NCBI RefSeq assembly: GCF_000972385.1 | Contig: NZ_JXTE01000017.1 | Coordinates: 1-64,000, forward strand | Source: Streptomyces sp. WM6386 | Lineage (GTDB): Bacteria > Actinomycetota > Actinomycetes > Streptomycetales > Streptomycetaceae | Length of the DNA: 64,000 nt | Reading direction: 5' to 3' | In this document: piece after piece, positions 1 to 64,000 of the stretch | Position numbering within the stretch: the first letter of the stretch is position 1 | Layout: every line of letters starts with the position of its first letter | Translations under genes and position numbers: made by a program | Notes under the pieces: model-generated | What the model was told of the DNA's origin: nothing | The model's database searches: none | What the model saw: only the letters and a program-made list of their open reading frames with translations

Positions 1-2
1 TC

Positions 3-254
3 GTCCACGACGTGGCCGCCCTCTCCCTCGCCCTCGACCCCGAGCTGGTCGTCATCGGCGGCTGGGCGACCGGCCTGGTCGACGTACTGGAGCCGCTGCG
101 GCTGGAGTTGGCGCGCTACTGTCTGCGGCCGCCGAAGGTGACGCTGTCGCTCCTCGGCGAGGCCGCCGTGGCGACGGGGGCGCTGCGGCTGGCGCTGGAC
201 CATGTGGAGGAGCAACTCTTCGCGGTGGAGGGCACGGTGACGGCGCGACGCTGA
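3..254 (+). CDS. ROK family protein, C-terminal end (5' part outside window)
   Basis: The frame is open from the window edge and ends at TGA 252-254, giving the last 83 residues. The residues 'LDPELVVIGG' followed by 'LGEAAVATGALRLAL' match the end of ROK proteins, where a LDPE.VV.GG strand precedes a closing G.A..GA helix. ROK members are sugar kinases or sugar-responsive repressors; the N-terminus that would decide between them is not visible. It converges on the GntR regulator gene and both stop at a shared hairpin. The dre-like operator next door would fit an amino-sugar role, but that is inference. Confidence 0.8.
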   Translation, partial: VHDVAALSLALDPELVVIGGWATGLVDVLEPLRLELARYCLRPPKVTLSLLGEAAVATGALRLALDHVEEQLFAVEGTVTARR

Positions 255-287
255 GGGGTTGCTGCTTCCCAGGTGGCTGTTGTTGCC

Positions 288-345
288 GAAACGCCTCGCG
301 CCCCGAAACGCCTCGCGCCCCGGAGTCGCTCCGGGGCGCGAGGCG
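288..345. terminator. Bidirectional hairpin terminator with a tandemly duplicated left arm
   Basis: Bases 309-324 pair perfectly with 330-345 (16 bp, 5-base loop) between the convergent ROK and GntR genes. The 17-base block 288-304 (gaaacgcctcgcgcccc) is repeated exactly at 305-321, so the left arm exists twice and two alternative hairpins can form. This looks like a slippage or duplication product. No U-tract follows, which is usual in Streptomyces. Confidence 0.85.
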
Positions 346-361
346 TCGGGCGCTACGGCGG

Positions 362-1123
362 TCAGGACGCCCGGCGCTCCGGGTCCTCGTGGATCTCCAC
401 GCCGCCGGAGTCGCCGAAGGTCAGCCGGCAGGTGTCGGCGCGGTAGGTGGCGACGGACAGCGCGGCGGTCCTGCCCTGCGAGAAGAAGCGGGTCGTCACC
501 ACGAGGACGGGAGCCCCGGGCAGCCGGTCCAGCTGCTTGGCGTCGTCGGCGCGGGCCGAGCCCAGTTCCACGGCGCTGTCCTGACCCTCCAGTCCCAGGC
601 GCTGCAGCTCGCGCAGCACGGCACGCGCGCGTGCCGCACCGGACGGGGCGTCTATGGCGGAGAGGTCGGGGACCGAGGACTGCGGGATGTAGAGCAGTTC
701 CGCGGCGACGGGCTGGCCGTGCGTCATACGGGAGCGGCGGACGATGTGCACGGATTCGTCGTGGCCGGTTTCCAGTGCCCCGGCGACGGCTGCCGACGGG
801 ACCTCCAGCGTGCTGTCGACGGGCTGCCAGGCGTCCGTGGCCGTGCCCGGCCAGACATGCTGTTCCGTGCCGACGGCGACGCCCACGCGGGGCGGGGCGA
901 CGGTCGTGCCGACACCGCGGCGGCGCTGCAGCCGGCCTTCCAGCTCGAGCTGCTCCAGGGCCTGGCGGAGCGTGGCGCGCGCGACGCCGAACCGGGCGGC
1001 GAGGTCGCGCTCGTTGGGCAGGATCTCCCCCACCGAGAACTCGGAGTCGAGCGCCTCAGTGAGCACGGTCTTGAGGTGCCAATATTTCGGTTCCGGCACC
1101 GTTTCCAGCTGCGTGGTCCCCAC
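362..1123 (-). CDS. GntR family regulator, HutC/DasR-like, with UTRA domain
   Basis: This is a 253-residue DNA-binding regulator. A winged helix-turn-helix spans about residues 12-78, with the typical 'NERDLAARFGVARATLRQAL' helix pair and the 'GRLQRRRGVGTTV' wing. A UTRA effector-binding domain follows from about 95 to 245. The order and length are those of the HutC subfamily, which includes the GlcNAc regulator DasR. Start is GTG at 1121-1123, chosen because GGAGG lies 6-7 bases upstream. A dre-like palindrome at 1221-1234, about 100 bp upstream, suggests autoregulation. The ligand cannot be read from sequence; a phosphorylated (amino)sugar is plausible given the ROK neighbour. Confidence 0.85.
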   Translation of the reverse strand: MGTTQLETVPEPKYWHLKTVLTEALDSEFSVGEILPNERDLAARFGVARATLRQALEQLELEGRLQRRRGVGTTVAPPRVGVAVGTEQHVWPGTATDAWQPVDSTLEVPSAAVAGALETGHDESVHIVRRSRMTHGQPVAAELLYIPQSSVPDLSAIDAPSGAARARAVLRELQRLGLEGQDSAVELGSARADDAKQLDRLPGAPVLVVTTRFFSQGRTAALSVATYRADTCRLTFGDSGGVEIHEDPERRAS

Positions 1124-1220
1124 CCTGTCCTCCGCAATCGCCGTGATCCGGCGGCGTTTTAGCGCCCTTGTTTATTAAAGGTTGTTTCACTTCTCTGCGA
1201 CCATAGGGCGGCCCCCACCC

Positions 1221-1234
1221 TTGGTCAAGACCAA
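1221..1234. promoter_or_regulatory. DasR/dre-like palindromic operator
   Basis: TTGGTCAAGACCAA differs from the core of the DasR-responsive element (TGGTCTAGACCA) at one central base and has a 6-bp perfect inverted repeat. It lies between the sigJ terminator and the GntR start, so it most probably serves the GntR gene. Confidence 0.6.
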
Positions 1235-1249
1235 TCCTTGATGACGACA

Positions 1250-1274
1250 AAGCCCCCGTCGTGGACGGGGGCTT
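1250..1274. terminator. sigJ terminator hairpin
   Basis: Perfect 11-bp stem 1250-1260 / 1264-1274 (aagcccccgtc / gacgggggctt) just after the sigJ stop in the leftward direction. Confidence 0.85.
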
Positions 1275-1288
1275 CGCGCTGGAGTTCG

Positions 1289-2170
1289 CTACGCGGCGAG
1301 CGACTGCAGTTTGTCGGGGTTGCGTACGACGTAGACCGACTGGATCCGGCCGTCGACGACGTCCAGCTGGAAGACCGAGTCGGGCTTGTCGCCCGACAGG
1401 AGCAGCAACGCGGGGCCGCCGTTGAGCTCCAGGAAGCGGAAGGACATGTCCGGGACGCCCTTGCGTGCGGCGCCGACGAGGAAACGGCCGACCTTGTCCG
1501 CCGTCTCGATGACGCGCAGCGGCGCCCTGGACTTGCCGCCGCTGTCGCCGACGAGGCGGACGTCGGGGGCCAGCATCGACATGAGCCCCTGGAGGTCGCC
1601 CTCCGCGGCGGCGGCGAGGAAGCGCTCGGTGAGATCCCGGCGCTGGACGGGGTCGACGTCGTAGCGGGGCCGTCGTTCCTCGACGTGCTTGCGGGCTCGC
1701 CCGGAGAGCTGGCGGACGGCCGCTTCACCCCGGTCGAGCATGGTGGCGATCTCCGCGTACGGGTAGCCGAAGGCCTCCCTCAGCACGAACACCGCCCGCT
1801 CCAGCGGCGACAGGGACTCCATGACGACAAGGACGGCGAGGGACACCGAGTCGGCGAGGACGGCGCGCTCCGCGGTGTCCGGGACCATGTCACCGAAGTC
1901 CGTGACGTACGGCTCCGGCAGCCACGGGCCGACATACGCCTCGTTGCGCGCCTTGACCTGGCGCAGCCGGTCGATGGCCAGGCGGGTCGTGACACGCACC
2001 AGATAGCCGCGCGGTTCGCGCACCTCGCCGCGGTCCGCGCCGGACCAGCGCAGCCAGGCCTCCTGGACCACGTCCTCCGCGTCGGCCACCCGCCCCAGCA
2101 TGCGGTAGGCGACGCCCACCAGGACGGGGCGGTGCTCTTCGAATACGTCGGTCACGGTATCGGTGCTCAC
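1289..2170 (-). CDS. sigJ: ECF41-family RNA polymerase sigma factor SigJ
   Basis: This 293-residue protein is an extracytoplasmic-function sigma factor fused to a SnoaL/NTF2-like C-terminal domain. Region 2 covers about 8-75 ('DAEDVVQEAWLRW'), region 4 about 130-180 ('MLDRGEAAVRQLSGRARK'). The linker carries the ECF41 'WLPEP' motif, and the C-terminal half has 'DSGGK' near 220 and 'NPDKL' near 287, both typical of the family. ECF41 factors use this C-terminal domain as a built-in regulator instead of an anti-sigma protein. It diverges from an alpha/beta hydrolase gene across 143 bp; ECF41 factors usually control themselves and an adjacent gene, so the hydrolase is the natural candidate target. 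I did not find a clear ECF41 promoter (TGTCACA/CGTC) in the gap. Confidence 0.9.
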   Translation of the reverse strand: MSTDTVTDVFEEHRPVLVGVAYRMLGRVADAEDVVQEAWLRWSGADRGEVREPRGYLVRVTTRLAIDRLRQVKARNEAYVGPWLPEPYVTDFGDMVPDTAERAVLADSVSLAVLVVMESLSPLERAVFVLREAFGYPYAEIATMLDRGEAAVRQLSGRARKHVEERRPRYDVDPVQRRDLTERFLAAAAEGDLQGLMSMLAPDVRLVGDSGGKSRAPLRVIETADKVGRFLVGAARKGVPDMSFRFLELNGGPALLLLSGDKPDSVFQLDVVDGRIQSVYVVRNPDKLQSLAA

Positions 2171-2313
2171 GACACCATCCCAGCCGACCTCCCGCGTGCT
2201 GTCCAGGCGAGTTGGGCACGTGCCACACGAAGGGGGCTACCCGCCGGTAGCAATTGCTGACAAGCTGTCTACACGCCGTCCGGCTGCGAGTCCAAGACGA
2301 GGAGCACACGTAC

Positions 2314-3144
2314 ATGGCCGCCACCGTCTCGTTCAAGGTCCCTTCCCCGCACGGCCCGCGGACCGTGACCGTCGACTACGCGCGCGTGGGCAGCGGCGAA
2401 CCGCTTCTCCTGTTGCACGGCATCGGTCACCACCGGCAGGCCTGGGACCCGGTCGTGGACATCCTGGCGACCGAGCGCGAGGTCATCGCCGTGGATCTGC
2501 CCGGCTTCGGGGCGTCCCCGGGGCTGCCGGACGGACTGACCTACGACCTCGCCACCACGACCGCCGTGTTCGGCGCCTTCTGCGAGGCGTTGGAGCTCGA
2601 CCGGCCGCATGTCGCGGGCAACTCGCTCGGCGGCCTGCTCGCCCTGGAACTGGGCCGGGAGAAGCTCGTACGGTCCGTCACCGCCCTCTCCCCGGCGGGG
2701 TTCTGGTCGGAGGCGGAGCGGCGTTACGCCTTCGCCGTGCTGCTCACGATGCGCGGCATAGCCCTGCGGATGCCCCGGCCGATGGTCGAGCGACTGTCCC
2801 GCTCGGCGGCCGGCCGCACCGCGCTCACCAGCACCATCTACGCCCGCCCGGCCCGCCGTTCACCCGAGGCCGTCGTCGCCGAGACGCTCGCGCTGGTGAA
2901 CGCGACCGGCTTCGCCGAGACCCTCCGCGCGGGTGGCGCCGTGCAGTTCGTCGACGACATCCCCGGTGTTCCGGTCACCGTGGCCTGGGGCAGCAAGGAC
3001 CGTCTGCTCCTGCGCCGGCAGGGGGTCCGCGCCAAGCAGATCATCCCCAAGGCCCGCCTCGTGCGGCTGCCCGGCTGCGGCCACTGCCCGATGAACGACG
3101 ACCCGGCGCTCGTCGCGCGCGTGATCCTCGACGGCAGCCGCTGA
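2314..3144 (+). CDS. Alpha/beta hydrolase
   Basis: A 276-residue single-domain hydrolase. Oxyanion-hole loop 'LLHGIGHH' lies at 33-40, the nucleophile elbow 'GNSLGG' puts the catalytic serine at 104, an acid is likely near 'GSKDRLL' (about 226), and the histidine is in 'GCGHCP' near 252. Start ATG 2314 is preferred because the domain begins right after it and GAGGAG lies about 10 bases upstream. It diverges from sigJ. Its 3' end is overlapped for 285 bases by the antisense C-terminal extension of the EamA gene. Substrate is unknown; the fold covers esterases, epoxide hydrolases and C-C hydrolases. Confidence 0.85.
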   Translation: MAATVSFKVPSPHGPRTVTVDYARVGSGEPLLLLHGIGHHRQAWDPVVDILATEREVIAVDLPGFGASPGLPDGLTYDLATTTAVFGAFCEALELDRPHVAGNSLGGLLALELGREKLVRSVTALSPAGFWSEAERRYAFAVLLTMRGIALRMPRPMVERLSRSAAGRTALTSTIYARPARRSPEAVVAETLALVNATGFAETLRAGGAVQFVDDIPGVPVTVAWGSKDRLLLRRQGVRAKQIIPKARLVRLPGCGHCPMNDDPALVARVILDGSR

Positions 3145-4014
3145 CCTGTTCGACGCGCGGGACCCGAGGACGACTCCGGCGCCGACGACGGCGCTCCCGA
3201 CGGCCTGGGCGACGCCGTAGGAGCCCGTTCCGACGAGCGGGGCGGTGCAGGCGGCGGCGACCGGGATGAGACCGGAGAACAGCGTGGCGCGCTCCGCGCC
3301 GATCCGCTGCATGCCCATGTACCAGCACACGAACCCGACGACCGTGACGACCGCCGCCTGCCACAGCAGCGCGGCGGCCTCGGCCCGGTCGGGCGGGCGC
3401 AGCCAGGCCGAGCCGTCCACGACCAGTCCGGCCGCCAGGGACTCGAGCGTGGCGATCCCGCACACCGTCGCCGACAGCAGCCGTGGCCCCAGCGGCCGCA
3501 GCAGGGGCACGGCGAGAACCGCGAAACCGACCTCTCCCGCCAGCGCGCACACGGAGAACGCCAGGCCCGTGCCGTCCGTCCGCCCCCAGCCCTGGACCGT
3601 GAAGGCGCCCAGGGCCACGAGCAAAGCCCCGTACAGGACGGCACGTCGGGGGCGGCGCCCGTCGAGGAGGGGCACGACAACGGCAACCACGACCGGCGCG
3701 CAGCCGACGAGGACACCGGGGACGGCGGGCTCGGCCGTACGTTCCGCCGCGATGACGGCCATGTTGAAGCCGACCATGCCGACGGCCGCGAGCAGCGCGA
3801 GGCGGGCCCAGTGCCGCGGCGCGAGGGTCCGCAGCCGGGCCGCCGCGCCGCGCCCCACCAGCGGCACGAGCAGCAGGCAGGCGAGGCCGTAACGCAGGAA
3901 CTGGCCGCCCGCGTACGGGTAGTCGCCCAGGACGCTGTTGGCGGTGAAGGACGCGCCGACGAGGACGCAGGCGAACGCGGCGAGGAGCGCTCCGCGGGTG
4001 GTGGTGGCGTTCAT
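2860..4014 (-). CDS. EamA (DMT) family transporter with anomalous C-terminal extension
   Basis: A 384-residue frame. About the first 290 residues are a complete ten-helix drug/metabolite transporter built from two EamA repeats ('ANSVLGDYPYAGGQFLRYGL' at the N-terminus, 'GFVCWYMGMQRIGAERATLF' in repeat two). The remaining ~94 residues are hydrophilic, read through antisense of the hydrolase gene, and resemble no transporter tail. The original stop seems to have been lost or the end was captured. Start ATG 4012-4014 lies 47 bp from the divergent MocR start. MocR regulators commonly control a divergent EamA exporter, so this is the probable MocR target. Confidence 0.85.
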   Translation of the reverse strand: MNATTTRGALLAAFACVLVGASFTANSVLGDYPYAGGQFLRYGLACLLLVPLVGRGAAARLRTLAPRHWARLALLAAVGMVGFNMAVIAAERTAEPAVPGVLVGCAPVVVAVVVPLLDGRRPRRAVLYGALLVALGAFTVQGWGRTDGTGLAFSVCALAGEVGFAVLAVPLLRPLGPRLLSATVCGIATLESLAAGLVVDGSAWLRPPDRAEAAALLWQAAVVTVVGFVCWYMGMQRIGAERATLFSGLIPVAAACTAPLVGTGSYGVAQAVGSAVVGAGVVLGSRASNRSAAAVEDHARDERRVVVHRAVAAAGQPHEAGLGDDLLGADPLPAQEQTVLAAPGHGDRNTGDVVDELHGATRAEGLGEAGRVHQRERLGDDGLG

Positions 4015-4061
4015 GGGAACGACGCTAGGGAGCGGGGTGGCCCGCATTAAGGTCCATTGCC

Positions 4062-5537
4062 ATGACGTCATCGGGGACCAATCGGAAGCGCGCCACGGCA
4101 CCGGGCGATGAGGCCGGCTCCGCGTCGGGCGATCGGCCCGGCTCCGCTGCCTGGGAGTTGCTTCTCCCGCTCGGCTCCGCACCCGCGCGCACGCGTGGGC
4201 GTTCGCTGCAGGCGGCGCTGCGGGCCGCGGTCCGGTCGGGGAGGCTCCCGCCGGGGACCAGGTTGCCGTCCAGCCGGGACCTGGCCGGTGACCTCGGTGT
4301 GTCGCGCGGGCTCGTGACGGAGGCGTACGAGCAGCTGACGGCCGAGGGGTATCTGCGCAGCGGGCGGGGGGCGGGGACCTGGGTGGGCGGCGCCGTACGT
4401 TCCGCCGAGCCACGCGCGCGTGATCTCTCGCCGCGTCCCCCCGGCGCCCGCGCGGACTTCGTGCCCGGGACGCCCGACCTGTCCCTGTTCCCGCGCGCCG
4501 CCTGGGGCGCGGCACAGCGCGGGGTACTGGCGGAGCTGCCGCACCACGAGCTCGGCTATCCCGATCCGCGCGGGCTGCCCCGGCTGCGCACCGCCCTGGC
4601 CGAACTCCTCGCCCGCCGCCGTGGAGTGGTCGCCGACCCGGAGCGGATCGTGGTGGTGTCCGGGGTGGCCCAGGCGTCGACCCTGCTCGGCTTCGCCCTC
4701 CACGCGCGCGGGCTGCGCGAGGTGGGCGTGGAGGATCCCGGCAGTCCGCAGCACGACGGCCTGTACGCCGCGGCGGGCGTCACCGCGGTGCCCGTGCCGC
4801 TGGACGAGGACGGGCTGGCCGTCGAGGCCCTGCGGGCGTCGGGCGTGCGGGCCGTCGTGACCACGCCCGCCCACCAGTACCCCACCGGGATCGCGTACTC
4901 CGCACGCCGCCGTGCCGAACTGCTCGACTGGGCACGGTCCGTGGACGGGTTCGTTCTGGAGGACGACTACGACGGCGACTTCCGCTACGACCGTGCCCCG
5001 GTCGGCGCGCTCCAGGGCCTCGATCCCGACCGTGTGGCCTACGCGGGTTCCGTGAGCAAGTCCCTCGCCCCGGGGCTGCGGCTGGGCTGGCTGCTCGTAC
5101 CGGAGTCGCTCGCCGACGAGGTGATCGAGCGCAAACGGACCATGGACCTCGGCCATCCCGCTCTCGACCAGGCGCTGTTCGCCCGTTTCGTGGAGCGCGG
5201 CGACTACGACCGTCAGCTGCGCCGCTGCCAGCGCGCCTACCGCGAGCGGCGCGACGCTCTCGTGGCCGCTCTGGAGGAGTACTTCCCCGGCGCGAAGGTG
5301 TCCGGGATCGCCGCGGGGCTGCACGTCATCGCCACGCTGCCGGAGCGCTACGGGCCCGAGGAACGCTTCCTCGCGCGCGTTGCCGCGGCCGGGGTGGCGG
5401 TCCGTCCGTTGTCGGACTGCACGCACGCGCGTGCCGCGGACGCTGCGCAGACCCGACTCGTGGTCGGATACGCGCATCTGTCCCCCGCGCGGATCCGTTC
5501 GGGCGTACGGCTGATGGCCGAGGCGGGGTCCGGCTGA
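4062..5537 (+). CDS. MocR family regulator (GntR wHTH fused to aminotransferase fold)
   Basis: A 491-residue PLP-dependent regulator. The winged HTH lies at about 45-108 ('LPSSRDLAGDLGVSRGLV'), then a fold-type I aminotransferase domain from about 130. The PLP lysine is K333 in 'GSVSKSLAPGLR', and the cofactor-binding stretch 'EDDYDGDFRY' is at 300-309. Such proteins bind PLP and an amine and act as transcription factors rather than transaminases. It faces the EamA gene across 47 bp, in which 'aaggtccattgcc' next to the ATG may hold the shared operator. It could regulate itself, the transporter, or both. Confidence 0.9.
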   Translation: MTSSGTNRKRATAPGDEAGSASGDRPGSAAWELLLPLGSAPARTRGRSLQAALRAAVRSGRLPPGTRLPSSRDLAGDLGVSRGLVTEAYEQLTAEGYLRSGRGAGTWVGGAVRSAEPRARDLSPRPPGARADFVPGTPDLSLFPRAAWGAAQRGVLAELPHHELGYPDPRGLPRLRTALAELLARRRGVVADPERIVVVSGVAQASTLLGFALHARGLREVGVEDPGSPQHDGLYAAAGVTAVPVPLDEDGLAVEALRASGVRAVVTTPAHQYPTGIAYSARRRAELLDWARSVDGFVLEDDYDGDFRYDRAPVGALQGLDPDRVAYAGSVSKSLAPGLRLGWLLVPESLADEVIERKRTMDLGHPALDQALFARFVERGDYDRQLRRCQRAYRERRDALVAALEEYFPGAKVSGIAAGLHVIATLPERYGPEERFLARVAAAGVAVRPLSDCTHARAADAAQTRLVVGYAHLSPARIRSGVRLMAEAGSG

Positions 5538-5599
5538 GGTCGTCGTACCTCGCCATGTCCGCGAATCGCACACCGGTTCCCTTACGCCCGCGGTCAGTT

Positions 5600-5621
5600 G
5601 TTCACTTGTGGTTTGCGTGTG
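5600..5621 (+). promoter_or_regulatory. PHO-box-like direct repeat upstream of phoD
   Basis: Two adjacent 11-base units, GTTCACTTGTG (5600-5610) and GTTTGCGTGTG (5611-5621). The first fits the Streptomyces PhoP unit GKTCAYYYRNG fully and the second partly. They lie 66-87 bases before the phosphatase start, a natural place for PhoP activation under phosphate starvation. Confidence 0.6.
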
Positions 5622-5686
5622 CGCTGCGGCGCACGAGTAGTTGTGGCATCGCACACTGGCCGGATCCCGTCCTTGGAGGCGCATCC

Positions 5687-7261
5687 ATGTCACATCGTCC
5701 GCTCCCCGACCGCCGCACCGTCCTGCGCGGCTCCCTGGTCGCGTCGGCGGCCCTGGCCCTGCCCGCCACGGCCGGTTCGGCACCGGCGTTCGCCCTGTCC
5801 GGGCGCCCCGAGGCGGGGTGGGGTGTGCAGACGGGCGACGTGACCTCGAACTCGGGGCTGGTGTGGGTGCGGTCCGACCGTCCGGCGCGCATGATCGTCG
5901 AGACGTCCGCGACCGAGTCGTTCCGCAACCCGCGCCGCTGGCACGGCCCGCTGCTCGGCCCGGACACCGACTTCACCGGCACGACACGGCTGCACGGCCT
6001 CCCGCCCGGTGAGCAGATCCACTACCGCGTACGGCTGGCCGACCCCGACGACCCGCGCCGTACCGGCGAGCCGGTCGCCGGCACGTTCCGCACGGCCTCG
6101 GCCAGGAGGCGCGACGGCGTGCGCTTCGTCTGGTCGGGCGATCTGGCCGGGCAGGGCTGGGGCATCAACCCGGATCTCGGCGGATACCGGATCTATGACG
6201 CGATGGCCGCGCTGGACCCCGACTTCTTCGTCTGCAGTGGCGACAACATCTACGCCGACGGCCCGCTCTCGGCTGCCGTCACCCTGCCCGACGGCAGCAC
6301 CTGGCGGAACGTCACCACCGAGGAGAAGGCCAAGGTCGCCGAGACGCTGGCCGAGTTCCGCGGCAACTTCCGCTACAACCTGCTCGACGACAACCTCCGG
6401 CGGTTCAACGCCCAAGTCCCCTCGATCGTCCAGTGGGACGACCACGAGGTGAGCAACAACTGGTTCCCCGGCGAGATCCTCGCCGACTCCCGCTACACCG
6501 AGAAGAACATCGACGTGCTGGCCGCGCGCGCCCGCCAGGCGTTCTCCGAGTACTTCCCGATCTCGACCCTGCGCCGCCCCGACGGTCGGGTCTACCGGGT
6601 GGTCAACCACGGCCCGCTCCTCGACGTGTTCGTGCTGGACATGCGCACCTACCGCAACGCCAACTCGCCGGACGACCAGTCCACCGACCCGCAGGGCATC
6701 CTCGGCGCCGAGCAGCTGGCGTGGCTCAAGCGGGAACTGGCACGCTCCCGGGCGGTGTGGAAGGTGATCGCCTCGGACATGCCGCTCGGTCTGGTCGTGC
6801 CGGACGCCACGGACGGCAAGCCCAACATCGAGGCCGTCGCCCAGGGCGACCCGGGTGCCCCTCTCGGGCGTGAGCTGCAGATCGCGGAGCTGCTGCGGTT
6901 CATCAAGCACCGGCGGATCACCGGCACGGTGTGGCTGACCGCCGACGTCCACTACACCTCGGCCCAGCACTACCAGCCGTCCCGGGCCGCCTTCACCGAC
7001 TTCGAGCCGTTCTGGGAGTTCGTGTCCGGACCGCTCAACGCCGGCGCCTTCCCGGCCAACACGCTGGACGGCACCTTCGGCCCGGAGCGGGTGTTCGTCA
7101 AGGCGCCGCCGACCGCGAACGTCTCCCCCGCCGGCGGCTACCAGTTCTTCGGCGAGGTCGACATCGACGGCGGCAGCGGGGAGCTGACGGTCCGGCTGCG
7201 GGAGTCGGACGGCACCGTGCTGTTCACGCAGGTGCTCCAACCGGGCCGCGTGGGCCAGTGA
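5687..7261 (+). CDS. phoD: Secreted alkaline phosphatase D (PhoD family)
   Basis: A 524-residue metallophosphoesterase of the PhoD type. The N-terminus is a twin-arginine signal ('DRRTVLRGSLV' then an alanine-rich core), so it is exported folded. Metal ligand motifs are visible: 'SGDNIYADG', 'VQWDDHEVSNNW' and 'TADVHYTS'. Family enzymes hydrolyse phosphomono- and diesters, including teichoic acids, using Ca and Fe. The start is ATG 5687 because the Tat signal begins there and GGAGG precedes it; the upstream open frame crosses the promoter. A PHO-box-like repeat upstream suggests control by PhoRP. Confidence 0.9.
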   Translation: MSHRPLPDRRTVLRGSLVASAALALPATAGSAPAFALSGRPEAGWGVQTGDVTSNSGLVWVRSDRPARMIVETSATESFRNPRRWHGPLLGPDTDFTGTTRLHGLPPGEQIHYRVRLADPDDPRRTGEPVAGTFRTASARRRDGVRFVWSGDLAGQGWGINPDLGGYRIYDAMAALDPDFFVCSGDNIYADGPLSAAVTLPDGSTWRNVTTEEKAKVAETLAEFRGNFRYNLLDDNLRRFNAQVPSIVQWDDHEVSNNWFPGEILADSRYTEKNIDVLAARARQAFSEYFPISTLRRPDGRVYRVVNHGPLLDVFVLDMRTYRNANSPDDQSTDPQGILGAEQLAWLKRELARSRAVWKVIASDMPLGLVVPDATDGKPNIEAVAQGDPGAPLGRELQIAELLRFIKHRRITGTVWLTADVHYTSAQHYQPSRAAFTDFEPFWEFVSGPLNAGAFPANTLDGTFGPERVFVKAPPTANVSPAGGYQFFGEVDIDGGSGELTVRLRESDGTVLFTQVLQPGRVGQ

Positions 7262-7278
7262 CTCCCGTACCCTCGTAG

Positions 7279-7319
7279 GCGGGCCGCGTCCCGGCGTCAT
7301 CCCCCGGTGCGCGGCCTGC
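7279..7319. terminator. Probable phoD terminator hairpin
   Basis: gcgggccgcg (7279-7288) pairs with cgcggcctgc (7310-7319), one mismatch, shortly after the phoD stop at 7261. Confidence 0.6.
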
Positions 7320-7415
7320 GTATTTTCCCGGCCGATGACCCCGCGAACTCCCCCTCAACCAGGGCGTTTTAGCAGGTCAGGGCCGATTGTCAGTGGTCGC
7401 CTCTACGGTTTTTCC

Positions 7416-8819
7416 ATGACGCGATCTCTGCAGGCCGTGGCCTATCGCCGACCCTCCGTGCTGGAGTCCGCAGCGGGCTCACAGCGCCTGGGGCTCGAGA
7501 CCTCACGGGGTGCGACGCCCTCGGGCACCGAGGACCATCCGCGGTTCTTCGCGGGCTTCCTGACGTCTCCTCAGGTGGCTTCCGCCGGACTGCTCGCGGT
7601 GGCCGACGTCGCGGCCGCGCGCTACTTCCAGCCGCAGCTGCGCGCCTCGCTGGACCCGGTGGTGACGGGCAACGGCGATCGGCTGCGCTTCGAGTCCTTC
7701 TCCGGCTGCGGCGGGGTCTACGCCCGCCTCGACGTGCTGGCGCCCGGCCTGGACGGCGGCGAGGTGGGGCATGGCACGACGAACGTCGACGTCAACAACC
7801 CGCTGCGTGACGCGCTCTCGCGGATCGGCGCGGACGACCCGCTCCATCTGCGGGTCGGCCCCGAGGAGCTGGCCGTGACCACGCTCGACGGCCCGGTCGT
7901 GGAGAAGAAGGTGCCGCTCCCCGACCGCTGGCTGCGCGGCTTCGCGGAGGCCCAGGTGATCGCGGCGGGCTTCGACCTGCGGGCCGAGTTGCCCGCCGCC
8001 GAGGCCGTGCGGTTCCTGCGGGCGCTGCCTCGCGGCGGAGGGCGCGGCGCCCCGCGTTGGGTGGTGCCGGCGGGCGGCACGCTGCGGCCGACCACCCGCG
8101 CGGTGCCCGGCGCGGTGTGCCTGCCGGGGCCGGAGCGGCTGGTCGCGCTCCAGCGGGTGCTGCGGCACGCGACGGCCCTGCGGGTGTACGGTCCGGCGGT
8201 CGCCCCCGGCTCCGGCAGCGCCGCCACGGCCGGCGCCTGGGAGGCCGTCCTGCCGGGCATGCGGCTCACCCTGACGCTGTCACCCGATGCGTCACGCGGG
8301 TTCTCCGGGGAGGGCGGTGTCCTCGACGCGCTGGCCGCCGACGAGGCCGCGGAGGACGCCGAACTGATCTCGGTGCTCCTGGCATGGGAGCCCCGCGTCG
8401 ACGTCGCCGACCTCGCCGCAGCGGCGGGGCTCCCGGCCGACCGGGTCCGGACGGCCCTGGTCCGTCTGGGCACCTCGGGCCGCGTCGGGTACGACACGGC
8501 GGAGGCGGCCTACTTCCACCGGGAGCTGCCCTACGACGCCGAGCGCGTGGAGCGCCACAACCCGCGGCTGCGGTCGGCCCGGGCGCTGGTGGCGGCGGGC
8601 GCGGTCGCCCTGGACGGCACGGGCGGCACGGTCACGGCCGAGGACGGACATGTGCACCGGGTGCGGGACGCGGCGGGGGTGCTCAGCTGCAGTTGCCTGT
8701 GGTGGGCGAAGTACCGGGGCGGGCGCGGGCCGTGCAAGCACGCGCTGGCGGTCCGCATGGTGCGGCGGGGTGCCGCGGTGGAGCGGGAGACGGTTCGGGT
8801 CGACGGGGGTGTGCGATGA
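7416..8819 (+). CDS. SWIM zinc-finger family protein
   Basis: A 467-residue protein with a C-terminal SWIM zinc finger: 'LSCSCLWW' followed after about 12 residues by 'GPCKHAL', i.e. CxC..CxH. SWIM domains bind nucleic acid or protein. The N-terminal ~380 residues resemble the bacterial YehM-type SWIM proteins that accompany MoxR ATPase/VWA systems. Start ATG 7416 is chosen; an earlier in-frame start would run through the promoter region. Its TGA overlaps the next ATG (ATGA), so translation of the DUF6493 protein is coupled. No MoxR or VWA gene is present in this window. Confidence 0.85.
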   Translation: MTRSLQAVAYRRPSVLESAAGSQRLGLETSRGATPSGTEDHPRFFAGFLTSPQVASAGLLAVADVAAARYFQPQLRASLDPVVTGNGDRLRFESFSGCGGVYARLDVLAPGLDGGEVGHGTTNVDVNNPLRDALSRIGADDPLHLRVGPEELAVTTLDGPVVEKKVPLPDRWLRGFAEAQVIAAGFDLRAELPAAEAVRFLRALPRGGGRGAPRWVVPAGGTLRPTTRAVPGAVCLPGPERLVALQRVLRHATALRVYGPAVAPGSGSAATAGAWEAVLPGMRLTLTLSPDASRGFSGEGGVLDALAADEAAEDAELISVLLAWEPRVDVADLAAAAGLPADRVRTALVRLGTSGRVGYDTAEAAYFHRELPYDAERVERHNPRLRSARALVAAGAVALDGTGGTVTAEDGHVHRVRDAAGVLSCSCLWWAKYRGGRGPCKHALAVRMVRRGAAVERETVRVDGGVR

Positions 8820-11458
8820 GCGAGCTCATCGACGCGGTGCGGGGCGGGCGGACGGCCGAGGTGCTGAGTCTGCTGGACGGGATGACGGACACGGAACGGC
8901 GGGCGGTCTTCCCCGAGTTGAAGGAGCTGCGCAAGGAGCTCCGGGCGGATCGCTGGGGCGCGGCCACACGGCGCGCGCACCCCGCCCTGCACGTGGCGGG
9001 CGCGGCCTGCCAGACCGGTGCGGCGGCGGTGGCCGGCTGGCTCGGGGCCTCCGACATGAGCTGGTGGCAGGCGCAGCCGGCGGTGCTGATCGATGTGCTG
9101 GGCGACCGCGATCCCGCATGGCTGGCGGACGTGGCGCACCGGCTGGCGCAGCGTCCGGCCGGTGCCGACGTGGCGTACGAGCTGATGTCCGGCCTGGTGC
9201 GTCTCGCGGGCTGTGCGGTGCCGACGACGGACGCGTACGTCCGGGGTTGGCTGCTCCACATCGGCACCACCTGGCATCGCGAGGGCACTGTGCAGGACCG
9301 GCTGCGTCGGGAGCCGCATCTCGCGCAGCTGGTGGCCGCCGTCTTCGAGACGGACGACATGGGCTCTCTGCTGGGGTGGTTGTCCGGTGACGGGCCGAAC
9401 AGCTGGACCGGGGCTCTGGCCGGGCTCACGGCCGAGGGCACGCTCGACCGGCGGACGATGGTCGACGCGTGTGTCGCCCGGCTCCTGCGCGGCGGCCGGC
9501 CCGCCGATCACCGGGTGTTCCTCCGCCTCCTCAAGACACTGGACCTCACTCGCGACGAAGAGCGCGAACGGACGGCGGACTGGCTGGCCCTCGCCGCGGA
9601 CGCCACGTCGACGGTTGCCTCGCACGCACAGTCGGTGTTGGGCTCCTTGGCCCTGGACGGCGACCTGCCTGTGCGCCGACTCGCCGAGATGTCGGGCGCG
9701 GTGTTGTTCCGTACGGAGAAGAAGCTGGTGCGGGCCCAGCTCGTCCTGTTGGGCAAGGTGCTCGCACGGGACGCCGGCACGGTCGACGATCTGCTGCCGG
9801 CCGCCGCCCAGGCGTTCGGGCACGAGGACTCGGATGTGCAGGAGCGGGCGCTGAAGCTGGTCGAGCGGCACGTCGGGAAGGCCGGCGCCGGGGCGCGGGA
9901 CGAACTGGCCTTCGCGGCGGAGCAGTTGATCCCGGCGTTGCGCGCCCGGGCGGTCGCCATGCCTGGTGTGGCACCGGCGGCATGGCAGACCGTGGCCCAC
10001 GAGGAGGTGCTGCCACCGGCCCCGGAGCCGGCGCGTCTCGCCCCTGCGCCCGAGTCGGCCGCCGAACTCGCCGAGGAGGTGGGGGCGTTGCTGGCCTCCG
10101 GCGGGGATGTGGCGACGTTCGAGCGCACCCTGGACGGGCTCGTGCGCCGTGCCCACCAGGACCGGGAGTCCCTGATCGAGGCGCTCGGTCCGGTGGTGGC
10201 ACGTCTGTGGTGGGTCGCCGACGACCCCGAGCATGAGCGGCAGTACGCCTTCGGTGGCCGTCTGTCCTCTCTCGAAGTGGTGCTGGCGACGCTGCTGGGC
10301 AAGGTCCGTACCCACACGCTCCACAGCGCGGTCCAGCACGGGACGTCGGCGCACACCTGCGTACACAGCCCGCTGGCGAAGGCGTTCAACGCCCGTGTCG
10401 CGGAGATCGCGTACCGGATCGCCACCGACCCGTTGCCGTTCCTGTTGTCCACACCCACGTGGAGCACGGGGCTGCTGGAGCCCGACGAGCTGGTGGCCCG
10501 CCTAGAGGAGTACCGGCGCCTCGGTGCGCGGGTGTCGGCGGCGGACTTCGACCAGGCGCTGCTCCGCGTCAGCCGCACGGACGAGTCGGTGTCCGCGGCG
10601 GCGGCCGAGAAGGCGGCGGGGCTCGGCACAGTGGAGGGGAGGCGCCTGGCCCGGTGGCTCGCCTCGGGGCCGTCGGCGCTGCCCACGTACCGGCGGCGGA
10701 CCGCGGGAGCGCGCCTGCTGGTCGAGCTCGGTGAACTCCCGGAGCTGCAGGAGGACTTCGGCCGCGAGTTCCGTCACCTGGGCCGGCCGGTGAGTGTGCA
10801 CGGGGACCGCTGGCACTGCTACCACTGGGACGACACGCCTCGCCGGCACTGGCTCGCTCTGCTCCCCGAGCGCCGCGAACTGATCGCGGCCCGCGTCCTG
10901 CGCGACGTCTCGACGGTCGCCGTCGACGACGCCCGGGGAGCCGCCGCCATACTTCCGCTGCTCGCCGAGTCCGGCGGTGAGGCGGGTGACGCCGTGCATC
11001 TGTGCCTGGCGTACGGGCTCGGGGCCCGGCACGAGGAGGATCGACTCGCCGCCGTGGACGCCCTGCTGGTGCTCGCGGCGCGGGGGCAGCTCGATGTGGC
11101 GTTGCTGGGAGCCGACCTCGGGCAGCTGGTGCGGCGCGGGGCCGTGAAGCCGTTGCGGCTGACGGAGTCGGTACGCGCGGCGGCGGCGACCGGGGCGAAC
11201 GCCACCATCTGGGGGCTGCTGCGGCACACCCTGCCCGTGCTGCTCGCCGACCTCGCCACCGGCGGTCCGGACGGACAGGCCGCGAAGGTCCGGGGCCTCG
11301 GTGAACTGCTCGCCGTGGCCGCGGAGTGCGCCGAGCGGTCCGGGGCACGGGGCGAGCTGCCGCATCTGGCACGGACCGCGGACCGGCGTGGCTCGTCCCG
11401 GCTGGTCACGCAGGCCCGGCGGTTGCACAGCGCGCTGGCTCTGGAGGTGGCCGCTTGA
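8816..11458 (+). CDS. DUF6493 family protein
   Basis: An 880-residue protein, mostly alpha-helical with repeated leucine/alanine-rich helices that look like a HEAT-type solenoid. I recognise it as the DUF6493 protein usually encoded right after the SWIM zinc-finger gene in actinobacteria. A conserved-looking patch in the C-terminal third, 'GDRWHCYHWDDTP', could bind metal. No signal peptide or membrane segment. ATG 8816 overlaps the SWIM stop by ATGA. Function is unknown; a scaffold in a MoxR/VWA-like assembly is inference from family context. Confidence 0.75.
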   Translation: MSELIDAVRGGRTAEVLSLLDGMTDTERRAVFPELKELRKELRADRWGAATRRAHPALHVAGAACQTGAAAVAGWLGASDMSWWQAQPAVLIDVLGDRDPAWLADVAHRLAQRPAGADVAYELMSGLVRLAGCAVPTTDAYVRGWLLHIGTTWHREGTVQDRLRREPHLAQLVAAVFETDDMGSLLGWLSGDGPNSWTGALAGLTAEGTLDRRTMVDACVARLLRGGRPADHRVFLRLLKTLDLTRDEERERTADWLALAADATSTVASHAQSVLGSLALDGDLPVRRLAEMSGAVLFRTEKKLVRAQLVLLGKVLARDAGTVDDLLPAAAQAFGHEDSDVQERALKLVERHVGKAGAGARDELAFAAEQLIPALRARAVAMPGVAPAAWQTVAHEEVLPPAPEPARLAPAPESAAELAEEVGALLASGGDVATFERTLDGLVRRAHQDRESLIEALGPVVARLWWVADDPEHERQYAFGGRLSSLEVVLATLLGKVRTHTLHSAVQHGTSAHTCVHSPLAKAFNARVAEIAYRIATDPLPFLLSTPTWSTGLLEPDELVARLEEYRRLGARVSAADFDQALLRVSRTDESVSAAAAEKAAGLGTVEGRRLARWLASGPSALPTYRRRTAGARLLVELGELPELQEDFGREFRHLGRPVSVHGDRWHCYHWDDTPRRHWLALLPERRELIAARVLRDVSTVAVDDARGAAAILPLLAESGGEAGDAVHLCLAYGLGARHEEDRLAAVDALLVLAARGQLDVALLGADLGQLVRRGAVKPLRLTESVRAAAATGANATIWGLLRHTLPVLLADLATGGPDGQAAKVRGLGELLAVAAECAERSGARGELPHLARTADRRGSSRLVTQARRLHSALALEVAA

Positions 11459-11552
11459 CGGTCGCCCCCACTGCACCGTCTGCCGCAGCACAAACGCAAG
11501 AACAGCCACATATGGTGCAGATCTAGTCTTTACCGCCCGGTCACAAAGCGTT

Positions 11553-11562
11553 CGTGATCACG
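11553..11562. promoter_or_regulatory. Palindrome in the acetyltransferase promoter region
   Basis: CGTGATCACG is a 10-bp perfect palindrome, 26 bases before the ATG of the ACT-GNAT gene, in a stretch (11460-11588) poorer in G+C than its surroundings. It may be an operator; no known regulator is assigned. Confidence 0.3.
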
Positions 11563-11588
11563 CAACACCGTTCCTTCACAGTGGCTGT

Positions 11589-12995
11589 ATGAAACGGGAA
11601 ATGTCTGATGTGACGCGTGCGAGGCATGGTCGTCCGGTCCACCACTGGCGGCGGGACCTCATCGAACTCGCCGCACTCTTCACGGCGGTCGCGGTGGCGG
11701 ACGCCGTCGCGAACCTGGTCGGGCACGGCCCCGACGGTCCGGTGCTGCTGTTGATCTCGGCGGTCGCGCTGGTCGCCACGGCGGCGTTCCACACATGGTG
11801 GGCACGACACCACGGTCACGCACCGCCGGTCGGCGATACCGATACCGACGCCCGGCCGCTCTCCCCGGAGCAGGCCGGGCTGTCCGAGCAGTCGTCGGCC
11901 GAGGCCGGGGTGAGCACGCTGTGGCGAATGCGGACGACGGTGAAGGACGAGCCGGGGTCGCTGGCCGCGCTGTGCACGACGCTCGCCGCTCACCGGGTCG
12001 ACATCCTCAGCCTGCAGACGCATCCGCTGGCCGAGGGCACGGTGGACGAGTTTCTGCTGCGGGCGCCCGGCGCGCTCGAGGCGACCGGGATCACCCGTGC
12101 GGTCTCGCTGGCCGGCGGTTCCGGTACCTGGATCGAGCGGGCCGACGCCCATGACCTGGTCGACGCACCGACCCGGGTGCTCGGCCTCGCGACCCGTACC
12201 GCGCTGGACGCGGCGGAACTTCCGCTGACGCTGCGGCAGTTGCTGGGCCGGTGCACGATCCGGCAGTCACCCGCGGGTCCGGGGCCCGAGACGGTGCCCA
12301 CCGAGGGCGTGCTCGAGGACACCGTGATGAGGCTGCGGGCGCCGGAAGGCGGAGTGATCACCGTGGAGAGGCCCTATCTGCCGTTCACCCCGACCGAGTT
12401 CGCGCGGGCGCGGGCCCTGGTGCAGCTGGACGCGGTGCTCGGACCCCGGGTGCCGCGCAGCCAGGACGTACTGACGCTGCCCGAGGGCAACGACATCACC
12501 GTGCGCCGGGCCGACGTCGCAGACCTGGACGCGGCCAAGGCGATGCACGAGCGCTGCTCGCAGCGGACGTTGTCGCTGCGCTATCACGGGCCGGTGGGCG
12601 ACGCGGACCGTTACTTGAACCACCTGCTCAGTCCGCGCTTCGGGCGGACCGTGGCCGTCCAGACGACGTCGGGTCGGATGGTCGGCCTGGGTCATCTGCT
12701 GTGGGACGGGGACGAGACGGAGGTCGCGCTGCTCATCGAGGACGAGTGGCAGCGGCGCGGTATCGGTGCGGAGTTGCTCCGCAGGTTGGTGGGAATGGCC
12801 CTTGAGGCCGGGTGCGAGAGTGTGTACGCCGTGACGCAGGCGTCCAACACGGGGATGGTCGCGGCGATGCGGGGGCTGGGGCTCCCCCTCGATTACCAGA
12901 TCGAGGAGGGGACCCTGGTGATCACTGCGCGGCTGGACGGGGTCGCTGCGCTGGGAGACGGCATGGTCAGCGCTATGAACGCAGAAGCGCCGTAG
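11589..12995 (+). CDS. Membrane-anchored ACT-GNAT protein acetyltransferase
   Basis: A 468-residue protein with three parts. A hydrophobic hairpin lies at about 24-43 and 51-71. An ACT domain spans about 111-178 ('TTVKDEPGSLAALCTTLAAH'). A GNAT domain covers about 305-450, with the acetyl-CoA loop 'EWQRRGIGAELL'. ACT-GNAT fusions in actinobacteria (AAPatA/MaKat type) are lysine acetyltransferases allosterically controlled by amino acids and act on acetyl-CoA synthetase. The two predicted membrane helices are an extra, so acetylation may take place at the membrane. Start ATG 11589 is used; ATG 11601 is a close alternative. The upstream open frame lacks similarity. It may share the end of its transcript with the convergent enzyme gene. 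Confidence 0.8.
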   Translation: MKREMSDVTRARHGRPVHHWRRDLIELAALFTAVAVADAVANLVGHGPDGPVLLLISAVALVATAAFHTWWARHHGHAPPVGDTDTDARPLSPEQAGLSEQSSAEAGVSTLWRMRTTVKDEPGSLAALCTTLAAHRVDILSLQTHPLAEGTVDEFLLRAPGALEATGITRAVSLAGGSGTWIERADAHDLVDAPTRVLGLATRTALDAAELPLTLRQLLGRCTIRQSPAGPGPETVPTEGVLEDTVMRLRAPEGGVITVERPYLPFTPTEFARARALVQLDAVLGPRVPRSQDVLTLPEGNDITVRRADVADLDAAKAMHERCSQRTLSLRYHGPVGDADRYLNHLLSPRFGRTVAVQTTSGRMVGLGHLLWDGDETEVALLIEDEWQRRGIGAELLRRLVGMALEAGCESVYAVTQASNTGMVAAMRGLGLPLDYQIEEGTLVITARLDGVAALGDGMVSAMNAEAP

Positions 12996-14202
12996 CAATC
13001 GTAGGACCGTCGGCGGGTGCGGGCACACTGTGGCTGGTCGCGCAGTTCCCCGCACCCCTTGGCGGCGTCGCGGCCAGGGCGTTGTTCAGATCTGTCCAGA
13101 GATCCTCCACGTCCTCCAGGCCTACCGACATGCGCAGCAGGCCGTCACTCACCCCGGCGTTCCGTCGGTCGCCCTCGTTCACGATGCGGTGGCTGATGGA
13201 CGCCGGGTGCTGGATCAGGGTGTCCACGCTGCCCAGGCTCACCGCCGGGGTGATCAGGCGGACGCCCGCGATCACCTCGTGCGGGTCGCCGTGGACCTCG
13301 AAGGCGATCATCGCGCCGCCGATGCGCGGGTAGTGGACACGGGCGATCCGGGGGTCGGCGGCGAGGCGGCGGGCCAGTTCGGCGGCGTTGGCGGAGGCGG
13401 CGCGGACGCGGACCGGCAGGGTGGAGAGGCCGCGCAGCAGCAGATAACCGGCCAGGGGGTGCAGTACGCCACCCGTGGCGAAACGGACCTGCCGCAGCCG
13501 TCCGGCGAACTCCTCGTCGCAGGCGACCACCCCCGCCATCACGTCACCGTGCCCGCCGAGGTACTTGGTGGCGCTGTGCAGCACCAGCCGTGCGCCCTGC
13601 TCCACCGGGCGCTGGAGTACGGGCGTGGCGAAGGTGTTGTCCGCGAGCAGCGGGACCGAGCCGCAGGCATGGGCCACCGCCCGCAGGTCCACCTCGGCGA
13701 GCGTCGGATTGGCCGGGGACTCGACCATGACCAGGCCCGTGTCGGGGCGCAGCGCGTCCGCGATGCCCGCCGGGTCGGTCCAGGTCACCTCGGAGCCGAG
13801 GAGTCCGGCGGTGAGCAGGTGGTCGCTGCAGCCGTACAGGGGGCGGACGGCGACGACATGGCGCAGGCCGAGGGAGGCCCGTACGAGAAGTACCGCGCTC
13901 AGCGCGGCCATACCGCTGGCGAAGGCCACCGCGGACTCGGTGCCCTCCAGACGGCCCAGGGCCGTCTCGAAGCGGGCGACGGTCGGGTTGCCCAGACGGC
14001 CGTAGACGGGCGGGCCGTCCGGGTCGGCGCCGGTGGTGGCGAAGGTGTCGATACGGGCGGCCTCGCCTCGGCTGTCGTACGAGGGGTAGGTGGTCGACAG
14101 GTCGATGGGCGGGGCGTGCAGTCCCTGCCGGGCGAGGTCGTCGCGGCCGGCGTGAACGGCTTCGGTGGCCAGGGCTCTCATGGGCACAGGCGTCGTCTCC
14201 AT
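12973..14202 (-). CDS. Cystathionine gamma-synthase/lyase family PLP enzyme
   Basis: A 409-residue Cys/Met metabolism PLP enzyme. 'YGRLGNPT' (67-74) is the phosphate-binding tyrosine motif from the neighbouring subunit; the PLP lysine is K213 in 'HSATKYLGGHGD'; 'ESPANPTL' and 'LADNTFATP' are also typical. Members make or break cystathionine or methionine; which one cannot be told. The last ~33 residues are not enzyme: they are translated from the dispersed GC-rich element at 13032-13060 and run on to TGA 12973, overlapping the acetyltransferase end by 23 bases. Start ATG 14202 (ATG 14181 is an alternative). The divergent Lrp gene, 60 bp away, is the probable regulator. Confidence 0.85.
   Translation of the reverse strand: METTPVPMRALATEAVHAGRDDLARQGLHAPPIDLSTTYPSYDSRGEAARIDTFATTGADPDGPPVYGRLGNPTVARFETALGRLEGTESAVAFASGMAALSAVLLVRASLGLRHVVAVRPLYGCSDHLLTAGLLGSEVTWTDPAGIADALRPDTGLVMVESPANPTLAEVDLRAVAHACGSVPLLADNTFATPVLQRPVEQGARLVLHSATKYLGGHGDVMAGVVACDEEFAGRLRQVRFATGGVLHPLAGYLLLRGLSTLPVRVRAASANAAELARRLAADPRIARVHYPRIGGAMIAFEVHGDPHEVIAGVRLITPAVSLGSVDTLIQHPASISHRIVNEGDRRNAGVSDGLLRMSVGLEDVEDLWTDLNNALAATPPRGAGNCATSHSVPAPADGPTIATALLRS
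13032..13060 (-). repeat. Dispersed Streptomyces intergenic element, copy 1
   Basis: Reverse complement of the GGGGYGCGGGGAACTG + CGCGACCAGCC element. It lies between convergent genes, inside the reading frame of the 3' end of the PLP enzyme. Flanking gtgcgggcac gives it a hairpin partner, so it can act as a terminator. Other copies: 34379, 44259, 47413. Confidence 0.8.
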
Positions 14203-14254
14203 GCGGGCAAGAGTGAACACCGACCGGGCTGGGGGACGAGAGCACCGTGCTACG

Positions 14255-14271
14255 TTCGGCCAATGGCCGAA
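14255..14271. promoter_or_regulatory. Lrp operator candidate overlapping the lrp start codon
   Basis: TTCGGCCAATGGCCGAA is a perfect 7+3+7 inverted repeat whose centre contains the ATG (14263) of the Lrp gene. It lies between the two divergent starts, so one Lrp dimer could control both genes. Confidence 0.6.
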
Positions 14272-14754
14272 TCTGTCGTACTGGATCCGGTGGACCTTCA
14301 TCTTCTGCGGCTGCTGCAGAACGACGCCCGGACCACCTATCGCGACCTCGCCGCCCAGGTGGGGGTCGCGGCGTCGACCTGTCTGGACCGGGTGACCCGG
14401 CTGCGGCGCGCCGGTGTGATCCTCGGCCATCAGCTGCGGCTGGACCCGACGAAGCTGGGGCGCGGCCTGGAAGCACTGCTGTCCGTGCAGGTCAGGCCGC
14501 ATCGGCGGGAGTTGGTGGGGCCGTTCGTGGAGCGCATCCGGGCGCTTCCGGAGTCCCGGACCGTCTTCCATCTGACCGGCCCGGACGACTATCTGGTCCA
14601 TGTCGCGGTCGCGGACATGACGGATCTGCAGCGGCTGGTCCTGGACGGGTTCACCGCTCATCGTGAAGTGGCCCGGGTGGAGACGCGTCTGATCTTCCAG
14701 CAGTGGGACTGCGGACCGCTGCTGCCGCCTACGCCCTCGGCTCAATCCGCGTGA
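14263..14754 (+). CDS. Lrp/AsnC family regulator
   Basis: A 163-residue feast/famine regulator. HTH at about 8-60 ('TTYRDLAAQVGVAASTCLDR'), then a RAM/ACT-like ligand domain at 68-150 with 'TGPDDYLVHVAV'. Such proteins bind amino acids and form octamers. Its position opposite the Cys/Met PLP enzyme suggests a sulfur amino acid as ligand (inference). The start ATG lies inside a palindrome and lacks a Shine-Dalgarno sequence, which suggests a leaderless mRNA and autoregulation. Confidence 0.9.
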   Translation: MAESVVLDPVDLHLLRLLQNDARTTYRDLAAQVGVAASTCLDRVTRLRRAGVILGHQLRLDPTKLGRGLEALLSVQVRPHRRELVGPFVERIRALPESRTVFHLTGPDDYLVHVAVADMTDLQRLVLDGFTAHREVARVETRLIFQQWDCGPLLPPTPSAQSA

Positions 14755-14786
14755 CGTGCGCGGCCCCTCGTATGAGGATGGACCGC

Positions 14787-16475
14787 ATGTCAGAGACCAA
14801 GAGCCCGCTGCCCCGTGAGGTCGCCGACGCCTATGTCGACGACCTCATCGCCCTCGATCCGATCACCGGTACGTACCTCGGCGTGAAGGAGAGTTCGAGC
14901 AGGCTGCCCGACACCTCGCCGGCGGGCCAGGAGACGCTCGCGCGGTTGCAGCGGGCCACGCTCGCCAGGCTCGACGAGGCCGAGCGGCAGCCCGGTGCGG
15001 ACAGTGACATCGAGCGCCGCTGCGCCCGGCTGCTGCGCGAGCGGCTCACCGCGGAGCTCGCCGTGCACCAGGCGGACGAGGGGCTGCGCTCGGTCGGCAA
15101 CATGGCGACGGCGGCGCACTCGGTGCGCGAGGTGTTCACCGTGACACCTCAGGAATCGGACGAGGACTGGGCGGCGATCGCCGAGCGGCTGCGGGCCGTG
15201 CCGGCCGCGTACGCCGGGTACCGCGAGTCCCTCGCGCTCGGTCTGGAACGCAAGCTGTACGCGTCCCCGCGCCCCACGGCCACCTTCGTCGAGCAGCTCA
15301 CCGAGTGGGCGGACACGGGTGAGGGCCGCGGCTGGTTCGAGGACTTCGCGGCGGACGCTCCCGAGGCCCTGCGCGCTGATTGTGACGAGGCCGCCCGCGC
15401 CGCGACCGCCTCCGTCGCCGAGCTGCGGGACTGGATGCGGGACGTGTACGTGCCGGCGATCGAGGGCGCGCCGAACACGGTGGGCCGTGAGCGCTACGCC
15501 CACTGGTCGCGTTACTTCAACGGCACGGACCTCGACCTGGACGAGGCGTACGCGTACGGCTGGTCCGAGTACCACCGGCTGCTCGGCGAGATGAGGAAGG
15601 AGGCCGAGAAGATCCTCCCCGGCGCCGAGACGCCGTGGGTGGCGCTCGCCCACCTCGACGAGCACGGCAAGCACATCGAGGGCGTCGACGAGGTCCGGGA
15701 CTGGCTCCAGGCTCTGATGACCCAGGCGATCGAGTCGCTGGACGGCACGCACTTCGAACTGGCCGAGCGGGTACGGAAGGTGGAGTCCTGCATCGCGCCG
15801 CCCGGTGGCGCGGCGGCCCCGTACTACACGCCCCCGTCGGAGGACTTCTCCCGCCCGGGCCGCACCTGGCTGCCGACGATGGGCCAGACCCGCTTCCCGG
15901 CGTACGACCTGGTGTCGACCTGGTACCACGAGGGCGTCCCGGGCCATCACCTCCAGCTCGCGCAGTGGGTGCACGTCGCCGACAGCCTCTCCCGTTACCA
16001 GGCCACGGTCGGCATCGTCAGTGCCAACGCGGAGGGCTGGGCGCTGTACGCGGAACGGCTGATGGACGAGCTCGGGTTCCTCACGGACGCGGAGCAGCGG
16101 CTCGGCTATCTCGACGCGCAGATGATGCGGGCCGCGCGGGTCATCGTGGACATCGGCATGCATCTGGAGCTGGAGATCCCGGCCGACTCGCCGTTCCACC
16201 CGGGCGAGCGCTGGACCCCTGATCTGGCGCAGGAGTTCTTCGGGTCGCACAGCAGCCGTCCGGCGGACTTCGTGGAGAGCGAGCTGACCCGCTATCTGAC
16301 GATCCCGGGGCAGGCGATCGGCTACAAACTGGGCGAGCGGGCCTGGCTGCTGGGCCGGGAGAACGCGCAGCGCCGCCACGGCGACGCCTTCGACCTCAAG
16401 GCGTGGCACATGGCGGCGCTCTCGCAGGGCTCCCTCGGCCTGGACGACCTGGTGGACGAGCTCTCCGCGCTGTGA
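14787..16475 (+). CDS. DUF885 family metallopeptidase-like protein
   Basis: A 562-residue soluble protein of the DUF885 family, distant relatives of M32/M3 zinc peptidases. The HExxH-like motif is 'YHEGVPGHHLQL', and a downstream glutamate lies in 'NAEGWALYAE'. No signal peptide, so it is probably cytoplasmic. The start is ATG 14787; ATG at 14772 and 14778 are in frame and possible, but 'gagga' before 14787 fits better. Physiological substrate is unknown. It lies alone between Lrp and the convergent SDR gene. Confidence 0.8.
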   Translation: MSETKSPLPREVADAYVDDLIALDPITGTYLGVKESSSRLPDTSPAGQETLARLQRATLARLDEAERQPGADSDIERRCARLLRERLTAELAVHQADEGLRSVGNMATAAHSVREVFTVTPQESDEDWAAIAERLRAVPAAYAGYRESLALGLERKLYASPRPTATFVEQLTEWADTGEGRGWFEDFAADAPEALRADCDEAARAATASVAELRDWMRDVYVPAIEGAPNTVGRERYAHWSRYFNGTDLDLDEAYAYGWSEYHRLLGEMRKEAEKILPGAETPWVALAHLDEHGKHIEGVDEVRDWLQALMTQAIESLDGTHFELAERVRKVESCIAPPGGAAAPYYTPPSEDFSRPGRTWLPTMGQTRFPAYDLVSTWYHEGVPGHHLQLAQWVHVADSLSRYQATVGIVSANAEGWALYAERLMDELGFLTDAEQRLGYLDAQMMRAARVIVDIGMHLELEIPADSPFHPGERWTPDLAQEFFGSHSSRPADFVESELTRYLTIPGQAIGYKLGERAWLLGRENAQRRHGDAFDLKAWHMAALSQGSLGLDDLVDELSAL

Positions 16476-16499
16476 GTCAGCGCGGGAATCCGCTCGGAG

Positions 16500-17333
16500 T
16501 CAGCGCCGGAATCCGCCCTCCGAGTCGATCACCTGCCCGGTGACCCAGCCCGCCTCGTCCGTCGCCAGCCAGGCGATGAGGCGGGCGGGGTCGTCCGGCA
16601 TGCCCCAGCGGCCGGCGGGGAAGCGGGCCGCGACGGCCTCGTACACCTCGCCGGTCAGGTAATCCGTGTCCACGGGGCCGGGGTTGACGGTGTTCACCGT
16701 GATCGCCTGCTCGGCGAGGGTCGTCGACAGCGAGCGGGTGACGGAGGCCAGGGCGCCCTTCTGGAGGGCGTAGGCGATCTCGCCCGGCATGCCGCCGGCG
16801 ATGTCCTGGCCGGACGTCATCATCACGATCCGGCCGCCCGGGGTGTCCGCGCGGCGGCGGGCGTAGGCCTGTACGAGCAGCAGCACCGAGCGGGTGTCGA
16901 CCGCCCAGTGCGCGTCGAGCATGGTCGCGTCGACCTCGTCGAGGGTGCCGTCACTGCCGCTGAGGGCGTGGTTGGCGACCAGGATGTCGAGGCGGCCGCC
17001 GAGCGCGGAGACGGCGGTGCCGATCAGTTCGGCGGGTGCCGCCGGGTCGGACAGGTCACCGGGGCCCGCTTCGACCCGGGCCTGCGGATCGCCCAGTGCC
17101 TCACGCACGGAGGCGAGGACGTCCTCGGGGCGGTCGGCGCCCCACGGCTGGGCGGCGTCGTGCGGCACATGGTGGTGCAGATAGACGCTCGCCCCGTAGG
17201 CGGCCAGTCGGCGGGCCACCGCGTGCCCGATGCCGCCGCGTCTGCTGGCGCCGGTGACCAGGGCGGTGCGACCCCGCAGGGGCAGCGGGTCGCGGCGGAG
17301 CGATTCGGGTGCGGGGTGCGGGAGTCGGGGCAT
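16500..17333 (-). CDS. Short-chain dehydrogenase/reductase
   Basis: A 277-residue classical SDR. The Rossmann glycine motif is 'TGASRRGGIG' (26-35); the catalytic YxxxK is 'YALQK'; a serine precedes it in 'MMTSGQ'; 'NPGPVDTDYL' is the usual post-catalytic loop. The N-A-G motif is changed to 'NHAL'. Family members oxidise or reduce alcohols with NAD(P)H; the C-terminal 'GQVIDSEGGF' resembles 3-oxoacyl-ACP reductase-like proteins. Start ATG 17333 precedes the Rossmann fold by 25 residues. The segment around its stop is duplicated (see findings). Confidence 0.85.
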   Translation of the reverse strand: MPRLPHPAPESLRRDPLPLRGRTALVTGASRRGGIGHAVARRLAAYGASVYLHHHVPHDAAQPWGADRPEDVLASVREALGDPQARVEAGPGDLSDPAAPAELIGTAVSALGGRLDILVANHALSGSDGTLDEVDATMLDAHWAVDTRSVLLLVQAYARRRADTPGGRIVMMTSGQDIAGGMPGEIAYALQKGALASVTRSLSTTLAEQAITVNTVNPGPVDTDYLTGEVYEAVAARFPAGRWGMPDDPARLIAWLATDEAGWVTGQVIDSEGGFRR

Positions 17334-17374
17334 GGTCGACCATGATGGCCAGGGGGCCGCCGCGGCGCAGGTGA

Positions 17375-17893
17375 TTATCCGTGCGCCAGTGGCCTCAGTT
17401 GTACGAGTCCCAGCCACGTCTCCGGCCCGGGCCGCACGTGCGCCGCGCGCACCGCGTAACGGCCGGGTTCCAGCGCGATCCACACATGATCGGTGCGCAG
17501 CGAGTCGTTCCCGGGCCACGCGGCGTCGAACAGCAGCACCGGTCCTGGCACGTTCCAGGCCACTTCGGGCCCCCACACGGCGCTGTCGAGCGCCGCCGGC
17601 ACCTCGGCGAGCAGCCGCTCCTCGGACTCCCCTGCGGACCATCGTACGAAGATGCCGTGGTCCGGCAGATACGTGGTGGAGGCGGGCTCGTCGCCGAGCA
17701 CGAGCGCCGCGCTGTCCCCGACGGGCAGCAGCCCGACGTATCCGTCCACCTCGCAGGCCCGGTCGTAGTCCGAGGCCAGTTCGTCGCCGTCGGCGCCCGC
17801 CCAGAACGGAAGCACCGTCTCCGGCACCGCTATCAGCGGTCCGCCGCCCGACTCGACCCACTCCGCCGCGCCCGGCTCCGCGTATCGCACCAT
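17375..17893 (-). CDS. Imm21-family immunity-like protein
   Basis: A 172-residue cytoplasmic protein. I recognise the Imm21 pattern: 'WVESGGGPLIAVPE' near the N-terminus, 'DYDRACEVDGYVGLLPVG', then 'LGDEPASTTYLP' and 'VPGPVLLFDAAWPG'. Imm21 proteins were defined as immunity factors in contact-dependent or polymorphic toxin loci, but in Streptomyces they often occur alone. No toxin gene is adjacent here. The start is ATG 17893; a longer frame to 17953 lacks support. It could be a housekeeping member of the fold. Confidence 0.65.
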   Translation of the reverse strand: MVRYAEPGAAEWVESGGGPLIAVPETVLPFWAGADGDELASDYDRACEVDGYVGLLPVGDSAALVLGDEPASTTYLPDHGIFVRWSAGESEERLLAEVPAALDSAVWGPEVAWNVPGPVLLFDAAWPGNDSLRTDHVWIALEPGRYAVRAAHVRPGPETWLGLVQLRPLAHG

Positions 17894-17991
17894 GGCGCGG
17901 AATCTACCGTGTGCATGACGGCTTACGTCGGCGGATACCGAAAAGCGGAACATCGGATTCAGCTACCGCGCCGCTTCGCGGAGCGCCAGGC

Positions 17992-18474
17992 TCAGCACCC
18001 GCAGTTCTCCGCGCCCACCGGCGCCGTCAGCGGGTCGGCGTCCCGGCGCTCCGCGCCCTCCCAGGTCTCGAACCCGAAGCCCTCGCGCGCCCAGTACTCG
18101 AAGCCGCCGAGCATCTCCTTGACCTGGTAGCCGAGTTCGGCGAGGGCGAGGGCCGAGCGGGTGGCGCCGTTGCAGCCCGGGCCCCAGCAGTACGTCACGA
18201 CCGGCACGTTCTTGTCGAGGAGCTGCTCGGCCTGCTCGGGGATGAGCGCGGTCGGCAGGTGGACGGCGCCCGGGATGTGTCCCTGGTCCCAGGCCTCGGT
18301 GGAACGCGAGTCGAGGACGACGAAGCCGGGGTCGCCATCGGCGGCGAGGGCGGCGGCGACGTCGGACACGTCCGCGTGGAAGACGAGGCTCGCACGGAAG
18401 TAGGCGGCGGCCTCGGCCGGAGCCGCGGGGGCGACACGCAGGACGGGGTTGACGACGGCGGTGCTGGTGCTCAT
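17992..18474 (-). CDS. Rhodanese-like domain protein
   Basis: A 160-residue single rhodanese domain. 'VVLDSRSTEAWDQGHIPGAV' is the typical N-terminal CH2 motif, and the active-site loop begins with the cysteine in 'VTYCWGPGCNGATRSA'. 'MLGGFEYWAREG' ends the fold. It likely transfers sulfane sulfur or senses it. The loop is longer than in sulfurtransferases of the thiosulfate type and has a second cysteine. It diverges from the second Lrp gene across 135 bp, a conserved kind of pairing in which Lrp may control it. Confidence 0.85.
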   Translation of the reverse strand: MSTSTAVVNPVLRVAPAAPAEAAAYFRASLVFHADVSDVAAALAADGDPGFVVLDSRSTEAWDQGHIPGAVHLPTALIPEQAEQLLDKNVPVVTYCWGPGCNGATRSALALAELGYQVKEMLGGFEYWAREGFGFETWEGAERRDADPLTAPVGAENCGC

Positions 18475-18498
18475 GCTCTGGCCTTTCCCTGGCGGTTC

Positions 18499-18517
18499 TC
18501 GTGGTGTGGTTCCACGA
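18499..18517. promoter_or_regulatory. Inverted repeat in the rhodanese/Lrp divergent promoter
   Basis: TCGTGG (18499-18504) and CCACGA (18512-18517), 7-base spacer, 25 bases upstream of the rhodanese ATG. Candidate binding site for the adjacent Lrp protein. Confidence 0.35.
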
Positions 18518-18609
18518 CCAGAAATCTACGGCCGATGATCATGATTCAGAAGTGTCGATCCCCGGCCTTCGGCTTGATCGGCCGGTGAATCCCCTGCTAT
18601 CTCTCGGAC

Positions 18610-19056
18610 ATGACCGCGTTTTCCCCGGACGCCACCGACTGGCGCATTCTCGATGTCCTCCAGCGGGAGGGCCGGGCCAGCTTCGCCGAGCTCGCCCGGG
18701 CCGTCTCCATGTCCCCGAGCGCGGTGACCGAGCGGGTGCGCCGATTGGAGGAGGCGGGGGTGATCCAGGGGTACTCCGCGGTGGTCGACCCGGACCGGCT
18801 GGGGCTGCCCATCCTGGCGTTCGTGCGGCTGCGGTATCCGAACGGCAACTACAAGCCGTTCCACGACCTCGTCGAGGTGACGCCGGAGATCCTGGAGGCG
18901 CACCACGTCACGGGCGACGACTGCTTCGTCATCAAGGTCGCCGCCCGCTCGATGCAGCACCTGGAGGAGGTGTCCGGCAAGATCGGCTCGCTGGGCTCGG
19001 TGACCACGAGCGTCGTCTACTCCTCGCCGCTCCCCCGCCGCCCGCTGGGCCGCTGA
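18610..19056 (+). CDS. Lrp/AsnC family regulator
   Basis: A 148-residue regulator: HTH about 10-62 ('RASFAELARAVSMSPSAVTE') and a C-terminal ligand domain with 'VTGDDCFVIKVA'. It diverges from the rhodanese gene and stops one base before the convergent sbcC stop. The pairing with a sulfurtransferase suggests a sulfur-containing amino acid signal, which is inference. It is a different subtype from the Lrp protein at 14263 (under half identical by eye). Confidence 0.9.
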   Translation: MTAFSPDATDWRILDVLQREGRASFAELARAVSMSPSAVTERVRRLEEAGVIQGYSAVVDPDRLGLPILAFVRLRYPNGNYKPFHDLVEVTPEILEAHHVTGDDCFVIKVAARSMQHLEEVSGKIGSLGSVTTSVVYSSPLPRRPLGR

Positions 19057-19057
19057 C

Positions 19058-22054
19058 TCACCCCGCGCCGCGCTGCCGCAGCGCCGACCCGGAGCGCCCC
19101 TTCACGACCTCCAGCTGGGCGTGGATGCGGCGCCGCAGGTCCGCGACATGGCTCACGATGCCGACGCTGCGGTCGCGTTCGCGCAGGGAGTCGAGGACGT
19201 CGAGGACCTCGTCGAGGGTCTGGTCGTCGAGGCTGCCGAACCCCTCGTCGATGAAGAGGGTGTCCAGGCGGACCCCGCCGGCCTCGTCGGTGACGACGTC
19301 CGCGAGCCCGAGGGCGAGGGCGAGCGAGGCGAAGAACGTCTCGCCGCCGGACAGCGTGGCGGTGTCCCGCTCACGGCCGGTCCAGGCGTCGACGACATGC
19401 AGTCCGAGCCCGCTGCGGCCGCGCCCTGCCCGGTCGTCGGAGTGGACCAGGGTGTAGCGACCGGAGGACATCCGCAGCAGCCGTACGGTCGCGGCGGCGG
19501 CGACCTGCTCCAGGCGGGCCGCCAGGACGTACGACTCCAGGCGCATCTTGCGCTCGTTGTCCGCCGAGGTGCCCGCGGCGAGCGAGGCGAGGCGCGCGAC
19601 ACGGTCGTACTCCTCGCGCAGCGGTGCGAGCCGTCGCACCGAGCCGGTCGCACGCGCGGAGAGCCGGTCGAGATCGGTGCAGCGCCGGGCGGCGGCGTCG
19701 CGCGCGGAGGCCGCGTCACGGACCCGCCGGTCCGCGAGGGCGGCGCTCCGCTCGGCCGACGCGAGGTCGCCGGGCGGCTGCTGAGCGGCCGCCGCGGTCT
19801 CGGGCTCGGCGAGCACGGCCCGCACGGCGGCCTCCTCGGACTGCCAGGCGTCCAGCCGCCGTTGGAGGTCACGGTGGGCGGCGACGTCGAGGAGGGCGTC
19901 GGCCGCGGCCTGCGGTGTCTCGAAACCGGCCCGGAAGGCGGCGTCCGCGAGCCGGGCGTCGGCGTCCTTGAGTCGCTGGGCGGTGTCCTCGGCGGCGCGG
20001 GCGGCGTCGGCGGCGTCGGTGAGCAGGGCGGTCTGCCGCTCCAGCTGCGCGGCCCGCGCGGCCACGCTGTCGGCGGGGCCGCGCGCCTGGGCCAACTCCT
20101 CCTCCAACAGGGTCCGTTCCTGGTCCAACCGCTCCCGGTGCCCCACCCGCGAGGCCGCCCGCACCTCGGCCTGCTGCCGCGCGGCGGTCCGCTGCTCGTG
20201 CTCGACCTCGGCACGGCGAAGCTCCTCGCGCGCGGGGTGCAGATCCGAGGCGTCCCGGTGAGCCTGGGCGTACAGCCACTCCAACTCCTCGGACGTCGAG
20301 GAGAGTTGCCCGGTGGGGGTGTCCCCCGCCTCCGCCGTGGCGGCGGCCAGCGCCTCGCGTACGGTGCCCAGGCGCCGTTCCTGCTCGATGTGGCGTTCGT
20401 CCGCCTGCTGGTAGGCGGCCAGCGCGCGCTCCTCGGCCTCCCGGTCGACGTGCCCGGCGTCCTTGCGGGCCGGGGCCGGGTGGTCGGTCGAACCGCAGAC
20501 GGCACAGGGCTCACCGTCCGCGAGTTGCGCGGCAAGCTCGGCGGCGATGCCGTTCAGGCGCTGTTCCTTGACGTCGAGCCAGTGCGCCTTGGCCGCGAGC
20601 GCGTCCTCCTGGGCGAGGCGGACGCGATCGGCGATGGTGTCCGTGTCGCCGGCCAACTGGTCCCGCATCCGCGCGGCGTTGAGCCGCTTCTGCGCGGGCT
20701 CGCGCTGCACGCCGAGCTGCTCGGCCCGCGTCGCGGCCTCCTGCGCGGAGTCGATCCGGGACTGAAGCCCGGCGCGGATCGTCTCCCACCCGGCGAGCCA
20801 CGCCTCCGCCTCCTGGCGAACGTCGTCGTCCGCACGCTCCTGACGGTCCAGCCCTGCCCGCTCGGCGACGAGTTCGGCCAGCCGCTGCTCGCCGCGCCGC
20901 GCCGACTCCAGCCCGCCCAGCTCCTCCGCGGCCCGGCGGGCGGCAGCCGCGAGCCCGGCCGCACCGGCGCCCGCGAGGGTCTGCGGCAGCAGGGCACGCG
21001 TGCGTGACTGTGCGACGGCCGCTCTGCCGTGCTCGGCGTCGGCGGCCTCCCGCAGCTCCAGCGCGGGCGCCACGGCCTCCGCCTTGCGGGACCGCTCCAT
21101 GCGGGCCTGCGCCTGCCGGTAGCCGTCGGAGCGCTCTTCCATCAGGGCGGCCCGGTCCCGCGCCTGTGTGAACCGCTGTTGCAGCCGCGCCAGTTCGCGT
21201 ACGTCGGCCAGGGTGTGTTCGGCGCCGGCCTGGGCGGACTCGGCGGCCGTGAGGCGGCTGTGGGCGATGGTCAGCTGTTCACGGGCGGTGCTGCGGGCGA
21301 TCGCGGCGGCGCCCATGACGGCTTCGGCGAGGCCCGGTTCGCCCGGCGCGGCGTCGGGGAGTCGCATGGCGTCGCCGGCCGCCTGCTGCATGCGGTGGGC
21401 GTCGGCCAGGAGTTCGGTGTCGCCTTCGCGTACCTGGGTCTCGGTGGCGCGGCGGCGTTCGGCGAGGCGCTTCTCGACCTCGGCGAAGCGGTGGGTGTCG
21501 AACAGCCGGCCCAGCAGCCGGCCGCGCGCCTCGGCGTCGGCGCGCAGGAAGCGCGCGAAGTCGCCCTGGGGCAACAGCACGACCTGGCAGAACTGCTCGC
21601 GGCTCATGCCGAGCAGCTGGGTGATCTCCTCGCCGATCTCCTGGTGGGAGCGGCTGAGGTCCTTCCAGGTGCCGGCCTGGGCATCGTGCTCGCGCAGCCA
21701 GCTCTGGGCCTTGTCGACAGTGGTCCCGGGGCGTCCCTTCTTCTTGGGGCGTTCCCAGGGCGGCTGCCGGGTGATCTCCAACCGGCGTTCGGCAATGGAC
21801 AGTTCGAGACAGACCTCGGTACGGGTCTCGGCAGTGGCATGATCACTGCGCAGGGTCATCCCCTGCCCGCTCTGCCTGGCACCGGGAACGGCGCCGTAGA
21901 GCGCGTAGCACACAGCGTCCAGTACCGAGGTCTTTCCTGCCCCGGTCGGCCCGTGGAGCAGGAACAGTCCCGCCGCGGACAACTCGTCGAAGTCCACGGT
22001 CTGCGAGCCGCCGAAGGGACCGAAGGCGGTGACCTTCAACCGGTGCAACCTCAC
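19058..22054 (-). CDS. sbcC: Exonuclease SbcC, SMC-family ATPase
   Basis: A 998-residue Rad50-like ATPase. Walker A 'GPTGAGKTS' is at 35-43; long coiled coils flank a zinc hook 'EPCAVCG' near residue 515; the ABC signature 'LSGGETFF' is near 900, followed by Walker B 'LDTLFIDEGFGSLD'. With SbcD it forms the MRE11-RAD50-type nuclease that cleaves hairpins and processes DNA ends. Start GTG 22052-22054 overlaps the sbcD TGA (GTGA), so the pair is translationally coupled. Length is normal for the actinobacterial family. Confidence 0.95.
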   Translation of the reverse strand: MRLHRLKVTAFGPFGGSQTVDFDELSAAGLFLLHGPTGAGKTSVLDAVCYALYGAVPGARQSGQGMTLRSDHATAETRTEVCLELSIAERRLEITRQPPWERPKKKGRPGTTVDKAQSWLREHDAQAGTWKDLSRSHQEIGEEITQLLGMSREQFCQVVLLPQGDFARFLRADAEARGRLLGRLFDTHRFAEVEKRLAERRRATETQVREGDTELLADAHRMQQAAGDAMRLPDAAPGEPGLAEAVMGAAAIARSTAREQLTIAHSRLTAAESAQAGAEHTLADVRELARLQQRFTQARDRAALMEERSDGYRQAQARMERSRKAEAVAPALELREAADAEHGRAAVAQSRTRALLPQTLAGAGAAGLAAAARRAAEELGGLESARRGEQRLAELVAERAGLDRQERADDDVRQEAEAWLAGWETIRAGLQSRIDSAQEAATRAEQLGVQREPAQKRLNAARMRDQLAGDTDTIADRVRLAQEDALAAKAHWLDVKEQRLNGIAAELAAQLADGEPCAVCGSTDHPAPARKDAGHVDREAEERALAAYQQADERHIEQERRLGTVREALAAATAEAGDTPTGQLSSTSEELEWLYAQAHRDASDLHPAREELRRAEVEHEQRTAARQQAEVRAASRVGHRERLDQERTLLEEELAQARGPADSVAARAAQLERQTALLTDAADAARAAEDTAQRLKDADARLADAAFRAGFETPQAAADALLDVAAHRDLQRRLDAWQSEEAAVRAVLAEPETAAAAQQPPGDLASAERSAALADRRVRDAASARDAAARRCTDLDRLSARATGSVRRLAPLREEYDRVARLASLAAGTSADNERKMRLESYVLAARLEQVAAAATVRLLRMSSGRYTLVHSDDRAGRGRSGLGLHVVDAWTGRERDTATLSGGETFFASLALALGLADVVTDEAGGVRLDTLFIDEGFGSLDDQTLDEVLDVLDSLRERDRSVGIVSHVADLRRRIHAQLEVVKGRSGSALRQRGAG

Positions 22055-23223
22055 CGCGCCACCTCCCGTACCGTCTCGTCCGCACGGACCGCGTCGAACG
22101 CGTCCCGCAGCACGCCCTGTTCGTGTGCGTCGGGTCCCGCGCCGCGCACATGGGCGACGAAGTCCTCGGCGATCTCCTGGTCGCTGCGGTCCGCGAGCCG
22201 CTGGGCGTAGGACACGTCGGGGTCGTCCGGCGCCCGCTCGGGGTCGAAGGCGAGGCTGAGGGTGTGCGGGAAGCGCTCGGTGAGCCGGGCCATGGGGTCG
22301 GCGGGGCGCACCGCGTCGGTGAGGGTCGCCTCGACCCACGCCTCCTCGTGGCGCGTGAGTTCGGGGTCGGCGAGCAGGTCCTCCAGTGATCCCCGGATGC
22401 GGGCCAGCGAGCGGGGCACCGGGCAGTCGACGCGCTCGGCGCTCACCGCGCCCTCGGCGTCCAGGTCGATCAGCCACATGCTCTTGCGGTGACCGGCCTC
22501 CGAGAAGGAGTACGGCAGCGGGGAGCCGGAATAGCGCACGCGCTCGGTGATGGTCTGGCAGCCGTGCAGATGTCCCAGCGCCACGTAGTCGACGCCGTCG
22601 AAGACCCCGGCCGGTACGGCGGCCACTCCGCCGACCGTGATGTCCCGCTCGCTGTCGCTGGCCTCGCCGCCGGTGACGAAGGCGTGGGCGAGGACGACGG
22701 ACCGCGTCTTCCGCTGTCCACGCGCGCGTGCGGCGAGGTCGGCGCGGACGCGGTCCATGGCGGCGGCGAGCACGGCCTCGTGGCCGGCCTTCTCCACGCC
22801 GAACTCGTCCTTCACCAGAGCGGGTTCCAGATACGGCAGTCCATAGAAGGCCACGTCACCGAAATCGTCCGCCAGGACCACCGGTGTCCCGCACGCCGCG
22901 GGCTCGGTCCGCAGATGGATGCCCGCGCGGTCGATGAGGCCGGCTCCCACGCCCAGTCGACGGGCGGAGTCGTGGTTCCCGGAGATCATCACCGTGGGCA
23001 CACCGAGGTCGGCCAGCCGGTGCAGGGCGTCGTCGAACAGCTCGACCGCGGCGAGCGGCGGCACCGCCCGGTCGTACACGTCTCCCGACACGACCACGGC
23101 GTCCACGCCGTGCTCACGCACGGTGGTGACGAGATGGCCGATGAACTCGGCCTGCGCCCCGAGCATGTTGACCCGGTGGAACGCCCGGCCGAGATGCCAG
23201 TCGGAAGTGTGCAGCAGTCGCAT
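22051..23223 (-). CDS. sbcD: Exonuclease SbcD, MRE11-type nuclease subunit
   Basis: A 390-residue metallophosphoesterase nuclease. Di-metal motifs are in order: 'HTSDWHLG' (5-12), 'SGDVYDR' (46-52), 'ISGNHDS' (about 79-85), and a later 'LGHLHGCQ'. Mn-dependent endo/exonuclease of the SbcCD complex, acting on hairpins and blocked ends. The first gene of the sbcDC operon; its TGA overlaps the sbcC start. It is 51 bases before the YigZ stop in the same direction, so yigZ may be part of the same transcript. Confidence 0.95.
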   Translation of the reverse strand: MRLLHTSDWHLGRAFHRVNMLGAQAEFIGHLVTTVREHGVDAVVVSGDVYDRAVPPLAAVELFDDALHRLADLGVPTVMISGNHDSARRLGVGAGLIDRAGIHLRTEPAACGTPVVLADDFGDVAFYGLPYLEPALVKDEFGVEKAGHEAVLAAAMDRVRADLAARARGQRKTRSVVLAHAFVTGGEASDSERDITVGGVAAVPAGVFDGVDYVALGHLHGCQTITERVRYSGSPLPYSFSEAGHRKSMWLIDLDAEGAVSAERVDCPVPRSLARIRGSLEDLLADPELTRHEEAWVEATLTDAVRPADPMARLTERFPHTLSLAFDPERAPDDPDVSYAQRLADRSDQEIAEDFVAHVRGAGPDAHEQGVLRDAFDAVRADETVREVAR

Positions 23224-23274
23224 GATCCCCGAGACTAACGGCCGGGTCTGACATCACGGGCGGTTACCGGCCTT

Positions 23275-23901
23275 TCAGGCATCGCCATACGCCTCTCCGC
23301 CCAGTTCGAACCCGGCCGCCCCGGCGGTGACGTCGGCGAGCCAGGCCTCGAAGGCCGGTACGTCCGCGTCCGGCAGGCCGATCTCGATCGTGACCGCCTC
23401 GGCGTAGCGCACGTCGCGCACCTCGCGGCCGGTCGAGCGGAGGTCGTTCTGGAGTTTGCCGGCGCGCTGGTGGTCGACGGTGACCGTGGCGAGGCGGAAA
23501 CGGCGGCGGGTGAGGGTGCCGAGGACGTCCAGAGCTTCGCCGACCGCTCCGCCGTACGCGCGGATGAGGCCGCCCGCGCCGAGCTTGACGCCGCCGTAGT
23601 AGCGGGTGACGACGGCGACGGCGTACCGCATGTCGCGGCGCAGCAGCATCTGGAGCATGGGGACGCCCGCGGTGCCGCCGGGTTCGCCGTCGTCGCTCGC
23701 CTTCTGGATCGCGGCGTCGGCGCCGATGACGTAGGCGAAGCAGTTGTGGGTGGCGTCGGCGTGCTCCTTGCGGACGGACGCGATGAAGTCCTGGGCCTCC
23801 TGCTCCGTGGCCGCGGGGGCGAGGGCGCACAGGAAGCGGGAGCGGTTGACCTCGGTCTCGTGCACGCCCGCGTGGGCGACTGTGCGGTACTCGTCCGGCA
23901 T
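23275..23901 (-). CDS. YigZ/IMPACT family protein
   Basis: A 208-residue protein with the N-terminal IMPACT (UPF0029) domain and a C-terminal DUF1949-like ferredoxin fold. Diagnostic stretches are 'RSRFLCALAP', 'NCFAYVIG', 'DDGEPGGTAGVPML' and 'TRYYGGVKLGAGGLIRAYGG'. Homologues have been linked to translation control and RNA binding; the enzymatic role, if any, is unknown. It lies upstream of sbcDC in the same direction. Confidence 0.9.
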   Translation of the reverse strand: MPDEYRTVAHAGVHETEVNRSRFLCALAPAATEQEAQDFIASVRKEHADATHNCFAYVIGADAAIQKASDDGEPGGTAGVPMLQMLLRRDMRYAVAVVTRYYGGVKLGAGGLIRAYGGAVGEALDVLGTLTRRRFRLATVTVDHQRAGKLQNDLRSTGREVRDVRYAEAVTIEIGLPDADVPAFEAWLADVTAGAAGFELGGEAYGDA

Positions 23902-23984
23902 CCGGCCACCCTATGCGGACCGTCTCGGCCCGCCCGACCAGGAGGTGCGGGCGACGATGTGGTGAAGATCGCGCCGCAGGGAGA

Positions 23985-24479
23985 TCACCGCATGACCGGC
24001 ACGCAGGCGGAGGGCTCGGAGCGACGGCCGCGGGTGCACGTCGGCTGGTCGGAGTTCTCCCAGGCCAGGAAGCCGGGTCCGTCGGGGGTGAGCACCGGGA
24101 CCCACGCCTCGTCGGCCTCGGCGAGGCGGGACTCGTCCAGGACGAGGGGGCTGGGCCAGGTGTCGTCGCGGTCGGCGGAGCCGTAGAGGTGGACGGCGAC
24201 CGCCTTCCTGAGCCCGGCCAGGAGCTCCTCCGGCCAGTCCAGGCCGCGCGAACCCCGTCCCTTCAGCTCCCGCACGAAGATCTGCTTCAGCTCGTCGTCG
24301 AGGTCCCGCCCGAACACGGGGACCAGATAGCCCTCCTGCTCGTAGGGCATGCAGCCGTGACCTCCGCCCTGGGTCTGGTAGACCACCCCGGTCGGCGCCG
24401 CCACGACCACGAACATCCAGCCCTGACCGGTTCCGGTGCCGTCGGGGTCGAGGAAGACGTACCGCTTGGCCGCGCTCAC
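23985..24479 (-). CDS. DUF6210-like protein
   Basis: A 164-residue protein with no membrane segment. The N-terminus 'RYVFLDPDGTG' and 'GYLVPV' and the C-terminal 'AWVPVLTPDGPGFLAWENSD' match what I know as DUF6210. GTG 24477-24479 overlaps the TGA of sixA (GTGA), so it is the last gene of a coupled three-gene set. Its tail after 'WENSDQ' is short and basic and reaches the stop without similarity. Function unknown. Confidence 0.65.
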   Translation of the reverse strand: MSAAKRYVFLDPDGTGTGQGWMFVVVAAPTGVVYQTQGGGHGCMPYEQEGYLVPVFGRDLDDELKQIFVRELKGRGSRGLDWPEELLAGLRKAVAVHLYGSADRDDTWPSPLVLDESRLAEADEAWVPVLTPDGPGFLAWENSDQPTCTRGRRSEPSACVPVMR

Positions 24480-25018
24480 TCCTTCTTGCCCCTCGCCACC
24501 GTCACCGCGGTCAGCAGTGCCGTGCCGGGGAGCAGGGCCTCCCACCCGGTGCCGCGCCAGGTCAGCACGGCGACGGCCGCGGTCGGGAACTTCACGTGGA
24601 CCCGCTCCAGGGTGTCGTCGAGGCCGTCGCCCGCCAGATCGAGGACGAGCTCCTCCAGACCGGGGTTGTGGCCGACCAGCAGCAGCGTCTCGACCTCGGC
24701 GGGCACCTCGTGCACGATCTCGAGGAGTTCGGTCACGTCGGCGCCGTAGAGGCGCGCGTCGTGCCGGACCGGCGGCGGGGTGCCCCACTGGGCGGAGGCG
24801 AGGTCCCAGGTCTGGCGGGCGCGGACGGCGGTGGAGCACAGCGCGAGGTCGGGCAGGAAGTCGGCCTCGACGAGCGCGCGGCCCGCGGCGGGTGCGTCCC
24901 GGCGGCCCCGCGGGGCCAGTGGGCGCTGGTGGTCGGGGACGCTCTCGGGCCAGGCGGACTTGGCGTGCCGCAGCACGACCAGGCGGCGCAGCGGGCCCGC
25001 TCCGGCGCGCGCGATCAC
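24476..25018 (-). CDS. SixA-type phosphohistidine phosphatase
   Basis: A 180-residue histidine phosphatase family protein. The RH signature is 'LVVLRHAKSAWPE', the second conserved stretch is 'CSTAVRARQTW', and the C-terminal His is in 'LLVGHNPGLEELVL'. SixA enzymes remove phosphate from histidine, for example on phosphotransfer proteins. GTG 25018 overlaps the TGA of the CysS-like gene (GTGA) and its own TGA overlaps the DUF6210 start, which argues for co-translation. Confidence 0.85.
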   Translation of the reverse strand: MIARAGAGPLRRLVVLRHAKSAWPESVPDHQRPLAPRGRRDAPAAGRALVEADFLPDLALCSTAVRARQTWDLASAQWGTPPPVRHDARLYGADVTELLEIVHEVPAEVETLLLVGHNPGLEELVLDLAGDGLDDTLERVHVKFPTAAVAVLTWRGTGWEALLPGTALLTAVTVARGKKE

Positions 25019-25716
25019 GCGAGGGTCCCCAGGTCGCGGGTCAGTTCCAGGCCGAGGAGCCGGTCGGCGTAGGCGTACGTCTCGAAGCGGGCGCCCGCCG
25101 GGAGGTCGGAGGCCTCGACCCGGCGCAGGACGCGCAGCACGCCGGGGACGTCCAGATCGTCCTCCCAGGCGGTACGCAGCTCTCCGCGCACGTCCTCGGG
25201 GACCGGCTTCGACGGTTCGCGCGCCCATGCGGCGACGGCTCGGCGCCAGCGTACGAGCGTGTCGTCGGCCTCCGACAAGGCGGCCGCGTCGAGCCGTACG
25301 GGCAGGCCATGGCGGCTGGACAGCAACGCCAGACGGAGCACACCGGGGTCGGCTCCTTCCGGGGCACCCGTGACCGGCGCGACGGCGACCCGCACCCCGT
25401 CGGGTGTCGCCCCGCCCTCGCCGGCCACGTGGACGACCTGGGACCCGCCTGTCCCCGGGCCGCTGTCCCGGCCGTCCTCGAAGGGCCGGACACCCAGGGC
25501 CGCGGCACCCGCCCGTAGCTCCGCCCGGTCCCGTTCGGCGCTGAGCAGTGACCAGACCGGTGTGCCGCCGATTTCCAGGGCGCGTGCGAGGACGTCGGCG
25601 ACGAGCAGCACGCGCAGGGCGGTGCCGTCGTAGCCCGGCACATGTGCCTCGACGCGGGTCGGGCCACGGCGGGCAGGGACGGGGGCGCCGGTTCGGGCGT
25701 CGATGATGTGCAGCAC
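25015..25716 (-). CDS. Truncated cysteinyl-tRNA synthetase-like protein (non-catalytic)
   Basis: A 233-residue protein whose start 'LHIIDARTGAPV' and 'LLVADVLARALEIGG' resemble the opening of CysS/MshC, while 'WEDDLDVPGVLRVLRRV' near the end resembles the linker before the CysS anticodon domain. The HIGH and KMSKS motifs are absent, so it cannot activate cysteine in the normal way. GTG 25716 fits the domain start; ATG 25824 is also possible and has a better ribosome site (gggggtgg) but adds 36 residues of no similarity. It heads the coupled CysS-like / SixA / DUF6210 set. Role unknown. Confidence 0.6.
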   Translation of the reverse strand: MLHIIDARTGAPVPARRGPTRVEAHVPGYDGTALRVLLVADVLARALEIGGTPVWSLLSAERDRAELRAGAAALGVRPFEDGRDSGPGTGGSQVVHVAGEGGATPDGVRVAVAPVTGAPEGADPGVLRLALLSSRHGLPVRLDAAALSEADDTLVRWRRAVAAWAREPSKPVPEDVRGELRTAWEDDLDVPGVLRVLRRVEASDLPAGARFETYAYADRLLGLELTRDLGTLA

Positions 25717-25857
25717 GGGGTGAGCGTAGGCGGGGTCGGGGTCGTGCGCAGGCAGGTGGCACGGATTCCGGTCAGGGTGGCGGAGTCCGACGGCGGGCAC
25801 GGCGCGCGTGACGTATCCGGACATCGGCCACCCCCTGCGTGCGGACCGCCCGCCGGC

Positions 25858-27083
25858 TCAGCGCTCCGCCCGGTCGAGTTCCTCGTCGAGGGCGAGGGCC
25901 GCGCCGATCAGGGCGAGGTGGGTGAACGCCTGGGGGAAGTTGCCGAGTTGTTCGCCGGTGCGGCCGATCTCCTCGGCGAAGAGGCCGACATGGTTGGCGT
26001 ACGTCAGATGTCGAGCTGGAGCTGGTCGGCGGCGCCGTTGCCGACACGGACGGGGGCGGAGCCGCGGTGGCCCTCCAGGTGGTCGAGGGTCTCCTCGGCG
26101 AGGTGGGGGTCGCCGTCGACGCGGTACATGATCTGGAGAGGCTCGCCGGTGGCCGTGCGGCCCGATCTCAGGCGCTCACCGAGCCAGCGGCGGAAGGCGT
26201 GCGCCGCCTCGGTGAAACCCAGGGCCATCAGTGCCTGCATCGAAAGGGAGGCGTCGCGCACCCAGGTGTAGCGGTAGTCCCAGTTGCGTGCGCCGCCGAG
26301 CTGTTCGGGCAGGCCCGTGGTCGCGGCGGCGACGGGGGCGCCCGTGGGGGCGTAGGTGAGGAGTTTGAGGGTGATCGCGGACCGGTTGACCATCGCCTGC
26401 CAGCGGCCCCGGTAGGTACTGCGGCGGAGCCAGCGGTGCCAGAAGGCGCGCGCCGCGTGGAACTCCGTCTCCAGGGCCTCGGGCGTCGGCGGAGCGGGCG
26501 GCTCGGCCCCGGTCGCGCACACGGTCAGGATCAGGGCCGCACGCTCGCCGTGTGCCAGCTCGACGACGGATCGGGCGTCCGTGCCGTCCCGCTCCAGGGT
26601 GAGCGGTCCCGCGCTCTGGAGGTACGCGTCGGTGCCCGGACCGGAGAAGTGCGCGCGGTCCGGGCGCAGGTCGAGGCGGTGGTCCGCGCGGCCGTAGTCG
26701 AAGCGGGGGCGGCACTCCAGCGTGAAGCGGACCCGGCCGCGGGTCACCCGCAGGACCCGGATCAGCCGGTGCCGGTCCGTGGCGGTCTCCGGACGGTCCA
26801 CCGGCATGAAGTCGACGACCTCGCCGACCCCGTCGGGGGTGAGGAAGCGGGTGACGAGGACGGCGGTGTCGGCCAGGTACAGCTGGCGGGTGGTGACGTC
26901 CTCGCCCTCGACGGTGACGGCGAAGTGACCGCCCCGCTCGTGGTCCAGCAGCGCGGCGAAGAGGCTGGGCGAGTCGAAGCGCGGGGCGCAGAACCAGTCG
27001 ATGACACCGTCGGAGGAGACCAGGGCCGCCGTCTGGAGGTCTCCGACCAGCCCGTGGTCGGCGATGGGGGGATAGCGCCGCAT
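25858..27083 (-). pseudogene. GH15 glucoamylase/trehalase-type gene with internal deletion
   Basis: The first 360 codons (27083 to 26004) encode the N-terminal beta domain ('YPPIADHGLVGDLQTAALV') and the first part of the catalytic barrel ('NWDYRYTWVRDASLSMQ'), ending at 'ADQLQLDI' then TGA. The next frame (about 25998 to 25858) encodes the normal C-terminus '[13 protein letters not shown]' ... '[10 protein letters not shown]'. About 170 codons that should lie between, including catalytic residues, are missing and the join is out of frame. Intact Streptomyces homologues are near 600 residues. The start is ATG 27081-27083. A truncated N-terminal product may still be made, but it should be inactive. 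Confidence 0.85.
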
Positions 27084-27288
27084 GGCCCCGACACTCCTGC
27101 CGGGCCGCCGCCGTCGCCACAGGGGTTGCGCCGTCCGCGTGATCGAGGATCCGGCCCGTGATCCGGTGAAGGTTGAACCATCGGCGGGACCGCTGTCCGG
27201 CGGCGCTCTGAGAGCCGTGGGAATCCCGGTGCCCGGCCCGCTGTTGTCGCGCACACCAGCCCTGGCAGGACTTTCAAGGAGGCCGAGC

Positions 27289-27696
27289 GTGTACGGCGAC
27301 CCAGCAACGATCCGCAAGATCCTCACCGAGAGCGGCGACACCTGGGCGATCGTGGGCCTGTCGTCGAACCAGCGGCGCGCCGCCTACGGCGTCGCGGACG
27401 TGCTGCAGCGGTACGGCAAGCGCATCGTGCCCGTGCACCCCAAGGCGGAGACGGTCCACGGCGAGCGGGGCTACCCCTCGCTGGAGGCGATCCCCTTCGA
27501 CGTCGACGTCGTGGACGTGTTCGTCAACAGCGACCTCGCCGGTGCCGTCGCCGACGAGGCCGTCGCGAGGGGCGCCAAGGCCGTCTGGTACCAGCTCGGA
27601 GTGATCGACGAGGCCGCATACGAGCGCACCCGGGCCGCCGGTCTGGAGATGGTCATGGACCGCTGCCCGGCCATCGAGATCCCCCGGCTCGGCTGA
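27289..27696 (+). CDS. CoA-binding protein (YccU type)
   Basis: A 135-residue single Rossmann domain. 'TWAIVGLSSNQRRAAYGVA' is the nucleotide-binding start; 'VPVHPKAETVHGERGYPSL' and 'WYQLGVIDEAA' are family signatures. Relatives bind CoA, and the domain is the one found in succinyl-CoA synthetases and acyl-CoA synthetases. Start GTG 27289 is fixed by AAGGAGG six bases upstream. The frame open to 27082 crosses the divergent promoter region and is not used. Orphan, function unknown. Confidence 0.85.
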   Translation: MYGDPATIRKILTESGDTWAIVGLSSNQRRAAYGVADVLQRYGKRIVPVHPKAETVHGERGYPSLEAIPFDVDVVDVFVNSDLAGAVADEAVARGAKAVWYQLGVIDEAAYERTRAAGLEMVMDRCPAIEIPRLG

Positions 27697-27721
27697 CCGG
27701 CCGCACAGGAACGTCGCCTGG

Positions 27722-27883
27722 CCTCGCGCCATGGAGGAGCACTGCGGTACCGCCGAGGCCCGAGGACCACAACGTCAGGAAGTCGGTGCGCTTCGGCGCG
27801 TCCTCGAAGTCCCGGAACGCGAACCACAGGGACAACCACGTCAGGACGATGGGCAGGAAGACCGCCACGTCCCGGAGCGTGGA
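27722..27883 (-). pseudogene. Fragment of a membrane-protein gene
   Basis: In the leftward frame, 'STLRDVAVFLPIVLTW' and about 35 further residues look like part of a multi-domain Streptomyces membrane protein containing an 'RDV.VFLPI.LTW' helix. No start precedes it; it joins out of frame to the radical SAM fragment at about 27885. It is a relic. Confidence 0.5.
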
Positions 27884-27890
27884 CACGCAT

Positions 27891-28088
27891 GCGCTCGACC
27901 GACGACCAGTGCTCGACGGTGGTGCCCCGGGTGGCGGTAAGGACCCGGTCGCCCTCCCGTCGGCGCACCTTGCAGGCGCCGGTGTCACCGTCGCGCAGCC
28001 GGCAGCGGAAGGGGCAGAGGGTGCACTGAAGGCCACCGTCGACGGGACGGTAGAAGTCGGCCGGTACCCAAGCGACCACCCCGTCCAA
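27891..28088 (-). pseudogene. 5' fragment of an AmmeMemoRadiSam-type radical SAM gene
   Basis: The first 66 codons encode 'PADFYRPVDGGLQCTLCP' followed by 'CRLRDGDTGACKVRR' and 'TTVEHWSSVER', the N-terminus of the AmrS-like radical SAM protein. Similarity stops abruptly at about 27890, before the CxxxCxxC cluster motif expected further on. The remaining gene has been replaced by the membrane-protein fragment. It is probably not functional. Confidence 0.6.
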
Positions 28089-28179
28089 GCCATCACCCCG
28101 CTCGCGAGCACCGCACGGTCACCCGGATTTCCACGGTACTCGGTTCCCGGGTGCGACAGGGCGCGGACATAATGCTCGG

Positions 28180-29403
28180 ATGACTTCCCCCACCCCCCAC
28201 TCCAACTCCGGCGCCGCGCAGCGCAGTCCGGTCGTCGTCATCGGCGCCGGGCCCGCGGGGCTCACCATCGGGAACATTCTGCGGGCCGCCTCCGTCGACT
28301 GCGTGGTCCTGGAGACCGAGACCCGTGAGTTCGTCGAACAGCGGCCCCGGGCCGGGGTTCTGGAGGAGTGGGCGGTACGCGGTCTCGAGCAGCGGGGCCT
28401 CGCGGTGAGCCTGCTGGAGCGTGCGCAGCGCCACGCCGAGTGCGAGTTCCGGTTCGGCGGGGAGCGGTACCGGTTCGAGTACGCCGAGCTGACGGGCCAT
28501 CACCACTGGATCTATCCGCAGCAGTTGCTGGTGACCGACCTGGTGCGCGAGTACGCCGACGTGCGCGGCGGCGACATACGGTTCGGTGTGCGGGACGTGG
28601 AGCTGCACGGCCTGGACACGGACCGCCCGTCGGTGTCGTACACGGACCCGGAGTCGGGCGAACGCGTGCTGATCCACTGCGACTTCGTCGCGGGCTGCGA
28701 CGGCGCACGCGGTGCGACCCGCGCCGTACTGACACCGGACCGCGCGCACATCTCCCGCTACGACTACGGCATCGGCTGGCTGGCGCTGCTCGCCGAGGCC
28801 CCGCCGTCCAATGACTGCGTGGTGTTCGGCATGCACCCGAACGGCTTCGCCGGCCACATGGCCCGCAGCCCCGAGGTGACCCGCTACTACCTGGAGTGCC
28901 CGCCGGGCGACGACCCGGAGAACTGGTCGCACGACCGCGTCTGGTCGGAGCTGCGGGAGCGCCTGGGGGCGGCGGGCGCACCGCCCCTCACGGAGGGCCG
29001 GCTGATCGAGAAGCGCGTCCTCGACATGCACAGCTATGTCGTCGAGCCGATGGTCTTCGGCCGTCTCTTCCTCGCCGGCGACGCCGCCCATCTCACGGCG
29101 CCCATCGCGGCGAAGGGCATGAACCTCGCCCTGCACGACGCGTTCCTGCTCGGCGACGCGCTGATCGCACAGCTCGGCAAGGGTGACGGCACGGGTCTGT
29201 CCGGCTACTCGGCCGCGTGTCTGGGCCGGGTCTGGGACTACCAGGAGTTCTCCCAGTGGCTCTCCGACATCTACCACGGCACCTCCTCCGGCGACCCCTA
29301 CCGCGCGGGCACCACCCTGGCCCGCCTGCGCCGCCTCTTCGGCTCGCCGTCCGCGGCGTCGGCCTTCGCGGAGCAGTACCTGGGCAAGGGCTCCGGGTAC
29401 TGA
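28180..29403 (+). CDS. 4-hydroxybenzoate 3-monooxygenase (PobA) family flavoprotein
   Basis: A 407-residue class A flavin hydroxylase. The FAD GxGxxG motif 'VIGAGPAGLTIG' is at 19-30; 'VAGCDGARGATRA' is the DG motif; 'LFLAGDAAHLTAPIAAKGMN' is the GD motif. 'GVLEEWAVRGL' and 'HHHWIYPQQLL' are strongly PobA-like. Family members convert 4-hydroxybenzoate to protocatechuate with NAD(P)H and O2. In true PobA the GD motif reads PPTGAKGLN, here 'APIAAKGMN', so the substrate may differ. Isolated gene: no beta-ketoadipate genes lie nearby. Confidence 0.8.
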   Translation: MTSPTPHSNSGAAQRSPVVVIGAGPAGLTIGNILRAASVDCVVLETETREFVEQRPRAGVLEEWAVRGLEQRGLAVSLLERAQRHAECEFRFGGERYRFEYAELTGHHHWIYPQQLLVTDLVREYADVRGGDIRFGVRDVELHGLDTDRPSVSYTDPESGERVLIHCDFVAGCDGARGATRAVLTPDRAHISRYDYGIGWLALLAEAPPSNDCVVFGMHPNGFAGHMARSPEVTRYYLECPPGDDPENWSHDRVWSELRERLGAAGAPPLTEGRLIEKRVLDMHSYVVEPMVFGRLFLAGDAAHLTAPIAAKGMNLALHDAFLLGDALIAQLGKGDGTGLSGYSAACLGRVWDYQEFSQWLSDIYHGTSSGDPYRAGTTLARLRRLFGSPSAASAFAEQYLGKGSGY

Positions 29404-29409
29404 GCCCTC

Positions 29410-29769
29410 TCAGTCGTGAACCGGCCGGTCGTCGAGCCGGTGGTCCGCCACGCTCAGCGCCTCGTCCACCAGCCGTCGCAGATGCCCGTCCCGCAGTGAG
29501 TAGATCACCCGTCGTCCTTCCTTCCGTGTGGTCACCAGCCCCGCCAGCCGCAATCGGGCCAGGTGCTGGCTGACCGCGGGACGCGCCGCTCCGCAGGCCT
29601 CCGTGAGGGTCGTGACGTCGGCCTCTCCGGTCGTCAGGGCGTGCAGCAGGGTGAGGCGGGTGCGGTCGCCGAGGAGGGCGAGGAGTTCGGCGGCGAGGGC
29701 GAACTGTTCGTCGCCGGGGGTACGTGGGTGCGCATGATGCGCAGGTGATAGGTGCATGCGTGCGCTCAT
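29410..29769 (-). CDS. ArsR/SmtB family metalloregulator
   Basis: A 119-residue winged-helix repressor. 'LLALLGDRTRLTLLHAL' and 'GAARPAVSQHLARLRLAGLV' are the ArsR HTH, and 'GRRVIYSLRDGHLRRLVDEA' the wing and last helix. Histidines cluster at the N-terminus ('HLSPAHHAHP') and in the final helix region ('DHRLDD..VHD'), a pattern of Zn/Ni/Co-sensing members. The start ATG 29769 has no Shine-Dalgarno and a CATTAT -10-like box six bases upstream, so a leaderless transcript is likely; ATG 29757 is possible. It diverges from the CDF exporter. Confidence 0.85.
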   Translation of the reverse strand: MSARMHLSPAHHAHPRTPGDEQFALAAELLALLGDRTRLTLLHALTTGEADVTTLTEACGAARPAVSQHLARLRLAGLVTTRKEGRRVIYSLRDGHLRRLVDEALSVADHRLDDRPVHD

Positions 29770-29780
29770 ACGCACATAAT
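29760..29780. promoter_or_regulatory. ArsR/CDF divergent operator and -10 box
   Basis: GTGCG (29760-29764) and CGCAC (29771-29775) form an inverted repeat with a 6-base centre, overlapping the ArsR start. The adjacent CATAAT at 29775-29780 reads as a -10 box on the + strand for the exporter and as CATTATG on the - strand for arsR. Confidence 0.45.
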
Positions 29781-29829
29781 GACGTCGTGGGCTTCCTGCG
29801 TCCACTTCGCGCACCGGAAGGGCAACGAC

Positions 29830-30852
29830 GTGAGCGACCGACACCACCACGACCATCACCGGCATGCGGGGCTGCGCCACCGTCTCACCCATCTCTTCAC
29901 TCCCCACTCCCACGAGACCGCCGACAAGCTGGACTCCGCCCTGGAGTCCTCGGCGCGCGGGATGCGCGCCCTGTGGGTCTCGCTCGCGGTGCTCGGCGTG
30001 ACGGCGGCGGCCCAGGCGGTCGTGGTGGTGATGTCCGGGTCGGTCGCGCTGCTCGGGGACACCGTTCACAACACCGCGGACGCGCTGACCGCCGTGCCGC
30101 TGGGGATCGCGTTCGTACTCGGCCGACGTGCGGCGACGCGGCGTTTCACCTACGGGTACGGGCGGGCGGAGGATCTCGCGGGCATCGCGATCGTGCTGAC
30201 GATCGCCGCGTCGGCGGCGTTCGCCGGGTGGACGGCGATCGAGCGGCTCCTCGACCCGCGTCCCGTCCAGCATGTCCCGGCGGTCGCCGTCGCCGCGCTC
30301 GTCGGTTTCGCGGGCAACGAGTGGGTGGCGCGGTACCGGATCCGGGTCGGCCGGGACATCGGTTCGGCCGCGCTGGTCGCGGACGGACTGCACGCCCGTA
30401 CGGACGGATTCACGTCACTGGCCGTGCTGCTGGGGGCGGGCGGCTCGGCCCTGGGCTGGCAACTCGCCGACCCTGTCGTGGGGTTGGCGATCACCGCCGC
30501 CATCGCTCTCGTGCTGCGGGACGCGGCGCGCGAGGTGTTCCGGCGGGTGATGGACGCCGTCGACCCGGCGCTCGTCGACCGGGCCGAGCACGCCCTGCGG
30601 AAGGTCGAAGGCGTGCGCGAGGTCGGTGAGCTGCGGCTGCGCTGGATCGGGCACCGGCTGCGCGCCGAGGTCGCGGTGGTCGTCGACGGCGATATGACGG
30701 TTCGTCAGTCCCACGCGGTGGCCGTCGCGGCCGAGCACGCCCTGCTGCATGCCGTCCCCCGGCTCACGGCTGCCCTGGTGCACGCCGACCCCGCACCCCT
30801 GCCGGGCGAGGACGATCCGCATCACATCCTCGCCCATCACACCGCGGCCTGA
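29830..30852 (+). CDS. Cation diffusion facilitator (CDF) metal exporter
   Basis: A 340-residue CDF transporter with about six membrane helices. The N-terminus is histidine-rich ('DRHHHDHHRH'), and the transport site is formed by 'HNTAD' and 'HARTD' (two HxxxD motifs), the HD-HD arrangement usual for Zn transport. The last ~90 residues are the cytosolic ferredoxin-like dimer domain. Start GTG 29830 is preferred, with GGAAGGG 8-10 bases before it. The divergent ArsR gene probably represses it until metal is in excess. Confidence 0.9.
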   Translation: MSDRHHHDHHRHAGLRHRLTHLFTPHSHETADKLDSALESSARGMRALWVSLAVLGVTAAAQAVVVVMSGSVALLGDTVHNTADALTAVPLGIAFVLGRRAATRRFTYGYGRAEDLAGIAIVLTIAASAAFAGWTAIERLLDPRPVQHVPAVAVAALVGFAGNEWVARYRIRVGRDIGSAALVADGLHARTDGFTSLAVLLGAGGSALGWQLADPVVGLAITAAIALVLRDAAREVFRRVMDAVDPALVDRAEHALRKVEGVREVGELRLRWIGHRLRAEVAVVVDGDMTVRQSHAVAVAAEHALLHAVPRLTAALVHADPAPLPGEDDPHHILAHHTAA

Positions 30853-30862
30853 GCTCAAGGGC

Positions 30863-31420
30863 TCAGGCGATCCCGAGCCCCTCCAGCACCACCGCACCCG
30901 GCAGCTCCGCGAACGCCTTCCCCGGCACCAGCAGCTTGCCGCGCCGCCGTCCGCTGCCCACCAGGACGTAGGGCAGGTCGACGACGGCCGAGTCCACCAG
31001 CACGGGCCAGTCGGCGGGGAGTCCCACCGGGGTGATACCGCCGTACTCCATGCCGCTCTCCCCCGTCGCCGTGTCCATCGAGGCGAACGAGGCCTTGCGG
31101 GCGCCGAGTTGGCGCCGCACCACGCCGTTGACGTCGACGCGGGTGGTGGACAGGACGACACACGCGGCCAGTTGGGACTCTCCGCCGCGCTTGCCCGCGA
31201 CGACGACGCAGTTCGCGGACTGTTCGAGCAGCTCCTGCCCGTAGTGCTGCACGAAGACGGCCGTGTCGGCCCACTGCGGGTCGGTCTCGACGTAGACGAT
31301 CTGCCCGGCGGGGACGCTGCCGCTCCAGCGGCGTACGGCGTCCGCGACGGGGGCGGTCAGTTCGTCGAGGCAGTCAGGAGCGGGCCGGGCGTTGTCGAAG
31401 TGTCCGATGGGTGCGTCCAT
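30863..31420 (-). CDS. YbaK/EbsC family (aminoacyl-tRNA deacylase-like)
   Basis: A 185-residue YbaK-type domain. 'CVVVAGKRGGE' holds the conserved lysine region and 'EYGGITPVGLPADWPVLVD' the GGxxPxG motif. Such proteins hydrolyse mischarged Pro-tRNA or are uncharacterised relatives. The gene is compact and converges on the CDF gene. Substrate is not deducible. Confidence 0.85.
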   Translation of the reverse strand: MDAPIGHFDNARPAPDCLDELTAPVADAVRRWSGSVPAGQIVYVETDPQWADTAVFVQHYGQELLEQSANCVVVAGKRGGESQLAACVVLSTTRVDVNGVVRRQLGARKASFASMDTATGESGMEYGGITPVGLPADWPVLVDSAVVDLPYVLVGSGRRRGKLLVPGKAFAELPGAVVLEGLGIA

Positions 31421-31440
31421 GGCCGCACGCTAACAGCCGT

Positions 31441-32013
31441 TCAGGGCGCGGCCGGCACCGAGATGGCCAGCAGCAGTTCCATCGGGACGTCACCCTGATT
31501 GCCATAGGTGTGCGAGGCGTTGGCCTCGAAGGTGACGCTGGAGCCGGCCGGGACGCGGTACTCGACGCCGTCGACGGTGAGGGTCAGTTCGCCGCCCGTG
31601 ACATGCACGATCTCGACCGTGCCGACCGGGTGCGGGTCGGAGGAGCTGCTCTCACCCGGCATCAGCTTCCACCCCCACATCTCCAGTGGGCCTGGGGCCT
31701 CCGTGCCCGCGAGGAGCTTGCTGTAGCTGCCCGCGTCCGTGTGCCACAGACGGACGACCTGCTCGGGCGGGACGATACGCACCTTCGGGCCCTGCTCGTA
31801 GTCGAGCAGGGTGGTGACGCTGACGCCGAGGGCGTCGCCGATCTTCACGACCGTGCCGATGCTCGGATTGGTCCGGGCCTGTTCGATCTGGATGAGCATG
31901 CCGCGACTGACTCCGGCGCGTGCGGCGAGCGCGTCCAGGGTGAAGCCGCGTTCGGTCCGCCAGCGCTTGACATTGCGCGCCAGGGACTGGGTCAGCAGAT
32001 CGAGGTCCGACAC
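31441..32013 (-). CDS. XRE family regulator with cupin sensor domain
   Basis: A 190-residue protein: HTH_3 at about 10-65 ('DALAARAGVSRGMLIQIEQA') and a cupin at about 115-185 ('GTVEIVHVTGGELTLTVDG'). This type senses small metabolites and commonly represses an adjacent transporter. GTG 32013 is preferred; ATG 32046 would add 11 residues reaching into the direct-repeat operator. It diverges from an EamA transporter, its probable target. Confidence 0.85.
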   Translation of the reverse strand: MSDLDLLTQSLARNVKRWRTERGFTLDALAARAGVSRGMLIQIEQARTNPSIGTVVKIGDALGVSVTTLLDYEQGPKVRIVPPEQVVRLWHTDAGSYSKLLAGTEAPGPLEMWGWKLMPGESSSSDPHPVGTVEIVHVTGGELTLTVDGVEYRVPAGSSVTFEANASHTYGNQGDVPMELLLAISVPAAP

Positions 32014-32041
32014 ATCACGTCCAATATTCTGTATGACACGG

Positions 32042-32081
32042 TGCACCTGATTGAACTACGGTGAGATGCACCCGATTGTTC
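32042..32081. promoter_or_regulatory. Direct-repeat operator between XRE-cupin and EamA genes
   Basis: tgcacctgattgaac (32042-32056) and tgcacccgattgttc (32067-32081), 12 of 15 bases identical, starts 25 bp apart. Position between divergent starts suggests binding by the XRE protein. Confidence 0.5.
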
Positions 32082-32106
32082 ACCGAACTGTACTGCGAGG
32101 CACCCC

Positions 32107-32964
32107 GTGACAGCATTCTTCGCCCTGGCCACCAGTCTCCTGTGGGGGCTGGTCGACTTCGGCGGCGGACTGCTGACCCGGCGCACCCCCGCGCTCACGG
32201 TGGTGGTCGTCTCGCAGGCGATCGCCACGGTCGTGCTCGGTGTGATCGTGGTCGCCACCGGCGGCTGGAGCGAGGCCGGGCCGCGGCTGTGGTTCGCGGT
32301 CGCCGCCGGACTCATCGGCCCCGTCGCCCTGATCTGCTTCTACAAGGCGCTCGCCCTGGGCCCGATGGGCGTGGTCTCCCCGCTCGGCACCCTCGGCGTG
32401 GCCGTCCCGGTCGGCGTGGGCCTCTTCCTCGGTGAGCGCCCCGGTCTGGTGCAGTTCGCGGGGATCGGGGTCGCCGTCCTCGGTGTCGTCCTCGCGGGCG
32501 GCCCGCAGCTGCGGGGCGCCCCCGTCCAGCGGCAGACCCTCCTCCTCACCCTGGTCGCGGCGTTCGGGTTCGGCACGGTGTTCGCGCTGATCGCGGAGGC
32601 GTCCACCACGGTCACCGGCCTGTTCCTCGCACTCTTCGTGCAGCGCGTGGTGAACGTCGCCGTGGGCGGCGCCGCCCTGTACGTCTCGGTCCGCAAGGGA
32701 GTCCCCGCGCTCCCGGCGGGCGGCTTCCCCTGGGCCTCGCTCCCGGCGCTGGCGTTCGTCGGCCTCGCGGACGTCGCGGCGAACGGCACCTACGCGATCG
32801 CCGCCCGGCTGGGCCCGGTCACCGTGGCGGCGGTGCTCGCCTCGCTCTACCCCGTGGTGACCGCCCTCGCCGCCCGCGGCTTCCTCAGCGAACGGCTGCG
32901 GGCGGTCCAGGCGGCCGGTGCCGGCCTGGCCCTGGTGGGCACACTGCTGCTGGCGACCGGCTGA
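32107..32964 (+). CDS. EamA (DMT) family transporter
   Basis: A 285-residue, ten-helix transporter of normal length, with two EamA halves ('YKALALGPMGVVSPLGTLGV' in the first, 'NGTYAIAARLGPVTVAAVLA' in the second). Start GTG 32107 with AGG six bases ahead. It probably exports an amino acid or small metabolite. The divergent XRE-cupin gene and direct repeats in the gap suggest it is induced by its substrate. Confidence 0.9.
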   Translation: MTAFFALATSLLWGLVDFGGGLLTRRTPALTVVVVSQAIATVVLGVIVVATGGWSEAGPRLWFAVAAGLIGPVALICFYKALALGPMGVVSPLGTLGVAVPVGVGLFLGERPGLVQFAGIGVAVLGVVLAGGPQLRGAPVQRQTLLLTLVAAFGFGTVFALIAEASTTVTGLFLALFVQRVVNVAVGGAALYVSVRKGVPALPAGGFPWASLPALAFVGLADVAANGTYAIAARLGPVTVAAVLASLYPVVTALAARGFLSERLRAVQAAGAGLALVGTLLLATG

Positions 32965-32976
32965 GCCGCCCCCGGA

Positions 32977-33729
32977 TCAGTCCAGCTCGGCGAGTTTCGC
33001 CGCCGTCTCCTCGTCCAGCCCGGCCAGCGCGTTGAGCTGCTCCGGCGTGACCCCCTCGGGTATCGGCCTGGGCGCCGGGGTCCGCAGCGGCGGCTGCCAG
33101 CCGGCCTCGGGAGTCCATCGCCGTACGATCCTGGCGGGCGCCCCCGCCACCACGGCGTGGTCGGGCACCACACCGCGCACCACCGCCCCGGCCGCCACGA
33201 CCACGTTCCGCCCGATCCGCGCCCCCGGCAGGATCACGGCACCGGTGCCGATCCAGCAGCCCGGGCCGATCTCCACCGGCTCCATCCGCGGCCACTGCTT
33301 GCCGATGGGCTCGTGGGGATCGTCGTAGGAGTGGTTCGTGGACGTGACGTACACATAGGGCCCGAAGTAGCAGTCGCTGCCGATGGTGACCGTCGTGTCG
33401 GCGATGACATGGCTGCCACGGCCGAGGACGACACCGTCCCCGATCCGCAGGATCGGCTCCGGACCGAGGTCCAGGTCGGGCATCAGACCGGCGGTCAGCG
33501 TGACCTGCTCACCGACGATGCAGTGCGAGCCCAGCTGGATCCACGGCTCCCCGAAGACCGTGCCGAGCGGAAACGCGAGCCGCGAGTGCTCGCCCAGCGC
33601 GCCGAAGCGGAACCGTCCCGGGTGTTCGGCGGTCACGGAACCCGTGCGCTGCACCCAGGCCCAGCCCGCGTGGACGGCACGCTGCGTGAGGCCGCGGCAC
33701 CAGGATGAGAACGTGTTCTTCTTCGGCAC
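32977..33729 (-). CDS. Hexapeptide-repeat acyltransferase (LbH fold)
   Basis: A 250-residue protein with a left-handed beta-helix from about 60 to 190 ('IGDGVVLGRGSHVIADTTV', 'IGPGCWIGTGAVILPGARIG'), and the catalytic-type histidine in 'STNHSYDDP'. The end of the helix 'AGAPARIVRRW' is typical of maltose/galactoside O-acetyltransferases. The N-terminal ~55 residues ('GRFRFGALGEHSRLAFP') are specific to an actinobacterial subgroup. Acceptor unknown. Start GTG 33729. It diverges from the gamma-carbonic anhydrase gene. Confidence 0.8.
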   Translation of the reverse strand: MPKKNTFSSWCRGLTQRAVHAGWAWVQRTGSVTAEHPGRFRFGALGEHSRLAFPLGTVFGEPWIQLGSHCIVGEQVTLTAGLMPDLDLGPEPILRIGDGVVLGRGSHVIADTTVTIGSDCYFGPYVYVTSTNHSYDDPHEPIGKQWPRMEPVEIGPGCWIGTGAVILPGARIGRNVVVAAGAVVRGVVPDHAVVAGAPARIVRRWTPEAGWQPPLRTPAPRPIPEGVTPEQLNALAGLDEETAAKLAELD

Positions 33730-33838
33730 GAGGTCACCGTACTCAGGGTGAGGAGGGGCGATGAGCGACCGGGCCTGTGATCTTTGCCCCACGCGCGTGG
33801 CGTACGGTGCCGGTGTCAGCGACGACGAGGAGAAGGCG

Positions 33839-34366
33839 ATGACGCACAAGGCGTTGATCACGGGCATCGGCGGCCGGGAACCGAAGATCGACGGCGCGGC
33901 CTTCGTGGCCCCCACCGCCTCGGTGATCGGCGACGTGACGCTGGAGGCGGGGGCGAGCCTCTGGTACGGGGCCGTGGTCCGCGGCGACGTCGAGCGGATC
34001 TCCGTCGGCGCGCAGAGCAACATCCAGGACAACTGCACCCTGCACGCCGACCCGGGATACCCCGTGACGATCGGCGAGCGGGTGTCGGTGGGGCACAACG
34101 CGGTGGTGCACGGGGCGACGGTCGAGGACGACTGCCTGATCGGAATGGGCGCGACCGTGCTGAACGGCGCGGTGATCGGCGCGGGGTCGCTGGTGGCGGC
34201 ACAGGCACTGGTCCCACAGGGGATGCAGGTGCCGCCGGGTTCACTGGTGGCGGGCGTACCGGCGAAGGTGAGGCGTGAGCTGACGGAGGAAGAGCGTCAG
34301 GGCGTCACGCTGAACGGCACCATGTACGCGGATCTGGCGAAGGCGCACGACGAAATCCACAGCTAG
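33839..34366 (+). CDS. Gamma-carbonic anhydrase family protein
   Basis: A 175-residue left-handed beta-helix trimer-type protein. Zn-binding histidines are in 'CTLHADPGYP', 'VGHNAVVHGATV'. 'LWYGAVVRGDVE' and 'IGMGATVLNGAVIG' are signatures. Family members are carbonic anhydrases or related YrdA/PaaY proteins. ATG 33839 is chosen for the strong GAGGAGAAGG just upstream; the earlier ATG at 33761 has no such site. Confidence 0.85.
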   Translation: MTHKALITGIGGREPKIDGAAFVAPTASVIGDVTLEAGASLWYGAVVRGDVERISVGAQSNIQDNCTLHADPGYPVTIGERVSVGHNAVVHGATVEDDCLIGMGATVLNGAVIGAGSLVAAQALVPQGMQVPPGSLVAGVPAKVRRELTEEERQGVTLNGTMYADLAKAHDEIHS

Positions 34367-34378
34367 GCAAACCCACCC

Positions 34379-34423
34379 AGGGGCGCGGGGAACTGCGCGA
34401 CCAGCCACGACAACCCCGCGCCC
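34379..34423. terminator. Terminator built on dispersed element, copy 2
   Basis: The repeat core is 34379-34406. Its gggcgcgggg (34381-34390) pairs perfectly with ccccgcgccc (34414-34423), making a 10-bp stem between the convergent carbonic anhydrase and DedA genes. Confidence 0.75.
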
Positions 34424-34427
34424 GAGG

Positions 34428-35072
34428 TCACTCAGAAGCCCCTACGGTCTCGGCCTCACGCACCGCACTCTGAGCCTTCGCGGCCTTGCGCTTGAGCACC
34501 AGCATCGACGTGAGCCCGATCAGCACGGCGAGCACCAGCCCCAGCCACGAGAACCGCTTCAGCCACGACTCCGCGACGATCCCCACGTAGTAGATGACGG
34601 CCGTCGTACCGCCCGCCCAGATGATCCCCCCGAGGACGTTGGCGATCAGGAACTTCCAGTACGGCATCCGCAGCACACCCGCCAGCGGCCCCGCGAAGAT
34701 CCGCAGCAGGGCGACGAAGCGGCCGAAGAAGACGGCCCACATGCCCCACTTCTCGAAGGACCGCTCCGCCGTGGCGATGTGCCCCTCGCTGAAGTGCCGG
34801 GGGAATTTCCTGCCCAGCCAGGCCAGCAGCGGCCGACCACCCTTGCGGCCGATCGCATAGCCGATCGAGTCGCCGATGATCGCTCCCGCGCTGGCGCAGG
34901 CACCGAGGATGAACGGGTCGATCTCACCGTGCTGGGAGGCGAGCAGCGCGGACGAGACGAGGATGATCTCGCCCGGCAGCGGAATGCCCAGGCTCTCCAG
35001 GCCGATGACCAGGCCCACCAGCAGATAGATGCTGACCGCGGGTACGGTCTCGAGCCACTCCTGGACGTGCAC
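34428..35072 (-). CDS. DedA family membrane protein
   Basis: A 214-residue integral membrane protein. 'ESLGIPLPGEIILV' and 'GDSIGYAIGRKGG' and 'FFGRFVALLRIFAGPLAG' are DedA signatures (VTT domain). Relatives flip undecaprenyl phosphate or phospholipids and support membrane homeostasis. Start GTG 35072, with GGGAGGAA 8 bases upstream. The last ~20 residues are a basic cytosolic tail. Confidence 0.9.
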   Translation of the reverse strand: MHVQEWLETVPAVSIYLLVGLVIGLESLGIPLPGEIILVSSALLASQHGEIDPFILGACASAGAIIGDSIGYAIGRKGGRPLLAWLGRKFPRHFSEGHIATAERSFEKWGMWAVFFGRFVALLRIFAGPLAGVLRMPYWKFLIANVLGGIIWAGGTTAVIYYVGIVAESWLKRFSWLGLVLAVLIGLTSMLVLKRKAAKAQSAVREAETVGASE

Positions 35073-35101
35073 CGCCGGTTCCTCCCGTTGTCCTGTGTTT
35101 G

Positions 35102-35130
35102 CGACGCACTCTCCACGTGAGCGTGCGTCG
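35102..35130. terminator. Probable carboxylesterase terminator
   Basis: cgacgcac (35102-35109) pairs with gtgcgtcg (35123-35130) just after the leftward carboxylesterase stop. Confidence 0.5.
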
Positions 35131-35137
35131 GGGCAGC

Positions 35138-36739
35138 CTACCCGTTGAGTGTGACGGTGGCGGGGTCCCAGAGGTTGCACCGGTGCTCACGGTGCGCGGT
35201 CGCACTCAAGGCGTTACCACCGGCGGACGCCGTCCGCAGCGAGAGCACCGTCCCCGTACCGCCGGGCATCGAGGGCTGTCCGTCCGCCCGCGGCACTCCA
35301 CCGCGGATGAACGATCCCCAGTACTGGACCATCTGCCGCGCCAGCACCTGCTGCTCGCGGTTCAGCGGGGACTGGAGGCCGAAGTGCTTGAAGAGGTACT
35401 GCAACTCGTTCACATGGGTCGCCCCGAAGTCGAAGTCGGTCCCCAGATCGCGCAGTGAGGCGAACGGCGGGGAGGTGCGGTCGGCGAACTCGTACCCGTA
35501 GACCGGTCCGCGGCCGGCGAGCACGCCGTCGAGCCGTAGCGCGCTGCACGCGAAGAGCTGGTCGCCGAGGGCCGTGGCATAGCCGATCGTGGGCGTCGGG
35601 TACGCCGAGACCGGGTAGCGCCGCAGCGCCTGCTCGCCGAATTCCTCCCGCATGACCGTCGGATACTGCTCCGCCGTGAGGGGGTTCCCGCCGAGGTCGA
35701 AGCGGGCGAAGGCGAAGAGCCGGCCCTCGTCCTGGTTCGCCCCGTTCATCACCGGCACCCCGGCGGCGGCACCCTGGGCGAAGGCGTCCGAGGGCTGGGT
35801 GGGCAGGAAGCGTCCGCCGGCCACCGGAGCCCAGTCGAACTCCCCTTGTGCGGCGAGGACTTCGGCGGCCGGCTTGCCGCGCAGACAGGCGACCGTCTCG
35901 CACCCGAGCTGCCGCGCGAACGCGGCCCCCTGACTCACTGCCGTCTCCCGCGTCCGGGCGGCGCAGTCGTCGTACGCCCCGCTCTCGATGATGCCCGCCC
36001 GGAACAGTCCCTTCGCCGTGGGTGAGGCGAGCTGGGTGCAGACCGAGCGGCCGCCCGCGGACTCACCGGCGATGGTGACACGGCCCGGGTCGCCGCCGAA
36101 GCGGCCGATGTTGGCCCGCACCCAGCGCAGCGCCGTCTGCTGGTCGAGCATGCCGAAGTTGCCGGAGACCCCGTCGCGCGCCTCGTCGTCGAGACCAGTG
36201 GTGGCGAGAAAACCCATCGCACCCAGGCGGTAGTTGACGGTGACCACGACCGTGCCGGTCTGCCGGGCGAAGGTGTCGGGGACGATGTCCTGTCCGGCCC
36301 CGGCGGTGAGCCCGCCGCCGTGGAACCAGACCATGACCGCGCGGTGTCCGGCGCGTTCGGGGACGTACACATTGAGGTCGAGGCAGTCCTCGGTGTGTGA
36401 GGGCTGCTCGTACCCCGGGTCCCAACTCGACGTCTGGACGCACTTGTTGCCGAAGTCCTGTGCTGTACGCACCCCGTGCCACGGCCTGACCGCTCTCGGT
36501 TCCTTCCAGCGGAGCGCGCCGACGGGCGGCTCGGCGTACGGGATGCCGAGGAACTGCCGCCCCTCGGTGGTGACTTCACCTCGTACCAGACCCGCTTCCG
36601 TACGGACGACGGGATCGGGCGAGCCGACCGCCTGAGCGGGTGCGGGCGTCACGAGCGCGGCCGCGAGGGCCGTCAGGGCGACGGCGATCGCCCCGCGCAG
36701 CGGACGCAGGGCGGGTCGCCGGGAGACGGTGTCGGTCAT
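35138..36739 (-). CDS. Secreted carboxylesterase/lipase (type B)
   Basis: A 533-residue type-B carboxylesterase. The nucleophile elbow is 'VTIAGESAGGRS'; the oxyanion loop is 'WFHGGGLTAGAG'; 'EDCLDLNVYVPE' is the second family signature. A Sec signal with a long alanine/leucine core ends at 'PAQA' near residue 36. Exported esterase acting on esters of unknown nature. The promoter side abuts the terminator of the upstream ricin-domain gene. ATG 36739 follows 'ggagtga'. Confidence 0.9.
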   Translation of the reverse strand: MTDTVSRRPALRPLRGAIAVALTALAAALVTPAPAQAVGSPDPVVRTEAGLVRGEVTTEGRQFLGIPYAEPPVGALRWKEPRAVRPWHGVRTAQDFGNKCVQTSSWDPGYEQPSHTEDCLDLNVYVPERAGHRAVMVWFHGGGLTAGAGQDIVPDTFARQTGTVVVTVNYRLGAMGFLATTGLDDEARDGVSGNFGMLDQQTALRWVRANIGRFGGDPGRVTIAGESAGGRSVCTQLASPTAKGLFRAGIIESGAYDDCAARTRETAVSQGAAFARQLGCETVACLRGKPAAEVLAAQGEFDWAPVAGGRFLPTQPSDAFAQGAAAGVPVMNGANQDEGRLFAFARFDLGGNPLTAEQYPTVMREEFGEQALRRYPVSAYPTPTIGYATALGDQLFACSALRLDGVLAGRGPVYGYEFADRTSPPFASLRDLGTDFDFGATHVNELQYLFKHFGLQSPLNREQQVLARQMVQYWGSFIRGGVPRADGQPSMPGGTGTVLSLRTASAGGNALSATAHREHRCNLWDPATVTLNG

Positions 36740-36886
36740 GAGCCGTCACTCCTTCGGTGTGCGGGCACGACTTTGTGAACACATCCGGTGGGAAACGCCA
36801 TGGGCGCGGCGGGAAAACTATGACCCTTAGTGACTCGTGTCAATGAGGTGAACGAGAAGCGGCCGGATGCCAACAACAACCGAAGA

Positions 36887-36911
36887 GGGGCCGCCTCGAC
36901 GAGGCGGCCCC
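36887..36911. terminator. Strong hairpin terminator of the ricin-domain gene
   Basis: ggggccgcct (36887-36896) pairs with aggcggcccc (36902-36911), 5-base loop, directly after the stop at 36916 in the leftward direction. Confidence 0.8.
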
Positions 36912-36915
36912 CGGG

Positions 36916-38730
36916 TCAGTGAAGGAGGGATCCGACTGCGGTGACGACGGTTCCCGCGACCGGCACGTCCTGGAGGACGGCCGGGTCCTCGGGTTCGGCC
37001 CGATGGTCGACCTGGGCCGCGCGCGGCTCGTACTCCTCCGCCTCGCCCGGAGCGTGCCCGTCGGGCTCCTCGGGGCGCACGGGCTCAGCCGTGGGTGACT
37101 TCGAGGCGGTGTCCGGGAGTTGGAGATCCCCACCCTCCCCCTTCTCCCCCTTCTCCTTCGTCCCGCCCTTCCCCGTCTTCTCTGTCCTGTGTTCCTTCTC
37201 TTCCTTCCCTTCCGTCTCGCCCTTCTCCCGCGTCTCAGCGGTGGGCGGATCCGCTGTCTCGAACAGCCACCCCTGATCCGCGGAGCCGTCGCGCTCGACC
37301 ACTACGACGTCGAGGTCCTTGTCGGGTGCGACGACCAGCCCCTTGCCCCAGCGGAGCAGGAGTTCACCGCGGACGGTGAGGTCGTACTGGACCTCACCGG
37401 CGTGCACCAGGCATCCGGCGAGGACGACCGAACCCTCGTCGGTGTCGGCGCCGAGGCAGAGGGTGGGATCGGCGAGGCTGCGCAAGAGGCCGTCGTCCTG
37501 GTACGACCACTGCTGGGACAGCACCGACGAGCAGGCCGCGAGCACCGTCGCGGATCCGGCCTCGACCTTGTTCCCCCGGATGTCGAGGCAGAGATCGGCG
37601 GTGCGGCTGCGGAGTCTGCCCTGGCCGATCTCCACGGGGTCGCTCGCGGAGGCGGCCGACGGGGAACCGTCGGAGGGCACCGAGTCGGGGCTGGGCACGA
37701 TGTCGTTGCCGCTGGGCGCGCCCCAGGTGACACCGGGGTCGGGGACACCGTTGTCATCGGACCAGCCCTTGGTGACGAGGACGGTCGCGAGCAGGGCCAA
37801 GGAGGTCAGGCCCACGATCATCGCCGCCTTGGTGTGCCGTCTCGGTGCGGCGACACGTGCGGGCCGGTGACGGCCGCCGCGCGGACGGGCCGTCGGCGAC
37901 TGGCTCGAACCGCCGCGGCCGGGCCGGGAGTCGAGATAGCGCCGGGCACCCCAGCCGAGCACGGTCTCGGCGAGCAGCGCCTCGAGGCCGCCCTCGAAAT
38001 GGCTGAGCTGTTCGGCGGCGTGCCGGCAGTGGCGGCACTCCATCAGATGGTGCTGCACATCGGGGAGCAGGGCGCCGCCACGGCGAATCGGGACGTCGAG
38101 GAGACGGTTGTAGAAGCGGCAGTCCTTGGAGGGAGCGAGTTCCCGGTGGGCTCGTACACAGCCCTCCCGGAATTGGTCGCGCGCCCGTTCCAACCCGTCC
38201 GCCGCCTGGGGGATGTCGACCCCCAGCAGACCGGCCGGTACGGATATGTGCTCGGCCTCGACCTCGACATGCCACAACAGGCATTGCGAGGCACCCGGAA
38301 GGGCCTGGAATGCGCGCTCGGCGAGCTTCCGCCTTTCGGGGGTGACACCCCGCGCGGCACGCAGTCCGCGGCCGCCGGTCGTTTTGCCCAACTCCGGCAG
38401 CGCCGCGGAAATGCGGTCCTGTGCGGCCCACTCCTTCACCGTGTCCCGTACGGCGACCAGGAGTTGGGGCCGCACCGCGCCCCCGCCCGCCCGTCCGAGC
38501 ACCCGGTGGAACGCCGCGGCGGCCACGAGTTCCGCCGAACCGGACGAGGAGGCCAGGCAGATGACCGCGTAGTCATGGGTCGCCCGCCAGTGCCGGGCCA
38601 TCAGCAGTGCGACAGCGCGGTCACCGCCCTCGGCACCGCCCAATTGGGCGACGAGATTTCGGTCGGTCTCCCCCGGGGTCGCTCCGGGGCGCGGCGGATA
38701 GGGGGGCCTTGGGGGGGTAGGGGATTGCAC
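36916..38730 (-). CDS. Sigma-like / zinc-finger / transmembrane / ricin-lectin fusion protein
   Basis: A 604-residue protein. The N-terminal ~200 residues look like a degenerate ECF sigma factor ('ATHDYAVICLASSS' resembles region 2; 'ALPGASQCLLWHVEVE' the region 4 start). Near 225-235 'HLMECRHCRHAAEQL' is a zf-HC2-like zinc motif as in anti-sigma factors. A single membrane helix lies at about 303-323. Outside it, a ricin-B trefoil spans about 363-490 ('LCLDIRGNKVEAGS', 'LCLGADTDEG'), and then a Lys/Glu/Gly-rich tail. It could carry a carbohydrate signal across the membrane; this is inference. GTG 38730 is chosen for GGAAGGA nine bases upstream; ATG 38763 is possible. Confidence 0.75.
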   Translation of the reverse strand: MQSPTPPRPPYPPRPGATPGETDRNLVAQLGGAEGGDRAVALLMARHWRATHDYAVICLASSSGSAELVAAAAFHRVLGRAGGGAVRPQLLVAVRDTVKEWAAQDRISAALPELGKTTGGRGLRAARGVTPERRKLAERAFQALPGASQCLLWHVEVEAEHISVPAGLLGVDIPQAADGLERARDQFREGCVRAHRELAPSKDCRFYNRLLDVPIRRGGALLPDVQHHLMECRHCRHAAEQLSHFEGGLEALLAETVLGWGARRYLDSRPGRGGSSQSPTARPRGGRHRPARVAAPRRHTKAAMIVGLTSLALLATVLVTKGWSDDNGVPDPGVTWGAPSGNDIVPSPDSVPSDGSPSAASASDPVEIGQGRLRSRTADLCLDIRGNKVEAGSATVLAACSSVLSQQWSYQDDGLLRSLADPTLCLGADTDEGSVVLAGCLVHAGEVQYDLTVRGELLLRWGKGLVVAPDKDLDVVVVERDGSADQGWLFETADPPTAETREKGETEGKEEKEHRTEKTGKGGTKEKGEKGEGGDLQLPDTASKSPTAEPVRPEEPDGHAPGEAEEYEPRAAQVDHRAEPEDPAVLQDVPVAGTVVTAVGSLLH

Positions 38731-39179
38731 TGAACCAATTCCTTCCAAGCCGCAGGACGGCATGGCTATTGCGCGTCCGCCGGAAAGCAGGTGCGTGATT
38801 GGTGCATACCTATGCCGCGTCAGGTACGGTGCGGTCATTCGGGGCGGTCACTTTCGCACACGTGAATCACAGGAAACAAGAAGTTCGAGTGACCAAAGTT
38901 CAAAACGCAGTGAATTCAGATAAGTTACCGGCGGTATCCGCACCCGCATTCGAAATCCCGGACCGGCCGACCCCAAGTTGTGTGCAGCCAAAGACAGTTG
39001 GCACACGAAATCTCCAACTTTCGCGACCCCGGGGCCGACACATAGCGCGCCCCCATGTTTCTCCCCGGAAGCTCTCATTCCCGTGGGCCGGCATGGGCCG
39101 CATGATCGTCTCCCGACCTCCCACCGACCTCGCGACCAAGACACGGTCCGCCTTGGCGTCGTGCGCGACCCCGGCCCGC
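38731..39179. other. Gene-free region, less GC-rich, promoter side of the ricin-domain gene
   Basis: About 450 bases without a supportable gene. 38840-38960 is clearly poorer in G+C than the rest of the window and must contain the leftward promoter of the ricin-domain gene. I could not match it to a known sigma factor consensus. The right part leads into the galU remnant and may be scrambled sequence from the same decay. Confidence 0.5.
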
Positions 39180-39546
39180 CTCGCCGACTTCCACCACATC
39201 CGGCAGCGCGAACCCCTCGGCCACGCGGTGCTGTGCGCCCGTCGCCACCTCGGCGCCGAGCCGTTCGCCGTCCTGTTCGGCGACGACCTCATTGACCCGC
39301 GCGCGACACTGCTCATCCGGATGCCCGACCGACGCCCTCCAGGCACTCGCCAGGGGCGGCACGGTGCACGGGGTCGGCTTCGAGGGACTGCGCTACGACA
39401 CCGGCGACAAGGCGGACTGGCTGCGCACGGTGGTCCGGCCGGCCTGTTGCCGGCCCGACCCGGGGCTCGAATTCCTCGCCTGGCTCAGGGAGTTCGTCAC
39501 GGCGGCCGAGAACGGCGGAGCCGAAGGCCGGCGGCTCGGGGCCTGA
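39180..39546 (+). pseudogene. galU (UTP-glucose-1-phosphate uridylyltransferase) remnant
   Basis: Two GalU pieces in different frames. 39180-39323 gives 'GHAVLCARRHLGAEPFAVLF' and 'GDDLIDPRATLL'; 39328-39546 gives 'DALQALARGGTVHGV' and 'LRYDTGDKADWLRTVV'. The N-terminal ~95 codons (including the nucleotide-binding GLGTR loop) and ~100 codons between the pieces are missing. The second piece ends at TGA 39544-39546 at the natural C-terminus. It cannot encode an active enzyme. Confidence 0.85.
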
Positions 39547-39554
39547 TCACACAC

Positions 39555-39583
39555 CATGGCCCCGACCGACGGCCGGGGCCATG
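39555..39583. terminator. Hairpin between galU remnant and DUF4442 gene
   Basis: catggccccg (39555-39564) pairs perfectly with cggggccatg (39574-39583), 9-base loop. Serves the leftward DUF4442 gene and perhaps the former galU. Confidence 0.75.
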
Positions 39584-39597
39584 TCAGGACGGGTGGC

Positions 39598-40050
39598 TCA
39601 GCCGTTGGGACGCAGGGTCCAGACCACGGTCATCTCACCGGTCACCGCCCCGTCGGCACGGCGGATCTCGATCGCCACCGGGAACTCCGGGCGCTCCCCC
39701 GCGTCCAGCTCGGCGACCACGTCGGCGACAGGGCGGCCCAGGGTCGCGGTGGCGGTGACGGCTCCCATCGCGAGCTTCTTGTACGCGATCTCGGCCTTGA
39801 CGGCGAGCGGCACGGCTCGCGAGAGCTGGTCCCCGAACGCGGCGAGGACGATGCTGCCGCTGGCGGTCTCACCGAGCGTGAACATCGCGCCGGCGTGCGG
39901 GCCGCCGACGTGGTTGTGGTATTCGCCCTGGTCCGGCAGGGACACCACGGCCTTCTCCGGTGTGGTCTCCAGGAACTCGAGGTGCAGGGTCCGGGCCATG
40001 GGGACGGTGGCGGACAGCATCTCGCCGATCGACATCTGGTCTGCGCTCAT
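39598..40050 (-). CDS. DUF4442 / PaaI-like hot-dog thioesterase
   Basis: A 150-residue hot-dog fold protein. 'HNHVGGPHAGAMFTLGETAS' is the core helix region with a conserved-looking H-x-G pattern, as in DUF4442 and PaaI thioesterases. It may hydrolyse an acyl-CoA. ATG 40050 is used; ATG 40059 adds three residues. It diverges from the triplicated membrane-protein genes across 71 bp. Confidence 0.8.
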   Translation of the reverse strand: MSADQMSIGEMLSATVPMARTLHLEFLETTPEKAVVSLPDQGEYHNHVGGPHAGAMFTLGETASGSIVLAAFGDQLSRAVPLAVKAEIAYKKLAMGAVTATATLGRPVADVVAELDAGERPEFPVAIEIRRADGAVTGEMTVVWTLRPNG

Positions 40051-40121
40051 GATGGGCATGTTACCCACGAGTAGCCTCGCATGACCAGGCAGGTGTGATG
40101 ATCGTCGTATCCTTACCGCCC

Positions 40122-41033
40122 ATGTGGCCAGGAGAGCGACCGCCGGGGGGCGGAACGAATCCGCAGCAGGACGCGAACCCCTATCAGCAGCCGGGATATC
40201 AGCAGCCCAACCCGTACACCGCGCCACCGCCGCCACCGCCGCCCGCGCCGGACAGCGGGAACCGGCGTACGAGAACCGTCGCCCTCGCCGCGACCGCGGC
40301 CGTCGTGGTCGCCGCCCTGGTGACCGGCGCCGTGTTCCTCGGGGGTGGCGGCGACGACGAGGCGGCACCGGACCCGACGCGTTCCTCGGCATCGCCGTCC
40401 GCCTCCGGCAACCCGCGCACGGCCGACGGCCAGAAGCCGACCGTGGACGGCTGGAAGGTCGTGGTCAACACGGACCTCGGCGTCGCCTTCGACGTTCCGG
40501 CGGACTGGGCGCTGGAGTCGAGGGACTGGGTGTCCTACGTCGCGGAGGACGACGATCCCGACGAGACACCGCTGGTCGCCATGAAGGGACCCGCAGTCCT
40601 CAAGGCGCAGTGGTGCACCTCGGACGACGACAAGGACGGCAGGACCGACGACACCCCGTTGGCGAGCGCCGGATCACGGGGCAACAAGGGCGCGCGGAGC
40701 ACCGAGGAGATCGCCCGCGCCGACTCCGCGGCCTGGGTCTACGGCATGTACACCCAGCCGGACAAGGAGAAGGTGACCACCGCGACCGCCACTTCGTTCA
40801 CCACCGCGTCGGGTCTGACCGGCAGCGTCGCCACGTCGGAGTCCTCCGGGGTCGAGCGGCAGGACAAGTGCGACACGGACGGCAAGGCGACGACCTTCGC
40901 CTTCAAGAACGCCGAGGGTGACTTCGCGTCGTGGTCGTTCTTCGGCGCCGCGGGCGTCGACGAGGAGGTTCCGCAGACCACGGTCGAGGAGATCCTGAGC
41001 ACGGTACGCGTGTTCACGCCCGGGGAGTCCTGA
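40122..41033 (+). CDS. PYQQPGYQQ membrane protein, paralogue 1
   Basis: A 303-residue type II membrane protein. The cytosolic N-terminus begins 'MWPGERPPGG' and has Pro/Gln/Tyr repeats ('NPYQQPGYQQPNPY'), followed by a poly-proline run. One membrane helix is at about 55-78. After an acidic/Ser-rich linker comes an extracellular domain with 'VDGWKVVVNTDLG' and 'FDVPADWALES', resembling PsbP/LpqN-like folds, and a conserved Cys pair ('QWCTSDDDK', 'DKCDTDGK') that probably forms a disulfide. It is the most divergent of three tandem copies. Function unknown; no lipobox. Confidence 0.75.
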   Translation: MWPGERPPGGGTNPQQDANPYQQPGYQQPNPYTAPPPPPPPAPDSGNRRTRTVALAATAAVVVAALVTGAVFLGGGGDDEAAPDPTRSSASPSASGNPRTADGQKPTVDGWKVVVNTDLGVAFDVPADWALESRDWVSYVAEDDDPDETPLVAMKGPAVLKAQWCTSDDDKDGRTDDTPLASAGSRGNKGARSTEEIARADSAAWVYGMYTQPDKEKVTTATATSFTTASGLTGSVATSESSGVERQDKCDTDGKATTFAFKNAEGDFASWSFFGAAGVDEEVPQTTVEEILSTVRVFTPGES

Positions 41034-41099
41034 CTTGCTACGTCCCTGACAAGGGGCGGTGACCGAATCGATGCACCGACGCCACTAAGGTGACTGCCC

Positions 41100-42122
41100 A
41101 TGTGGCCAGGACAGCAGCCGCCCGGGGGCGAGCAGAACCCGCAGGACCAGAACAACCCGTACCAGCAGCCGGGGTACCAGCAACCCAATCCGTACCAACA
41201 GCCCGGCTATCAGCAGGCCAACTCCTACGGGCAGCAGCCCCAGTGGGACACGCCCCAGCCGCCGCAGCCCGGAGTTCCCGGAGGCGGCGGCGGTGGCAGC
41301 CGTACGAAGATCACGGCGATCGTGGCCGCCCTGGCCGTCGTCGTGGCCGCCGGTGTGACCGGCTTCCTCGTCCTCGGCGGTGACAAGGACGACGAGTCGG
41401 ACGGCGGCTCGGACAAGCAGACCGGCCAGAGCGCGCCTCCGTCGAAGTCCGTCTCGACCGATCCGTCCGCGTCGGCCTCCGGCTCGGACGACAACCCGCG
41501 GGGCGGTGAGGAGGAGAAGGCGACGATCGACGGCTGGAAGGTCGTCATCAACCCCAAGTGGGGCACCGCCTTCGATGTCCCGGCGGACTGGCAGGTCGAG
41601 TCGCCGGGCATGATCATCGGCTTCGAGGAGGACGACGCCAAGGCCGGTGACAAGCCCATCATCACCATGTCGGCGCCGGCGTACCTCAAGGAACAGTGGT
41701 GCACCTCCGACGACGACAAGAACGGTGACAAGGAGGAGACCGCCCTCGCCACCGCGGGCACCAAGGGCGCGAACGGCGCCAAGGACACCGACGAGGTCGC
41801 CCTCAACCAGGTCGCGTGGTGGGTGTACGGCGGCTACACGCAGCCGGACAAGAAGAGCATCACCCTCGACGAGAAGGCCAAGGCGTTCACGACGACGTCC
41901 GGCGTCAAGGGCAGCATCGCCTGGGCCCGTTCGAAGAACACGCCCCAGAAGGGCAAGTGCGCGAGCGACGGCAAGGCGGTCACGTTCGGGTTCAAGAACT
42001 CCGCCGGTGACTTCGTGGCGTTCAGCCTGTACGGGGCCACGGGCGTCGACGAGGAGCTTCCGGACGCCACGATCACGAAGATCCTGAGCACGGTCCGGCT
42101 GCACGGCGAGCCGACGGGCTGA
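41100..42122 (+). CDS. PYQQPGYQQ membrane protein, paralogue 2
   Basis: A 340-residue paralogue with the same plan. The N-terminus 'MWPGQQPPGGEQNPQ' is followed by two 'NPYQQPGYQQ' units, a glycine run, basic 'SRTKI' and a membrane helix at about 69-91. The outer domain carries 'NPKWGTAFDVPADWQVESPG' and two cysteines ('EQWCTSDDDK', 'GKCASDGK'). It ends in 'TVRLHGEPTG', nearly the same as copy 3. Gaps of 66 and 71 bases to its neighbours allow one transcript. Confidence 0.75.
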   Translation: MWPGQQPPGGEQNPQDQNNPYQQPGYQQPNPYQQPGYQQANSYGQQPQWDTPQPPQPGVPGGGGGGSRTKITAIVAALAVVVAAGVTGFLVLGGDKDDESDGGSDKQTGQSAPPSKSVSTDPSASASGSDDNPRGGEEEKATIDGWKVVINPKWGTAFDVPADWQVESPGMIIGFEEDDAKAGDKPIITMSAPAYLKEQWCTSDDDKNGDKEETALATAGTKGANGAKDTDEVALNQVAWWVYGGYTQPDKKSITLDEKAKAFTTTSGVKGSIAWARSKNTPQKGKCASDGKAVTFGFKNSAGDFVAFSLYGATGVDEELPDATITKILSTVRLHGEPTG

Positions 42123-42193
42123 GCCGTGGGGAGGCCGTCCGCTAGCCGGATGTGCGGGGCACCGGCCTCCCCGCCCCCCTAGGGTTGTCGGCC

Positions 42194-43174
42194 ATGTGGC
42201 CAGAACAGCAGCCGCCCGGGGGCGAGCAGAACCCGCACAACCCGTACCAGCAGCCCGGGTACCAGCAACCCAATCCGTACCAACAGCCCGGCTATCAGCA
42301 ACCCACTCCTTACGGGCACCAGCCCCAGTGGGACATACCCCAGCCACCGCAGCCCGGGGGCGGCGGTGGCAACCGTACGAAGATCACGGCGATCGTGGCC
42401 GCCCTGGCCGTCGTCGTCGCCGCCGGTGTGACCGGCTTTCTCGTCCTCGGCGGTGACAAGGACGACAAGGCGGACGGCGGCGACCCGACCCCGACCGCCA
42501 CCACCCCGGCGCCCACCTCGGCGAGCCCGAGCGCCGACGACGATCCGCGTGGCGGTGACGGGGCGAAGCCGACCATCGACGGCTGGAAGGTCGTGGTCAA
42601 CCCGAAGTGGGGCACCGCCTTCGATGTCCCGGCGGACTGGCAGGTCGAGTCGCCCGGCGTGTTCATCGGCTACGAGGACGAGAAGAAGGGCGACGGCTCG
42701 GCCCTCATCGGCATGTCCGCACCGGCCTACGTCCAGGAGAAGTGGTGCACCTCCGACTCCGACAAGGACGGCACCACCAGCGACAAAGCGCTCGGCACGG
42801 CCGGCACCAAGGGCCAGAACGGCGCCAAGAACACCGCCGACGTCGCCCGCAACGACTCGGCCTGGTGGGTGTTCGGCGGATACACCGACCAGAAGGACGC
42901 CTCCAAGAAGCTGCTCACCATCGGCAAGGCGAAGGCGTACACCACGGCCTCGGGCATCGAGGGCAGCGTCGCCACGACCTACTCGACGGGCGTGCCGAAG
43001 ACGGACAAGTGCGACACGAACGGCAAGGCGACGACGTTCGCGTTCAAGAACTCCACGGGTGACTTCGTCTCCTGGACTTTCCACGGGGTCAAGGGCACCG
43101 GTGACGAGGTGCCGGACGCGACGGTCCAGAAGATCCTCAGCACGGTCCGGCTGTACGGCGAACCCACGGGCTGA
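42194..43174 (+). CDS. PYQQPGYQQ membrane protein, paralogue 3
   Basis: A 326-residue paralogue. 'MWPEQQPPGGEQNP', two 'NPYQQPGYQQP' units, membrane helix at about 65-88, and the same outer domain with 'NPKWGTAFDVPADWQVESPG', cysteines in 'EKWCTSDSDK' and 'DKCDTNGK', and the ending 'TVRLYGEPTG'. Long nucleotide stretches are identical to copy 2, so these two separated recently or are homogenised by gene conversion. Function unknown. Confidence 0.75.
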   Translation: MWPEQQPPGGEQNPHNPYQQPGYQQPNPYQQPGYQQPTPYGHQPQWDIPQPPQPGGGGGNRTKITAIVAALAVVVAAGVTGFLVLGGDKDDKADGGDPTPTATTPAPTSASPSADDDPRGGDGAKPTIDGWKVVVNPKWGTAFDVPADWQVESPGVFIGYEDEKKGDGSALIGMSAPAYVQEKWCTSDSDKDGTTSDKALGTAGTKGQNGAKNTADVARNDSAWWVFGGYTDQKDASKKLLTIGKAKAYTTASGIEGSVATTYSTGVPKTDKCDTNGKATTFAFKNSTGDFVSWTFHGVKGTGDEVPDATVQKILSTVRLYGEPTG

Positions 43175-43380
43175 CCAGCGTGTCATCGGCCGGGAACGGG
43201 TTCGGCAAGCCCGGGGACGAACCGGGGACAGCCGGCCGGTGACCTCCGCCGATGCGGCCCTACGACTGGTTCGGCTCCGTCGCCATGGTGCCGCCGGCGA
43301 CCGCGGCGGTGCTGTGCGTATCGGACGTGCGGAGCCTGAGGCGGGGGAGCAAGCCGGTGGCACAGTCCGCCGCAGGCGGC

Positions 43381-44250
43381 TCAGCCGATGCCGAACGCCC
43401 CGTCGGGGGGCTCGGGTGACGGCACGGCGTCCTCGTCCCGCACGGGCCGCGCACCGCCGGTGAAGTCCCGTAGGGCGGCCCCGTGCTCGACGCGGGCGGG
43501 GAAGGCGTCGGAGGCGGTGAGCCGGGCGAGTGCGGCCGTGTCGATGGGCTTCCGGGCGGCGACCACCACGGCGTTCCCGAACCGCCGGCCCCGCAGCACC
43601 CCCGGCTCGGCGATCAGCGCGAGCTCCGGGAACACCGTGCCCAGGGTGGCCAGTTGGGACCGCAGAAAGGCGAAGGGCGCCGCGTCGGCGAGGTTGGCCA
43701 GATAGACACCCCCGTCGCGCAGCACCCGGTCGGCCTCCCGGACGTACTCCAGGGACGTGAGGTGCGCGGGCACCCGCGAGCCTCCGAAGACATCGGCGAC
43801 CAGCACGTCCGCGGAGTCGGCCGGGGCCGCCTCCAGCCACGCCCGCGCATCGGCACCGTGCAGGGTGATCGAGGCCCCCTCGGGCAGCGGCAGATGCTCC
43901 GCGACCATCCGCAACAGCTCCTGATCGGCCTCCACGACATCCTGCCGGGACCCGGGCCGGGTGGCGGCGAGGTAGCGCGGCAGCGTCAGCGCCCCGCCTC
44001 CGAGGTGCAGCACGTCCAGGGGCTGTCCCGCGTCCGCGACGGTGTCCAGCACATGCCCGAGCCGACGGGCGTACTCGAACTCGAGATGCGTCGGCTCGTC
44101 CAGATCGACGTACGACTGAGGCGCCCCGTCGACGGTGAGCAGCCAGGCCCGCGCACGGTCGACGTCGGGCATGAGCTTGGCGAACCCGTGATCGACGGCA
44201 CGGGCGACGGGGAGGGACTCGGTCACCTGGTCATTGTGCCTGTGACGCAT
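43381..44250 (-). CDS. Spermidine synthase-like methyltransferase-fold protein
   Basis: A 289-residue Rossmann-fold protein of the spermidine synthase-like group. 'DVLHLGGGALTLPRYLA' is the SAM-binding motif I, 'DVVEADQELLRMV' follows, and 'DSADVLVADVFGGSRVP' is motif IV-like. The D(L/A)xxY aminopropyl site is not clear, so it may not make spermidine. Start ATG 44250; GTG 44226 is an alternative. The dispersed repeat copy 3 lies just upstream. Confidence 0.75.
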   Translation of the reverse strand: MRHRHNDQVTESLPVARAVDHGFAKLMPDVDRARAWLLTVDGAPQSYVDLDEPTHLEFEYARRLGHVLDTVADAGQPLDVLHLGGGALTLPRYLAATRPGSRQDVVEADQELLRMVAEHLPLPEGASITLHGADARAWLEAAPADSADVLVADVFGGSRVPAHLTSLEYVREADRVLRDGGVYLANLADAAPFAFLRSQLATLGTVFPELALIAEPGVLRGRRFGNAVVVAARKPIDTAALARLTASDAFPARVEHGAALRDFTGGARPVRDEDAVPSPEPPDGAFGIG

Positions 44251-44258
44251 GCCGCCAC

Positions 44259-44285
44259 GGGGCGTGGGGGACTGCGCGACCAGCC
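44259..44285 (+). repeat. Dispersed Streptomyces intergenic element, copy 3
   Basis: ggggcgtgggggactgcgcg then accagcc, two to three changes from the consensus. It lies between the spermidine synthase-like start and the tuf3 stop. The following ggccccg allows a hairpin that may terminate tuf3. Confidence 0.75.
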
Positions 44286-44323
44286 ACAACGGCCCCGCAG
44301 TCACCCACGCACACCAGCCACCC

Positions 44324-45502
44324 TCACACGACGGCTGTCACGGTCCCCGCACCCACGGTCCGACCACCCTCACGGATGGCGAATCCGAGCCCCGGCTCCA
44401 GAGGCACCTCCCGCCCCAGCTCCACGGTCATCGTGACCGTCTCACCAGGCCGCGCGACAGCCACCTCACCCAGGTCGACATCACCCACCACATCCGCCGT
44501 GCGGATGTAGAACTGCGGCCGATACCCCGTCGCCACCGGCGTCGTCCGACCGCCCTCGCGGGAGGACAGCACATACACCTGCGCCGAGAACCGCCGTCGC
44601 GGCTCCACGCTGCCCGGCGCGGCCACCACATGCCCACGCCGTACGGCGTCCCGGGGAACGCCCCGCAGCAGCAGCGCCACGTTGTCCCCGGCCTGCGCCT
44701 CGTCCATGGGCTTGCCGAAGGTCTCGAGCCCGGTGACGACGGTCTCGACCTCCGCCCCGAGCACTTCGACCCGGTCGCCCACCCGGACCGTGCCCCGCTC
44801 CACGGCACCGGTGACGACCGTCCCGCGGCCGGTGATGGTGAGCACGTTCTCCACCGGCAACAGGAACGGCGCGTCCAAGTACCGCTCCGGCATGGGCACA
44901 TATGTGTCCACCGCGTCGAGCAGCGCGTCGATGGACGCCGTCCACCGCGGGTCGCCCTCGAGCGCCTTGAGCCCGGAGACCCGTACGACAGGCACCGCGT
45001 CGCCGCCGTACCCGTGCGTGGTGAGCAGGTCACGGACCTCCAGCTCGACGAGTTCCACGAGCTCGTCGTCCGCCGCGTCCGCCTTGTTCAGCGCGACGAC
45101 CACGTGGTCCACGCCCACCTGCCGGGCGAGCAGCACGTGTTCGGCGGTCTGCGGCATGATCCCGTCGAGCGCGGAGACGACGAGGATCGCCCCGTCGAGC
45201 TGCGCGGCGCCGGTGACCATGTTCTTGACGTAGTCGGCGTGGCCCGGCATGTCCACGTGCGCGTAGTGCCGGGTGTCGGTCTCGTACTCGACGTGCGCGA
45301 TGTTGATGGTGATGCCGCGCGCGGCCTCCTCCGGGGCCCGGTCGATGCGGTCGAACGGGACGTATCGGGTGCTGCCGCCGGTGCCGCGGTCGGCGAGGAC
45401 CTTGGTGATGGCGGCGGTCAGGGTGGTCTTGCCGTGGTCGACGTGGCCCATGGTGCCGATGTTCAGATGCGGTTTGGTGCGCACGTATGCCGTCTTGGGC
45501 AT
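44324..45502 (-). CDS. tuf3: Divergent elongation factor Tu (tuf3 type), cysteine-free
   Basis: A 392-residue EF-Tu with all three domains. G1 'GHVDHGKT', G2 in '[14 protein letters not shown]', G3 'DMPGHADY', G4 'NKAD', G5 'SGLKAL'. Length and divergence match the S. coelicolor tuf3 product, described as an inessential EF-Tu with stringent-type control. The normally invariant 'DCPGH' and 'NKCD' cysteines are M and A, and no cysteine is present anywhere. G5 is SGL, not SAL. It should deliver aminoacyl-tRNA under special conditions. Start ATG 45502 with CGAGGA seven bases upstream. No translation genes are adjacent. Confidence 0.93.
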
Positions 45503-45535
45503 GGCGATTCCTCGAAGCCTCTTCGTTGGTGATGG

Positions 45536-45575
45536 GGACCCCGGGGAACTGGCCGACCCTCCCCCTGCGGGGTCC
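45536..45575. promoter_or_regulatory. Inverted repeat in the tuf3 leader
   Basis: ggaccccg (45536-45543) and cggggtcc (45568-45575) form a perfect 8-bp stem, 34-73 bases before the tuf3 start. It could be a leader hairpin or regulator site. Confidence 0.4.
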
Positions 45576-45595
45576 GCCGGACAATCCGGAGAGGG

Positions 45596-45709
45596 TCAGC
45601 TTCGGGCGCCGTCGACAGCGGCCAGGAAGATTTCAACGGCAGCCTTCGGTGCATCCGCGACTGCGGATGCTGCGAAGAGGAAGGCGTGCCGGAACATGAG
45701 GCCGATCAT
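45596..45709 (-). CDS. Possible 37-residue small protein upstream of tuf3
   Basis: ATG 45709 with ggggggt about 5 bases upstream, TGA at 45596, 94 bases before tuf3 in the same direction. Residues 'MFRHAFLFAASAVADAPKAA' and 'VEIFLAAVDGARS' would form an amphipathic helix. No homologue is recognised; it may be a leader peptide, part of the tuf3 transcript, or chance. Confidence 0.3.
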   Translation of the reverse strand: MIGLMFRHAFLFAASAVADAPKAAVEIFLAAVDGARS

Positions 45710-45756
45710 TGCCGACCCCCCGCCCGGCGTCGAATGGTTTTTCGAGCTACGGGGCG

Positions 45757-46479
45757 TCAGGCACCGATGTTCTTGAGTGCTTCCCGCACCGACAGCGGCG
45801 CGAAGCGGCCCTTCTCCCGGGCGAGGAAGGACCGTACGGCCGCCGGGTCGGTCTTGGCGTACTCGCGCAGCGCCCAGCCGATCGCCTTGCGGATGAAGAA
45901 GTCGGGGTGTCCGGACTGGCGCAGGCAGTAGGCGAAGAGGCGGTCGGCGTCGGTGTGTTCCTTGTGACGCAGCTGGTGGAGCAGGGCGGTGCGGGCGATC
46001 CACAGGTCGTCGTCCACGATCCAGGCGTCCATGTCGGCCTTGAGCTTCGGGTCGGCGGTCACCATCGCGCCGACGACGTGTGCGGCGAGCAGGTCGACGG
46101 TGTCCCACCAGGGGACCGTGGAGACGAGGTGCCGGGCCACCGGCAGGAAGCCGGACGGGAGCACGCGCGCGTGGCGGCGCAGATAGTCGACGGCGAAGTA
46201 CTGGTACTCGCGCTCGGGCAGCTCCCAGCAGCGCAGGGCGATCGCGGTGCAGTCGGCCTCGTCGGGGCGGGGCGTGCCCTCCAGGACGGTGCGGGACAGG
46301 CAGCGGCGTACGGGCGTGGTGAGGCCGAGGAAGGGGGCGACGTCCTTCATGTACGCGCGCATGGGCTCGGCCCGCCCGCGGTCGGCCGCTGCGCCGTAGA
46401 CGGCGGTGAGCCGCTCCAGGACGGTGTCCGCGAGAGTGCTGTGCGGCAGTGAGGGAGATCCCACACCTGTGACGCTCAT
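45757..46479 (-). CDS. AlkD-like DNA alkylation repair protein
   Basis: A 240-residue all-helical ALK/HEAT-repeat glycosylase family protein. 'REYQYFAVDYLRRH', 'WWDTVDLLAAHVVG', 'DDLWIARTALLHQL' and 'HPDFFIRKAIGWALREYAK' are AlkD motifs, including the catalytic-pocket W and D. It excises bulky or cationic alkylated bases. ATG 46479 is used; ATG 46491 is possible. It is divergent from the TVP38 gene. Confidence 0.9.
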   Translation of the reverse strand: MSVTGVGSPSLPHSTLADTVLERLTAVYGAAADRGRAEPMRAYMKDVAPFLGLTTPVRRCLSRTVLEGTPRPDEADCTAIALRCWELPEREYQYFAVDYLRRHARVLPSGFLPVARHLVSTVPWWDTVDLLAAHVVGAMVTADPKLKADMDAWIVDDDLWIARTALLHQLRHKEHTDADRLFAYCLRQSGHPDFFIRKAIGWALREYAKTDPAAVRSFLAREKGRFAPLSVREALKNIGA

Positions 46480-46528
46480 GAGACGAACCATACGGCGATC
46501 ACACACATCGGTCGGTTAGTGTCACCGG

Positions 46529-47296
46529 ATGCTCGATGCCACCACCCGCTCTGGGGGCACCGCCACGGCCGCTCCCCCGGCCACCGCCACGGAGCTCGCC
46601 CTCGCGGCACCCGTCACGGTCGGTCCCGCCGCCCGCTTCTCGAGAGTGCTGCTCTCGCCCTGGTCGCGGCTGTCCCTGCTCGTCGCGCTCCTCGTGGCGG
46701 CCGGGTCGACCGTGCTGCTCCTGGAGCCACAGCGGCTGCTGGCCGACGGCTGGCCACCGGAGCTCAGCGGGGCCGCGGCCGCCCTGGTGTACGCGGTGGC
46801 GTACGGGCTGTGCTCGGTGGCGTTCGTGCCGCGCCCGCTGCTGAACCTGGCCGCAGGCGCTCTCTTCGGCTCGCAGCTGGGTCTCGGCGCCGCGCTGGCG
46901 GGCACGGTGCTCGGCGCCGGCATCGCCTTCACGCTGGGCCGGGTACTGGGCCAAGGCGCCCTGCGCCCGCTGCTGCGCGGTCGCCTGTTGCAGGGCGCGG
47001 ACGGCCAGCTCAGCCGCCACGGTTTCCGCTCGATGCTGGCGATCCGGCTGTTCCCCGGCGTCCCGTTCGCCGCCGCCAACTACTGCGCCGCGGTCTCACG
47101 CATGGGCTACGTGCCGTTCCTGCTGGCGACGGCGCTCGGCTCGATCCCGAACACCGCCGCGTACGTCGTGGCAGGGGCCCGTGCGTCGACGCCGACGTCC
47201 CCGGCGTTCCTGATCGCGATGGCGGCGATCGCGGTCCCGGCACTGGTAGGGGCCATGGTGGCCTGGCGTAAGCGCCACCATCTCCGGGCACGCTGA
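46529..47296 (+). CDS. TVP38/TMEM64 (VTT-domain) membrane protein
   Basis: A 255-residue membrane protein with the SNARE-associated/VTT domain. 'FVPRPLLNLAAGALFG' and 'GFRSMLAIRLFPGVPFAAAN' are hallmark regions. The N-terminal ~40 residues are a Thr/Ala/Pro-rich cytosolic stretch. Related to DedA; VTT proteins are lipid scramblases or transporters. It diverges from alkD by 49 bp. Confidence 0.85.
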   Translation: MLDATTRSGGTATAAPPATATELALAAPVTVGPAARFSRVLLSPWSRLSLLVALLVAAGSTVLLLEPQRLLADGWPPELSGAAAALVYAVAYGLCSVAFVPRPLLNLAAGALFGSQLGLGAALAGTVLGAGIAFTLGRVLGQGALRPLLRGRLLQGADGQLSRHGFRSMLAIRLFPGVPFAAANYCAAVSRMGYVPFLLATALGSIPNTAAYVVAGARASTPTSPAFLIAMAAIAVPALVGAMVAWRKRHHLRAR

Positions 47297-47459
47297 TAAA
47301 CGCCGGTCAGGGACGCGCCCACCGAGCACCATCGCGTTGGCCAGAGGCGCTGGCAGGAGCGACGGTGGGCGCAAGCCACCCTTTGCGAGGGCGCTGAGCA
47401 GAGCGCCCCGTCAGGGGCGCGGGGAACTGCGCGACCAGCCCCCACCGGCCCGCAGCCGC
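47297..47459. other. Intergenic region with thiolase 3' end relic and dispersed element copy 4
   Basis: 47325-47347 resembles the thiolase end in leftward translation ('PLANAMVLGG' versus 'GLANAMVLERV'). 47413-47440 is the dispersed element, aggggcgcggggaactgcgc then gaccagcc, between the convergent TVP38 and thiolase genes, probably a terminator. Confidence 0.6.
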
Positions 47460-48629
47460 TCACACACGCTCAAGCACCATGGCGTTGGCGAGCCCACCCG
47501 CCTCACACATGGTCTGCAACGCATACCGCGCTCCACGCTCCCGCATCGCATGCACCAGTGTCGTCGTCAGACGCGTACCGCTCGCCCCCAACGGATGCCC
47601 GATCGCGATGGCACCCCCGTGCACATTGACCTTGTCCAGGTCCGCGCCGGTCTCCTGCTGCCACGCCAGGACCACGCTGGAGAACGCCTCGTTGACCTCG
47701 AACAGGTCGATGTCGTCCAGGGTCAGTGAGGCCCTCCGCAACACCTTCTCCGTGGCCGGGATGACACCGGTCAGCATGAGCATCGGGTCGGACCCGGTGA
47801 CGGCGAAACTGTGCAGCCGGGCCAGCGGCCGCAGCCCGAGCCGGGCCGCGGTCTCGCTCGACGTGATCAGCACAGCCGACGCACCGTCGTTGATCGGGCT
47901 CGCGTTGCCCGCCGTGACGTTCCACTCGATCTGCGGGAAGCGTTCGGCGAAGGCGGGGTCGTAGTACGCGGGCTTGAGCCCGGCGAGGACCTCGGTCGTG
48001 CTGGACGGCCGTACGCACTCGTCGCGCACCACGCCCTCCAACGGCGCGACCTCCGCGTCGAACAGCCCCTTCTCCCAGGCCTCGGCGGCCTTGAGATGGG
48101 ACGACACCGCGAACGCGTCCATCTGCTCGCGCGCGATCGACCACTTCGCCGTGATGAGCTCGGCGCTGATGCCCTGCGGGACGAGCCCGTCCGGGTAGCG
48201 CTCGGCGACGCCGGGGCCGAAGGGGTCCTTGCCGGGCGGCACGTTGGACCACATCGGCACCCGGCTCATCGACTCGACGCCACAGGCCACGACGAGGTCG
48301 TACGCGCCGGAGATGACGCCCTGGGCCGCGAAGTGCACGGCCTGCTGGGAGGAGCCGCACTGGCGGTCCACGGTGGTCGCCGGGACCGTCTCCGGGAAGC
48401 CCGCCGACAGGAGGGCGTAACGGGTGGTGTTCATGGCCTGTTCGCCGACCTGGTCGACGGTGCCGCCGATGACGTCGTCGATGAGGGCAGGGTCGACACC
48501 GGAGCGCTCGACGAGCGTGCGCAGGGTGTGGGCGAGGAGCTCGACGGGGTGGACGTGTGCGAGGGCACCGTTCGGCTTGCCCTTGCCTATCGGGGTGCGT
48601 ACGGCTTCGACGATGACTGCGTCACGCAT
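47460..48629 (-). CDS. Thiolase (acetyl-CoA C-acyltransferase), FadA type
   Basis: A 389-residue thiolase. The acyl-accepting cysteine is in 'TTVDRQCGSSQQAVHFA'; 'NEAFSSVVLAW' and the general-base histidine 'AIGHPLGASGTRL' follow; the second cysteine is in 'LQTMCEAGGLANAM'. Degradative thiolases cleave 3-ketoacyl-CoA; the steroid-type FadA5/FadA6 group is a good match. It diverges from an HxlR regulator, its likely controller. No other beta-oxidation gene is adjacent. Confidence 0.9.
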   Translation of the reverse strand: MRDAVIVEAVRTPIGKGKPNGALAHVHPVELLAHTLRTLVERSGVDPALIDDVIGGTVDQVGEQAMNTTRYALLSAGFPETVPATTVDRQCGSSQQAVHFAAQGVISGAYDLVVACGVESMSRVPMWSNVPPGKDPFGPGVAERYPDGLVPQGISAELITAKWSIAREQMDAFAVSSHLKAAEAWEKGLFDAEVAPLEGVVRDECVRPSSTTEVLAGLKPAYYDPAFAERFPQIEWNVTAGNASPINDGASAVLITSSETAARLGLRPLARLHSFAVTGSDPMLMLTGVIPATEKVLRRASLTLDDIDLFEVNEAFSSVVLAWQQETGADLDKVNVHGGAIAIGHPLGASGTRLTTTLVHAMRERGARYALQTMCEAGGLANAMVLERV

Positions 48630-48739
48630 GGACGGCCTCCAGCACTAGGAATCCGGGCACTGCATTCGGGCGCTGCTTTGGGGTGCTGCACCCGGGCGCT
48701 ACCGGTCAGTAGGAATTCCAAACTCACCATAGCTCCGTA

Positions 48740-48756
48740 GGTTGGAAAATCAAACC
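48740..48756. promoter_or_regulatory. HxlR operator candidate
   Basis: ggttggaaaatcaaacc is a 17-base quasi-palindrome (6 of 7 pairs, centred at 48748) in an AT-rich island, 20 bases before the hxlR ATG and between divergent starts. Confidence 0.5.
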
Positions 48757-48775
48757 CTCCCCTAGAATCGGCACC

Positions 48776-49276
48776 ATGGCCGCCACCAAAGACCCGCGCC
48801 CCTGCTCCATCGCCGACACCCTTGCGCTCGTCGGCGAGAAGTACTCGCTGCTCGTCCTGCGCGAGGTCTGCCTCGGCAACGGTCGCTTCGACCAGCTGGT
48901 GCGCAACATCGGCACCCCGCGCGACGTCCTCGCCACGCGTCTGCGCCGGCTCGTCGACGTCGGGCTCCTCACCAAGCGGGCCTACAGCGAGCGGCCGCAG
49001 CGCTTCGAATACCGGCCCACCCCGGCGGGACTCGAACTGGAGCCGGTCCTGATCACCCTCATGGCCTGGGGCGATCGCCACCTTCGCAAGGACGACGACC
49101 GTCCCATGGTGGTCGAGCACGTCTGCGGCAACGAACTGTCCCCGGTCGTCACCTGCGCGGCATGCGGCGAGCAGATCCGTCACGAGGACCTCACGGCCCA
49201 TCCGCAGACACCCGGCTGGACGGTGGCGGGGCCGTCGGCGGCCCAGCCGCCCAAGGAGCCGGTCACGTTCGGGTAG
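48776..49276 (+). CDS. HxlR family regulator with C-terminal cysteine cluster
   Basis: A 166-residue winged-helix protein. 'CSIADTLALVGEKYSLLVLR' and 'IGTPRDVLATRLRRLVDVGLL' define HxlR. After the wHTH (about 100 residues) the extra tail includes 'HVCGNELSPVVTCAACGEQI', three cysteines and histidines in a ribbon-like CxxC pattern that may bind zinc or sense redox. HxlR proteins repress adjacent metabolic genes until a reactive or aromatic compound is present. It diverges from the thiolase gene. Confidence 0.85.
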   Translation: MAATKDPRPCSIADTLALVGEKYSLLVLREVCLGNGRFDQLVRNIGTPRDVLATRLRRLVDVGLLTKRAYSERPQRFEYRPTPAGLELEPVLITLMAWGDRHLRKDDDRPMVVEHVCGNELSPVVTCAACGEQIRHEDLTAHPQTPGWTVAGPSAAQPPKEPVTFG

Positions 49277-49355
49277 ACGCAGGTCAGGTCAGGACGAGTA
49301 CGGGCCGACCTGTGCGCCGAAGCCCTCCGGGCCACGGCCGCCAGGGCCCGTCGCT

Positions 49356-50063
49356 TCAGGCCCCCTTGTAGACGTCCAGCCGCCCGCACATCCCGAACCT
49401 GCCGTGCTCCAAGGGCTGTTCGGACCGTACGGCGGCGTCGGCGAGGTGGGAGAGGTCGCCCTGTTCGAGACGGTCGAGCTGCTCCCCCGTCGCCGCGGCG
49501 GCGGCCGCCGCACCGTTGCGCCAGCGCTCCCGCCACTCGGCCAGCCGCGGCCGTACGAGCGCGGCGGCCGCGCGATGGAAGTCGGCCAGCCCCCCGGGAG
49601 CCTCCCGCAGCACCCGATAGCCCTCCAGGGCGAGGTCGCGGCGGGCCCGTGCGAAGCGTTCCCGTTCGGCCTCGGGCGCGTCCGCGGGGATGGCGGTCGC
49701 GGCGGCGTACCTCTGCGGGTCGGCCAGGTACTCCGGGGGCAGCGTGAGCACCGCGTCCCCCGCCTCCGGCAGCCCGCTGTTCTGCATCAGGACGGTGATG
49801 CGCAGATCGTCGTCGTTGACCAGCCGGTGAATGGTGCCCGGCGTGAACCGGGCGACCGTGCCGGGTACGAGGGGCGTGACCTCGTACCCGGACGTCGTGA
49901 GGGTCTGCACCGAACCCCGGCCACCGGTGACGACGTACGCCTCCGAACAGGTCAGGTGCATATGGGGGGTTCCGCCGGAGACGCCGTCGGCGGCGGGCCA
50001 GTCGTACACGCACAGATGCGAGACGGCGACCCCGCCGGGCAGTCCCTCGAAGGCGGTCACCAC
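49356..50063 (-). CDS. Cupin domain protein, third gene of sugar operon
   Basis: A 235-residue protein. An N-terminal cupin spans about 15-110 ('HMHLTCSEAYVVTGGRGSVQ' has the HxH..E metal-binding motif; 'PGTIHRLVN' gives the later His). The C-terminal ~120 residues are helical and Ala/Arg-rich. GTG 50063 or 50060 overlaps or abuts the PmoA-like stop. Probably acts on, or binds, the same sugar derivative as its operon partners. Confidence 0.75.
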   Translation of the reverse strand: MVTAFEGLPGGVAVSHLCVYDWPAADGVSGGTPHMHLTCSEAYVVTGGRGSVQTLTTSGYEVTPLVPGTVARFTPGTIHRLVNDDDLRITVLMQNSGLPEAGDAVLTLPPEYLADPQRYAAATAIPADAPEAERERFARARRDLALEGYRVLREAPGGLADFHRAAAALVRPRLAEWRERWRNGAAAAAAATGEQLDRLEQGDLSHLADAAVRSEQPLEHGRFGMCGRLDVYKGA

Positions 50064-50983
50064 GGATGTGCCTCCAGGTACTTGGCGATCTCCTCCCGCT
50101 CCCAGGTACCGTCGGCGACGACGACGCGGTAGCGGCGGGTGAGGGTGTCGCCGGGGGCGAGTTCGAGTTCGTCGTAGAAGGCCCAGGAGGGGGCCACGCC
50201 GGCGAACGGCTCGTTGCGGACGAACCAGTGGGCCGGGTGGGCGCCTTCGGTGCCGAGGTGGTCGTTCTCCGGGGCGTGCTCGAAGACGAGGGTGGCGTGG
50301 CCGTCCGTGCCGTCGTGCTCGCCGGAGAGGGCCAGCCAGGGGGCCTGCGCACCGAGAAGGCCGGGGCCCTCGGTGTCCGGCGCGATGATGCGGCCGTCGC
50401 GGAAGGCGCGCGGGCCGCGCCAGAACAGACCCGTGTACCCGGCGAGTTCACGTCCGGCGGTGGTGGGGCTGCCGAAGACCAGCGGCTCGTCGCGCCGGTT
50501 GGTGATGGCGCTCGTCCAGGTCAGCGCCCAGGATCCGGACTCCTGGTCCACGTCGTGGATCTCGATCCGGCGCTGCTCCTCGGCCCACAGCTCGCCGCTG
50601 TACGGGTGCCAGGTCAGCCGTTCGGCGATGACGACCCGGTCGTCGTCGGCGCGGACCTCGTCGAAGGCGACGTGCGCCATCGAGCCGACGCGTTCGGGGA
50701 GTTCGAGGTAGCCCTCGCCGTGCACGTACGAGTTGCCGCCCCAGAGGTTGGCGCCCGACAGGTGCGAGGCGGTCAGGGACAGGCCCTTGTGCCAGCGGTG
50801 GTCGTTGGGCCGGTAGTCGGTGACGACGTCGCCGGCCAGGGTCCGCAGCGGGTGGATGTACGGCTTGGGGGCCTCCCAGGCCGCCTCCGGCCGGTAGACG
50901 TAGGAGAGCAGCTCCACGCCGGTGGCCGGGTCCGTCACGGTGATGCGGTCGCCGTGCGCGTGGACGATGCGCAGCCCGGTCAT
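50057..50983 (-). CDS. PmoA-like (DUF6807) protein
   Basis: A 308-residue beta-rich protein. 'PYIHPLRTLAGDVVTDYRPN' with 'DHRWHKGLSL', and 'SGANLWGGNSYV' and 'AHWFVRNEPFAGVAPSWAF' are characteristic of DUF6807/PmoA-like proteins, which occur in carbohydrate gene clusters. ATG 50983 overlaps the TGA of the Gfo/Idh gene (ATGA). Biochemical role unknown. Confidence 0.8.
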   Translation of the reverse strand: MTGLRIVHAHGDRITVTDPATGVELLSYVYRPEAAWEAPKPYIHPLRTLAGDVVTDYRPNDHRWHKGLSLTASHLSGANLWGGNSYVHGEGYLELPERVGSMAHVAFDEVRADDDRVVIAERLTWHPYSGELWAEEQRRIEIHDVDQESGSWALTWTSAITNRRDEPLVFGSPTTAGRELAGYTGLFWRGPRAFRDGRIIAPDTEGPGLLGAQAPWLALSGEHDGTDGHATLVFEHAPENDHLGTEGAHPAHWFVRNEPFAGVAPSWAFYDELELAPGDTLTRRYRVVVADGTWEREEIAKYLEAHPW

Positions 50984-52125
50984 ACGGGCACCTCCTCGCT
51001 GACGACGGGGGCCCAGCCGGGCGCGTTCCCGTGCATGGCCGTGTAGAACGCGTCGCCCGGGCCGATCTCGCCCGCTCTCACCGTGACGTCCGTGAACGCC
51101 GACTTGTACAGCGCGGCGATCAGCTCCAGGCTGCCACGTCCGTCGGCACCGCTGCTGCGCGGCCGCTCCCCGGCGCGCATGCTGGCGACCAGTTCGCGCA
51201 GCTGCTCCGTGTGCGAACTGGGCACGTCGGCGCCGAAGTCCCGCCAGGCGGCGGTCTGCTCGTCCGGCACGCCGGGCGCCGGCGTGATGGCCCAGTTCTC
51301 GTTGCCGTGACCGTACAGATGGGTGAGCTCGACGGTCGCGCGCTCGCAGTCGATACGGATACGGCTGACCTCGTCGGGACTCAGCACGCTGTTCACGACC
51401 GTCGCCAGCGCGCCGTTCTCGAAGCGGACCAGCGCGGTGGAGACGTCCTCGGTCTGTACGTCGTGGACCAGCCGCCCGGCCATGGCGCGCACCTCGCTCC
51501 ACGGGCCGAGCAGGTCGAGGAGGAGATCCATCTGGTGGATGCCGTGGCCCATCGCCGGGCCGCCGCCCTCGGTCTCCCAGCGGCCGCGCCAGGGCACGGC
51601 GTAGTACGCGGTGTCGCGGTACCAGGTGGTCTGGCAGTGCGCGACGAGCGGGCGGCCCAGGTCCTGCCCGTCGAGCAGCCGTTGCACATGGCGGGTGCCG
51701 GAGCCGAAGCGGTGCTGGAAGACGATCGAGGCGTACGGGCCGCCGTCCTTGCCCTCCTCCGCCTCCACGGCGTCGAAGTCGGCGAGGGTGGGCACCGGCG
51801 GCTTCTCGCACCACACCCAGGCCCCGGCGCGCAGCGCGGCGACGGTCTGGTCGCGGTGCAGGGTCGGCGGGGTGCAGATGCTGACGAGGTCGGGGCGCTG
51901 CTCGCGCAGCATGCGGTCGAGGTCGGTGTAGCCGTGCGGGACACCGCCCGCCGTACAGAACTCCTCGACGGCCCTGGCATCGATGTCAACCGCCGCGACC
52001 ACCTCGACCTCGCCCTCCTCGGCGAGTGCGCCGAGCGCGGTCAGGTGGGAGCCCCGGGCGATGGCGCCGGTACCGATGACGGCGGCCCGGATGCGGCGGC
52101 CGTCGTAGGGAGTGGTGGGTGACAT
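50980..52125 (-). CDS. Gfo/Idh/MocA family oxidoreductase
   Basis: A 381-residue NAD(P)-dependent sugar oxidoreductase. 'AAVIGTGAIARGSHL' is the Rossmann motif; 'VWCEKPPVPTLADF' carries the EKP motif; 'GHGIHQMDLLLDLLG' has the catalytic-type histidine and aspartate. First gene of a three-gene unit with the PmoA-like and cupin genes. ATG 52125 begins 14 residues before the Rossmann fold. A LacI-type operator is 61 bases upstream. Confidence 0.85.
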   Translation of the reverse strand: MSPTTPYDGRRIRAAVIGTGAIARGSHLTALGALAEEGEVEVVAAVDIDARAVEEFCTAGGVPHGYTDLDRMLREQRPDLVSICTPPTLHRDQTVAALRAGAWVWCEKPPVPTLADFDAVEAEEGKDGGPYASIVFQHRFGSGTRHVQRLLDGQDLGRPLVAHCQTTWYRDTAYYAVPWRGRWETEGGGPAMGHGIHQMDLLLDLLGPWSEVRAMAGRLVHDVQTEDVSTALVRFENGALATVVNSVLSPDEVSRIRIDCERATVELTHLYGHGNENWAITPAPGVPDEQTAAWRDFGADVPSSHTEQLRELVASMRAGERPRSSGADGRGSLELIAALYKSAFTDVTVRAGEIGPGDAFYTAMHGNAPGWAPVVSEEVPV

Positions 52126-52185
52126 GGACGCGATCAGCACTCCTCGAACGAACGGCGGACAGCGCCGACACCTGCCACACGAGCA

Positions 52186-52197
52186 GCAAGCGCTTTC
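52186..52197. promoter_or_regulatory. LacI-type operator upstream of the sugar operon
   Basis: gcaagcgctttc matches GAAAGCGCTTTC in 11 of 12 positions, with the AAGCGCTT core typical of LacI/GalR sites. It is about 61-72 bases before the Gfo/Idh start. No LacI gene is in this window. Confidence 0.5.
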
Positions 52198-52395
52198 TCT
52201 CCGCAGCAACCTAAGCGGCCGCACCCTGGCCGGTCAACAGCTCGCATGCCCTGCTCGCCGGCGCCCGGCCCGCACCCTGTGCCAGGCCTGTCACCAGAGG
52301 CCGCTAGGCTGCCCTCCACACCTGTGATCACCGCGCCCGGACGGCTCGGTGTGTCCGTAACTCCTCCCCGATCAGCGCTTGGACTCCCTACCTTC

Positions 52396-53271
52396 ATGTC
52401 TTGGTTTGAATCCTTCATCCTCGGACTCGTCCAGGGGCTGACCGAGTTCCTCCCCGTCTCCTCCAGCGCGCATCTGCGGCTGACCGCGGCCTTCGCGAAG
52501 TGGGACGACCCCGGCGCGGCCTTCACCGCCATCACGCAGATCGGCACCGAGGCGGCCGTACTGATCTATTTCCGCAAGGACATCGGGCGGATCATCTCGG
52601 CGTGGACCAGATCACTGTTCAACAAGGAGATGCGGAGCGACCACGACGCCCAGATGGGCTGGCTGGTCATCGTGGGATCGATCCCGATCGGTGTGCTCGG
52701 GCTGACACTCAAGGACCAGATCGAGGGACCGTTCCGCGATCTGCGGATCACGGCGACGATGCTGATCGTGGTGGGCATCATCATCGGCATCGCCGACCGG
52801 CTGGCGGCCCGCGACGAGAGCGGCGGCAAGCACCGGGCCGCCAAGCAGCGCAAGGGCCTGGAGGACCTGGGCGTACGGGACGGCCTGATCTTCGGCCTCT
52901 GCCAGGCCTGCGCTCTCATCCCGGGCGTCTCCCGCTCCGGCGCCACGATCAGCGGCGGCCTCTTCATGGGCTACAGGCGCGAGTCCGCGGCCCGCTACTC
53001 CTTCCTCCTCGCCATCCCCGCGGTCCTCGCGTCCGGCCTCTTCGAGACCAAGGACGCGATGGAGGGCGGCCACGTCGACTGGCCCCAGACGATCTTCGCA
53101 ACGATCATCGCGTTCGTCGTCGGATACGTGGTCATCGCGTGGTTCATGAAGTTCATCTCGACCAAGAGCTTCATGCCGTTCGTCTGGTACCGCATCGCGC
53201 TCGGCATCGTGATCATCCTGCTCGTGACCTTCGGCGGGCTGAGCCCGCACGCCGCGGAGTCGGCCGGCTGA
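52396..53271 (+). CDS. uppP: Undecaprenyl-diphosphatase UppP/BacA
   Basis: A 291-residue membrane phosphatase. 'GLVQGLTEFLPVSSSAHL' and 'CALIPGVSRSGATI' are the two BacA active-site motifs, with eight or so membrane helices. It recycles undecaprenyl diphosphate for cell-wall synthesis and gives bacitracin tolerance. ATG 52396 begins directly at the 'MSWFESFILG' start of the family; frames upstream have no support. Confidence 0.93.
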   Translation: MSWFESFILGLVQGLTEFLPVSSSAHLRLTAAFAKWDDPGAAFTAITQIGTEAAVLIYFRKDIGRIISAWTRSLFNKEMRSDHDAQMGWLVIVGSIPIGVLGLTLKDQIEGPFRDLRITATMLIVVGIIIGIADRLAARDESGGKHRAAKQRKGLEDLGVRDGLIFGLCQACALIPGVSRSGATISGGLFMGYRRESAARYSFLLAIPAVLASGLFETKDAMEGGHVDWPQTIFATIIAFVVGYVVIAWFMKFISTKSFMPFVWYRIALGIVIILLVTFGGLSPHAAESAG

Positions 53272-53385
53272 CGCCCACGACAGCAGAGTCAACACGTTCA
53301 CACAGCGAACACCGTGACCCATCACATACGTTGTGTGTAGCCGTTCGGTAGCGCAGTGTCAGTTCCTGCCCTTAGGCTTGTCCGC

Positions 53386-53565
53386 ATGCCCCCCTATTCC
53401 GTGGCTTCTGGTTCCGTGCGGTCTGCTGCCGAAGTGAACGAGCAGATCCGTGCGCTGTGGCTGCGGGCAGGCGGCTCGCTGTCGACCCAGGAGCGTAAGG
53501 AATACGAGTTGTTGGTGGTCGAGTGGGCCGCCGCGATCCGGGGGAACATCATCAAGGCGGCCTGA
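53386..53565 (+). CDS. Conserved small protein, 59 residues
   Basis: ATG 53386 to TGA 53565. The product has a short variable N-terminus and a helical body ('SAAEVNEQIRALWLRAGG', 'TQERKEYELLVVEWAAA'). Codon use is typical of real Streptomyces genes. I recall similar small proteins in other Streptomyces but no function. It lies alone between uppP and the convergent gene at 53581. Confidence 0.7.
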   Translation: MPPYSVASGSVRSAAEVNEQIRALWLRAGGSLSTQERKEYELLVVEWAAAIRGNIIKAA

Positions 53566-53580
53566 ACGAGGGCCTGCGGC

Positions 53581-54162
53581 TCAGCCGTTGGCGGGGCCGT
53601 AGTGCAGGACTCCGTCGCTCGGCACCAGATAGCCGACGCCCCGCTTCTCAGGCAGCTCACCGGCCAGTGACGCCGCGTCGATGGATCCGGAGACCTCCCA
53701 GCCGACGGCGGCACAGCTGAAGGGCGCGCTGCGGAAGACCTCGGTGGCGATGGCGGCCAGCCAGTCGTCGATCAGCGCGGAGCGATAGAAGGGCCGGCCG
53801 TCCCAGTAGGCGACACCGACGGCGTCCAGCGCACTCGTCGGCACATAGAAGTCCAGCCAGTCGCTGCTGTCGCCACCGCCGCGCACCGCCATCACTCCAC
53901 ACACGACGAGGTCCCCCGTGGACAGCCGGACGCGCCCGTGGAGATGCCCGAACTCCTCCAGCGAGGCGACCGTGCAGGGCACCGCCTCCTGCTCCTCCGG
54001 CTCCCGGTCCCCATGCCCGTAGCACCCCTGCACCTCCGCCGCGGCCCACACAGCGCTCAGGACGGCCTGAAGCCCGGCGTCGTCCGTCGATCCGACCTCG
54101 ATGCCCAGCTCGTAGAAGCCGTCGGACCGGAACTGGTGGCGGAAGGATGCGGCGTGCGTCAT
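53581..54162 (-). CDS. Hypothetical protein, 193 residues
   Basis: A soluble protein with no recognised domain. Notable stretches are 'HQFRSDGFYELGIEVG', 'GGDSSDWLDFYVPTSALD' and 'APFSCAAVGWEVSG'. Acidic, mixed alpha/beta. ATG 54162 is the best start, 51 bases from the divergent CPT-type gene. Function unknown. Confidence 0.65.
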   Translation of the reverse strand: MTHAASFRHQFRSDGFYELGIEVGSTDDAGLQAVLSAVWAAAEVQGCYGHGDREPEEQEAVPCTVASLEEFGHLHGRVRLSTGDLVVCGVMAVRGGGDSSDWLDFYVPTSALDAVGVAYWDGRPFYRSALIDDWLAAIATEVFRSAPFSCAAVGWEVSGSIDAASLAGELPEKRGVGYLVPSDGVLHYGPANG

Positions 54163-54212
54163 CGGACGATGATCCCTCACCGATCGCCGAAGCACCTCCT
54201 AAGATCCGCCCC

Positions 54213-54782
54213 ATGGAGCACCTCGACAGCGTTCCCCCGCAGCAAGGCCTCGTCATCTTCCTGAACGGCACATCGAGTTCGGGCAAGTCGACCATCGCGG
54301 CCGAACTGCTCCAGATCCTCGACGAGCCGTACTTCCACATGCCCGTGGACGCGTTCCACGCGATGCGGTCGCGTGTGGCCGTGCCGCCGGACCGGTTGGC
54401 CACCCTGCTGCACCGCACCTGGCAGGGCTACCACCGAGCGGTCGGGGGGATGGCGGCCGCAGGGAACAACGTCGTCGTCGACCATGTGCTGAGCGCCCAG
54501 TGGCGGCTCCACGACTGCCTCTCACTGTTCGCACCCCAGGACGTGGTGTTCGTCGGCGTGCACTGCCCGCCCATGGAGCTGGCGCGCCGGGAGCGTGAGC
54601 GGGGCGACCGGCCGCCCGGGCTCGCGGAACGCCAGCTGGCGCAGGTGCACTCCCACGGGATCTACGACGTCGAGTGCGACACAGCCGACGCGACCCCGCG
54701 GGAATGCGCCCTGCGGATCAAGGAGTTCCTGCCGGACCGTCCGACGCCGACCGCGTTCGAGAGGTTGCGCGCGATGCTCTGA
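54213..54782 (+). CDS. Chloramphenicol phosphotransferase-like (CPT) kinase
   Basis: A 189-residue P-loop kinase. Walker A 'FLNGTSSSGKSTIA' (16-29) and 'MPVDAFHAM' (43-51, the catalytic Asp of CPT) are clear; 'VDHVLSAQWRLHDCL' and 'VGVHCPPMELARRERERGDR' complete the CPT pattern. The S. venezuelae enzyme phosphorylates chloramphenicol; most relatives have no known substrate. No chloramphenicol genes are near. Confidence 0.8.
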   Translation: MEHLDSVPPQQGLVIFLNGTSSSGKSTIAAELLQILDEPYFHMPVDAFHAMRSRVAVPPDRLATLLHRTWQGYHRAVGGMAAAGNNVVVDHVLSAQWRLHDCLSLFAPQDVVFVGVHCPPMELARRERERGDRPPGLAERQLAQVHSHGIYDVECDTADATPRECALRIKEFLPDRPTPTAFERLRAML

Positions 54783-54791
54783 TCTGCCGGA

Positions 54792-56039
54792 TCACCCGTC
54801 CAGCAGGGCACAGCCCTCGCGGAAGTCGTCGTAGGCCTCACCGTACTGTCTGGCCGCGAGCAGGAACATGGAACGGTCCGTCAAGGCCCGGCCCAGCTCC
54901 TCCCGTTCGGCGAGGCGACGGGCGAGGGTCACCCTCTCGTTGAAGACGGGGCGCAGTGGCTTCAGGATGCGGTGGTTACGGCGCTCCCGGCACACGGCGG
55001 TGCGGATGGTCAGTCTGCGGTGCAGGGCGACCAGTTCGGGGAGAGAGGCGGACGGGTCCTGCCGTAGCGCCTCGACCTGGTCCTCAAGAGACCCCAGGCC
55101 GTCGAAGTACGCCTTCCTGACATCGGGCGACCACTGATGGAGTGTCGAACCGAACGCCGGCCCCGGCGCGGCCGCGGACGGTGTGGGCTCCGCCGACCGG
55201 CCCGACAGGGCCAACAGCGTGCTCCACCACGACAGGATGTTGCTCCAGCTCTTGGGTTCCCCGGTCAGGTCCAGCTCGGCCAGATGAACGAGTGCCTCCT
55301 GCCGGGCCGCGCCGGCCTCGCTGTGGCGCCCGGCGGCGTCCAGCATCCCGGCCAGGTGGACCAGTTGCCAGATCTGGATCGCCAACGCCTTGCTCTCCGC
55401 CGCGACTTCAGCCCTGGTGACCTCCACCAGTTCCGCGAAGACCGCCAGCGCCGCCTCGTGCCGACCGGCAGCGTCCAGTTCGGCCGCCCAAGCGACCATC
55501 GACCAGAAGGAGTTGTCCCCCGGAGTCAACGGGCGCTCCACATCGGCCGACCTCCCGCAGATCTCCGCCGCCTCCCCGTGCCGCCCCTCCTCTGCCAGCG
55601 CCACCGCCACCTGCCGATACCCGTACGCGGGGTGCTTCACCTGACCGTGCTCGAAGCCCCACCGCCCGGCCTCGGCCATCTCCTCGCAGACGGCCATGCC
55701 CGCCGTCCGCCGCCCGAGCTCGTACAGACCGAACCGGTAGGCGTCCAGGGCCCGGACCAGCAACTCGGTCCGCTTCGGTTCTCCTTCATCCACACGTCGT
55801 GCCGCGGCCGCCGCCTCCGCGTGCCAGGCCAGTTGCGCCTCCGGCAGGTCCCGGATCTCCGGCTGGTATCCCGCCGACAGCAGCGCCTCGGCCAGTTTCG
55901 GCATGTAGGTCAACGGACTCACCACCGACAGCACCCGGTATGCCTCGACCTGCCGGGCCACGCTCGGCCTGCCCGACTCGAGCAGCATCGTCCGCGCCCT
56001 GAGCACCGCATCCTGATCGACCTTCTCCGCGTGATCCAT
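54792..56039 (-). CDS. TPR-like helical repeat protein
   Basis: A 415-residue, almost wholly alpha-helical protein. Repeating helix pairs ('YGYRQVAVALAEEGRHGEAA', 'DAAGRHEAALAVFAELVEVT', 'AARQYGEAYDDFREGC') indicate tetratricopeptide-like repeats. No enzymatic motif, signal or membrane segment is seen. Similar proteins occur as orphan scaffolds or regulators in Streptomyces. Confidence 0.7.
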   Translation of the reverse strand: MDHAEKVDQDAVLRARTMLLESGRPSVARQVEAYRVLSVVSPLTYMPKLAEALLSAGYQPEIRDLPEAQLAWHAEAAAAARRVDEGEPKRTELLVRALDAYRFGLYELGRRTAGMAVCEEMAEAGRWGFEHGQVKHPAYGYRQVAVALAEEGRHGEAAEICGRSADVERPLTPGDNSFWSMVAWAAELDAAGRHEAALAVFAELVEVTRAEVAAESKALAIQIWQLVHLAGMLDAAGRHSEAGAARQEALVHLAELDLTGEPKSWSNILSWWSTLLALSGRSAEPTPSAAAPGPAFGSTLHQWSPDVRKAYFDGLGSLEDQVEALRQDPSASLPELVALHRRLTIRTAVCRERRNHRILKPLRPVFNERVTLARRLAEREELGRALTDRSMFLLAARQYGEAYDDFREGCALLDG

Positions 56040-56246
56040 GACGGCGATTCTGGGAGGCCGCGCAGGGCTCGAACAAGGCTGCTGAGCAGTGCCGTTCGTC
56101 CTACGAAAACGGCCTCCGACCTGTCATGATGGAGACGTCTTCACCCCTTGGGCAGGAGGCCGACATACTGCGGGGCTCGGCCGTGGTCGCACCAACGCCC
56201 GAAATCCCCCGTACGGCACCGGAGTTCCCTTCGCTACCGTCGTGCC

Positions 56247-57425
56247 ATGCGAGCCATCGTCATGGGCGCGGGCATCGGAGGGCTGGCCGCGACGCTGAGT
56301 CTGCGCCGTGCCGGGCACGAGGTCACGCTGGTCGAGCAGCTGCCGCGGTTCACCGAGGCCGGCGCCGGAATCCAGCTCGCGCCCAACGCCACGCGGGTGC
56401 TGCGAGACCTGGCCCTCCTCGACGCGGTCACCGCACAGGCCGCCCCGCCCGGCCCACTGAGCTTCCGCACCTGGTCCGACGGGACGGAGATCTGCCACTA
56501 CGCGCTGGGCCGCGAGGTCGACGACGAGTTCGGGGCGCCCTATCTGCAGCTGCACCGGGCCGATCTGCAGCAGGCCCTGGCCGCCGCCGTGCCGCCCCGG
56601 TCGGTGCGGCTCGGCACCCAGGTCGTGGGGATCGGCCAGGACGACAGGTCCGCCCAGGTGACCACGGCCGGCGGTGAGCGACTGACCGCGGACCTGGTCG
56701 TGGCCGCGGACGGCATCCGCTCCGCGGCCCGCCAGTGGCTCTTCGGCGCGGACGAGGCGGTGTTCTCCAGGACCGCCGCGTACCGGGCGCTCCTCCCGGC
56801 CGGGCAGGTCGCCGATCTGGACCTGCCCGACACCGGGATCTGGCTCGGCCCCGGCCGGCACTTCGTCCACTACCGGGTGCGCCGCGGCGAACTCCTCAAC
56901 GTCGTGGCCGTGTTCGGGACGCAGACGGCGCAGGAGTCGTGGACCGCCCTCGCGGAGCCCGGAGAGCCACTGCATGCCTTCGAGGAGTGGGATCAGCGGA
57001 TCGTCAGGGTCCTCGAACGCGCGGAGCGGATGTACCGCTGGGGCATCTACACCCGTTCCCCGCTCGCCCGTTGGAACTCCGGACGGGTGACCCTGCTGGG
57101 CGACAGCGCCCACGCGATGGTGCCGTTCCAGGCCCAGGGGGCGGCCCAGGCGATCCTCGACGCGGCCGTGCTCGGCGACTGCCTCACTGACGTGGAACCC
57201 GCCGACGTGCCCGCCGCGCTCGACCGGTACGTACGCCGCCGACTGGCCACGGCCACGCGCATGCAGGCCCGTTCCGCGCACGCGGGCGACGAGTTCCACC
57301 TCCCGGACGGGCCCGCTGCCGGGGCACGGAACGCCCGGATGGCGGCGCACGCGGCCGAGCACAGGTTCCTGCCGGTGGCGACCGCATGGGCGGCCGACGT
57401 CCTCGACGAGCAGGCGGCGCCCTGA
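56247..57425 (+). CDS. FAD-dependent monooxygenase (salicylate/6-hydroxynicotinate hydroxylase-like)
   Basis: A 392-residue class A flavin monooxygenase. 'VMGAGIGGLAATLSL' (5-19) is the FAD motif, 'VVAADGIRSAARQWL' the DG motif, and 'LLGDSAHAMVPFQAQGAAQA' the GD motif. The ATG at 56247 begins directly before the Rossmann fold. It is followed after 58 bases by an NTF2-like gene in the same direction, which may be a partner. Substrate probably a small aromatic acid (inference). Confidence 0.85.
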   Translation: MRAIVMGAGIGGLAATLSLRRAGHEVTLVEQLPRFTEAGAGIQLAPNATRVLRDLALLDAVTAQAAPPGPLSFRTWSDGTEICHYALGREVDDEFGAPYLQLHRADLQQALAAAVPPRSVRLGTQVVGIGQDDRSAQVTTAGGERLTADLVVAADGIRSAARQWLFGADEAVFSRTAAYRALLPAGQVADLDLPDTGIWLGPGRHFVHYRVRRGELLNVVAVFGTQTAQESWTALAEPGEPLHAFEEWDQRIVRVLERAERMYRWGIYTRSPLARWNSGRVTLLGDSAHAMVPFQAQGAAQAILDAAVLGDCLTDVEPADVPAALDRYVRRRLATATRMQARSAHAGDEFHLPDGPAAGARNARMAAHAAEHRFLPVATAWAADVLDEQAAP

Positions 57426-57483
57426 GTCGCGACCCGGCCCACCACCCGAATGTCACCGCACGCCTCTTGGCCCCGCCCGCCCC

Positions 57484-57981
57484 ATGCCCAACACTGAGCC
57501 GATGACGCAGCGTGTGGAGCTCGCCACCGTGATGGACCGGCTGGCCGTCGACGAACTGATCACCGAGTACGCGGTGGCCGTGGACGACGGCGACTGGGAG
57601 GGGTACCGAAAGCTGTTCACCCCGGACGGACGCGCTGACTACCGCTCGGCCGGCGGTGTCGAGGGAGACGCCGGGCAGGTCGCCACCTGGCTCACGGAGA
57701 GCCTGCGGGTGTTCTCGATGCGGCAGCATCTGATCGTCAACCGGCGTATCACCTTCGGCCAGTGGGACCACGACACGGGCGACACGGCCCGCGTCCGGGC
57801 CGACTACGTCAATCCGATGCGCATCGACCGGGACGGCGACGGATCCGGTGCGGCCCCGGACTTCATCTGCGGCGGCCGCTACGCCTTCGGGCTGCTGCGC
57901 ACGCACGACGGCTGGCGGCTCCGCGAGGTCGTCGTGCAGGAGAAGTGGCGGCGCCTCCCGGCCCCCGCCCCACGTCCATGA
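57484..57981 (+). CDS. NTF2-like (SnoaL/ring-hydroxylating beta subunit type) protein
   Basis: A 165-residue cone-shaped alpha+beta fold protein. 'DRLAVDELITEYAVAVDDGD' and 'YRKLFTPDGRADYRSAGG' open the NTF2-like domain; the remaining strands include 'GRYAFGLLRTHDGWRLREV'. Such proteins act as dehydratases, isomerases or small-molecule binders. Start ATG 57484 (57502 is possible). Probably co-transcribed with the preceding monooxygenase. Confidence 0.8.
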   Translation: MPNTEPMTQRVELATVMDRLAVDELITEYAVAVDDGDWEGYRKLFTPDGRADYRSAGGVEGDAGQVATWLTESLRVFSMRQHLIVNRRITFGQWDHDTGDTARVRADYVNPMRIDRDGDGSGAAPDFICGGRYAFGLLRTHDGWRLREVVVQEKWRRLPAPAPRP

Positions 57982-58060
57982 TCAACTGAGCCGACGCCCT
58001 CTGTCCCCGGGGCGTCCGCACCACGCACACTGGAGGGACGCACGGGGTAGGAGGCGCCGT

Positions 58061-59626
58061 ATGAAGACGCTCGGCCACTGGCTCACCTCCCCCTGGCGGC
58101 GTTCCACCGTCGTCGCGCTCTCCGGCGCCCTGCCCGTGCTCGCCTTCCCCGCCCCGTCCCTGTGGTGGTTCGCCTACGTCGCCCTGGTCCCCTGGATCGC
58201 CGTGGTCCGCTCCGCTCCGACCGGGAAGAGGGCGGCGTACGACGGCTGGTTCGGCGGGCTCGGCTTCATGCTGGCCATGCACCACTGGCTGCTGCCGAGC
58301 CTGCATGTGTTCACGTTCGTCATCGCGGCCCTCCTCGGCTCGCTGTGGGCGCCCTGGGGATGGCTGGTCCGCCGCTTCCTCACCGGGACGCCCTCGCGCG
58401 GCCGGATCTGCGGCGCCCTTCTCGTCCTGCCCTCGGGCTGGCTGCTGGTGGAGCTCGTCCGTTCCTGGCAGGGCCTCGGCGGGCCGTGGGGGATGCTCGG
58501 CGCCAGTCAGTGGGAGGTGGAGCCGGCGCTGCGGCTGGCCTCGGTGGGCGGGGTGTGGCTGATCAGTTTCCTGGTGGTGGCCGTGAACGTCGCGGTCGCC
58601 GTGCTGATCACCGTCCGGCAGTCCCGCGTTCCCGCCATGGCCGCTCTCATGGCCACGGCCGCCGCCGGCTCGGCGGCCTGGATGTGGTCACCGCGCCCGG
58701 ACGCCGACGGCGGCCTGCGGATCGCCGTCGTACAGCCGGGCGTCATCGAGGGCGGCGACCGGCGCTTCGCCCGCGAGGAACAGCTCACCCGTCAACTGGC
58801 CGGGCAGGACGTCGACCTGGTCGTGTGGGGCGAGAGCAGTGTCGGCTTCGACCTCGTCGACCGGCCCGACCTCGCCCGCCGGCTCGCCGCGCTCTCGAGC
58901 GAGACCGGCGCCGACATCCTCGTCAACGTGGACGCACGGCGCTCCGACAAGCCCGGCATCTACAAGAGTTCCGTGCTCGTCGGCCCCGACGGCCTCACCG
59001 GCGACCGCTACGACAAGATGCGGCTCGTGCCCTTCGGCGAGTACATCCCCTTCCGCTCACTGCTCGGCTGGGCGACCTCGGTCGGCAAGGCGGCGGGCGA
59101 GAACCGCAGGCAGGGCTCCGAACAGGTCGTGATGGACGTCGGCCACGGGCTGAGGGTCGGTCCGATGGTCTGCTTCGAGTCCGCGTTCCCCGACATGAGC
59201 CGGCATCTCGCCGAGGACGGTGCCGAGGTACTGATCGCCCAGTCGTCGACGTCGTCCTTCCAGCACAGCTGGGCCCCCGAGCAGCACGCCTCGCTCGCCG
59301 CCCTGCGCGCCGCCGAGACGGGCCGCCCGATGGTCCACTCGACCCTGACCGGTGTCTCGGCCGTCTACGGCCCGGAGGGAGAGCGGGTCGGTTCATGGCT
59401 CGGCACGAGCGCGAGCGCGACGACGGTCTACGAGGTACCGCTGGCCACGGGTGTCACGCCATACGTCCGCTTCGGCGACTGGGTGCCCCACGCGGCGCTG
59501 CTCATCGTCGCCGTCTGGTGCGCGGGGCAGGGAGTCCGGGCCCTGCGGCTCAGGCGGCCCGCTCCCGGACCGCGCGTACCACCCGCTCGCACAGCTCATG
59601 GGTCGCCAGCGCGTCCCGGGCGCTGA
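58061..59626 (+). CDS. lnt: Apolipoprotein N-acyltransferase
   Basis: A 521-residue protein: six or more N-terminal membrane helices (to about 205), a nitrilase-type domain (about 225-470) and a last helix. The Glu-Lys-Cys triad is visible in 'LVVWGESSVGF', 'YDKMRLVPFGEYIPF' and 'GPMVCFESAFPD'. It N-acylates lipoproteins. Streptomyces have two Lnt paralogues and this is one. ATG 58061 has TAGGAGG six bases upstream. Its 3' end overlaps the convergent Gfo/Idh gene by 77 bases. Confidence 0.9.
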   Translation: MKTLGHWLTSPWRRSTVVALSGALPVLAFPAPSLWWFAYVALVPWIAVVRSAPTGKRAAYDGWFGGLGFMLAMHHWLLPSLHVFTFVIAALLGSLWAPWGWLVRRFLTGTPSRGRICGALLVLPSGWLLVELVRSWQGLGGPWGMLGASQWEVEPALRLASVGGVWLISFLVVAVNVAVAVLITVRQSRVPAMAALMATAAAGSAAWMWSPRPDADGGLRIAVVQPGVIEGGDRRFAREEQLTRQLAGQDVDLVVWGESSVGFDLVDRPDLARRLAALSSETGADILVNVDARRSDKPGIYKSSVLVGPDGLTGDRYDKMRLVPFGEYIPFRSLLGWATSVGKAAGENRRQGSEQVVMDVGHGLRVGPMVCFESAFPDMSRHLAEDGAEVLIAQSSTSSFQHSWAPEQHASLAALRAAETGRPMVHSTLTGVSAVYGPEGERVGSWLGTSASATTVYEVPLATGVTPYVRFGDWVPHAALLIVAVWCAGQGVRALRLRRPAPGPRVPPARTAHGSPARPGR

Positions 59627-60455
59627 CCACCTTCCCCGCGCGCACGGCGTCCAGGAAGGCCATGACGACCTGCTCGATACCCCGCTGCCGGGCGACCGGA
59701 ACCCAGTCCCCGCGCCGTCGCACGGTCGGCTGCCCCTTGTGGTCGATGACCTCGGCGAGGTTGACCACCTGACGCTTGGTGTCCTGCCCCGACACCTCCA
59801 GGATCTCCTCGGCCGAGCCGCTGAGCCGGTTCATCACGCCGAGCGCGGTGAAGCCGTCCCCCGAGAGCTGGAGCACGAGGTGATGCAGCAGACCGTCCTG
59901 GACCCGGGCGCGCACGGTGACGTCGTCGACCGGGCCCGGCGCCAGAAAGCGCAGGGTGTCGACGACATGGATGAAGTCGTCGAGGATCATCGACCGCGGC
60001 TCCTCCGGCAGCCCGATCCGGTTCTTCTGCATGAGGATCAGCTCGCGCGGATGGTCGGCGCACTGTGCGTACCCGGGCGCGTAGCGCCGGTTGAAGCCGA
60101 CCGCGAGAGACACCTCCCGCTCCTCCGCGAGGGCCACCAGCCGCTCCGAGTCGGCGAGTTCGTACGCCAGCGGCTTGTCGACGTACGTCGGTACGCCCGC
60201 CTCCAGCAGCCGCGTCACGATCTCGGGGTGCACGACGGTGGGCGCGTGCACGAAGGCGGCGTCGAGCCCGACGGCGAGAAGTGAGTCGAGGTCCTGATGC
60301 CGCTGGGCCCCGGGCAGACGGAGGCCGTCGGCGACCCGGGCCAGCGTGGCCGGGGTGCGGGTCTGCAGATGGAGTTCGACGCCGGGCAGAGCGCCGAGCA
60401 CCGGCAGATAGGCCTTGCGGGCGATGTCGCCGAGTCCGATGCAGCCGACCTTCAC
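59550..60455 (-). CDS. Gfo/Idh/MocA family oxidoreductase
   Basis: A 301-residue NAD(P)-dependent oxidoreductase. 'VGCIGLGDIARKAYLPVL' is the Rossmann start; 'PTYVDKPLAYELADSERL' has the DKP/EKP motif; 'DDFIHVVDTLRFL' has the His-Asp catalytic pair. GTG 60455 has AGGGAGA about nine bases upstream. It lies 13 bases from the next monooxygenase stop and may belong to its transcript. Substrate unknown. Confidence 0.85.
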   Translation of the reverse strand: MKVGCIGLGDIARKAYLPVLGALPGVELHLQTRTPATLARVADGLRLPGAQRHQDLDSLLAVGLDAAFVHAPTVVHPEIVTRLLEAGVPTYVDKPLAYELADSERLVALAEEREVSLAVGFNRRYAPGYAQCADHPRELILMQKNRIGLPEEPRSMILDDFIHVVDTLRFLAPGPVDDVTVRARVQDGLLHHLVLQLSGDGFTALGVMNRLSGSAEEILEVSGQDTKRQVVNLAEVIDHKGQPTVRRRGDWVPVARQRGIEQVVMAFLDAVRAGKVVSARDALATHELCERVVRAVRERAA

Positions 60456-60468
60456 TACTGGGTTCTCC

Positions 60469-61650
60469 CTACCGCTTGCCCGCGCCTGACACGACCGAAG
60501 CATACGGCGGCTGCGGCGGCCGCCAGTCGGCGATGCCGTCGAATCCGCGCAGGAAGAGGGCCGGACCGGCGAGGGAGAGCGCGGCGATCGCGGAGTTGCG
60601 TACGGCCATGAGGGCGCGGTTCGGCGTCATGTTGAGGCGTCCGATCCTGACGGCCTGGCGGGCTATGGCGGTCGTACGGGGAAGGCGTGCCGCCGAATAC
60701 GCGGCCAGGTCGTCCGCATGGTGCGCCACGACGACCGCGTCCTCGATCGCCTGGTTGCCGCCCTGGCCGAGGGTCGGGGGCATGGCGTGCGCGGCGTCGC
60801 CGAGGAGGGCGACCCGGCCGTGATGGAAGGCGGGCAGGGGTTCGGCGATGTGGTGGACGTCGTGGCGCAGGACGTCCTCGGGGCGGGCCGCGGCGAGAAC
60901 GGCGGGGATGGGGTCGTGCCAGTCGCCGTAGCGGCGGACGAGTTCGGCCCTCTCGTCCGGGGCCCGCTCCCCCGCGGGCGCCAGGGCGGCGGCGTACGCG
61001 TAGACCCGGCCGTCCTTGAGCGGGTGGGTGCCCCAGATGCGGCCCCGGCCCCAGGTCTCGTGCGAGGCGAACTCCGTGGCGGGCACGGGGATCACCACAC
61101 GCCAGGTGGTGAAACCGGAGTGGACGGCGCCGGGGTGGTCCGGGAACAGCGTGGCGCGTACGGCGGAGCGGACGCCGTCGGCGGCGATGACGAGGTCGGC
61201 CTCCAGCTCGCCGTCGGGCGTCCGCACGCGGGCCGGGCGGTGGGCGTCGCCGGGGTCGACGAGGGTGCTCTCGGCAGCCGTGCGGATGGCGTCCGGGGGG
61301 AGCAGTGCGGCCAGGCTGTTGATGAGGGTGGCCCGGTGCAGCAGCACGAGCGGGCCGCCGAAGCGCTCGGCCGCGGCGGCGGCACTGGAGCGGGAGAGCC
61401 AGCGCCCGCCGGGGGTGCGCAGGCCTCCGTCGCCCGTCCAGGCGGCGAGGTCGCGGATCTCGTCGCCGATGCCGATGACGTCCAGGGCGCGCAGGGAGTT
61501 GGGGGCCAGGGAGATGGCGGCGCCGACCGGTTCCAGGGAGCGGGCCCGCTCCAGGACGGTGACCTGCCTGCCGCTCAGGTGCAGGGCGGCGGCCGCGGTC
61601 AGGCCGCATATGCCGCCGCCGATGACGACGACGCGCCGGGTCTGTGTCAT
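60469..61650 (-). CDS. FAD-dependent monooxygenase, target of divergent TetR
   Basis: A 393-residue class A flavin monooxygenase. 'VVVIGGGICGLTAAAAL' is the FAD motif; 'VIAADGVRSAVRATLF' the DG motif; 'VALLGDAAHAMPPTLGQGGN' the GD motif. ATG 61650 is fixed by GAGGAG seven bases upstream. Operator O1 (61662-61675) sits 11 bases before the ATG, so the TetR repressor would block initiation or elongation. It likely oxidises the TetR ligand or a related aromatic. Confidence 0.85.
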   Translation of the reverse strand: MTQTRRVVVIGGGICGLTAAAALHLSGRQVTVLERARSLEPVGAAISLAPNSLRALDVIGIGDEIRDLAAWTGDGGLRTPGGRWLSRSSAAAAAERFGGPLVLLHRATLINSLAALLPPDAIRTAAESTLVDPGDAHRPARVRTPDGELEADLVIAADGVRSAVRATLFPDHPGAVHSGFTTWRVVIPVPATEFASHETWGRGRIWGTHPLKDGRVYAYAAALAPAGERAPDERAELVRRYGDWHDPIPAVLAAARPEDVLRHDVHHIAEPLPAFHHGRVALLGDAAHAMPPTLGQGGNQAIEDAVVVAHHADDLAAYSAARLPRTTAIARQAVRIGRLNMTPNRALMAVRNSAIAALSLAGPALFLRGFDGIADWRPPQPPYASVVSGAGKR

Positions 61651-61661
61651 GACCACTCCTC

Positions 61662-61675
61662 ACTACAGGTGTAGT
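61662..61675. promoter_or_regulatory. TetR operator O1
   Basis: actacaggtgtagt, 13 of 14 identical to O2. Two half sites ACTACA/TGTAGT. 28 bp centre-to-centre from O2. Confidence 0.75.
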
Positions 61676-61689
61676 TCCACACCAACCGT

Positions 61690-61703
61690 ACTACAGCTGT
61701 AGT
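61690..61703. promoter_or_regulatory. TetR operator O2
   Basis: actacagctgtagt is a perfect 14-bp palindrome, 21 bases before the tetR ATG and shared with the divergent monooxygenase promoter. Confidence 0.8.
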
Positions 61704-61724
61704 GCGCCGGGTAGATTGAGCTCC

Positions 61725-62321
61725 ATGCCCGTACGCACCGAACCGGCCCCGGCCTCCCGTACCGATCTCGTCGCCGACACCGCGCTCGCGCTGCTCGCCG
61801 AGCGCGGAATGCGCGGGCTCACCCACCGGGCCGTCGACGAGGTGGCCGCGCTGCCCCAGGGCTCCACGTCGAATCTCGCCCGCACCCGACAGGCGCTGCT
61901 GGAGCTGGCGGTGCGCCGGCTGGCCGACCGCGAGGCCAAGGTGCTGGCGCTCGACGAGATGCCGGACCCGCAGGCCGGCCTCCCCGCGCTGGTGGAGGCG
62001 CTGGCGCTGGCGACGCACCGCGCCCTCACCCACCACCGCGAACTGACCCTCGCCCGCTACGAACTGGCCCTGGAGGCCACGCGCCGCCCCGAGCTGCGGG
62101 CCTACTTCGACGCCACCGGCGCCCGCTTCCGGGACCAGCTCGCCGTCCTCGTCACGGCCATGGGCTCCACCGAACCGGACCGGCATGTGCTGTCCCTGGT
62201 GGCCTGGGCGGACGGGCTGATGTTCTCCTGCGTGGCCGGGTCGTTCAGTACGCGGGTGCCGGGGCCGGAGGAGGTCCGGGCGGGGCTGCGGGAACTGCTC
62301 GACGGGATGCTCGGCGCCTGA
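61725..62321 (+). CDS. TetR family repressor
   Basis: A 198-residue repressor. The HTH at about 11-55 is 'TALALLAERGMRGLTHRAVD' and 'LPQGSTSNLARTRQALLELA'. The C-terminal helical domain binds a ligand; 'GLMFSCVAGSF' lines the dimer face. It diverges from the FAD monooxygenase and both starts flank a pair of near-identical palindromes, the clearest operator set in the window. Expected to repress both genes until its substrate appears. Confidence 0.9.
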   Translation: MPVRTEPAPASRTDLVADTALALLAERGMRGLTHRAVDEVAALPQGSTSNLARTRQALLELAVRRLADREAKVLALDEMPDPQAGLPALVEALALATHRALTHHRELTLARYELALEATRRPELRAYFDATGARFRDQLAVLVTAMGSTEPDRHVLSLVAWADGLMFSCVAGSFSTRVPGPEEVRAGLRELLDGMLGA

Positions 62322-62362
62322 AATACGTGGCCGGACCTGGTGGATTGGGACACGATGCGGGC

Positions 62363-62875
62363 ATGACGACGCAGCGAAGTGAACCCGCCACCGACGCCGA
62401 CGAGCGGACCATGCTGGAAGGCTGGCTCGACTACCACCGGCAGACCTTGGCCTGGAAGTGCGAGGGCCTGACCGACGCCCAACTCAGGACCGCCGCCGTG
62501 GAGCCCTCCGAACTGTCCCTGATGGGGCTGGTGCGGCATCTGGCGGAGTGCGAGCGGGGCTGGTTCCGCAAGGTGCTGGCCGACGACGATCAGGGGCCGC
62601 TCTACTACAGCGACGAGGACCCGGACGGCGAGTTCCATCTCACCGAGGCGGACACCTGGGAGGAGGCCCACGCCACCTGGCAGGCCGAGATCGAGGTCGC
62701 CCGGCGCAACGCGGCCGGCCTCGGGCTGGACGACATGTCCGCGGGCAAGCACCGGCGCACCGGCGAGCGCTTCAACCTGCGGTGGATCTACACCCACATG
62801 ATCGAGGAGTACGCCCGCCACAACGGCCACGCCGACCTGCTCCGCGAGCGCCTCGACGGCGCGACCGGCGACTGA
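62363..62875 (+). CDS. DinB family protein (DUF664)
   Basis: A 170-residue four-helix bundle protein. Metal-ligand histidines are in 'MGLVRHLAECERGWF' and 'HMIEEYARHNGHADLLRE', the DinB/DUF664 pattern. The family contains thiol-dependent (mycothiol, bacillithiol) transferases. ATG 62363 is preferred over the upstream in-frame GTG. 41 bases after tetR, probably same transcript. Confidence 0.85.
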   Translation: MTTQRSEPATDADERTMLEGWLDYHRQTLAWKCEGLTDAQLRTAAVEPSELSLMGLVRHLAECERGWFRKVLADDDQGPLYYSDEDPDGEFHLTEADTWEEAHATWQAEIEVARRNAAGLGLDDMSAGKHRRTGERFNLRWIYTHMIEEYARHNGHADLLRERLDGATGD

Positions 62876-62987
62876 CGTCACCCTCGCGGAGGCCCCGCCC
62901 TCCGTACGGGGCCGGAGATCACCCGTGCGGGGCAACCTCCGCTGGTCCGCTGTACCAAACCCGGCGCGACCCAGCAGAGTTGCGCGG

Positions 62988-63458
62988 GTGCATCGAACGA
63001 CGACCACCGCAACGCTCCTGGTCACCGTGGCCGTCTCGGCCCTCTCCGGCTGTGTGACCGTCCAGCACCCATCCGTCGCCCCGGGTCCACCGGTGGCGCC
63101 GTCGCAGCCGACGGCGCCCCGGCCCGACGGCCGGGCGGAGCCGCAGGTCGTGCAGGCACCGGCCCAGGAGGCCCTGCAACTGATCGAGTCGTCCCGCAAG
63201 TCGGGACGGAGTACGCCCCTACCGAAGGAGGCACCCCCCTCCTCCGCCGCCGCGCCGGCGCCCGGGCAACAGCCGCACGCCCGGCCGGCCCATCCCCACC
63301 CCGGACACCCCGAGGCCCCGCGTCCACACGTCGAGATTCCCGACGTCGCCGGCCAGGTCCCGAAAAACCCGGACGTCTGCAAGCTCGGCAAGCAGTACGG
63401 CGGCTGGCGCAAGGACAGCCCGGAGGCGGTGATCTGCGAGCGGACGTACGGGCGTTAG
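62988..63458 (+). CDS. Probable secreted lipoprotein
   Basis: A 156-residue protein with a lipoprotein signal: basic 'HRTTTT', a hydrophobic core and the lipobox 'LSGC' near residue 21. A long Pro/Ala/His-rich low-complexity linker follows, and a short C-terminal domain 'DVCKLGKQYGGWRKDSPE' with two cysteines. GTG 62988 places the signal at the N-terminus. Function unknown. Confidence 0.7.
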   Translation: MHRTTTTATLLVTVAVSALSGCVTVQHPSVAPGPPVAPSQPTAPRPDGRAEPQVVQAPAQEALQLIESSRKSGRSTPLPKEAPPSSAAAPAPGQQPHARPAHPHPGHPEAPRPHVEIPDVAGQVPKNPDVCKLGKQYGGWRKDSPEAVICERTYGR

Positions 63459-64000
63459 CCGGGGCCGCGGGGCGGGCCCCAGCCAGGGCCGGGCAGGCGG
63501 GCGCAAGCCAAGCCTGCCGCGGGGCGGGCGCCAGCCAGGGCCGGGCAGGCGGGCGCAAGCCAAGCCAGGCGGGCGCAAGCCAAGCCAGGCGGGCGCAAGC
63601 CAAGCCAGGCGGGCGCAAGCCAAGCCAGGCGGGCGCAAGCCAGGGGCCGGGCGGGCGCAAGCCAGGGGCCGGGCGGGCGCAAGCCAGGGGCCGGGCGGGT
63701 GTGACCCAAGGTCATGCAGGCGTCCGCCAGACATGCGCGGCGGGCATCAGCCAGGCGTGCGACGGTGCTGGCCGAGGCGCGGCAGCCGCCGGGTGAAACG
63801 CCGCTAGGTGCGGGGCGGGACACCGCAAGGCGCCGCGAGGCGCGGGGCCAAGCGCCGCGAGGATGCCGGACTGGGTGCCAGCCGATCGGATTGCCGCCTC
63901 ACCGACCGCCCCACCGGCCGCGCCGCCCCGCCTCCGCCACCTCAGGGCCGCTGTCGCGGCGGCCCCCACCCTGCGGTGCCGGAGGAACCGCCTTCCCCGA
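63459..64000. repeat. GC-rich tandem repeats, no gene
   Basis: A 52-base block is repeated directly (63465-63514 and 63517-63566). Then a 20-base unit aggcgggcgcaagccaagcc occurs at 63547, 63567, 63587 and 63607, with a shortened fifth at 63627. A 22-base unit ggggccgggcgggcgcaagc + ca follows at 63643 and 63665. From 63700 to the edge there are looser gccgcgaggcgcggg-like repeats. Units of 20 and 22 are not multiples of three, so coding is unlikely. Open frames here consist only of repeat translation. Confidence 0.8.

Follow-up and report, generated by a model that had tools for sequence, protein, structure and literature searches.

Streptomyces EF-Tu3, which lacks the G3 cysteine, is probably an inducible reserve EF-Tu under leader and RNA control

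The extra elongation factors closest to the one studied here are SCO1321 of Streptomyces coelicolor, tuf3 of S. ramocissimus and "actEF-Tu". Judged by their descriptions, they are of the same kind, namely divergent additional EF-Tus of actinomycetes. According to PMC12309360, PMC4342817 and PMC7157823, actEF-Tu/EF-Tu3 is stress-expressed and drug-resistant. EF-Tu3 is described as GE2270A-resistant and less active (PMC12309360, citing Olsthoorn-Tieleman 2007), and its drug resistance is also reported in PMC3937824. When tuf3 was over-expressed in S. coelicolor, two of three constructs brought no appreciable gain in GE2270A resistance, whereas the thiostrepton-induced one did (PMC12309360); this speaks against resistance as the simple role of the gene. 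The gene tuf3/SCO1321 is activated by WblC, and both WblC and HrdB are enriched at its promoter in S. coelicolor (PMC7157823). Neither the loss of a cysteine nor a tuf3 leader peptide is mentioned in those parts of the literature on S. coelicolor and S. ramocissimus EF-Tu3 that were examined.

The uORF attenuator of wblC/whiB7 belongs, like the tuf3 device described below, to an actinomycete stress gene with a leader ORF in front of a hairpin (compared by description), and starvation as well as numerous translation inhibitors elicit its response (PMC11550727, PMC12421871). In contrast, tuf3 encodes a translation factor, is itself a target of WblC, showed no T-run terminator in the scan, and possesses a covarying second helix (S2) in its RNA. 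The alaL leader of S. lividans alaS is, like the tuf3 leader, an Ala-containing peptide preceding a translation gene (PMC8079986). However, both the peptide (MNVIGRNIFATARATSSPVAAA) and the gene are different; the text of that article lists eight leaders, none of them for tuf3, and does not contain the words tuf, EF-Tu or elongation factor. With respect to the cysteine, Cys-82 of Synechocystis EF-Tu is the homologue of the G3 cysteine missing from EF-Tu3. Synechocystis has one EF-Tu only, which is reduced by thioredoxin, and no cysteine-free paralogue (PMC11288746), whereas WM6386 has the paralogue EF-Tu3. EF-Tu3 drug resistance and WblC control are already published; the proposed leader/RNA switch at tuf3 is new here. 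A leader peptide or RNA element at tuf3 was not found described in the open-access literature searched, which does not include the original tuf3 papers.

The locus lies in a window of 64,000 nucleotides (the whole stretch of DNA that was analysed) from Streptomyces sp. WM6386. We read its tuf3, with a probability of roughly 0.7, as an ancient, clade-forming actinomycete duplicate that serves as an inducible reserve EF-Tu under leader/RNA control, and in which the loss of the cysteine was neutral or permissive. The gene and the relevant motifs of its product are:

44324..45502, minus strand: tuf3 CDS, encoding EF-Tu3; 392 amino acids, 0 Cys; Pfam domains GTP_EFTU, GTP_EFTU_D2, GTP_EFTU_D3
45239..45253, minus strand: G3 box DMPGH, Met replacing Cys81 of EF-Tu1; the DMPGHADY match spans 45231-45253
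45077..45088, minus strand: NKAD box, as in EF-Tu1 of WM6386 (coordinates by hand from the residue position)
44969..44977, minus strand: G5 box SGL (coordinates by hand from the residue position)

An earlier reading of this DNA, made from the sequence alone, had given exactly this open reading frame, to which the minus strand is added here, and had claimed that EF-Tu3 contains no cysteine, which holds for all 392 residues. The three EF-Tu Pfam domains are complete in number, and G1, residues D80, P82, G83 and H84, and NKxD are intact. The alteration of G5 to SGL was seen correctly as well; Gly174 occurs in 98 of 101 EF-Tu3 proteins. The same reading had the usual cysteines of DCPGH and NKCD replaced by Met and Ala. 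DMPGH and NKAD do read as stated, but NKCD is not the usual form: the WM6386 genome contains three tuf genes, and the products of the other two, EF-Tu1 (L003) and EF-Tu2 (L002), have one cysteine each, located in DCPGH, whereas their NKxD boxes are NKAD and NKTD, respectively. Therefore, EF-Tu3 differs by one cysteine (DCPGH to DMPGH) and not by two. Its sequence is 63% identical to EF-Tu1 and 64% identical to EF-Tu2, while the latter two share 89%. The best listed protein matches are Streptomyces EF-Tus with 88-95% identity; near-copies returned among the matches listed were left out of the counts.

In order to follow the cysteine, EF-Tu genes were gathered from the genus (Streptomyces, 392 genomes), the family (81) and the class (246), plus named genomes. 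The scan of the named genomes was pattern-limited and yielded mostly EF-Tus of other bacteria, which were retained as outgroups and gave the leads to Kocuria and Saccharibacteria. The EF-Tu3 set consists of 101 distinct full-length proteins, partial and re-fetched tuf3 genes being omitted; the EF-Tu1/2-type set comprises 49 distinct proteins from 50 loci, hand-picked as Cys-bearing copies. In the comparison of the two sets, a kind of check that the sequence-only reading had proposed for tuf1 and tuf3 products across Streptomyces, residue 81 (E. coli numbering) is Met in 101 of 101 EF-Tu3 and Cys in 49 of 49 EF-Tu1/2-type proteins (the Cys half by choice of the set), i.e. the G3 cysteine is gone throughout the sampled lineage. 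That reading had let its idea depend on whether other tuf3 proteins keep cysteines. None does at the G3 site, but ten of the 101 carry cysteines elsewhere (one in nine proteins, two in one protein, all away from position 81; none in 91), and "cysteine-free" is not strict for the tuf3 family.

At the DNA level, 284 of the 392 Streptomyces genomes contain the DxPGHADY pattern with a codon whose first base is not T, never more than once per genome, and this codon is ATG in every match listed (about 150 were listed). By hand count, 317 of 392 genomes contain tuf3 or a large piece of it (match better than 1e-160) and 75 have no strong match, two of which (G046, G301) carry the G3 pattern. In 35 genomes a strong tuf3 match lacks the exact pattern; the six examined (L120, L121, L122, L123, L126, L149) all have DMPG. 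In four genomes tuf3 is interrupted. Without a strong match in 75 of 392 genomes and interrupted in four, tuf3 is thus dispensable. In a tree of 149 EF-Tus, a long branch (0.66; SH-aLRT 100; quick method, midpoint root) sets the EF-Tu3 proteins apart, and residue 81 requires five changes. We read these as Met on the EF-Tu3 side, Met in Saccharibacteria, Ala in the Kocuria family/Nocardia, Leu in L135 and Thr in L193; the latter two are divergent tuf3 copies on long branches.

Outside tuf3, other residues at this site are frequent. The Kocuria genome has a single EF-Tu match with DAPGH, the Saccharibacteria genome a single one with DMPGH. In Kocuria's family (inferred to be Micrococcaceae), the pattern occurs in 109 of 110 genomes, one match each, and all 109 have Ala; in the Saccharibacteria class it occurs in 102 of 109 genomes, one match each, of which 96 have Met and 6 Cys. 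Among 139 genomes of Actinomycetota, 102 contain the pattern: 63 have Cys only, 19 have Met only and 13 have Ala only, while 7 have more than one residue, and four of these 7 are Streptomyces with tuf3. In Pseudomonadota (105 of 140 genomes matched), all matches listed have Cys except one Arg. The EF-Tu1 of Nocardia (L263) contains no cysteine at all and combines DAPGH with SGL, and the Saccharibacteria EF-Tu L079 is also Cys-free. Presumably, the EF-Tu of Mycobacterium tuberculosis has DAPGH likewise. These exchanges between Cys, Met and Ala across Actinomycetota make the G3 cysteine a labile trait of their EF-Tu. The proteins of the Kocuria family, Nocardia and Saccharibacteria resemble EF-Tu3 in having no G3 cysteine; they are, however, the main or only EF-Tu found per genome, whereas EF-Tu3 is a stress copy. 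As Met or Ala at G3 is normal in many sole EF-Tus, cysteine loss is no peculiarity of a stress copy. SGL is shared by the Nocardia EF-Tu1 and five EF-Tus from Kocuria's family (L282-L286), while Kocuria has SAL. The idea that C81M and A174G are a linked pair was dropped because Kocuria, with Ala81, and Saccharibacteria, with Met81, both keep SAL and thus show one change alone.

An account of C81M that we consider slightly more likely than not is neutral drift: the exchange was tolerated, became fixed a single time when this fast-evolving and dispensable paralogue arose, and has no function itself. It is in agreement with the lability of position 81 in Actinomycetota and with the minority of genomes in which tuf3 is missing or broken, but it has to accommodate Met in all 101 proteins of a deep clade where other sites vary. 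This constancy argues that the residue is now constrained; a neutral first step is compatible with a later use. Note that neutral drift accounts for the cysteine alone and does not conflict with the reserve-factor explanation of tuf3.

The cysteine is one of several fixed differences. In total, 19 positions are fixed differently between the 101 EF-Tu3 and the 49 EF-Tu1/2-type proteins (at least 95% in each set), and these include, besides C81M, the SGL change A174G, R230A and G275A. G275A is found in 101 of 101 EF-Tu3, with Ala275 also in one of 49 EF-Tu1/2-type proteins; R230A is found in 97 of 101, Arg never occurring there. In 96 of 101, position 160 holds His, Gln or Asn instead of Tyr, and Gln160 also occurs in seven of 49 EF-Tu1/2-type proteins. 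The EF-Tu3 of the window carries G275A, R230A and Y160H. G275, R230 and Y160 are positions where substitutions give resistance to GE2270A, pulvomycin and kirromycin, respectively, and L120, Q124, G316, Q329, A375, E378, V226, G257, R333 and T334 are further antibiotic sites of EF-Tu. Except for Q124, which is kept in 89 of 101 EF-Tu3, the latter are unchanged in 99-101 of 101. With regard to a possible resistance of EF-Tu3 to kirromycin, GE2270A and pulvomycin, the sequence shows changes at three sites, the other antibiotic sites being unchanged; this picture agrees with the reported drug resistance and with the WblC control known from S. coelicolor. The 2007 tuf3 paper is said to have found tuf3 transcribed in exponential growth and to have doubted a role in self-resistance. 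EF-Tu drugs and their binding sites are described in PMC9529903 and PMC4307249, which, in the text consulted, do not give the positions of the resistance sites.

Upstream of tuf3, sequence blocks common to most of 89 loci resolve into an ordered device consisting of promoter, leader and RNA. The promoter elements in the window are:

45737..45743, minus strand: GAAAAAC box of the WblC/WhiB7 type, 3 bp 5' of the -35 (consensus of PMC7157823)
45728..45733, minus strand: -35-like TCGACG (sequence match)
45705..45710, minus strand: -10-like AATGAT after a 17-bp spacer; predicted start 7-8 bp downstream, on or beside the leader ATG

The published WblC consensus reads GAAAWY, 3 bp, TKGMNN, 16-19 bp, TANNNT, with the start 7-8 bp further (PMC7157823). 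The window's string, AAAAAC - 3 bp - TCGACG - 17 bp - AATGAT - 7 bp - ATG, is in agreement with it, although the fit is loose in the box, in the -35 and at the first base of the -10. A loose WblC-type string with a spacing onto the leader ATG was found at 85 of 98 tuf3 loci compared to 0 of 1960 shuffles, and a related WblC-type pattern lies upstream of 73 of 110 tuf3 genes compared to 0 of 41 EF-Tu1/2-type genes. A general promoter/terminator scan around the window's tuf3 returned nothing. Judged by these motifs, tuf3 appears to have a conserved WblC-type promoter with -35 and -10 elements looser than the published consensus, and its transcription should start at the leader ATG, which would make the leader ORF leaderless. 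This ORF is:

45596..45697, minus strand: leader ORF MFRHAFLFAASAVADAPKAAVEIFLAAVDGARS plus stop codon, 11 of 33 residues Ala; counterpart in 106 of 110 tuf3 loci

The in-frame ATG leader ORF at these 106 loci mostly starts with MFR and ends with GAR(S/R). Its start-to-stop distance is divisible by three in 97 of 98 loci, over 26 lengths, and among 42 leaders of 33 codons the changes number 5032 at the third, 4266 at the first and 3211 at the second codon position. The mean Ala content is 35% (range over loci 8-56%), whereas EF-Tu3 contains 11% and leaders with shuffled bases contain 13%. Ala is as frequent (36%) in one reverse frame of the leader; in part, the Ala richness reflects GC symmetry of the sequence and a GC-rich leader hairpin. 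This hairpin (GCATCCGC/GCGGATGC in the window's fold) is kept in close relatives and holds some of the GCA codons. The rare codons GCA and GCT make up 37.5% of the leader's Ala codons, compared to 4.8% in tuf3 genes and 5.9% in seven genes of the window, and their share is higher in the leader than in tuf3 at 102 of 106 loci. The plasmid records include one of Streptomyces with a match, at 90%, to 29% of the leader region.

The end of the leader ORF overlaps an RNA element:

45588..45599, minus strand: helix S1, 5' arm, with the stop codon of the leader inside it (alignment)
45553..45564, minus strand: helix S1, 3' arm; pairing in 98.8% of cells, both sides changed in 5 of 12 pairs
45569..45575, minus strand: helix S2, 5' arm GGACCCC, within the S1 loop (free search)
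45536..45542, minus strand: helix S2, 3' arm GGGGTCC, in pseudoknot topology with S1 (own-arm pairing, 24 of 26 rows)
45522..45610, minus strand: match of covariance model R1, 93 bits; the window's element (L001) is itself among the training rows

For the underlying alignment A1, 26 of the 104 distinct leader stretches were set aside as similar, which leaves 78. Outside the 104 are L162, which the helix search had misplaced, and L123 and L188, in which it found no helix; R1 later found all three. In the 78 sequences, the paired fraction of S1 cells drops to at most 72.8% when the arms are slid, and 21 cells show changes on both sides compared to 4.1 in shuffles. Since MAFFT had shifted the 3' arm of S2 by one column in many rows, S2 was instead looked for freely in the 26 nt that come next, against a permuted-arm control. 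Its 5' arm departs from GGACCCC in 26 rows (10 types); 24 of these pair with their own downstream arm, whereas only two would do so with the consensus arm. The observed mean was 6.87, and permuted arms reached at most 6.48 in 1000 trials. S2 joins the loop of S1 to the sequence following S1, and no base is common to both helices. Beyond its alignment, R1 detected 32 of 33 tuf3 loci, many of them near-copies of or identical to training rows; the most distant one, L188, had an E-value of 2.6e-5, and the sole miss, L259, is a 5'-truncated match. The element also precedes the divergent tuf3 copy L191. No EF-Tu1/2-type locus was found at E<1, weak shadows on the opposite strand appearing from E 0.06. 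In Rfam, no family reached its gathering score in 45300-46000 (best of four weak matches, E 0.65), and the folding energy of the region is unexceptional (z -1.13 and -1.39). The covariation argues that tuf3 is preceded by a two-helix, pseudoknot-type RNA at the leader end.

The predicted start at the leader ATG, the rare codons of one amino acid, the stop codon within a hairpin and the control by WblC together point to ribosome-mediated attenuation. Fast translation of the leader would allow S1/S2 to form and keep tuf3 low, whereas slow or stalled ribosomes on the leader would prevent S1/S2 and raise tuf3. The stall could be triggered by drugs and possibly by scarce alanyl-tRNA, given the rare Ala codons GCA and GCT. 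EF-Tu3 would then sustain translation while antibiotics block the main EF-Tu or the ribosome, or while starvation slows them; the loss of the cysteine would be neutral or permissive in the tuf3 lineage, with resistance to thiol oxidation maybe a by-product. The switching step of this putative attenuator is a guess, as neither inspection by eye nor minimum-energy folds revealed an antiterminator competing with S1, and alanine as the sensed residue is a guess as well. The unexceptional folding energy and the scan around the window's tuf3, which gave no T-run terminator, also count against attenuation. Two titles are of interest here. That of van Wezel 1995, listed in the references of PMC12309360 and PMC4342817, contains "positive stringent control", an expression that would be in keeping with the sensing of starvation; a title of 2024, listed in the references of PMC11550727, concerns whiB7 together with alanine starvation and is a further hint. 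The most specific form of the idea is that a cis-acting RNA reads the ribosome, i.e. that a leaderless Ala-rich peptide and a pseudoknot-type RNA sense slow decoding, above all of alanine, and release a drug-insensitive, cysteine-free EF-Tu. We hold this only tentatively, at somewhat less than an even chance. If true, it explains the response of tuf3 both to translation inhibitors (via WblC) and to amino-acid starvation. The use of a condition-specific EF-Tu in Streptomyces has been unclear since the 1990s, and the proposed leader switch offers a directly testable timing mechanism, which would link tuf3 to stalled ribosomes and not to thiol stress.

Alternatively, the leader and S1/S2 may act post-transcriptionally, on mRNA stability or translation coupling instead of transcription attenuation. 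A T-run intrinsic terminator was indeed not found (no terminator-like site in 45480-45900), S2 is arranged behind S1 in the manner of pseudoknots, structures able to act on ribosomes, and tuf3 starts at different distances from the leader stop in different loci. However, a promoter followed by a rare-codon leader and a hairpin at the stop codon is the layout of a leader-peptide attenuator, whiB7/wblC of the same regulon uses such an attenuator (PMC11550727), and Streptomyces leader attenuators without a U-run have been described (PMC8079986). We regard a post-transcriptional action as less likely than attenuation, but as a serious alternative.

The sequence-only reading had suggested a role in redox stress, in which a cysteine-free EF-Tu could keep translation running under thiol oxidation. 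Spelled out, EF-Tu3 without the G3 cysteine would form neither the disulfide nor the sulfenic acid that inactivates EF-Tu1. It had called the conserved G3 cysteine the thiol-sensitive site of EF-Tu. The sensitivity finds a parallel in the oxidation-sensitive Cys-82 of Synechocystis (PMC11288746), which corresponds to the sole cysteine of WM6386 EF-Tu1, but the conservation does not extend to the many Actinomycetota and Saccharibacteria with Met or Ala. From the chemistry, immunity of EF-Tu3 to an oxidation of the Cys82 type would follow, and the absence of this cysteine from all sampled EF-Tu3 is in line with the proposal. Moreover, sigR, the gene of a redox-sensing sigma factor, is WblC-activated (PMC7157823). 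Hence, tuf3 and the thiol response can rise together. The literature searched yielded no thiol-stress expression data for SCO1321. In a scan for the SigR motif, only two of 89 tuf3 loci had a strict and four a relaxed SigR-type promoter (L011, L042, L185, L188), with about one relaxed site expected from shuffles and none upstream of the window's tuf3. Methionine itself is oxidisable, e.g. by HOCl, so that protection against HOCl does not follow from C81M. Considering further that sole EF-Tus of other groups lack the G3 cysteine, that ten EF-Tu3 proteins have cysteines elsewhere, and that C81M is only one of 19 fixed differences, two of which lie at antibiotic sites, we judge a redox-proof copy to be quite improbable; thiol protection by EF-Tu3 is possible but not supported, and a drug-insensitive reserve factor is the better-supported role. 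For the same reasons of distribution, the generality of redox control via the G3 cysteine is limited: this residue, called highly conserved in bacteria and cited as an argument that translation is under redox control, is replaced in large groups of Actinomycetota and Saccharibacteria, whose Met- or Ala-bearing housekeeping EF-Tus are natural test proteins for redox control of translation. EF-Tu-like stretches were also seen in 79 phage records, 77 of them with less than 60% identity.

In four Streptomyces genomes, an insert interrupts tuf3 just past the G3 box (interrupted loci L287-L290, in genomes G005, G363, G365 and G046). The inserts measure about 8-16 kb, and their junctions lie about 24-27 bp past the point where the DMPGHADY motif begins. 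A large serine recombinase (PF00239 plus PF07508) is encoded on all four inserts, and in the three genomes where both junctions were observed, these have in common a short inverted sequence (CACCCTGTCAT / ATGACAGGGTG). For G046, the left junction alone was observed; there the right part of tuf3 starts near residue 126. tuf3 seems to serve a family of integrative elements as an attachment site.

Four further EF-Tu-like genes of Streptomyces are very divergent, with altered G-motifs:

L135, genome G018, motifs ADLPG and TRAD
L191, genome G031, motifs RDMPG and SQVD
L193, genome G060, motifs TDTPG and TKAD
L194, genome G366, motifs SDCPG and SKCD

We read these as tuf genes in decay or repurposed; upstream of L191, the covariance model search found the tuf3 leader RNA retained (61.5 bits).

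Outside Streptomyces, three actinobacterial genomes possess two EF-Tus each, one with Cys at G3 and the other with Met (G966, G987) or Ala (G988); such pairs therefore seem to have more than one origin.

In the window's genome, EF-Tu2 (L002, contig C334) carries the motif NKTD and is 89% identical to EF-Tu1. About 1.2 kb away on the same contig, in opposite orientation, lies a 655-codon frame (L006) with a partial EF-Tu-like match.

Three related ORFs stand in tandem on the plus strand of the window (40095-43174):

40095-41033, plus strand, tandem ORF 1
41100-42122, plus strand, tandem ORF 2
42152-43174, plus strand, tandem ORF 3

A Pfam search of the third gave no match. Inspection by eye showed Pro/Gln-rich N-termini plus a hydrophobic stretch, and a DGWKVVxNxxxGxAFDVPADW-like motif common to all three.
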